This document shows, piece by piece, positions 1 to 20,331 of a stretch of 20,331 nucleotides of DNA. The stretch spans positions 1 to 20,331 of IMG/VR virus record IMGVR_UViG_3300035670_001478; one strand, 5' to 3'. Position numbers and translations under genes: made by a program. Within the stretch, counting starts at the first letter, position 1. Each line of letters begins with the position of its first letter. This stretch comes from a virus. The notes below the pieces were generated by a model. That model was not told the origin of the DNA. It saw only the letters and a program-made list of their open reading frames with translations, and ran no database searches.

Positions 1-143
1 GCACCAGGTGTTTCGATGTGAACCCAGGCGACCGCATCGCCCAGGCCATGATCGTGCCCATCCCCCAGGTGGAGCTGGTCGAGGTGGACGAACTGACTGA
101 CACCGAGCGCGGCACAGGCGGACTGGGCAGCACGGGCCGATAA
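1..143 (+). CDS. dut: dUTPase, C-terminal fragment (5' end outside window)
   Basis: This is the end of a deoxyuridine triphosphatase, which hydrolyses dUTP to dUMP and pyrophosphate and keeps uracil out of newly made DNA. The first complete codon is at base 3, and 46 residues are visible before the TAA at 141-143. They contain the family's NPGDRIAQ segment with the following IVP strand. The last residues, RGTGGLGSTG, form the glycine-rich motif V that closes over the nucleotide in trimeric dUTPases. The end matches the usual C-terminus, so only the N-terminal part is missing. The gene is more GC-rich than the accessory genes that follow. It is directly followed by a promoter-like box and a candidate small RNA. 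Whether it belongs to the phage or to flanking DNA cannot be decided here, although phages often carry dut. Confidence 0.92.
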   Translation, partial: TRCFDVNPGDRIAQAMIVPIPQVELVEVDELTDTERGTGGLGSTGR

Positions 144-145
144 CC

Positions 146-159
146 GCTATACTCAACCC
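146..159 (+). promoter_or_regulatory. Candidate -10 promoter of the small RNA
   Basis: TATACT lies at 148-153, just after the dut stop codon. A start 7 bases downstream falls at G160, the first base of a hairpin-terminator transcript. Bases 145-163 match bases 8654-8672, in front of another apparent transcription start, at 16 of 19 positions. No good -35 box is visible, so the promoter is inferred from this similarity and from what follows it. Confidence 0.45.
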
Positions 160-236
160 GTGGCGTGTCATTCCCCTTCGCGCCACGCTTCCCCTTAAGC
201 CCCGTTGCTCAAAAGCAGAGCGCGGGGCTTTTTCTT
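160..236 (+). ncRNA. Candidate small regulatory RNA with two TTCCCCTT motifs
   Basis: A predicted transcript of about 77 bases lies in the gap between dut and the first accessory gene. Its 5' part forms a 7-bp perfect hairpin (159-165 with 181-187) with a 15-base loop, and its 3' part is an intrinsic terminator. The octamer TTCCCCTT appears at 171-178 in the loop and at 189-196 in the linker before the terminator. It is the exact complement of AAGGGGAA, the ribosome binding site before the genes at 354, 5414 and 5891; the gene at 7997 has a seven-base match. C-rich seeds in loops that pair with Shine-Dalgarno sites are known from other bacterial sRNAs, for example those of Staphylococcus aureus. 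The alternative is a leader peptide, because a GTG at the predicted +1 opens 12 codons ending at 198. Existence of the RNA is inferred from a promoter-like box, two hairpins and a terminator. Confidence 0.45.
197..236 (+). terminator. Intrinsic terminator of the small RNA
   Basis: AAGCCCCG (197-204) pairs with CGGGGCTT (223-230), followed by a T-rich tract broken by one C (to about 236). It ends transcription from dut and from the candidate small RNA. Confidence 0.85.
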
Positions 237-238
237 TG

Positions 239-281
239 CCGACGAACGGTAGTTGACGGGGGTTTGATTCGGGTGCAGAAT
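239..281 (+). promoter_or_regulatory. CCGACGAACGG module, copy 1
   Basis: The 11-mer CCGACGAACGG sits at 239-249, just past the terminator. TTGACG (253-258) and CAGAAT (276-281) are spaced by 17 bases and could be -35 and -10 boxes. The interval from the 11-mer to the -10 is 26 bases, one more than in the other three copies, and its -10 differs from theirs. This is therefore the most diverged member of the family. Confidence 0.5.
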
Positions 282-294
282 GCATGAAAAAAGT

Positions 295-332
295 CTGATT
301 TATTAGCAAAATCAGTAGGTTAGTGGTAAAAT
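295..332 (+). promoter_or_regulatory. Inverted repeat and extended -10 before the gene at 354
   Basis: CTGATTT (295-301) and AAATCAG (309-315) form a perfect 7-bp inverted repeat around a 7-base centre. Twelve bases later TAAAAT (327-332) is preceded by TGG, giving an extended -10 box. The inverted repeat covers the -35 region and so is well placed as an operator. It could alternatively be a leader hairpin if transcription starts from copy 1 of the module upstream. Confidence 0.4.
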
Positions 333-353
333 CATCAACACGAAAGGGGAAAT

Positions 354-755
354 ATGACACACGATATAGACGAAGATCGCGCAGAGTTTGATGCGTGGTG
401 GGAAGAGCATGGCTTAGGTGGCTACGAATCTCAGTTCGAGGCATGGCAAGCAGCGCGCCGCGCTCCAGCAGCACCAGTGCCGCAGGGGTGGAAGCCGGTG
501 CCGGTTGAGCCAACTAAAGAAATGGTCCAGCGGGCCTGTGACGACCACGGCTACCCCGGAGGGTCTAGATGGGTATACCGAGCTGGCTATCGGTCTATGC
601 TCGCCGCCGCGCCCCAGCCACCAGAGGCAGCGCCTGTGGAGTTGCCGGAATACGGCATCGACACAGCAAACCACGCCGGCATTCGTGTGCGTGGCTACAC
701 CGAGCAGCAAGTGCGCGAGCTGCTGGCAGCTCAGGGAATCAAGGTAGTGCCATGA
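354..755 (+). CDS. Hypothetical phage accessory protein (133 aa)
   Basis: The 133-residue acidic, tryptophan-rich protein starts FDAWWEEHG and continues FEAWQAARRAP, QGWKPVPVEPTKEM and YRAGYRSMLAAAP. I recognise this patchwork from small early accessory proteins of many temperate phages, where its function is unknown. The ATG is preceded by AAGGGGAA (344-351), complementary to the TTCCCCTT motifs of the candidate RNA at 160-236. It is the first gene of a chain running to the terminase small subunit and overlaps the next gene by four bases. A proline/alanine-rich linker lies around residues 35-45 and again near 85-95. There are no membrane segments or catalytic motifs. Other ORFs over this interval are shadows. 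Confidence 0.75.
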   Translation: MTHDIDEDRAEFDAWWEEHGLGGYESQFEAWQAARRAPAAPVPQGWKPVPVEPTKEMVQRACDDHGYPGGSRWVYRAGYRSMLAAAPQPPEAAPVELPEYGIDTANHAGIRVRGYTEQQVRELLAAQGIKVVP

Positions 756-967
756 CCAAGAAAGAAAAGCGCCCAATCTGGAAGTACGAGGCGCTATGCA
801 TCGCAGTAGAGTACGTGCTGAAGAACGAAGGCCCTCACACGTACAAACAACTCTCAGAACGAATCGGAATCAACCTGGCCGCGCTCGGCCCAGTCCTGCG
901 CAACATGACTTCCAGCGGGAAGATTGAGGCAAGCGGCTGGCCTAAAATGTACAGCGCGACCGAGTGA
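752..967 (+). CDS. Small winged-helix-like DNA-binding protein (71 aa)
   Basis: The ATG at 752 overlaps the previous stop (ATGA), which favours it over a longer reading of the same frame that begins at 569 inside the upstream gene. The 71-residue product begins MTKKEKRPIW. Residues about 14-66 read as helix, HTYKQLSERIGIN helix-turn, LAALGPVLRNMTSSGKIEAS recognition helix and wing, then a GWPKMYSA strand. This is the layout of a minimal winged-helix domain. In phages such proteins are usually transcriptional regulators, so it is a candidate for binding the repeated 11-mer operators of this region; that link is inference. It has no other domain. Confidence 0.75.
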   Translation: MTKKEKRPIWKYEALCIAVEYVLKNEGPHTYKQLSERIGINLAALGPVLRNMTSSGKIEASGWPKMYSATE

Positions 968-983
968 AACACAGGAGGATGGA

Positions 984-1223
984 ATGAAGCAAGAGCAAGT
1001 GATTGAGTTGGCAAAGAAGGCAGGATTTGGCAACTATGCATATGAAGCCGCTGGAATCTTTAAGATTTTTGCCGATGCTGTTGAGCAAGATGCTATTGGA
1101 AAAGCAATCGATGCTCTAAACAGAATAGAAGAGGAAGAGCCAGATGAAGATTGGCGACCAGGATACCCATCCAACGCTTTGCAACAACTTCAAGAAAGAA
1201 TGCGAAATGACACAGCCAATTGA
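984..1223 (+). CDS. Small phage protein, 'AxxAGF' family (79 aa)
   Basis: The start is set by a strong AGGAGG (973-978) five bases before ATG 984; the same frame is open upstream but has no ribosome site there. The protein opens with VIELAKKAGFG, a helix-Gly-Phe signature shared with the products at 1207 (ALKIAREAGF) and 7474 (VIRMAREAGL). These look like members of a widespread small phage family found in beta-proteobacterial phages, function unknown. Its acidic stretch IEEEEPDED lies near residues 48-56. It overlaps the next gene by 17 bases. Confidence 0.72.
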   Translation: MKQEQVIELAKKAGFGNYAYEAAGIFKIFADAVEQDAIGKAIDALNRIEEEEPDEDWRPGYPSNALQQLQERMRNDTAN

Positions 1224-1443
1224 CGCGCTCAAGATTGCGCGAGAAGCAGGTTTTTTAGTCGTAGGTAATCGGGCTACTACCTGGGGACGAAGCGAGGACT
1301 GCGCTGCTGAACTAAATATGCTTGCAGCGCGAATTCTGGAGCGTGCCGCCATCGAGTGCGAGCAATCCGAAGCCTTCCGAGGTTCGGTGTTCGCGCAGCG
1401 CATCCGGGCGTTGAAGCCAGTATTGGAAAAGGACAACACATGA
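1207..1443 (+). CDS. Small phage protein, 'AREAGF' family (78 aa)
   Basis: ATG 1207 lies inside the end of the preceding gene and gives MTQPIDALKIAREAGF, which aligns with the N-termini of the products at 984 and 7474. A longer form from ATG 1144 would lie almost entirely over the upstream gene and is less likely. The middle contains LAARILERAAIECEQSE, like the 'LVAxxEREACAxxxE' segment usual in this family, and the end is QRIRALKPVLEK. No enzymatic motif is visible. Four-base ATGA overlap with the next gene supports co-translation. Function unknown. Confidence 0.7.
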   Translation: MTQPIDALKIAREAGFLVVGNRATTWGRSEDCAAELNMLAARILERAAIECEQSEAFRGSVFAQRIRALKPVLEKDNT

Positions 1444-1628
1444 CACAGATTCAACTGACAACGCGCGAGGCGGTGGAGGAAGCGCTAGAGGCTCTCAACT
1501 ACCGGCACGAAACAGCCAGGACAGATGAAAAACAGGAAAAGACACTGAAGGCAGCTCAGCTGATCTGCGACCTCTACGGCTTCAAGCTGGAGCAGTTCTT
1601 TGGCGAGGAAGTGGAGGATGTGACATGA
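1440..1628 (+). CDS. Hypothetical protein (62 aa)
   Basis: ATG 1440 overlaps the previous stop by four bases. The 62-residue product is highly charged and predicted mostly helical (TREAVEEALEALNYRHETARTDEKQEK, then LKAAQLICDLYGFKLEQFF). I do not recognise it. A good GGAGG lies at its very end (1613-1617), eight bases before an ATG at 1625, and appears to serve the next translation start rather than this gene. Confidence 0.65.
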   Translation: MTQIQLTTREAVEEALEALNYRHETARTDEKQEKTLKAAQLICDLYGFKLEQFFGEEVEDVT

Positions 1629-1648
1629 CAGATGGATGGGATGGATGA
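1625..1648 (+). CDS. Possible 7-codon minicistron coupled to terS
   Basis: ATG 1625 overlaps the previous stop (ATGA) and is ideally spaced from GGAGG 1613-1617. It encodes only MTDGWDG before a TGA at 1646-1648 that overlaps the ATG at 1645. The best ribosome site in the region therefore serves this tiny frame rather than the terminase small subunit. It may deliver ribosomes to terS by stop-start coupling, or it may be accidental. Confidence 0.3.
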   Translation: MTDGWDG

Positions 1649-2271
1649 TGACGCCAGAACAGACTGAATTGGCATCGCGGTTAAACCAGATGCAGATAGA
1701 CACCGTATTGGGTGTTGTGGCCGGGAAAACTCAGCGCCAAGCGTACATTGATGCTGGAGGAAAAGGATCAACAGAAAAATCCATTGACGCCGCAGCTTCA
1801 AAACTTTTAAGTTTGGATAAGGTTCGTGCCTTTTATGACTCACTGGTCAGTAACGCCGCCACAGATGCCGTTATGACGCGCTCAGAGGCTCTAGAACGGC
1901 TTTCTTTGATGGGCCGCACCCGTATCACAGACATCGTTGAATTTGAGACTGTAGAGGTTTCTGCGGTTGATCCAAAGACCGGCGAGGATGTGAAGAAAAC
2001 GGAAACCATCTGGCGAATCAAGGAAAGCGCAGAACTGAACGAGCTGGCAGCGTCGGCCATCAAGTCTGTGACGATGACGAAGTTCGGGCCGAAGATTGAA
2101 ATGCACGATGCTGCAAGTGCAATCGCGCAGATGTCCAAGATGCAAGGATGGGATGCGCCAAACAAGGTGCAGGTATCTGGCGACCCTGATAACCCAGTGG
2201 TGTCTGTCACGCTTGGCAAGGAAGAGTACAAGGCCGCTCGGGCGGAGATGATGAAAAGCGATGATGTGTAG
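1645..2271 (+). CDS. terS: Terminase small subunit
   Basis: This is the DNA-recognition subunit of the packaging motor: it binds the pac/cos site and loads the large subunit. The N-terminal part (LNQMQIDTVLGVVAGKTQRQAYIDAGGKGS) matches the helix-turn-helix of the Terminase_2/XtmA type. It is followed by a helical segment and the typical LERLSLMGRTRITDIVEF stretch. The C-terminus carries the SVTMTKFGPKIEMHDAASAIAQMSKMQGW segment, which I recognise from this family. Candidate starts are ATG 1636, 1645 and 1648. I prefer 1645 because it overlaps the TGA of the minicistron, whereas 1636 has no close ribosome site. A terminator follows directly. Unusually, terS is separated from terL by a Rha gene and two terminators. 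Confidence 0.88.
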   Translation: MMTPEQTELASRLNQMQIDTVLGVVAGKTQRQAYIDAGGKGSTEKSIDAAASKLLSLDKVRAFYDSLVSNAATDAVMTRSEALERLSLMGRTRITDIVEFETVEVSAVDPKTGEDVKKTETIWRIKESAELNELAASAIKSVTMTKFGPKIEMHDAASAIAQMSKMQGWDAPNKVQVSGDPDNPVVSVTLGKEEYKAARAEMMKSDDV

Positions 2272-2293
2272 CCCTGGCGCAGGAGCAGCAAAG

Positions 2294-2320
2294 ACCACCT
2301 ACGGGTGGTTTTTTGTTTTG
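2294..2320 (+). terminator. Intrinsic terminator after terS
   Basis: ACCACC (2294-2299), loop TACG, GGTGGT (2304-2309), then TTTTTGTTTT. It closes the 354-2271 operon 20 bases after the terS stop. Confidence 0.9.
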
Positions 2321-2370
2321 TAGTGGTGTAAAATACAACCGCCAGCGCAATGCTGGTGAATAACCTAAAG
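2321..2370 (+). promoter_or_regulatory. Candidate promoter and structured leader of the Rha gene
   Basis: TAAAAT at 2329-2334 follows TAGTGGTG, similar to the TAGTGGTAAAAT at 321-332 before the first accessory operon. A hairpin of seven pairs including one G-T wobble (2340-2346 with 2352-2358) lies in the leader. An AACC/GGTT pair around AAAGGG (2362-2367) could hide the ribosome site. No clear -35 box is seen. Confidence 0.4.
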
Positions 2371-2380
2371 GGTTTTACAC

Positions 2381-3037
2381 ATGACCAACGAAATATCTGT
2401 ATCCACATTTTCCGGTGAGCTTCGTGCAGACTCCCGATCATTTGCCCCCAAGCTAGATGTTCGTCATCGTCAATTGATGGATAACATCTACAAGTACCAA
2501 GAGAAATTCGAGGCGCTTGGACTTCTTCCGTTTCAAACGGAGGCAGTGGAAGGGGAAGGATATCGCGGGGTGAAGTACGAAAAGTACGCACTTCTAAACG
2601 AGGACCAAGCGTATTTTCTGCTTACACTTAGCCGAAATAGCGAATCAGTGGTTAGCGCAAAGTTTGCCTTGGTTCAAGCATTCAAGAAGGCGCGCGCGCA
2701 AATCGCACGCACTGAGGTGGCGAGAATCGAGGGGAAAAAGGCGCGAATCGAAGAAACAGATTCGATCAAAGAGCTGGTGCAATACGCTACAGACCAAGGC
2801 AGCACGAATGCCAAGATGTACTACGTGAGCATCACTAAGATGACCAATCAAATCCTTGGTATCGAGGCAGGGCAGCGGGATAAGTTGCCGGCGGCTATTT
2901 TGGACAAGATACGACTTGCCGAAACCATGATCGATGTGACGCTTCGTGATGGAATGCGCGCTGGTTTGCATTACAAGCAAATCTACGAACTGGCGAAAGC
3001 CAGGGTGTTGGCGCTTGTGCCGTTGCTGCCAAAATAA
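2381..3037 (+). CDS. Rha-family phage regulatory protein
   Basis: The 218-residue protein has the Rha/pRha layout in its first half: DSRSFAPKLDVRHRQLMDNI near residues 17-36, then a short basic segment, YALLNEDQAYFLLTLSRNS (about 68-87) and VVSAKFALVQAFKKAR (89-104). These are the hallmark segments of this family, first described in lambdoid phages, where Rha affects phage development and interferes with growth in some hosts. The second half (about residues 105-218) is a separate helical domain with TNAKMYYVSITKMTN and KLPAAILDKIRLAETMID, resembling the C-terminal parts of other phage anti-repressor/Rha-like proteins. It is a single-gene unit between two terminators with its own promoter-like region, so it is likely controlled apart from its neighbours. 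The Shine-Dalgarno is AAAGGG. Confidence 0.82.
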   Translation: MTNEISVSTFSGELRADSRSFAPKLDVRHRQLMDNIYKYQEKFEALGLLPFQTEAVEGEGYRGVKYEKYALLNEDQAYFLLTLSRNSESVVSAKFALVQAFKKARAQIARTEVARIEGKKARIEETDSIKELVQYATDQGSTNAKMYYVSITKMTNQILGIEAGQRDKLPAAILDKIRLAETMIDVTLRDGMRAGLHYKQIYELAKARVLALVPLLPK

Positions 3038-3046
3038 CTGGCAAGC

Positions 3047-3064
3047 TGCCGCCACAAGGCGGTG
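3047..3064 (+). other. Hairpin in the rha-terL gap
   Basis: CCGCC (3049-3053), loop ACAA, GGCGG (3058-3062), extended by two G-T wobble pairs. There is no T-tract, so it is not a terminator by itself. It may stabilise the rha transcript 3' end together with the terminator 45 bases further on. Confidence 0.5.
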
Positions 3065-3106
3065 GGCGCTGAACTGGTTTCCCGCCGAGCTAATACCACA
3101 CCACAT

Positions 3107-3131
3107 CCCGCCATGAGCGGGTTTTTCCTTT
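3107..3131 (+). terminator. Intrinsic terminator between rha and terL
   Basis: CCCGC (3107-3111), loop CATGA, GCGGG (3117-3121), then TTTTTCCTTTT. The T-tract runs directly into the terL promoter. Confidence 0.85.
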
Positions 3132-3146
3132 TGTTATCATCGATTC
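3132..3146 (+). promoter_or_regulatory. Extended -10 promoter giving a leaderless terL mRNA
   Basis: TGT plus TATCAT (3132-3140) is an extended -10 box. The six bases to the ATG at 3147 put the expected transcription start on the A of the start codon. No Shine-Dalgarno is visible upstream. The same spacing recurs before the gene at 8669. Confidence 0.5.
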
Positions 3147-4616
3147 ATGCAAGGAGCCACAATCACCGACCCTATAACCTTCGCGCGCAAGCTGGAGTGT
3201 GAAGAGGACGGGCTGTATTTCTCAAGATACTTCTTCAAGCAGCGCATGGGCGCAAAGATGATCGTGGCACCTCACCACACGGTTATCCAGAAAACACTGG
3301 ACCGCGTGCTGAGTGGTGAGATCAAGCGGTTAATCATTAACGTGCCTCCGGGCTACACCAAAACAGAGCTTGCGACCATCAACATGATCGGGCGCGGCTT
3401 GGCGTTGAATGCTCGGGCGCGTTTTCTGCACCTGTCCTACTCTCACGACCTGGCGTTGCTGAATAGCTCTACAGCGCGCGCCATGGTGAAGTCCAAGGCT
3501 TACCAGTCGATGTGGCCTATGGCCCTCAAGGATGACGCTGACAGCAAGTCAATGTGGTGGACCGAGCACGGCGGCGGTGTGTACGCCACATCATCCAAGG
3601 GCCAGGTGACGGGATTTCGCGCTGGTCACATGGAGCCAGGATGGAACGGCGCGCTTCTGATTGACGATCCAGTAAAGCCAGACGACGCATTTAGCGAACT
3701 GGTACGCGACGGGGTGAACAACCGCTTCAATGAAACGATCAAGAGCCGCCTAGCAATCGAGGCCACGCCGCTGATCGTCATCATGCAGCGCATCCACTAC
3801 AACGACCTAAGCGGCTATCTGTTGAGAGGCGGAAGCGGTGAGAAGTGGCACCATCTAAATCTGCCTGTCATCATCGACAACAGCGCGCCATATCCCGAAG
3901 AAAACACCCACGGCATACCAATCGCACATGGTTTGACTGATGGCTGGCTGTGGGAGTACAAGCACAACGAAACGCACCGCGTGGCGCTTACATCGCACCG
4001 CCGTACGTTCCAAGCGCAGTACATGCAGAACCCGCCAAGGTTCAATGCAGAAGGCGCGCTATGGTCCGACAAGATGATTGCCGCCGCGCGTGTGCTGGAG
4101 ATAATCCAGAAAAAGCAGCGCACGGTTGTGGCGATTGACCCCGCCGTCAGCACCGAAGAAAAAAGCGACGAAAGCGGGATTGTGGTCGCATCATCCTACG
4201 GCGTTGGCGATTCGCGCCAGTTTTCCGTGGACGGTGACTACTCCGGGAAATACTCGCCCGCAGCCTGGGCAAAAAAGGCAATGTTTGCCTATGAGCAGCA
4301 CAGCGCAGACGCAATTGTGATCGAAACCAACCAGGGCGGCGACATGGTGGAGGACACGCTGCGCAATGCCGGGTTCAGAGGGCGCGTCATCCGGGTTCAC
4401 GCCAGCAAGGGCAAATACGCGCGCGCAGAGCCTATTTCCGCGCTGTACGAACAAGGCCGCGTGCGCCATAACGGCAATCTGTACGAGCTAGAGAATCAGT
4501 GCATGGAATACGTGCCATCCACCGCAAAGAAGTCCCCAGACAGGCTAGACGCGCTTGTGTGGGCAATCACCGAGCTATCAGGCGGCACCGCAGTCGGCAT
4601 CCTCCTGCGCAGATAA
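3147..4616 (+). CDS. terL: Terminase large subunit (ATPase and nuclease)
   Basis: This is the motor that pumps DNA into the prohead and cuts the concatemer. At 489 residues it has the usual length. Walker A-like PPGYTKT is at residues 67-73 and Walker B ALLIDDP at 169-175. A motif III-like segment TPLIVIMQR is at 207-215. The RNase H-fold nuclease has its acidic residues in AIDPA (D331), VIETN (E393) and RLDALVWA (D468). The conserved N-terminal segment DGLYFSRYFFKQRMG is present, so a start at or close to ATG 3147 is required. No ribosome site precedes that ATG. An AAGGAG inside the gene (3151-3156) sits five bases before an ATC codon at 3162, a less likely alternative start. It stands between a terminator and an accessory block rather than beside the portal gene. 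Confidence 0.95.
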   Translation: MQGATITDPITFARKLECEEDGLYFSRYFFKQRMGAKMIVAPHHTVIQKTLDRVLSGEIKRLIINVPPGYTKTELATINMIGRGLALNARARFLHLSYSHDLALLNSSTARAMVKSKAYQSMWPMALKDDADSKSMWWTEHGGGVYATSSKGQVTGFRAGHMEPGWNGALLIDDPVKPDDAFSELVRDGVNNRFNETIKSRLAIEATPLIVIMQRIHYNDLSGYLLRGGSGEKWHHLNLPVIIDNSAPYPEENTHGIPIAHGLTDGWLWEYKHNETHRVALTSHRRTFQAQYMQNPPRFNAEGALWSDKMIAAARVLEIIQKKQRTVVAIDPAVSTEEKSDESGIVVASSYGVGDSRQFSVDGDYSGKYSPAAWAKKAMFAYEQHSADAIVIETNQGGDMVEDTLRNAGFRGRVIRVHASKGKYARAEPISALYEQGRVRHNGNLYELENQCMEYVPSTAKKSPDRLDALVWAITELSGGTAVGILLRR

Positions 4617-4628
4617 GCGGCAAGAAAA

Positions 4629-4670
4629 CCGACGAACGGTCATCGCGCATGGCCGGGCCTGGGGTACATT
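4629..4670 (+). promoter_or_regulatory. CCGACGAACGG-N25-TACATT promoter module, copy 2
   Basis: The 11-mer at 4629-4639 is followed after exactly 25 bases by TACATT (4665-4670), a plausible -10 box. No -35 box is seen at the normal place; the 11-mer is centred near -43, as in class II activator sites. The expected start near 4677 would give a 27-base leader for the gene at 4704. Confidence 0.6.
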
Positions 4671-4703
4671 AAACACATCGCAGCAACAAACCAAGGAATA
4701 ACA

Positions 4704-4874
4704 ATGGAAGGAATGCCAACCGTCACAACCGTCTACGACCAGTCAGCAGATGGAAAGTGGTTCATGAGCTTCACAATCCACGGCATGACGACCGAAGAGC
4801 AGGCGATTCGCGCGCAAGAGTTGCTGTTGGCATACGTATGCGCCGGAGAGATCAGCACAAGCCAAAAGCAGTAA
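4704..4874 (+). CDS. Small hypothetical protein (56 aa)
   Basis: This short gene lies behind promoter module copy 2, with AAGGA (4693-4697) before ATG 4704. It encodes 56 residues. The N-terminal half looks like a beta-hairpin (VTTVYDQSADGKWFMSFTIHG) and is followed by a helix TTEEQAIRAQELLLAYV. I do not recognise the family. It is alone between terL and the structured RNA region, so it forms a one-gene unit. Codon pattern and ribosome site support real coding, but its short length limits confidence. Confidence 0.62.
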   Translation: MEGMPTVTTVYDQSADGKWFMSFTIHGMTTEEQAIRAQELLLAYVCAGEISTSQKQ

Positions 4875-4914
4875 ATGGCCGCTGCTGAGATCGGAAAGCT
4901 GATGGCGTAGTTAT

Positions 4915-4928
4915 GCTATACTTGGCGC
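4915..4928 (+). promoter_or_regulatory. Extended -10 before the candidate pseudoknot RNA
   Basis: TGC plus TATACT (4915-4922) is an extended -10 box with the same hexamer as the promoter at 148. Transcription would start near 4929-4930, just before the first arm of the folded RNA. No -35 box is evident. Confidence 0.45.
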
Positions 4929-5030
4929 TGTCGGAGTAGGAACCGATAGTCAGTGAAAGCCATTTCTCATGCATCCGCCCTCATTCTTGGGGGTTCCTAC
5001 CGGGTGCAGCAGAAATGGCTTTTTTGCTTT
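4929..5030 (+). ncRNA. Candidate structured RNA with interleaved helices (pseudoknot or switch)
   Basis: Two perfect helices are interleaved. GTAGGAACC (4936-4944) pairs with GGTTCCTAC (4992-5000) over 9 bp. AAAGCCATTTCT (4956-4967) pairs with AGAAATGGCTTT (5011-5022) over 12 bp. The 12-bp helix is topped by GCATCC (4971-4976) with GGGTGC (5002-5007), and a T-tract follows it. The order A-B-A'-B' is that of a pseudoknot in which the 5' tail pairs with the loop of the terminator hairpin. It could instead be a choice between two folds. It might be a free small RNA of about 100 bases, or an attenuator ahead of the structured region and the membrane-protein gene at 5414. No match to a named RNA family is recognised. 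Confidence 0.5.
4956..5030 (+). terminator. Long-stem intrinsic terminator
   Basis: The 12-bp stem 4956-4967/5011-5022 leads into six T residues (5020-5025) and GCTTT. The loop is long (43 bases) but partly closed by an inner stem. Confidence 0.65.
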
Positions 5031-5035
5031 CAGTT

Positions 5036-5402
5036 CCACAGCATCCCCAAAGCCAGAGAGGGACAGCTAGTAATCCAAGCACTAGCGATGCAGCCGACTT
5101 GATGATGCCAGTGCCGCATGACACCGCCGTAACATCATCGAGAGGCAACGGGGGAACCTTCCCAAGCCAACGCGCAAAGAGTCGTCCGAAAGGATGTGCA
5201 GCAACCGCGAGAAGGGGCGCATACAAGGCGCGTAATGCTGCAAACTGTCACTCTTGTATTGATGACAGTCCGATGATTTCCGAAGGTTTGTCCGCACTGG
5301 GTAACTTTAGAAGTCCGGCATAAGACTAAGACCACTTCTCTAGGTGGCTCTTAGGAGAGTTATGCCGATTCATAACCGAGGTTGAACCGCTTGGGTTTAG
5401 AT
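5036..5402 (+). ncRNA. Gene-free stretch with many potential RNA helices
   Basis: No convincing gene lies here. Complementary pairs visible in order: 5066-5071/5081-5086 (6 bp); 5098-5107/5133-5142 (10 bp with one wobble); 5183-5187/5192-5196 closing a GAAA tetraloop; 5217-5220/5228-5231 (4 bp); 5244-5250/5263-5269 (7 bp); and a composite hairpin 5317-5366 built from 5317-5323/5360-5366, 5326-5331/5349-5354 and 5332-5335/5344-5347. A last small stem at 5385-5388/5394-5397 lies just before the ribosome site of the gene at 5414. The density suggests a folded RNA or a long structured leader. A decayed region is the other possibility. No named family is recognised. Confidence 0.4.
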
Positions 5403-5413
5403 AAGGGGAAAAC

Positions 5414-5821
5414 ATGGCAATATCACCTGCAATCATGGTAAGCAACACATCCGGAGGCGCATCGTCGAACAATGCGCTGCACAAGGCGCTAGTCGAGGCG
5501 CAGTGCAATCTGTGGATGGAGCATTACAAGCACTCAACGGCTACTGTTGAGCAAAAGCAGTTCTATGCTTCTTGCGTGCGGCAAATCCACCCGATCCAGT
5601 CACCATCACCGACGATAGAGGCAAAGATGGCTGTGGGCGCGATCTTGGTGCTGGCCTTGCTGTGCATTGCAGTATCTGGATACAAGACCAAAAAATCACT
5701 AGGCAGCTTCTTTGGTGTGGCAGAGTGCATCGGAGCGGTGGTTTTCGGCTTGATTGCGTGGCTAGTGATCCTGTGTGCCGTCGGCCTTGTGATATGCGCG
5801 TTTAAATTTTTCACCGCCTAG
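5414..5821 (+). CDS. Small membrane protein with two transmembrane segments (135 aa)
   Basis: The ribosome site is AAGGGGAA (5403-5410), the same unusual site as the genes at 354 and 5891. The first 70 residues are soluble, with AQCNLWMEHYKHSTATVEQKQFYASCVRQIHP as a likely helical region. Two hydrophobic segments follow at about 73-90 and 105-131, joined by a short basic loop (YKTKKSLGS). It is cysteine-rich, with six cysteines. The topology could suit a holin or a superinfection-exclusion protein, but no family signature is recognised and the position is far from any lysis genes. Its stop codon abuts promoter module copy 3. Confidence 0.7.
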   Translation: MAISPAIMVSNTSGGASSNNALHKALVEAQCNLWMEHYKHSTATVEQKQFYASCVRQIHPIQSPSPTIEAKMAVGAILVLALLCIAVSGYKTKKSLGSFFGVAECIGAVVFGLIAWLVILCAVGLVICAFKFFTA

Positions 5822-5863
5822 CCGACGAACGGCACTTGCCAATCCTAGCCACTGTGGCACATT
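5822..5863 (+). promoter_or_regulatory. CCGACGAACGG-N25-CACATT promoter module, copy 3
   Basis: The 11-mer (5822-5832) starts at the base after the previous stop codon. CACATT (5858-5863) follows after exactly 25 bases. The start expected near 5870 would leave about 21 bases before GTG 5891. Confidence 0.6.
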
Positions 5864-5890
5864 AGAGGCACTGAAACGAAAGGGGAAACA

Positions 5891-6049
5891 GTGAAATACA
5901 TTTACGCATCAGCAACAGTCATATTGGCATTATTTCTTGCTGTACTTTTGTTTGACGCTAATCCAAAGCAAGCCATGTTTCTGTCACTTCTCCAGTTGGG
6001 CGCAATCCTACTTGTGTGGATCTTTGAAGAAGCAAAGGGGGATAAATGA
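5891..6049 (+). CDS. Very small membrane protein, GTG start (52 aa)
   Basis: The frame opens with GTG five bases after the AAGGGG core of AAGGGGAA (5880-5887) and behind promoter module copy 3. It ends with a four-base ATGA overlap with the H-NS-like gene. The 52-residue product has two hydrophobic helices, about 4-21 (IYASATVILALFLAVLL) and 29-45 (MFLSLLQLGAILLVWIF), with a short polar turn FDANPKQA and an acidic-basic tail. It has no recognised family. Promoter, ribosome site and overlap together make it a credible gene even though it is short and begins with GTG. Confidence 0.65.
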   Translation: MKYIYASATVILALFLAVLLFDANPKQAMFLSLLQLGAILLVWIFEEAKGDK

Positions 6050-6315
6050 AAACCTACCAAGAGTTGATCGTAGAGCGCGCCGAGCTAGACGCGCGCATTC
6101 ACGCAGAGCGCAAGGTTGCGAAGCGTGAGCTAAAGAACCAGATGCTTGTGATGATCCACGATGCTGGATTCCAAGCTGATGATTTCTTCAAGGCCACCAA
6201 GGAAGTGCGCGCAAAAGCCAAGCCAAAGCACCTGAACAGCAAGACAGGCGCGACGTGGTGCGGGCGCGGCAAGAAGCCTTTGTGGATCGGCACAGACGTG
6301 CATGTTGTTTTGTGA
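6046..6315 (+). CDS. H-NS-like nucleoid-associated protein (89 aa)
   Basis: H-NS proteins bind AT-rich DNA and silence foreign genes. The C-terminal residues 62-80 (HLNSKTGATWCGRGKKPLW) follow the pattern N-x-x-T-G-x-T-W-x-G-R-G-x-x-P-x-W typical of beta-proteobacterial H-NS relatives (Bv3F/BpH3 type), with W-C-G-R-G as the DNA-contacting loop. Residues 1-36 form a helix rich in E, R and K (ELIVERAELDARIHAERKVAKREL) suitable for dimerisation, and residues 51-61 are a basic linker. At 89 residues it is slightly shorter than typical family members. The usual serine in W-S-G-R-G is a cysteine here. It is co-transcribed with a tiny membrane protein. Likely roles are silencing of phage or host genes, or interference with host H-NS; which one is inference. 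Confidence 0.82.
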   Translation: MKTYQELIVERAELDARIHAERKVAKRELKNQMLVMIHDAGFQADDFFKATKEVRAKAKPKHLNSKTGATWCGRGKKPLWIGTDVHVVL

Positions 6316-6324
6316 GGTGACGAT

Positions 6325-6756
6325 ATGACAATGACATTCAAAGAGGCGCTGATCGCGCACTTGCAGGGTAAGAAGGTACAGGCACGACTGCCAGATAGTG
6401 ATACCTCTGGAGATTGGGACGATTTTGTTGATAAAAATGGAAGCTGGAACTACAACGATGACTGGAAGCTTTGCTTGTTGAATGGTGATTTTGATGGGTA
6501 CGCTTGGGAATTCCGCATCGCGCCGCGCACGATCCTGGTCAACGGCGTGGAGGTGCCAGCGCCGGAGAAAGATGCACCGGCAGACGGTGCGGAATACTTT
6601 GTGCCTCAGTTTTTAGACATAGGTGCATATGAGGCGTTATATTGGAAACAAGATGAGCTGGACGCCAGATTACTGGAGCGTGGCCTTGTCTACCTTGACA
6701 AAGCATCTGCCATTGCGCGTGCCAAGGCCATGCTAATCACGCAGGAGGTTAAGTGA
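6325..6756 (+). CDS. Hypothetical phage protein (143 aa)
   Basis: The start is set by GAGGTGACG before ATG 6325. The first half (TFKEALIAHLQGKKVQARLPD, then W/D-rich GDWDDF, WNYNDDW, YAWEFRI) and the second half (APRTILVNGVEVPAPEKDAP, GAEYFVPQFLD, LLERGLVYLDKASAIARAKAML) match a common two-part architecture of uncharacterised accessory proteins in tailed phages. The pattern suggests a small beta-rich fold followed by a helix. No catalytic residues are recognised. Its TGA overlaps the ATG of the next gene by one base, with GGAGGT ahead, so the pair is translationally linked. Confidence 0.75.
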   Translation: MTMTFKEALIAHLQGKKVQARLPDSDTSGDWDDFVDKNGSWNYNDDWKLCLLNGDFDGYAWEFRIAPRTILVNGVEVPAPEKDAPADGAEYFVPQFLDIGAYEALYWKQDELDARLLERGLVYLDKASAIARAKAMLITQEVK

Positions 6757-7097
6757 TGAGCACTGAGAAAGAGCTGATGAAGCTGGTGGCCGACTATGGC
6801 AAGGAGTGCATTTCGGCTGGCATTGCAGAGCTAAACAGCAGCGATGATGTGAAGCAACGCATGGCATCCGATGTACGCAAGTCGCATGATGCGCTGACAG
6901 CACGCCTGCGCGCCATTCTGACCGAGCTGGAGGCAGCGCGCGAGGATGTGGCGCTTGTAGACTGGCTGGAGCAATCCAAGGAACATCATGGGTTTTGCGG
7001 CACCGGCTACGGAGAATATCGCTACTATGCTGGTCAATGTGATGGCTGGGGTTCTGTCAGGAAAGTAATCGAGGCCGCGCGCAAGGGGGAAGCATGA
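6756..7097 (+). CDS. Hypothetical phage protein (113 aa)
   Basis: ATG 6756 is preferred over an in-frame GTG one codon earlier because GGAGGT (6744-6749) is well spaced and the TGATG overlap is typical. The product is mostly helical, with a long amphipathic stretch DDVKQRMASDVRKSHDALTARLRAILTELEAAREDVALVDWLEQ of coiled-coil type. A glycine/aromatic-rich end follows (GFCGTGYGEYRYYAGQCDGWGSVRKVIEAA). That second part resembles short 'D..L..W...' segments in other phage accessory proteins. Function unknown. Overlaps the NinX-like gene by four bases. Confidence 0.72.
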   Translation: MSTEKELMKLVADYGKECISAGIAELNSSDDVKQRMASDVRKSHDALTARLRAILTELEAAREDVALVDWLEQSKEHHGFCGTGYGEYRYYAGQCDGWGSVRKVIEAARKGEA

Positions 7098-7477
7098 CCA
7101 TCATCAAAACCGAACACCTGACAGGTGCGCAGCTCGACTGGGCTGTGGCAAAGGCTGAAGGCATCGCAACCATTCAGTGCCTGCCTAACAAATACCCGCA
7201 CATCGTGCGCCGTGCTGACAACGGGAAGAACTGGCACCCCAGCACAGGATGGACCCAGGGCGGCCCGATCATCGAGCGTGAAGGAATAAGTGTCAGCCGT
7301 TTTAACGACGAGTGCATTGATGTGACAGAGTCCTGCCGCTGGTTTACTAGCACGAAGAACGGAGACTGCTGTGACGAAAACGCAAAAATGGGACCAACGC
7401 CGCTGATTGCCGCAATGCGCTGCTTTGTTGCTGCGAAGCTGGGCGACAGTGTTGACGTACCGGAGGAGTTGGCATGA
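7094..7477 (+). CDS. NinX-like protein, DUF2591 family (127 aa)
   Basis: The signature segments of this phage family are present in order: LTGAQLDWAVAKAEG (residues 9-23), WHPSTGWTQGGPIIEREGIS (47-66) and GPTPLIAAMRCFVAAKLGD (101-119). The family is common in P22-like and other temperate phages, where its biochemical role is unknown. Length is normal. The ribosome site is AAGGGGGAA, and the gene is coupled by ATGA overlaps to both neighbours, so it belongs to the operon that starts at 5891. I am confident of the family but not of any function. Confidence 0.85.
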   Translation: MTIIKTEHLTGAQLDWAVAKAEGIATIQCLPNKYPHIVRRADNGKNWHPSTGWTQGGPIIEREGISVSRFNDECIDVTESCRWFTSTKNGDCCDENAKMGPTPLIAAMRCFVAAKLGDSVDVPEELA

Positions 7478-7872
7478 ACCGAGACGACGTTATCAGGATG
7501 GCGCGCGAGGCTGGTCTTTCCTGGGATATGTGGAGAGGTGGTTATTTCGTAGATAAGCACAAGTCTGGAGAGCAGGTATTGATCCAATTCGCCGCGCTGG
7601 TGGCCGTTGAAGAGCGCCGCAAGCATCAGGCCGACATTGAGCACTGGAAGGCTCAAGCCGCGCAGGCAGAGAAGTGGCGCGCGTTGGCTTTGTGCAAAGA
7701 ACCAATGCAACCCGGAAAGGTTGTGCAGGAAATCCAGCGCGAGGCCATGGAGCTAGAGCGAGAGGCGTGTGCACAAGTGGTCGATGCCAAGGAGAAATCC
7801 ATCTATCTCTGGACCAACACCACCTATTTGATTGAGTGCGCGGCCGCCATCCGAGCGCGAGGCAACCAATGA
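7474..7872 (+). CDS. Phage protein of the 'MAREAGL' family with extended C-terminus (132 aa)
   Basis: The N-terminus NRDDVIRMAREAGL and the later QFAALVAVEERRKHQ form the pattern typical of a small phage protein family, related in their first residues to the proteins at 984 and 1207. A central helix of coiled-coil character follows (ADIEHWKAQAAQAEKWRALALCKEP). Then comes a second copy of the family's 'ELEREACAQVVDA' element near residues 90-102, and a short AAAIRARGNQ end. The two 'E-R' elements suggest that the protein grew by internal duplication or insertion. Function unknown. Four-base overlaps on both sides. Confidence 0.72.
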   Translation: MNRDDVIRMAREAGLSWDMWRGGYFVDKHKSGEQVLIQFAALVAVEERRKHQADIEHWKAQAAQAEKWRALALCKEPMQPGKVVQEIQREAMELEREACAQVVDAKEKSIYLWTNTTYLIECAAAIRARGNQ

Positions 7873-7940
7873 CAGCAACCAACATAGCCCGCATGCTCCG
7901 CATCACAGCAGAGCACCTAGGGCTTGAAAAAAACCGATGA
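7869..7940 (+). CDS. Possible micro-ORF (23 aa) ending inside promoter module copy 4
   Basis: ATG 7869 overlaps the previous stop (ATGA) and encodes MTATNIARMLRITAEHLGLE plus three residues. Its TGA (7938-7940) lies inside the 11-mer operator, exactly where this copy has T instead of C. The product is helix-like and basic. It may be a real translated peptide or only a coupled read-out; length is too short to judge by codon use. Confidence 0.4.
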   Translation: MTATNIARMLRITAEHLGLEKNR

Positions 7941-7975
7941 ACGGTATTGCCCGCTTCTCTGAGGTGGGCTACATT
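7934..7975 (+). promoter_or_regulatory. CCGATGAACGG-N25-TACATT promoter module, copy 4
   Basis: The 11-mer (7934-7944) differs from the others by one base. TACATT (7970-7975) follows after exactly 25 bases. Transcription near 7982 would start 15 bases before ATG 7997. Confidence 0.6.
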
Positions 7976-7996
7976 TGAGGCTGAAAGGGGATAGAT

Positions 7997-8317
7997 ATGA
8001 GCACATATAGCAAAGCAAAATTCACTCAGGGGCCTTGGGCGATTGAGTATGACAACTGCGACGCTGGCACTTGCCAGTGGTATTCGGTTGGGCCTGCAAA
8101 GGTCGAAGTCTCTTATAACTTAACAGCATTGCAGGATGATGAGTGGAAAGCCAACGCACGCCTGATCGCCGCTGCTCCGGAGCTGCTGGAGGCTTTGCAA
8201 GAATGTGTAGAGCTTCTAGAGTTTTTGTCGCCTGAAGTTCGCGGAGGCTATTCGCCAGATGGGGCTTATGCCAAAGCTAATTCAGCCATCGCCAAAGCAC
8301 TAGGAGGCGCAGCATGA
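7997..8317 (+). CDS. Hypothetical phage protein with 'ANARLIAAAPELLEAL' motif (106 aa)
   Basis: The N-terminus KFTQGPWAIEYD and the central ANARLIAAAPELLEALQECVELLE (about residues 50-74) are the two conserved blocks of a very common small phage protein whose function is unknown. The ribosome site is AAAGGGGATAG, matching seven bases of the TTCCCCTT motif of the candidate RNA at 160-236. It is the first gene behind promoter module copy 4 and is followed by two more genes in ATGA overlap. Two cysteines (DAGTCQW, LQECVELL) are present. There is no sign of membrane insertion. Confidence 0.8.
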   Translation: MSTYSKAKFTQGPWAIEYDNCDAGTCQWYSVGPAKVEVSYNLTALQDDEWKANARLIAAAPELLEALQECVELLEFLSPEVRGGYSPDGAYAKANSAIAKALGGAA

Positions 8318-8487
8318 TTCGCAACATAGACCTTATGCTGGCAGTTAGCACGCTAGAAAAGCTGCGGGACATCATGGCATCCAGCAGCGTAAATGACCCA
8401 GATGCTTTGAAGCAGATGGTCAGTGCATTAGCCAATACTGCAATTGACTTTATCGAGAGATCGCAAGAGAACATCGGAGCAGCATGA
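8314..8487 (+). CDS. Small hypothetical helical protein (57 aa)
   Basis: ATG 8314 is preceded by a strong AGGAGG (8302-8307) and overlaps the previous stop by four bases. The 57-residue product looks entirely helical: MLAVSTLEKLRDIMASSS, then DPDALKQMVSALANTAIDFIERSQ. I do not recognise it. It is the middle gene of a three-gene unit between promoter module copy 4 and the terminator at 8622. Confidence 0.65.
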   Translation: MIRNIDLMLAVSTLEKLRDIMASSSVNDPDALKQMVSALANTAIDFIERSQENIGAA

Positions 8488-8618
8488 GAAAACCCCTAAT
8501 CCTTCTCCTAGTCGCCGTCATGATCTTGCTAGGCGTGACGCAAGGGCCAGAGGCTCTGCGCACCCGGATGCTGCGCAGGAACCGGACGCCGCTGCCGTAT
8601 CCAAGCCTGAAAACCTAA
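8484..8618 (+). CDS. Small single-pass membrane or secreted peptide (44 aa)
   Basis: ATG 8484 overlaps the previous stop (ATGA). The N-terminus is MRKP followed by a hydrophobic run LILLLVAVMILLGV (residues 5-18), then a basic, proline-containing tail (RTRMLRRNRTPLPYPSLKT). This fits a signal anchor with a short periplasmic or cytoplasmic tail; no lipobox cysteine is present, so it is not an Rz1-type lipoprotein. It ends four bases before the terminator stem. An overlapping longer frame from 8444 is the false upstream extension of the next gene. Confidence 0.55.
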   Translation: MRKPLILLLVAVMILLGVTQGPEALRTRMLRRNRTPLPYPSLKT

Positions 8619-8621
8619 CCC

Positions 8622-8649
8622 AGCCCGCCGCGTGCGGGCTTTTTCTTTT
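8622..8649 (+). terminator. Intrinsic terminator closing the accessory block
   Basis: AGCCCGC (8622-8628), 5-base loop, GCGGGCT (8634-8640), then TTTTCTTTT. It separates the accessory genes from the head operon. Confidence 0.9.
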
Positions 8650-8653
8650 GCTT

Positions 8654-8668
8654 CGCTATAATCAATCC
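8654..8668 (+). promoter_or_regulatory. TATAAT promoter of the head operon, leaderless start
   Basis: A consensus TATAAT (8657-8662) stands six bases before ATG 8669, so the first transcribed base should be the A of the start codon. No Shine-Dalgarno is visible. Bases 8654-8672 resemble 145-163 at 16 of 19 positions and 3132-3150 less strongly. Confidence 0.55.
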
Positions 8669-8908
8669 ATGGCGAACGAATATCCTGTTTTTGTGCTAGC
8701 TGCTAACGACGGCTCGATTGAGTTGACCATCAGGGCTAAGTGCATTTCGTGCGCTAGGAATATCGCGGCGGATAATGCTGGTGCGGAAGGAACGCGGATT
8801 TGGCGCGACGGCCATCTATCCACAATCACGCTGATGCAAAATCCAGAGGCTCACGGATATTCAAAAGCAGGACGCCCACAAATTCTAGGACGGGTCACAA
8901 ATGGATAA
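8669..8908 (+). CDS. Small hypothetical protein, first gene of the head operon (79 aa)
   Basis: The start MANEYPVFVLAAND is chosen because promoter, terminator and codon pattern all point to ATG 8669; the longer frame from 8444 would run through the terminator and the preceding gene. The product seems a small alpha/beta protein: a strand (YPVFVLAA), DGSIELTIRAKCISCARNIAADNAG, a strand-turn RIWRDGHLSTITLM, then GYSKAGRPQILGRV. C-I-S-C near residues 24-27 is the only notable motif. Unknown family. It overlaps the portal gene by eight bases, so its translation may feed ribosomes to the portal gene. Confidence 0.65.
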   Translation: MANEYPVFVLAANDGSIELTIRAKCISCARNIAADNAGAEGTRIWRDGHLSTITLMQNPEAHGYSKAGRPQILGRVTNG

Positions 8909-10244
8909 ATTACAGCTTGCAGTTAATCACGCCTTGGCGGTGAATAGCGCGGCCATTGAGCGCGCGCGCCAGCTTGCAGCTAACCCGATGGGCCTGGGCA
9001 TGGATGCGAAGCGTTCGCAGGCTTGGTGTGAATACGGGTGGAAGGAAAAGATCGAATTCCAAGACCTGTACAACGCCTATAAACGCGGCGGCTTGGCTTT
9101 TGGCGCAGTCACAAAGCTGATTGGCAAATGCTGGGGCACGATGCCTTGGATTATCGAGGGCGAGGAACAGCAGGACGCCACAAAGCTGACCGCATGGGAG
9201 CAGGGCTTACAGGCTTTGCTGCCAGAGGACATTTGGGCGAAGTTTGAAGAGGCCGACAAGCGCAGATTGGTTGGCCGGTATTCTGCATTGATCCTGCGCG
9301 TGCGCGACGGCAAGAAGCTAAAAGAGCCGGTTCGAGGTCGCTATGGCCTGGCTGACGTTATCCCAGTCTGGGCTAACTCGCTCAAGGTGTCTGAGTGGCA
9401 CATGGACAGCAGCCAAGAGGACTACGGCACGCCCAAGATGTGGCAGTACACCGCAGAGCTTGAGAACGGCACAAAGACGCTGGAGGATGTGCATCCTGAC
9501 CGGGTTTTTATCCTGGGCGACTTCTCGCGCGATGCTATCGGGTTCTTGGAACCTGCTTACAACGCCTTCACCAACATCGAAAAGGTCGAGGGCGGATCGG
9601 GTGAATCGTTCCTAAAGAACGCCGCGCGCCAAGTGGTCACATCCTTCGATAAGGAGATCGACCTAAGCGGCATCGCCACGATGTACGGCGTGACGCTTGA
9701 GCGCCTGCACGAGAAGTTCAACGAAGCCGCGCGCGCTTTGAATCAGGGCATTGATTCGATGTTGATTACGCAGGGCGCGACGACCACGGCGATTCAGTCC
9801 ACCATTGCTGACCCTTCACCCACCTACAACGTCAACCTGCAAACCGTATCCGCTGCGCTGGACATTCCAAGCAAGATTCTTGTTGGCATGCAGACCGGAG
9901 AGCGCGCCAGCACCGAAGATCAAAAGTACTGGGATGCCCGCTGCCAGTCGCGCCGCGAACGTGAGTTGACGCCTGACATTCGCCGCTTCCTGAAAAAGCT
10001 GGACGGCCTAAAGATCATCCAGCTAAAGCCCGTCTACACCGTGATGTGGGATGACCTGACCGAATCGACGGTAGAGCAGAAGCTAGACAACGCATCCAAG
10101 CTGGCAGACATTAACCAGAAGTCGGTATCCGGCACGGTATTCAGCGATAACGAAATCCGCAACGCAGCAGGATACGAAGCCAGCGATATGCAAGACCCGA
10201 TGCCAGAGGACGACCCTACAGAAGATGGCGACCAGCAAGCCTAA
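8901..10244 (+). CDS. Portal protein (DUF1073-like)
   Basis: The portal forms the dodecameric DNA gate at one capsid vertex and binds the terminase. The 447-residue protein resembles DUF1073-type portals: EFQDLYNAYKRGGLAFGAVTKL near residues 52-73, GRYSALILRVRDG (125-137), HPDRVFILGD (199-208), QGIDSMLITQGATTT and LDIPSKILVGMQTGERASTEDQKYWDARCQSRRE (about 318-351). The conserved LxGxxxxGxxST-D block is a standard portal feature. Length fits. The C-terminus is acidic (EDDPTEDGDQQA). It overlaps the Mu-F-like gene by 20 bases, a common arrangement of these two head genes. The ribosome site is a weak AGGACGGG. Confidence 0.87.
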   Translation: MDKLQLAVNHALAVNSAAIERARQLAANPMGLGMDAKRSQAWCEYGWKEKIEFQDLYNAYKRGGLAFGAVTKLIGKCWGTMPWIIEGEEQQDATKLTAWEQGLQALLPEDIWAKFEEADKRRLVGRYSALILRVRDGKKLKEPVRGRYGLADVIPVWANSLKVSEWHMDSSQEDYGTPKMWQYTAELENGTKTLEDVHPDRVFILGDFSRDAIGFLEPAYNAFTNIEKVEGGSGESFLKNAARQVVTSFDKEIDLSGIATMYGVTLERLHEKFNEAARALNQGIDSMLITQGATTTAIQSTIADPSPTYNVNLQTVSAALDIPSKILVGMQTGERASTEDQKYWDARCQSRRERELTPDIRRFLKKLDGLKIIQLKPVYTVMWDDLTESTVEQKLDNASKLADINQKSVSGTVFSDNEIRNAAGYEASDMQDPMPEDDPTEDGDQQA

Positions 10245-11154
10245 AGAGGCCATCCTCCCCAAAGACATGCGCGACCCTACAGGGGTTGACGCTTTGGAGC
10301 GCCGCGCCATGGCTGACATGTGGCGCAGGCTAAAGAAGGTACTCAAGGTTTACAAGGATGCGCTAGATCGCATTCCCGCTAGTCCAGTGGTCAACGCCAA
10401 ATACGCATTCCGCTTGGATGCCGCATTGCTGGCTTCGCTGATGGCCCAATTCGATTTTGAGGTGGACCATATTTTGTTAGAAGGCGGCGAACAGCGCATT
10501 TGGCTGTTTGAATCGTATGTCACCATTGCCGCCACACAAGGCATTGCGCAAGAGTATCGCAACCTAGCCCGCCAGTCCGAGGTGTACCGCAACCAGCGAG
10601 GAACGGTGGCTGACATTCTGCGCAGTCAGCCGCATGTGCGCCGGATGAACCTTGTCAGAACCCGCGTATTCGAGGACATGAAGGGCTTTAACCAGGCGGT
10701 GAAGTCTGATATGGCGCGCGTTCTAACTGATGGCATTAGTCGAGGTCTAAACCCTTTGGAAATATCGCGCAACCTAACTCAGCAGATCGACATAAAGCGC
10801 AGCAGGGCTAACACCATCGCCCGCACCGAAGTAACTACAGCCCTGCGACGTGCCGCCATGGACGAAGCCGACGATGCGCGCGAAGAGTTGGGAATCCGCA
10901 CGCTTGAAATGCATATATCTGCATTGAGCGCAACGACACGCGCGACGCATGCAGCACGGCACGGCAAGCTGTACACCACGGACGAAGAACGCGAATGGTG
11001 GTCAAAGGATGGGAACTCGTTTTCGTGCAAGTGCAGTCGCACGTCTGTATTAGTTGATTCCAAGAATCAGCCGCTAGTGCCAGAGGTAATAGCGCGCGCG
11101 AAAGCCATAAAGCAGAAAATGGAAAAACGAGATTACAATTGGTCAAAGGATTAA
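10225..11154 (+). CDS. Phage head morphogenesis protein, Mu gpF-like
   Basis: Mu F-like proteins act in early head assembly or are ejected with the DNA. The 309-residue product carries the typical C-terminal block from about residue 190: KRSRANTIARTEVTTALRRAA, then ALSATTRATHAARHGKLY, WWSKDGNSFSCKCSRTSVLVD. In this family the T-R-xxH and C-x-C residues are conserved and may bind a metal. The N-terminal 190 residues are helical. It starts inside the portal gene (20-base overlap), the usual order portal then Mu-F. The start ATG 10225 has an AGAGGAC-type sequence upstream; later ATGs are possible. Confidence 0.87.
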   Translation: MATSKPKEAILPKDMRDPTGVDALERRAMADMWRRLKKVLKVYKDALDRIPASPVVNAKYAFRLDAALLASLMAQFDFEVDHILLEGGEQRIWLFESYVTIAATQGIAQEYRNLARQSEVYRNQRGTVADILRSQPHVRRMNLVRTRVFEDMKGFNQAVKSDMARVLTDGISRGLNPLEISRNLTQQIDIKRSRANTIARTEVTTALRRAAMDEADDAREELGIRTLEMHISALSATTRATHAARHGKLYTTDEEREWWSKDGNSFSCKCSRTSVLVDSKNQPLVPEVIARAKAIKQKMEKRDYNWSKD

Positions 11155-11158
11155 TGCT

Positions 11159-12427
11159 ATGCCAATGCAAGTAAATATCACGACGCAGGTTAACAGCAAG
11201 CAGATTCGCCGCTTCGAGTACAACGGGCGCGAGCATATTGCATTGCCTTCGTACACTTTGCCTGCTGGCGTGGTGATGAATGGCGGCCTTTACACCGCCG
11301 AAGAAATTGACGCGAATTATCAAGGCTTGGAAGGTACATTTGCACCGCTAGGCCACCCACAGGTAAATGGGCAGTTTGTTTCTGCGCGCAGCCCTGAGGG
11401 GATTAATGTCGGCCACGTTGGCGCATTCAATCGCAACGTCAAAAAGGCAGGCAATCGCATCTACATGGAAAAGTGGGTAGATGTTGAGTTTGCCAAAAAC
11501 AGCGAAGGCGGGCGCGAACTGCTGGAGCGTGTAGAAGCCATTGAGCGTGGCGACGATGTGCCGCCTATCCATACCAGCGTGGCTGCATTCATTGACCAGC
11601 TAGAGCCGAACGAACTTCAAAAGCAATCCGGCGCTGAATGGGTGGCAAAGATTCATGAGTTTGACCATGACGCCATCCTTCTGCACGAAATCGGAGCAGC
11701 CACGCCGGAACAAGGCGTCGGCCTATTCGTAAATGCTGACCGCGCGCAGCCTGCCGAAATGGAGAAATCCAATGTGCTAGAAGGCTCATTCAACGAGCTG
11801 AATATGCTCGCTTGGAAAGCAGTCCGTGACAAATTCGAGAACGGCGAAGATGATTATGCGTATGTCATCGACATGAATCAGACGCATTTGGTAATCCGCC
11901 AAAAAGATCAAGAAGACACGCTGTACGCATATACAGTGGAAAGCGGTAAAATCACAATCGCAGATACCGGCGAGCCAGTGCAAAAGCGCGAAAGCTGGGT
12001 AAAGATCGCCGCGAACAAAGTTAAAGAGTTTTTCAACCCGCAGGCTCGGCCTGTAGTCAACCAAGAGGAGGGCAGTGAAATGCCTATGACCCCAGAAGAG
12101 AAGGCCGAAATTGCTGCGGAAGTGGCAAAGGCTATTGCGGCTAACACCGCTGAACAATTCAAGACTGTGACCGATGCTGTCGCGGAATTGAAGGCAAATC
12201 AGGCCGCGCTGGCTGAATCCCTGACCGCTAACGCGCGTCAAGAGGAAAAGGAAATGCGCGAAGCCGTTGCAAAGGAATTCGGCGAGATCGTCGCAAACCA
12301 ACTGCAAGGCGAAGCCCTGAAGGCCATGCATGCCAAGATCGGCACAGCCGCCACGCTGGCTGGCAATAGCGCGACTCAGGATAAGGCATTTACTGCCCCT
12401 GACCCTGCCACGTACCTGAAGAACTAA
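11159..12427 (+). CDS. Head protein, DUF2213-like (probable prohead protease plus scaffold)
   Basis: ATG 11159 is placed by AAAGGA (11145-11150). The first ~200 residues (PLGHPQVNGQFVSARSPEGINVGHVGAFNRNV, RIYMEKWVDVEFAK, PPIHTSVAAFIDQ, HDAILLHEIGAATPEQGVGLFVN) resemble DUF2213 proteins, which sit where phages usually have the prohead protease. The H-P and H-T-S segments could supply catalytic residues, but this is inference. A middle domain (about 205-290) is unfamiliar. The last ~115 residues are a lysine/glutamate/alanine-rich coiled coil (EEKAEIAAEVAKAIAANTAEQ and following), as in scaffolds. A second start at 12080 would make that part alone. Confidence 0.75.
   Translation: MPMQVNITTQVNSKQIRRFEYNGREHIALPSYTLPAGVVMNGGLYTAEEIDANYQGLEGTFAPLGHPQVNGQFVSARSPEGINVGHVGAFNRNVKKAGNRIYMEKWVDVEFAKNSEGGRELLERVEAIERGDDVPPIHTSVAAFIDQLEPNELQKQSGAEWVAKIHEFDHDAILLHEIGAATPEQGVGLFVNADRAQPAEMEKSNVLEGSFNELNMLAWKAVRDKFENGEDDYAYVIDMNQTHLVIRQKDQEDTLYAYTVESGKITIADTGEPVQKRESWVKIAANKVKEFFNPQARPVVNQEEGSEMPMTPEEKAEIAAEVAKAIAANTAEQFKTVTDAVAELKANQAALAESLTANARQEEKEMREAVAKEFGEIVANQLQGEALKAMHAKIGTAATLAGNSATQDKAFTAPDPATYLKN
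12080..12427 (+). CDS. Nested in-frame scaffold protein (115 aa)
   Basis: Inside the preceding gene, ATG 12080 is in the same frame and lies eight bases after a strong GAGGAGGG (12065-12072), better than the ribosome site of the full-length gene. It would give only the coiled-coil part (MPMTPEEKAEIAAEV onward), ending YLKN. This is the same arrangement as lambda C/Nu3, where the scaffold is made from an internal start of the protease gene. It provides scaffold in excess over the fused form. Whether the start is used is inference from the ribosome site and domain border. Confidence 0.6.
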   Translation: MPMTPEEKAEIAAEVAKAIAANTAEQFKTVTDAVAELKANQAALAESLTANARQEEKEMREAVAKEFGEIVANQLQGEALKAMHAKIGTAATLAGNSATQDKAFTAPDPATYLKN

Positions 12428-12439
12428 GGAGGCACGAAA

Positions 12440-12895
12440 ATGGTGTACCCCCGTTATCGTCGCGTCAACATTGACGGCGAGTCTTTTTACAAGACTGAGA
12501 CCAAGCTGACCGCTGCTGCGCTGTATCCCGGCATTGCAGTGGTGATTGATGCCAATGGCAAATTCGCCGCTGCTGGTGTTTCCTCGGGCCGTCTGTTTGT
12601 GCTGGGCGCTGCCGAGCATCAAGGCTTGGGCATTCTGGACCAAATCCCATCCGGTGATTCGGCCATCGGCAACTACCTGGAAGAAGGCCGCACCTTCGCC
12701 GTGCGCGTGCCTGCTGGCACCTACACCGAAGGCCAGCCCGTGACCGTTGGCGCTGCTGGTGCAATCGGCAACGTGCCCGCAACGGCTGGCACCTACAACG
12801 TGATCGGCTACTGGGCTGAAACCGTGACCACGACCCAGACGGCTGACTTCGTGATGATGCGCGCCAAGACCGGCGAAACCATCACCAAGACCTAA
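12440..12895 (+). CDS. Capsid decoration / head-stabilising protein (probable)
   Basis: The 151-residue protein is predicted to be nearly all beta strand and is rich in G, A, T and V: LYPGIAVVIDANGKFAAAG, GRLFVLGAAEHQGLGILDQIPSGDSAIGNYLEEGRTFAVRVPAGTYTEGQPVTVGAAGAIG. The 'AVRVPAGTYTEGQPVTVGAAG' type of segment is seen in small decoration proteins encoded just before the major capsid gene. The start has a full AAGGAGG site (12427-12433). High expression is suggested by its ribosome site, preferred codons and position. Alternative: another structural head protein of the DUF2190 kind. Confidence 0.65.
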   Translation: MVYPRYRRVNIDGESFYKTETKLTAAALYPGIAVVIDANGKFAAAGVSSGRLFVLGAAEHQGLGILDQIPSGDSAIGNYLEEGRTFAVRVPAGTYTEGQPVTVGAAGAIGNVPATAGTYNVIGYWAETVTTTQTADFVMMRAKTGETITKT

Positions 12896-12913
12896 CACAG
12901 AGGGAGATTAACA

Positions 12914-13987
12914 ATGTTTTTCACCAAAGAATATTTGGCTGCTAACCGCAACATGGCGGGCCACTGGTCCGAGCTGTGGGCGAATCGCGGCGTGTTCAAC
13001 ACACAAAACGAGCTGATGGTAAATCAATACCGTCACACTCTGACGCCTGAAATGCTGGCAGCCAATGCCGTGCAGGGCCTGTCGCAGACCTTCTGGGCTG
13101 AGATTGACAGCCAGGTGGTGCAGCAGCGCGACCAAGAAACAGGCATGGAGATTGTCAACGACTTGCTGTCGGTGCAGACAGTGCTGCCTGTGGGCAAGAC
13201 CGCCAAGCTGTACAACGTGGTCGGCGGCATCGCTGAAGATGTGAAGATCACGATGGACGGCCAAGCGCCATACAGCTTCGATCACACCCAGTACGGCACT
13301 GACGGCGACCCCATCCCCATGTTCACCGCTGGCTACGGCGTGAACTGGCGTCATGCAGTTGGCCTGAACACCGTGGGCATCGATCTGGTGCTGGATTCGC
13401 AGCAGGCCAAGCTGCGCGAGTTCAACAAGAAGATCGTGAGCTACATGCTGGACGGCTCGGCCAACATCAACGTGGACGGCAACAAGCCCGGCCAGGGTCT
13501 GCGCAATCACCGCAACACCAAGAAGATCAACCTTGGTGCCGCTGGCGCAAACATCAACCTTACCACCGCGACGACTGCCGACCTGATCGCATTCTTTGGT
13601 CAGGGCGCATTCGGTCAAACAGCGCGCACCAACAAGGTTGACGCATATGACGTGCTTTGGGTTTCGCCTGAAATCTGGTCGAACATGGCCCAGCCATACT
13701 TCGTCAACGGCGTGATCTCCGGCAATGTCCTGCAAGCCGTGCTGCCCTTCGCGCCTGTGCGTGAAATCCGCATGACTTACGCCCTGACCGGCAATGAGTT
13801 TGTGGGCTACCAGCGCCGCCGCGATGTTGTGACCCCTCTGGTGGGTGCAACGACCGGCGTGACCGCCCTGCCACGTCCTCTGCCACAGTCGAACTTCAAC
13901 TTCCAGATCATGGCTGCGCTGGGTCTGCAAGTGCTGAAGGATTCTGACGGTCGTGGCGGCGTTGTGTACGGTGCCGATCTGACGTAA
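12914..13987 (+). CDS. Major capsid protein
   Basis: The 357-residue protein follows the scaffold and decoration genes and shows strong codon bias typical of abundant capsid protein. Recognisable capsid-like features include the N-terminal helix (MFFTKEYLAANRNMAGHWSEL), SVQTVLPVGKTAKLYNVVGG, TAGYGVNWRHAVGLNTVGIDLVLDSQQAKLREF and the late block VREIRMTYALTGNEFVGY. A GGGIT-like beta region (LVGATTGVTALPRPLPQSNFNF) precedes the end. It is probably HK97-fold like those of other siphoviruses; this is inferred from order and length. GAGGGAGA lies before the ATG. No transcription stop separates it from its neighbours. Confidence 0.87.
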   Translation: MFFTKEYLAANRNMAGHWSELWANRGVFNTQNELMVNQYRHTLTPEMLAANAVQGLSQTFWAEIDSQVVQQRDQETGMEIVNDLLSVQTVLPVGKTAKLYNVVGGIAEDVKITMDGQAPYSFDHTQYGTDGDPIPMFTAGYGVNWRHAVGLNTVGIDLVLDSQQAKLREFNKKIVSYMLDGSANINVDGNKPGQGLRNHRNTKKINLGAAGANINLTTATTADLIAFFGQGAFGQTARTNKVDAYDVLWVSPEIWSNMAQPYFVNGVISGNVLQAVLPFAPVREIRMTYALTGNEFVGYQRRRDVVTPLVGATTGVTALPRPLPQSNFNFQIMAALGLQVLKDSDGRGGVVYGADLT

Positions 13988-14002
13988 TAGGAGCGCCGAA
14001 TC

Positions 14003-14212
14003 ATGCGATACGAAGTTATCAATGCATGGTTCGGCGTTAGCGTTGGGGATGTGGTGGAAACCGACAAGCTGCACCCCGCGCTACTGCCGAATGTGCGCGA
14101 ATTGAAGGAAGTTGCCAAGCCCCAGGTGCTGGAAGTCGCAACACCCGAAGCTGCTGCGCCAAAACGTGGCCGCAAGCCAAAGAGTGAAACCGCCGAAGCT
14201 GGCGAAGAATAA
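14003..14212 (+). CDS. Small head-region protein (69 aa)
   Basis: It starts after TAGGAGC (13988-13994). The first ~35 residues form a small beta-type domain (MRYEVINAWFGVSVGDVVETDKLHPALLPNVREL). The rest is a proline/alanine/lysine tail with PKRGRKPKSE, an AT-hook-like basic cluster. Short genes like this directly after the capsid gene are common in siphoviruses; many are of unknown function or are linker proteins. The basic tail could contact packaged DNA, which is speculation. Confidence 0.7.
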   Translation: MRYEVINAWFGVSVGDVVETDKLHPALLPNVRELKEVAKPQVLEVATPEAAAPKRGRKPKSETAEAGEE

Positions 14213-14226
14213 GCAAAGGGCGCGAG

Positions 14227-14622
14227 ATGCTGACCACTGCACAGGCAAAGGAATATCTGGATTCTGTCGGCGTGTCGCTGCCTGACTTTATGCTGTCTGC
14301 TTTGGTGGATCAAGCAAACACCATCGAAGCATGCCTGACTGAGCATTACACGCCAGGTATTGCTACCCTCATTCAGTGCTATCTGATCGGCCTGATGGGC
14401 CTGGCGCAGGGTGATCGCTATATCAGCTCACAAAGCGCGCCATCTGGTGCTTCCCGATCTTTTCGTTATCAGTCGTTCGCTGATCGCTGGGCGGGCCTTC
14501 TGAGCCTGCTGCGTGGCCTGGATAAGCATGGATGCGCGACCGGGCTGATTCCGCCTGACCCAACCAAGAAGGCCTATGCGGGCATGTGGGTGTCCACTGG
14601 TGGCTGCGGAGGTGGCGCATGA
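14227..14622 (+). CDS. Head-tail connector (adaptor-like) protein
   Basis: The 131-residue protein begins LTTAQAKEYLDSVGVSLPDFMLSALVDQANTIEACL and includes an aliphatic helix YTPGIATLIQCYLIGLMGLAQGDRYISSQSAPSGASRSFRY. This helix-bundle layout and the 'SAPSGASRSFRY' loop are like the adaptor proteins (Ad1, DUF7370-type) that sit under the portal. Location after the capsid gene agrees. The last residues are glycine/cysteine-rich (STGGCGGGA). The next gene overlaps by four bases. Family assignment is moderate. Confidence 0.68.
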   Translation: MLTTAQAKEYLDSVGVSLPDFMLSALVDQANTIEACLTEHYTPGIATLIQCYLIGLMGLAQGDRYISSQSAPSGASRSFRYQSFADRWAGLLSLLRGLDKHGCATGLIPPDPTKKAYAGMWVSTGGCGGGA

Positions 14623-14945
14623 GTTCTATAGCGCGCTGGACCTACACAAACACCGCAAATGTCAAGCCTTTTAACGGCGTGGACATGTGGGGCAATGAAT
14701 CCTACGGCACGGAATATGAGATTGCATGCACCTGGACTGCTGTGGAAGGCCAAGAGCGCCGCACCGATTCAAATGGCATGGAATACGTTGTGAAGCAGGA
14801 AATCTTCACCGAGGACGCGCGCCCTCAGTTCATGGACAAGATCAAGATCGCCGGGGAGGATGAGTTCGACACCATCCGAAGCAGGACGAATTGGGACATG
14901 TCCCCATTTGCTGACACGCCAGACTTCAAGCTAGTGACGGGGTGA
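14619..14945 (+). CDS. Head-tail joining protein (stopper-like)
   Basis: ATG 14619 overlaps the previous stop and lies after GGAGGTG; the longer frame from 14586 would run inside the preceding gene. The 108-residue protein is beta-rich: RWTYTNTANVKPFNGVDMWGNESYGTEYEIACTWTAVEGQERR, then DSNGMEYVVKQEIFTEDARPQFMDKI. This suits a small barrel as in head-closure stopper proteins (gp16/gpFII type). Order (adaptor, stopper, tail completion, tail terminator, tail tube) supports the call. The sequence motif alone is not decisive. Confidence 0.65.
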   Translation: MSSIARWTYTNTANVKPFNGVDMWGNESYGTEYEIACTWTAVEGQERRTDSNGMEYVVKQEIFTEDARPQFMDKIKIAGEDEFDTIRSRTNWDMSPFADTPDFKLVTG

Positions 14946-15358
14946 CTATGGCACGAGTTCAAGGCATCCAGCGCGTGCAGTCAAACTTTAAAAAGCTGGC
15001 TGATGAAATTGCTGGCAAAAGGTCTGAGCAGGCTGTATATGCGGTTACTACAACTGCCGGAAACTTCGCCGCACTCAAAACCCCGATTGCAACTAGCAAT
15101 TTGATCAACTCGCATTTCGTGGAAATCAAAAGCGAGCCAGGCACAGTTACTGGCCGCAATGGATATACGGCCAGCTATGCCGCTGCTGTGCATAACGCGC
15201 CGGGAACCAACGTGGGTCAGAATACGCCGCGCGCAAACAACCTTGGATATATGTGGGACCCAGATGCAGAGCCTGGTTTCCTTGCAAAAGGCTTGGAGGA
15301 AGTTAAGCCTATGGTGCCAAGCATTTTGAAAAAGGTTTTCCGCAATGATGCTGGTTAA
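14942..15358 (+). CDS. Tail completion / neck protein, HK97 gp10-like
   Basis: The 138-residue protein has the typical gp10-like plan: an N-terminal helix (VQSNFKKLADEIAGKRSEQAVYAVTTTAGNFAALKTPIATSNLINS), then a beta region with ASYAAAVHNAPG and MWDPDAEPGFLAKGLEEV. The 'YAxxVHxxxG...A...FLxxG' pattern is the family mark. Start choices are GTG 14942 (GTGA overlap with the previous stop) or ATG 14948 two codons later; the stretch GACGGGG upstream fits the ATG better. The protein ends 14 bases inside the next gene. Confidence 0.75.
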   Translation: MTMARVQGIQRVQSNFKKLADEIAGKRSEQAVYAVTTTAGNFAALKTPIATSNLINSHFVEIKSEPGTVTGRNGYTASYAAAVHNAPGTNVGQNTPRANNLGYMWDPDAEPGFLAKGLEEVKPMVPSILKKVFRNDAG

Positions 15359-15713
15359 TTTCCAACAATGGGTTTCTGCCATAATCGGAACTGGTTACAC
15401 ATACAGTATAGGTATGTGGCTGGAATCAACGGCAGATGCAAGTAAGAAATACTGCGCAATCCGCCAAAATTCACCGGCTATGTCGGTTGATGATCGCGCA
15501 ATTACTTTTACTGTGACGCTGATCGGGCGACGTGACCAACGCGGAGATTCGCAGGTTTTGCTGACCGATGCAGAAAATCTAGTGCAGTCGGTGATTGATG
15601 GCGTCAAGCCATGCACAGCCGCAGGAATCAAACTAATGTCAGGGCCAAATGGGCCTGGCGCAACCACCGAAAACCGCAGTTGGGTTCAGGTGGATTTTCA
15701 AACTGTTTTTTAA
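15345..15713 (+). CDS. Tail terminator-like protein (minor capsid protein family)
   Basis: The 122-residue protein begins with a helix (LVNFQQWVSAIIGTGYTYSIGMW) and continues as an alternating beta/alpha protein: YCAIRQNSPAMSVDDRAITFTVTLIGRRDQRGDSQVLLTDAENLVQSVIDG, SGPNGPGATTENRSWVQVDFQTVF. This is the layout of phage tail-terminator/'minor capsid protein' gpU-like rings, which stop tube growth and join the tail to the head. It is placed directly before the tail tube gene, as expected. The two initial methionines at 15345 and 15348 are both possible starts. Confidence 0.72.
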   Translation: MMLVNFQQWVSAIIGTGYTYSIGMWLESTADASKKYCAIRQNSPAMSVDDRAITFTVTLIGRRDQRGDSQVLLTDAENLVQSVIDGVKPCTAAGIKLMSGPNGPGATTENRSWVQVDFQTVF

Positions 15714-15728
15714 CGAGGAGGCCGAGAA

Positions 15729-16475
15729 ATGGCTAATTGCACTTCCCAAAAATTCGTTGGCCGTGACGCCGTACTTGAGTACGCTATCGGCTGCCCTGAT
15801 GACAATCCAGAAACTCTGGTGTTTGATCGTGTTGGCGCCATGCGCACCAAGGAGATGACAATCTCTTGGGATACGACTGATACCACGGCTGACGATTCCA
15901 TTGGTTCGCTGCGCGAGAACCTGGCGACTTACAAGAACGTCAGCGTGTCTGGCGATGGTACTTGCAAGGCGTCTGGCACTGGGTCTGCCGCATCTATTGC
16001 ATTGACCAAGCACGTAGCAAACCCAGTCCTGACCGGCGGCCAGCCTTTTGCCTGGATTCGCCTGACATTCCCCGACCTGACGTTTACTTTCTTCTCGATT
16101 GTCAACAACATGTCGCGCAATGCCACCAATGATGAAGTCGTTACCTTCTCTTTTGAAGCCATGGCGACCAACTCTGACTACGGCCTGATCGTGGCAGATA
16201 CCCCCGTTGCCGGTTCTGACCCAGTCACCAGCGTTAGCGTGACCCCTGCCAGCGCAAGCATCGCCGTGGGCGCTACCGTGACCCTGACCGCAACCGCTGC
16301 ACCAGGCACGGCTGACCAGCGCGTAACATGGTCTAGCGCAGATGGCGCGATTGCTACGGTCAGCTCTACCGGCGTTGTAACCGGCGTTGCTGCTGGTGGC
16401 CCTGTGCTGATTATCGCCACCAGCGTGGATGACCCCACCAAGACCGACACCAGCTCTATCACGGTCACACTGTAA
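15729..16475 (+). CDS. Major tail tube protein with C-terminal BIG2-like Ig domain
   Basis: A strong GAGGAGG precedes the ATG. Residues 1-155 form the tail tube domain: CTSQKFVGRDAVLEYAIGCPDDNPETLVFDRVGAMRTKEMTISWDTTDTTADDSIGSLRENLATYKNVSVSGDG. The TISWDTTDTTAD-type segment is common in tail tube proteins. Residues about 164-248 are a BIG2-like Ig fold (VTSVSVTPASASIAVGATVTLTATAAP, VTWSSADGAIATVSSTGVVTGVAAG, STSITVTL-like end). Such domains decorate the tail surface in lambda gpV and other phages and may bind host surface sugars weakly. The domain fusion seems intact. It is a single gene without a visible shortened form. Confidence 0.85.
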   Translation: MANCTSQKFVGRDAVLEYAIGCPDDNPETLVFDRVGAMRTKEMTISWDTTDTTADDSIGSLRENLATYKNVSVSGDGTCKASGTGSAASIALTKHVANPVLTGGQPFAWIRLTFPDLTFTFFSIVNNMSRNATNDEVVTFSFEAMATNSDYGLIVADTPVAGSDPVTSVSVTPASASIAVGATVTLTATAAPGTADQRVTWSSADGAIATVSSTGVVTGVAAGGPVLIIATSVDDPTKTDTSSITVTL

Positions 16476-16482
16476 GGCTTGC

Positions 16483-17127
16483 ATGATTCTCACTGATATC
16501 GGTGAGATCGGCGTAAACGCGGGCGAGGAGCATTTTGTTCTTCGCCCGTCTTTATATGCCATGTCTCGCTTGGGTACACCTTCGGAAATCGTCCACATCT
16601 TCGCCTCGGTGATGTGCGACACGCCGCACAAGTATCAGCTTGCTGATGCGTTGACGGTGATCTATGCGTGCGCGGGCGACCACGATGCGAGCCGAGTCTT
16701 TGGGCATGTGGTGGACGTGCAGGCCAAGCCGCGCCTACTCGATGCAAAGCAAGAGCTAAAGGCGGCGGAATACCAGCCCGGCCTAGCGACGATTGATCAG
16801 ACAATCATCATCGCGCAGACATTGCTTAGGCATGGGGTTGTGGGTGATCTTGAGCCTCTAAAGTCGCGCAAAAACAAAGAGCCGGAATACGTCAAGGAAT
16901 TTGACTGCCGCGAGCATGCATCGGTGGCTATGGCGCACCTTGGCGTGTCGAGCAAAGAAGCCTGGCAAATGACAATGACGGAAATCGTCGGGGCACTCCG
17001 AGCGAAATACCCTGAGCCAGAATCCACTGGGCCAGGTGCGAAAGCACCTACCATTGAAGAGCACGACAAGACCATGGCATGGCACGATAAAATCGTGGCA
17101 AAGCGCGCGGCTGCAAAGAAAGGTTAA
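16483..17127 (+). CDS. Tail assembly chaperone (DUF6246-like)
   Basis: ATG 16483 with AAGG upstream is preferred over in-frame starts inside the preceding gene. The 214-residue protein begins MILTDIGEIGVNAGEEHFVLRPSLYAMSRLGTPSEIVHIFASVM and has a helical middle (ADALTVIYACAGDHDASRVFGHV). It ends in a basic, lysine-rich tail (HDKIVAKRAAAKKG). This matches proteins annotated as DUF6246 that sit between the tube and tape measure genes and play the tail-assembly-chaperone role. In many phages this position has a frameshifted pair; here only a single frame is found, and I see no convincing slip site. It is four bases from the tape measure start. Confidence 0.7.
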   Translation: MILTDIGEIGVNAGEEHFVLRPSLYAMSRLGTPSEIVHIFASVMCDTPHKYQLADALTVIYACAGDHDASRVFGHVVDVQAKPRLLDAKQELKAAEYQPGLATIDQTIIIAQTLLRHGVVGDLEPLKSRKNKEPEYVKEFDCREHASVAMAHLGVSSKEAWQMTMTEIVGALRAKYPEPESTGPGAKAPTIEEHDKTMAWHDKIVAKRAAAKKG

Positions 17128-17130
17128 GTC

Positions 17131-20091
17131 ATGGCTGAGAATGTAGGTTCGATTTATTTTGAGGTTCAGGCCAAGACTGACAAGTTGGTAAACGGCGAAA
17201 AGCAGGTAGATGCATCGCTGAACCGGATCAATAAGAACTTCGATGCGACTTCGGCCAATGCCAAGCGCTCGGAGATGCAGCTTACGCAAACTGCCAAGGC
17301 TGTAAAGCAGGTCGGAGATGAGGCCAAGGCCGCGCAATCGTCCATGGGAGGCTTTGGCGCGCTGCTGGCTGGCTTTGCTTCGCTGCAAGGGGCCAATGCT
17401 CTGATTCAGATGGCGGAAGGCTACGGCGAAATGGCCGAGCGCATCCGCATGGCGACCAGTAGCGCCGAAGAATACGACATGGTGCAGGCCAGGTTGCTTG
17501 CTAGCGCCAATGCCACCTACCGCCCACTGAAAGAAGCGCAAGAGCTTTACATCCTGACGGCTGATAGCTTGCGTTCGATGGGATACAACACCGAGCAGGC
17601 TATTGATGTGGTCGATTCCATGTCGTACGCCTTTGTGAAGAACGCCACCAGCCAAGAACGCGCGCAATCGGCAATCTCTGCATTTACCGGCGCGATCATG
17701 ACCGGAAAGCTAGAGGCTGATGGGTGGAAAACCATCATCGCAGCCATGCCTACGGTTATTAACGACCTGGCGCAAAGCACCGGCAAGAGCACCGAAGAAA
17801 TCCGCAAGATGGGCGCGGAAGGCAAGCTGACTGCCTCGATGTTGTCCGAAGGACTGCGCCAGTCGCTTGACCAGAACGCGCAAGCGGCGCAGGGCATGGC
17901 AACCACCGTAAAGGATGCCTTCGCTGCGCTGAATAATTCGCTGTCGGTATATATCGGTGAAGCCAACATGGCGAACGGCACGACCGGCCTTTTGTCAAAG
18001 TCGATCCTGCTGTTTGCTGACAATCTGGAAACCGTTGTCAACCTGCTGACGATTGCCGGGGCTGGCGTGCTGGCAAAGTACATCGCAAGCACTACGGCGG
18101 CGGCTGTGTCGGCTGGTGCTGCTGCCATTGCTGCGCGCAAGCAAGCGGCGGAAGAGTTGGCACTAGCTGCTGCACATGTGGCTGCTGCCAAAGCCGCAGA
18201 AGCGCAAGCCCTGGCAAATATCCAACTTGAAGGTGGACTAGCGCGGCTTGGCGTTGCTTCACGCGCCACTGCCGCTGCGCAGGTGCAGCTTGCAGAGGCC
18301 AGCACTGCGGCTAGGGCTGCTGGCGTTGGGTTGGTTGGCGTTCTTGGTGGTCCTGCTGGCATCATCGCCCTGGCTGCTGCTGCGGCTTCTGCCATCGTCC
18401 TATTCGGCGACAGCAACGCCAAGGCACTGCCGGACGTGAACAAGCTGCGCGAAGGCGTGGACAAGCTCAGTCTGTCCATGATTCAGCAGCGGAAGATTCA
18501 GGCGCGCGATGCAATCACCCAGCTTCGCACGGATTCGGTGGAAGCGGCAAAGCAAGTAGATCTTCTGGAGAAGCAGGTTTCACGCCTAGCCCAAGCCAAG
18601 GCCAATCCGAAAGAGCTTGAGCTTTTCCAAAACAACCTTATCAACGCGCGCGTGGACGCGGAGAAGGCAAGCACTGCACTGCGGGAAATGCAGGATGCTG
18701 CGCTAGAGCTTTCTAACGCCGAGTTCAAGATCACAACGCCGCAACAGGTAACACTGAAAAACACCTCTGACCCAGAAGTGACAAAGCGCCTGGCAGCCAT
18801 GCGCGAAGAGTTGGAGCTGGCAAAGCTGACCGGCGAAGCGCGCGCACGACTGCAAGCCATCCAAAAGCTAGGAGCCAATGCTACGGCGGAGGAGCGCGCA
18901 GAGGCCGAAAAGCTGGCCGCGCAGATTTTCAAGCTAGAGGAATCTAGAAAGTCTGCCGGTAATACAGCGAAACAATCGGCAACAGACCGCAAAAAAGCCG
19001 CACAAGAAGCTGAAAAAGCTGCGGAAAAAGAATTTGAAGCCTATGTGCGCAACGGTGAAAAGTTGCAGGAGATGGCTACACAGATTGCTTTGCTGAACCT
19101 AGAAGGCAAAGAACTGGCGATTACGCAAGCCGTTTTGGCGATGGGGCAATATGCAACGCCCGAACAAATTGCAGCAGCGCAAGCACTTGGCGCGGCCTTG
19201 TTTGACGCGCAGAAGCGCAAAGAGCAGTTAGACGCAATAACCGGCGCTGGCGGCGTGGACAAATTCATTAGAGGCGAAGTTTCCCCTATTAGCGGCGGTG
19301 AGTTTGACAATCAGCAAGCACGATATGAACAAGAGGCGCAGATAGAGCAAGAACGATATGCGGGGCAGCTTGAGCGACTTACTGCGGCGATGGAGCTTGA
19401 AAAGGTAACGCGGGAGCAGTACCTGGCGACTTTTGAGCAGATGCAGCAAGAGCACTCTGACCGAATGATGGCTATTGACCAGGCCCGCCAAAGTGTGATG
19501 TTTAGCACTTTAAGCAATGGCATGTCGGCCATGACCAGCGCGCTAAAGGGTGCTTTTGGCGAACAAAGCGGTATTTACAAAGCTGCGTTTGCAGTGCAAA
19601 AAGCCGCATCTATCGCGCAATCTATCGTTGCCATTCAGACCGGCATTGCACAAGCAGCAGCGCTACCTTTCCCGGCAAACTTGGGGGCAATGGCTAGCGT
19701 GGCGTCTGCGACCGCCAGCATCATTAGCACAATATCCGGCACGAATATATCTGGCGGTCGCCAATACGGCGGCCCAGTCGCAGCCGGTAGCATGTACCGC
19801 ATCAACGAAAACGGCGCGCCTGAGATTTACAAAGCAGCTAACGGCCAGCAGTACATGCTGCCAAATACGCGCGGCGAGGTTATCAGCAATGCCGATGCAA
19901 CCGCTGGAATGAATCAAGGTGGCGCAGCCGCTACAATCAATGTCACGCTGATTGAAGATGCAGCGCGCGGCGGTCAAGTCGAGCAGACAGAGGATAATTC
20001 TGTACGCATCTTTGTTGCAGACATTCGCGGTCGGGGCGAAGCGGCGCAGACCTTAGAACAGACTTATGGACTTACACGGAGGGGCCGATGA
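17131..20091 (+). CDS. Tail tape measure protein
   Basis: Tape measure proteins set tail length and help form the DNA channel in the cell envelope. This 986-residue protein is the longest in the window. Residues 1-75 are helical with GEKQVDASLNRINKNFDATSANA. Residues about 85-275 contain the tape-measure domain (LRSMGYNTEQAIDVVDSMSYAFVKNATSQERAQSAISAFTGAIMTGKLEADGWKTII). Hydrophobic stretches lie near 283-340 and 396-426, typical membrane-active segments. Long coiled coils rich in A, E and K run from about 450 to 800. The C-terminus has GGRQYGGPVAAGSMYRINENGAPEIYKAANGQQYMLP, a well-known tape-measure end. About 1.5 angstrom per residue predicts a tail near 150 nm. It has a four-base overlap with the next gene. 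Confidence 0.93.
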   Translation: MAENVGSIYFEVQAKTDKLVNGEKQVDASLNRINKNFDATSANAKRSEMQLTQTAKAVKQVGDEAKAAQSSMGGFGALLAGFASLQGANALIQMAEGYGEMAERIRMATSSAEEYDMVQARLLASANATYRPLKEAQELYILTADSLRSMGYNTEQAIDVVDSMSYAFVKNATSQERAQSAISAFTGAIMTGKLEADGWKTIIAAMPTVINDLAQSTGKSTEEIRKMGAEGKLTASMLSEGLRQSLDQNAQAAQGMATTVKDAFAALNNSLSVYIGEANMANGTTGLLSKSILLFADNLETVVNLLTIAGAGVLAKYIASTTAAAVSAGAAAIAARKQAAEELALAAAHVAAAKAAEAQALANIQLEGGLARLGVASRATAAAQVQLAEASTAARAAGVGLVGVLGGPAGIIALAAAAASAIVLFGDSNAKALPDVNKLREGVDKLSLSMIQQRKIQARDAITQLRTDSVEAAKQVDLLEKQVSRLAQAKANPKELELFQNNLINARVDAEKASTALREMQDAALELSNAEFKITTPQQVTLKNTSDPEVTKRLAAMREELELAKLTGEARARLQAIQKLGANATAEERAEAEKLAAQIFKLEESRKSAGNTAKQSATDRKKAAQEAEKAAEKEFEAYVRNGEKLQEMATQIALLNLEGKELAITQAVLAMGQYATPEQIAAAQALGAALFDAQKRKEQLDAITGAGGVDKFIRGEVSPISGGEFDNQQARYEQEAQIEQERYAGQLERLTAAMELEKVTREQYLATFEQMQQEHSDRMMAIDQARQSVMFSTLSNGMSAMTSALKGAFGEQSGIYKAAFAVQKAASIAQSIVAIQTGIAQAAALPFPANLGAMASVASATASIISTISGTNISGGRQYGGPVAAGSMYRINENGAPEIYKAANGQQYMLPNTRGEVISNADATAGMNQGGAAATINVTLIEDAARGGQVEQTEDNSVRIFVADIRGRGEAAQTLEQTYGLTRRGR

Positions 20092-20331
20092 TTTCTGCAA
20101 CCATCGATTACCCAGCGGAACTACCAAACCCACTGCGCGAAGGCCACAGCCTGCAAGCGGTGCAATCATTCACGCGCACAGACCTAGCCAATGGGCGCGC
20201 ACGTCAACGCCGTGGACCATCCGGCGCGCCTGTTAATGGCACGTGGGACTTTGTGTTTGATGACGGGCATGCATCTTTATTTGAGGCGTGGTTTCACTTT
20301 AAGCTCAAAGATGGCGTTGAGTGGTTCAACA
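20088..20331 (+). CDS. Distal tail protein, N-terminal part (runs off window)
   Basis: ATG 20088 overlaps the tape measure stop (ATGA) and is preceded by ACGGAGGGG. The 81 visible residues (MISATIDYPAELPNPLREGHSL, then RTDLANGRARQRRGPSGAPVNGTWDFVFDDGHASLFEAWFHFKL) resemble small minor-tail proteins that follow the tape measure gene in siphoviruses, with strand-rich layout and the W-x-F-V-F, F-E-A-W-F pair. Function in the distal tail is inferred from location. The gene continues beyond the window. Confidence 0.72.
   Translation, partial: MISATIDYPAELPNPLREGHSLQAVQSFTRTDLANGRARQRRGPSGAPVNGTWDFVFDDGHASLFEAWFHFKLKDGVEWFN

Follow-up and report, generated by a model that had tools for sequence, protein, structure and literature searches.

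A candidate phage small RNA with two exposed seeds complementary to AAGGGG-type ribosome sites of its own genome

We describe a predicted small RNA of ~78 nt, encoded on the plus strand at positions 159-237 of a viral contig, in which one octamer occurs twice in exposed positions and is complementary to Shine-Dalgarno sites of the same phage. It is hypothesized that this RNA blocks the AAGGGG sites of about six accessory genes carried by the phage itself, a proposal to which we give an even chance. A discrete small RNA with two seeds directed against ribosome sites is well supported by the predicted anatomy, together with an 80-nt identity to a second viral contig (L002) and the precedent of the NmsR, double-hairpin and sX13 RNAs. 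From its sequence, the unit is likely a phage-borne member of this known kind of RNA. A multi-gene regulon is the novel part of the hypothesis; that an RNA with a duplicated octamer would coordinate at least six accessory genes, through an AAGGGG code that structural genes avoid, is rather doubtful at present and is put forward tentatively.

The window, by which we mean the whole 20,331-nt stretch of DNA analysed, is a 20-kb virus contig, a fragment whose opening lies inside dut (dut extends to 143). Its terminase and capsid share 67-80% identity with those of ES18-like group phages of Pseudomonas, Klebsiella, Enterobacter and Salmonella. A Burkholderiales host is plausible, because an H-NS-type protein is encoded at 6046 and genome relatives are found in Bordetella and Corticimicrobacter. 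The gap after dut (144-353) is the site of the promoter-terminator unit, of which 159-237 is unannotated in the phage.

Anatomy and conservation of the predicted RNA

The RNA from 159-237 was predicted to fold with a minimum free energy (MFE) of -37.6 kcal/mol (z = -5.6 relative to shuffled sequences). At its 5' end is a predicted hairpin (159-187) with an 11-nt loop, UCAUUCCCCUU (168-178); the sequence-only reading had described a perfect 7-bp hairpin, but the predicted stem (159-167/179-187) has nine base pairs, one of them G-U. The two copies of the DNA octamer TTCCCCTT are positioned as that reading had them, at 171-178 in the loop and 189-196 in the linker. In the RNA these form seeds 1 and 2, both UUCCCCUU, with probabilities of being unpaired of 0.97 and 0.999, respectively. 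MFE pairing and sequence also agree with the terminator, predicted as a strong intrinsic stem-loop followed by a U-rich tail at 197-237. The promoter-like TATACT fared less clearly. It is present at 148-153 and is kept in L002, and with TGGGCA (124-129) and an 18-nt spacer it makes up a candidate promoter (124-153, plus strand) overlapping the end of dut, but this is a weak -35 element, and promoter-like sites, taken together, are at background level in the region (7 vs. 5.9). A short peptide frame at 165-287 was rejected as an unlikely gene, starting as it does within the hairpin and crossing the terminator.

Exact and gapped pattern searches of viral contigs yielded one homolog, on L002. This contig represents a different phage type, in which the genes for Baseplate_J, DUF2612, tail fibre and endolysin lie on the opposite strand. 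The two sequences are identical over 80 consecutive bases (158-237), and the end of this block coincides with the predicted transcript end; elsewhere, the dut body is 62% identical and 239-343 is 86.8% identical. Differing columns numbered 0 of 79 in the unit and 14 of 106 in the flank (Fisher p ~ 0.0006, computed on a flank of 239-339). The next gene in L002 retains its AAGGGGAA site. Selection on 158-237 is likely from this pattern of identity, and a recent exchange could also account for it; exchange has played a part, since near-identical blocks shared by the window and L002 also lie inside gene 354 (456-625). The middle of that gene (431-620) is 94% identical to L002 DNA and both of its ends are 45-50% identical; gene 354 is, judging by this alignment, a mosaic with an exchanged central block. 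The L002 comparison covers the first target, gene 354. It had also been suggested that seeds and sites might co-vary among related phages. One contig, L084, has a gene 354 homolog and lacks the RNA, with neither TTCCCC nor AAGGGG nearby, which is consistent with co-variation, but a single informative locus is too few to count.

Thirteen other loci retrieved from viral contigs with the gapped pattern were discarded as probable chance matches. The unit was not found in a pattern scan of genome contigs, and it is absent from the terminase relatives and dut relatives examined. Searches by blastn returned weak partial matches among phages (E of 0.2 or worse) and no match to the unit among plasmids or in E. 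coli. No relative was found in 399 Burkholderiales genomes searched by DNA and with a covariance model (R1); the best R1 match in this set, L213, is a double hairpin whose neighbouring gene is unrelated, and it was rejected.

Matching ribosome sites and chance expectation

The exact complement of the seeds, AAGGGGAA, is found at 344-351, 5403-5410 and 5880-5887, as first noticed, and the additional copy reported within the rha coding region (2550-2557) is indeed there. Counting both strands, there are six matches against 0.46 expected by chance. The candidate targets, all on the plus strand, begin with the AAGGGGAA site of gene 354-755 (344-351), which is conserved in L002 (703-710). The others comprise the TAAGGGGAA site (5402-5410) of gene 5414-5821, whose product is a membrane protein with a weak Colicin V production match; the AAGGGGAA site (5880-5887) of gene 5891-6049, which encodes a 52-aa hydrophobic protein; the AAGGGGGAU site (6035-6043) of gene 6046-6315, itself thus a candidate target, from which the phage would make a protein carrying an H-NS C-terminal DNA-binding motif (PF00816); the AGGGGGAAG site (7084-7092) of gene 7094-7477 (phrog_4389); and the AAGGGGA site of gene 7997-8317 (phrog_1273), confirmed at 7985-7991. 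Genes 6046 and 7094 had been regarded as near matches. Sites are present at both, but near match understates them: AAGGGGG can pair over nine bases with the RNA, and six candidate targets are therefore counted. The proposed regulon would include an H-NS-like silencer alongside membrane proteins and uncharacterized products.

A pairing scan against the start regions, corrected for accessibility on both sides, set these six genes apart as the top group, with energies of -10.3 to -7.1 kcal/mol. The next best starts (984 and 752) reached about -6 kcal/mol and did not use the CCCCUU core. Duplex energies of the whole RNA calculated without accessibility were discarded, as they ignore self-folding.

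Seed matches were evaluated against composition-matched shuffled seeds (5000 trials), and these tests followed the noticing of the pattern. Exact 8-mer matches occur at the starts of four genes versus 0.24 for shuffled seeds, a value reached in 13 of the 5000 trials. The 7-mer matches are borderline (148/5000) and the 6-mer matches are not significant (784/5000). Duplex energies are not significant either, with ~14-15% of shuffled C-rich seeds equalling the observed value; a C-rich loop would thus pair with G-rich sites anyway, and it is the exactness of the matches that stands out.

The worry that G-rich ribosome sites are simply a phage habit did not hold up in related phages or in the Burkholderiales sampled. 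With one automatic gene caller applied to all three sets of starts, AAGGGG was present at 5 of 25 called starts in the window (20%), compared with 14 of 441 in terminase relatives (3.2%; Fisher p 0.002) and 3 of 334 in Burkholderiales genomes (twenty stretches of 20 kb each; 0.9%; Fisher p 5e-5), which may not be the host's. A host with unusual ribosome sites may lie behind this enrichment. Within the phage, AAGGGG sites precede 6 of 19 accessory genes and none of 15 structural and packaging genes (p 0.02, on a hand-made gene list).

Precedents and proposed mode of action

No Rfam family matched the RNA at gathering thresholds. The sub-threshold list includes several terminator-ended RNAs with C-rich loops: Scr3202, sX13, anti-hemB and RF02278. 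Scores were 11.8 bits for RF02278 and 15.0 bits for sX13 (RF02232), each against a gathering score of 50 bits, and 14.6 bits over the full model for anti-hemB (RF02837) against 49.5; the C4 antisense RNA (RF01695) gave no covariance-model match at E up to 10.

The closest parallels are in layout. In NmsR RNAs, two anti-Shine-Dalgarno stretches, one in a loop and the other in a linker, share their mRNA targets (PMC5362039). The phage RNA is predicted to share this arrangement of two exposed seeds complementary to the Shine-Dalgarno sites of one gene set; unlike it, NmsR A and B of Neisseria meningitidis are chromosomal tandem siblings with three stem-loops and metabolic targets, and no Rfam-level similarity between them and the phage RNA was seen. 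Burkholderiales double-hairpin RNAs have CU-rich stretches predicted to pair over ribosome sites, and overexpression of one, ncS27, slows growth (PMC5688073). In the corresponding family of "toxic small RNAs" (RF02278, Betaproteobacteria toxic sRNA), two hairpins are combined with an unpaired CU-rich anti-Shine-Dalgarno stretch. Both features are predicted in the phage-borne RNA, whereas the family core is CUCCUCC-rich and unlike it. Among 250 Burkholderiales genomes sampled, 158 carry RF02278 matches, with up to nine copies per genome. The sX13 RNA of Xanthomonas represses mRNAs with G-rich motifs near the start; its action is Hfq-independent and requires both its CCCC loops and the GGGG of the targets (PMC3771888). 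It resembles the phage RNA in opposing C-rich loops to G-rich motifs near starts, and differs in being chromosomal, 115 nt long and equipped with three C-rich loops.

Two comparable RNAs come from phages. StxS is a ~74-nt RNA of Shiga-toxin lambdoid phages, located between a promoter and an intrinsic terminator, that targets the stx1B site (PMC12101431, PMC7873438). Like the RNA predicted here, it belongs to a promoter-terminator unit and is complementary to a ribosome site of a phage gene lying downstream; StxS differs in having one known phage target and in being processed by RNase E, and it originates at the late promoter after Q, an origin considered below for the present unit. C4 of P1/P7 is a phage antisense RNA whose loops are complementary to a phage ribosome-site region (PMC12197685), and it differs in having one target, ant.

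In the explanation we favor, a phage RNA of ~78 nt would start at a promoter of its own, located where dut ends, and be stopped by the intrinsic terminator. The exposed UUCCCCUU seeds in loop and linker would base-pair with AAGGGG-type Shine-Dalgarno sites and exclude ribosomes from them, lowering translation of the accessory genes 354, 5414, 5891, 6046, 7094 and 7997, all of them the phage's own. This mode of action would be like that of the NmsR, double-hairpin and sX13 RNAs, with StxS as the phage example. Transcription, pairing in the cell, repression and the relevance of the individual targets are what we infer from the features described above. The original suggestion that one RNA tunes several accessory genes is partly upheld: anatomy, L002 and precedent speak for the two-seed RNA, but the homolog covers the first target only. 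If true, the model would explain how phage accessory genes stay quiet in the lysogen, and the pairing of seed with Shine-Dalgarno site would offer a sequence rule by which RNAs of this sort could be sought in phage genomes that lack annotation. In the literature consulted, StxS (on stx1B) and C4 (on ant) have one known phage target each, compared with the many proposed here.

Alternative explanations and other candidate non-coding elements

The unit could instead be the terminated leader of a phage late promoter (pR'-tR'), and the RNA a by-product or a by-product turned regulator. Polymerase would start after the early genes and stop at the terminator, and a Q-type antiterminator, needed by the late genes, would let the terminase and head genes be read. 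Terminated leaders at early/late junctions are common in phages and need not act in trans, which counts against a trans-acting RNA. In terminase relatives, a comparable place 1.5-2.7 kb ahead of terL does carry a hairpin and a terminator preceded by a promoter-like stretch, and in two of them (L039 and L040) this arrangement directly follows a Phage_antitermQ gene; the model matches in these relatives are weak, however (10-22 bits), with most of the score coming from the terminator, and the upstream gene in the window, which starts inside dut, is dut and not Q. In L002 the unit precedes a single gene and, with the genes for tail, baseplate and endolysin encoded on the opposite strand, cannot be a late leader; this speaks for a unit that can occur independently of late control. 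A late leader also leaves two seeds matching six ribosome sites without a reason, and we consider it unlikely. StxS, a 74-nt RNA of such a late-promoter origin, acts on the ribosome site of stx1B to repress that gene (PMC12101431, PMC7873438); being both terminated leader and repressor, it makes a leader origin compatible with small-RNA action.

That the region is an ordinary dut terminator with an extra hairpin, its C-rich and G-rich matches due to chance, seems quite unlikely. In ~15% of trials shuffled seeds pair as strongly as was observed, the 6-mer matches are not significant and the pattern was picked after inspection. Against these points stand the exact 8-mer matches and the AAGGGG enrichment, which are improbable by chance, and the two identical exposed octamers and the conserved block fitting the transcript exactly would lack an explanation. 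Action in cis is very unlikely in our estimation. Here, UUCCCCUU in a terminator read-through RNA would fold back on gene 354, mask its AAGGGGAA site and silence it, such that only transcripts from a local promoter, which lack the seeds, would be translated. Folding of the read-through RNA does pair a seed with the gene 354 site, both in the window (seed 1) and in L002 (seed 2), and a candidate promoter of gene 354 is located at 303-332 (plus strand; TTAGCA-18-TAAAAT, with TG before the -10), of which the promoter-like stretch 305-332 is identical in L002. The strong terminator would nevertheless limit read-through, and neither the seed duplication nor the other five sites would be explained.

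In the terminase relatives, the stretch that follows the gene at the early/late junction was located in L039 (3315-3859), L040 (7368-7912), L016 (7258-8048), L065 (7271-7909) and L073 (7708-8537). In the four scanned, the junction gene is Q (L039 and L040) or belongs to unknown phage families (L016 and L065). The hairpins found there are not alike in sequence, and StxS-like leader RNAs may be among them.

A second non-coding candidate is situated at 4912-5032, within a 539-nt gap (4875-5413). It consists of TATGCTATACT followed by a strong hairpin ending in six T, and its arrangement had no Rfam or viral match. TATGCTATACT contains GCTATACT, as is found before the first RNA. Positions 4936-4944 are complementary to 4992-5000 and interleave with a stem formed by 4957-4967 and 5011-5020, which suggests an alternative or pseudoknotted fold.

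Follow-up and report, generated by a model that had tools for sequence, protein, structure and literature searches.

An AlgR-type box adjoining the -35 element recurs in phage promoters, some of them preceding anti-CRISPR genes, and may couple these promoters to a host regulator

AlgR is a regulator of the LytTR family. The sites of this family are direct repeats of 9 bp, in most cases with a 12-bp gap between them, and lie just upstream of the -35 element, as in the LytTR Regulatory System promoters known from Streptococcus mutans, among others (PMC6193735, accessible part). The core of the AlgR site is CCGTTCGTC, and in the algD promoter of P. aeruginosa the site RB3, CCGTTTGTC, lies at -45 in the opposite orientation and contributes to activation (PMC4064291, accessible part). 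According to a review (PMC10013973, accessible part), AlgR contributes to the repression of CRISPR-Cas in P. aeruginosa. The acr-aca promoters have been regarded as constitutive, and in one study every promoter of this kind that was tested was active in E. coli; they have so far been described by their Aca repressor inverted repeats, and the word activator is absent from the accessible text (PMC9410906). In this study, we compared these systems with promoter modules of a viral DNA, which are probably sigma-70-type promoters with a site for a host AlgR-type LytTR regulator directly against the -35, activated on infection by host AlgR.

The DNA analyzed (the window) is a 20,331-base fragment of the viral record IMGVR_UViG_3300035670_001478. 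The 11-mer CCGAYGAACGG occurs exactly at 239, 4629, 5822 and 7934, in all four cases on the plus strand and between genes. The composite CCGAYGAACGG-N(24-27)-YACATT matches only at 4629-4670, 5822-5863 and 7934-7975, as compared with no match in 100 shuffles. The initial annotation had noted the 11-mer, exactly 25 bases and YACATT at these three spots, which was confirmed and seen nowhere else in the window; the possibility it had raised, that the motif might occur at chance frequency or inside genes, was answered by the three matches against none in the shuffles and by the intergenic location of every exact box. When up to two mismatches were allowed, the 11-mer was found 10 times in the window, which is the chance level.

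Box 1 (CCGACGAACGGT, 239..250, plus strand) is an exact match to the AlgR/LytTR-type box, and its reverse complement includes CCGTTCGTC. Box 2 (CCGACGAACGGT, 4629..4640, plus strand) lies 12 bp past the ORF of the terminase large subunit. Box 3 (CCGACGAACGGC, 5822..5833, plus strand) abuts the stop codon of the ORF at 5414-5821, and its base 12 is C, where T is usual. Box 4 (CCGATGAACGGT, 7934..7945, plus strand) fits the LytTR pattern as ACCGTTCAT, without the exact AlgR core. On both strands of the window, the AlgR-type core in the form GACGAACGG was found only at 241, 4631 and 5824, that is, in boxes 1-3, in which CCGTTCGTC is exact; at this position box 4 reads GATGAACGG, one base off. All four boxes are single, as no second exact box was found at the window promoters and no site in the window had an upstream partner at up to four mismatches. 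Rfam gave no match in the window.

The reverse complement of the general box, ACCGTTCGTCGG, includes the published AlgR core, and the box fits the LytTR site pattern, which is [TA][AC][CA]GTTN[AG][TG]. With a transcription start placed about 7 bases past the -10, the box spans about -49 to -38 in the phage promoters, in the orientation of RB3. The phage promoters have sigma-70-type boxes at fixed spacing; the algD promoter, in contrast, requires the alternative sigma factor AlgU. As far as the accessible account of algD goes, RB3 has the core with one base different, in reverse orientation at about -45 and adjoining the core promoter, which is the likeness to the phage box, and algD differs from the phage promoters in requiring two far-upstream sites as well. 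The letters of the AlgR motif are not given in the accessible parts of PMC8041468 and PMC6610081, and the only paper found to contain the motif piece GACGAACGGTAG is one on RsmN (PMC3791407). Binding of an AlgR-type protein to the box is likely, and the likeliest regulator is host AlgR or a close LytTR relative.

Core promoter 1 (253..281, plus strand) consists of the -35 TTGACG (253-258), a 17-bp spacer and the -10 CAGAAT (276-281), and its first gene is at 354-755. From its layout, CCGACGAACGGT-AG-TTGACG-N17-CAGAAT, the box was recognized as sitting 2-3 bases before the -35. A consensus promoter scan detected this copy alone among the four, and a second promoter-like site near it at 303-332. 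Core promoter 2 (4643..4670, plus strand) has a weak -35, TCGCGC, a 16-bp spacer and the -10 TACATT (4665-4670), upstream of a gene at 4704-4874. Core promoter 3 (5836..5863, plus strand), with the -35 TTGCCA, a 16-bp spacer and the -10 CACATT (5858-5863), precedes genes at 5891-6049 and 6046-6315, the latter being H-NS-like with an H-NS C-terminal domain in Pfam. Core promoter 4 (7947..7975, plus strand), with the -35 TTGCCC, a 17-bp spacer and the -10 TACATT (7970-7975), precedes a gene at 7997-8317 that matches phrog_1273, a family of unknown function. The copy at 239, which had been annotated as diverged, is instead the best promoter of the four, and the statement that copies 2-4 have no good -35 holds for copy 2 but not fully for copies 3 and 4, which have partial elements. 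The proposal of promoter modules with an activator-type box centered near -43, upstream of accessory genes, gained support: the geometry is of class II type, with the site abutting the -35 in fixed phase (62 of 119 sites, partly by selection, have TTGA at +3 past the 11-mer), and the -35 elements of copies 2-4 are weak.

Beyond the window, the recurring composite is CCGACGAACGGT-N2-TTGac-N17-TATAAT. In the viral collection, its 19-base core, CCGAYGAACGGTAGTTGMC, was present in 36 stretches spread over 31 contigs, and the reversed pattern in none; bacterial and archaeal genomes (genome_contigs, 257 billion bases) had the core in five stretches. Two of these five (L246 and L248) hold several boxes on short metagenome-bin contigs and look viral; the other three hold one box each. 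A pattern with a free N2 and a required -10 gave 63 viral stretches, and in 25 carrier records the 11-mer was found 71 times, as compared with two for the reversed control. A first, wide pattern (gap 15-40) gave mostly chance matches among the matches listed. After removal of near-identical flanks, 119 unique sites at 76 loci were obtained, window included, three isolated matches (L247, L249, L250) having been left out beforehand. Among the 32 sites picked by neither scan pattern, base 12 was T in 29 and base 13 was A in 25. The interval from the box to a good -10 peaked at 25-26 bases over the 119 sites, although one of the two scan patterns had itself imposed about that spacing. An ORF start with an RBS-like sequence lay 30-220 bases downstream at 82 of the 107 sites with enough flank, as compared with 289 of 1070 random positions; location inside an ORF (66/107 versus 874/1070 controls) was not taken as evidence, since spurious ORFs in GC-rich DNA obscure this measure.

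The GC content of the carriers ranges from about 0.39 to 0.70, so that their hosts are probably diverse; blastn searches for the hosts of low-GC carriers gave weak, mixed matches. The composite was found in three of 114 gammaproteobacterial genomes, which is about chance, so that the hosts do not themselves use the exact arrangement; this frequency also counts against the reading that AlgR activates these promoters.

Since the 9+12 spacing of LytTR sites predicts a period of 21 bp, this period was tested. When two perfect boxes were sought with a period of 20, 21 or 22 bp allowed, 37 stretches with 38 pairs were obtained, and all 38 pairs were at 21 bp. Similarly, an upstream partner with up to four mismatches was present at offset 21 in 11 of the 119 unique sites, as compared with at most three at any other offset from 12 to 62. 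The tandem period of LytTR sites (21-22 bp) is thus found in the box family, with the second repeat lacking in the window copies. The LytTR Regulatory System promoters differ in having another core sequence, a distance of usually about 10 bp from the -35, the other strand and a role in host-gene autoregulation, and the word phage is absent from the accessible part of their description (PMC6193735). Taken together, these sequence comparisons establish the composite, its fixed and LytTR-like geometry, its identity with the AlgR core, its 21-bp period, and its excess over the reversed control and bacterial genomes.

As to the genes behind the boxes, the first gene is AcrF2 in BUCT566, followed by a regulator, and is annotated as a putative AcrIF7 in MPK9; in a P. 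aeruginosa plasmid, AcrF1 lies behind a box with one mismatch. Among 77 first genes, seven Pfam families were each matched by one gene (AcrF2, AcrF1, YuA gp49, WYL_2, DUF6847, SprT-like and MerR DNA-binding); NCBIfam names one gene, and the PHROGs families are mostly of unknown function. The four first genes of the window are within this set, in which only AcrF2 and AcrF1 matched Acr, and no known acr gene stands directly behind the boxes of the window. Several acr-aca promoters of P. aeruginosa phages thus resemble the modules in having the box directly upstream of the -35; two others (L302 and L303) are without it, so that the box does not belong to acr promoters in general. We put at about even chances the broader proposal that many phage families drive immediate-early and anti-defense genes, anti-CRISPRs included, from AlgR-optimized promoters, with the composite as a virus-only signature. 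No report was found of the motif, or of AlgR in connection with a phage, an early promoter or an anti-CRISPR, in a searched literature that excludes most subscription journals. The arrangement as such belongs to a known kind of promoter; its virus-wide use, including at anti-CRISPR operons, would be new.

The distribution of the box was also compared with that of structural genes. The exact 12-mer with a promoter was not seen within up to 10 kb on each side of 66 terminase relatives (L145-L210), and shared descent of the box and the structural genes was rejected on this basis; one of these contigs, 2617271009_000005 (L147), has a boxed promoter outside the examined terminase stretch (L253). 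The nearest relatives of the window terminase include Pseudomonas phages (80%) and Klebsiella and Cronobacter phages (78-79%). Phage VB_EV13, whose terminase is 80% identical to that of the window, has the box, indicating that it is present in cultured relatives of the window phage as well. Motif queries without flanks against 50,697 phage records matched eight records, six Pseudomonas phages and two copies of Phobos, the genus of which also includes a Pseudomonas phage; the E-values were weak (5 to 8), as is inevitable for 17-19 bases, and none of the eight matches fell under an annotated feature. A P. aeruginosa promoter query gave nine Pseudomonas records, a result biased by the flanks of the query itself. 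The T7-like phage uligo (Autographiviridae) has one box at 460, with two mismatches, and another at 750, both upstream of the first annotated gene at 1022. The left ends of T7-like phages are transcribed by the host polymerase.

A LytTR domain was detected in two of 50 box records, window included, and the other 48 gave no match. This scarcity of LytTR proteins in the carriers, the matches to Pseudomonas phages and the left-end boxes of uligo favor a host protein that acts as soon as the phage has entered. One alternative, which we consider unlikely, is that the regulator is encoded by the phage, either in the window, elsewhere in the same phage or as a phage-borne LytTR protein. The LytTR domain (PF04397) is absent from the window proteins (G000), and in Pfam only Rha and an H-NS C-terminus were named among the proteins at 752 (71 residues), 2381 (Rha) and 6046 (H-NS-like). 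These three, which the initial annotation had proposed as regulators, are therefore not supported; likewise, its regulon specific to one phage gave way to a composite present in many unrelated phages, and of its overall interpretation the activator-type modules upstream of accessory genes are supported, whereas the single-phage regulon and the window-encoded regulator are not. The window being a fragment of 20,331 bases, a regulator gene could sit elsewhere in the phage. Two carrier prophages do encode a 111-aa LytTR protein without a receiver domain (P0001), which shares 33% identity over 96 residues with the LytTR domain of an AlgR-like protein and has relatives at 52 viral loci. However, these 52 genes show no enrichment of the box core in their surroundings (23 matches at up to one mismatch versus 79 for the reversed control), and this protein, which does not travel with the box, was rejected as the cognate regulator. 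It had no match among solved structures; for the AlgR-like protein, it was the receiver half that aligned among the matches listed. Clustering of the ORFs of 45 loci likewise gave no family common to all, at least in the fragments compared, which argues against a shared phage gene as the regulator; the clustering gave a family from 10 sources, read as terminase, and, from 8 sources, small HTH proteins near the boxes, the latter lending the phage-encoded alternative some support.

About equally improbable is that a host protein other than AlgR, for example a different LytTR regulator or an activator of the AraC/XylS type, acts at the box. XylS/AraC-type activators are also known for 21-bp tandem repeats and -35 overlap, and this, as well as the probably diverse hosts suggested by the GC range of the carriers, speaks for such a protein. 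Against it stand the exact match to the 9-bp AlgR core and the position and orientation of RB3, as given in the accessible accounts, and the fit of the box to the LytTR pattern. A Burkholderiales bin with a boxed contig contains LytTR response regulators, and no LytTR protein was found in another such bin (G054, 1.2 Mb).

Under the preferred reading, activation by host AlgR, the regulator would be present before infection and would bind the box (minus strand ACCGTTCGTCGG, about -49 to -38) and recruit RNA polymerase. Even with poor -35 and -10 elements, as in window copies 2-4, a promoter could then fire without any phage protein. Where other phages carry another box upstream at exactly 21 bp, or two helical turns, the two would accommodate a LytTR dimer, and a weaker -35 might then suffice. 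The modules would drive short accessory or early genes, including anti-CRISPR operons in P. aeruginosa phages. Some observations count against this reading. LytTR regulators usually bind pairs of sites, and most of the sites, including all four window copies, are single. Box 4 is without the exact AlgR core, box 3 is without the T at base 12, and G054 is without a LytTR protein. E. coli is not known to have an AlgR orthologue. The acr promoters without the box (L302 and L303), the view of acr-aca promoters as constitutive and their activity in E. coli (PMC9410906, accessible part) are further points on this side.

If activation by AlgR is correct, it would account for the expression, directly after entry and with no phage protein involved, of phage genes whose promoters are weak, and the composite would tie phage counter-defense to host physiology. 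One host regulator could then both lower defense (CRISPR-Cas) and raise counter-defense (anti-CRISPR). The box would also serve as a sequence signpost for early and counter-defense genes in environmental phages and could help to find new anti-defense genes, since two of the seven Pfam families among the 77 first genes are anti-CRISPRs.

We infer activation rather than repression from the relation between the box and the strength of the -35, and we also infer that it takes place directly after entry. A TTG 1-3 nt past the box was present in 31 of 44 single non-index sites, as compared with five of 27 pairs (Fisher p 2.5e-5, a value that ignores shared ancestry). The 44 singles are those that were not the index match of their contig, 13 of them from one contig and three from the window, and the pairs had been gathered without any promoter condition. 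A weaker -35 where there are more sites is as expected for an activator site; on the other hand, many single-box promoters have near-consensus -35 and -10 elements, for which an activator should be unneeded, and this counts against activation. It is very improbable that the box instead shuts the promoters, for example in a lysogen under host control, since pairs accompany weaker -35 elements, contrary to the requirements of a repressor site, and the box lies upstream of the core rather than over it, even though AlgR also represses some host genes (PMC4064291 and PMC9600179, accessible parts) and strong cores are common among single-box promoters. Three pairs were found with a strong -10 at 34 bases; in our reading, these follow another layout, in which the -35 is shifted downstream by about one helical turn.

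Prophages were found to encode a 111-aa AlgR-like LytTR protein without a receiver domain, at positions 1459-1791 of locus L304 (one of the contig stretches collected in the searches) and, as relatives, in 52 viral loci. Several of the prophages carrying this gene share contigs with terminase relatives of the window. The protein may be a mimic or competitor of the host AlgR.

In several records carrying the CCGAYGAACGG-type box, small XRE-type HTH proteins, similar in size to Aca proteins, are encoded on the strand that carries the box (L218, L220, L221, L225, L234, L244, L246 and L248). We also found that leaders 3' of the box frequently contain a G+C-rich element with the pattern CGCCTCGG...AGGGGC (L234, L243, L244, L248, L275, L279 and L297), which may form a hairpin immediately 5' of the ribosome-binding site.

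Within the window, the long stretch at 4875-5413, between ORFs of annotated size, contains a pair of inverted arms, GAAAGCCATTTCT and AGAAATGGCTTTT; it gave no match in an Rfam search, and may represent either a small RNA or genes that are broken. Between promoter 1, the core promoter behind the first box, and the gene at 354 there is a second promoter-like site at 303-332, with the sequence TTAGCA-N18-TAAAAT. In phage KP1 (L316, record positions 34877-36348), no genes are annotated in the region behind the box and promoter; this region likely holds unannotated early genes.
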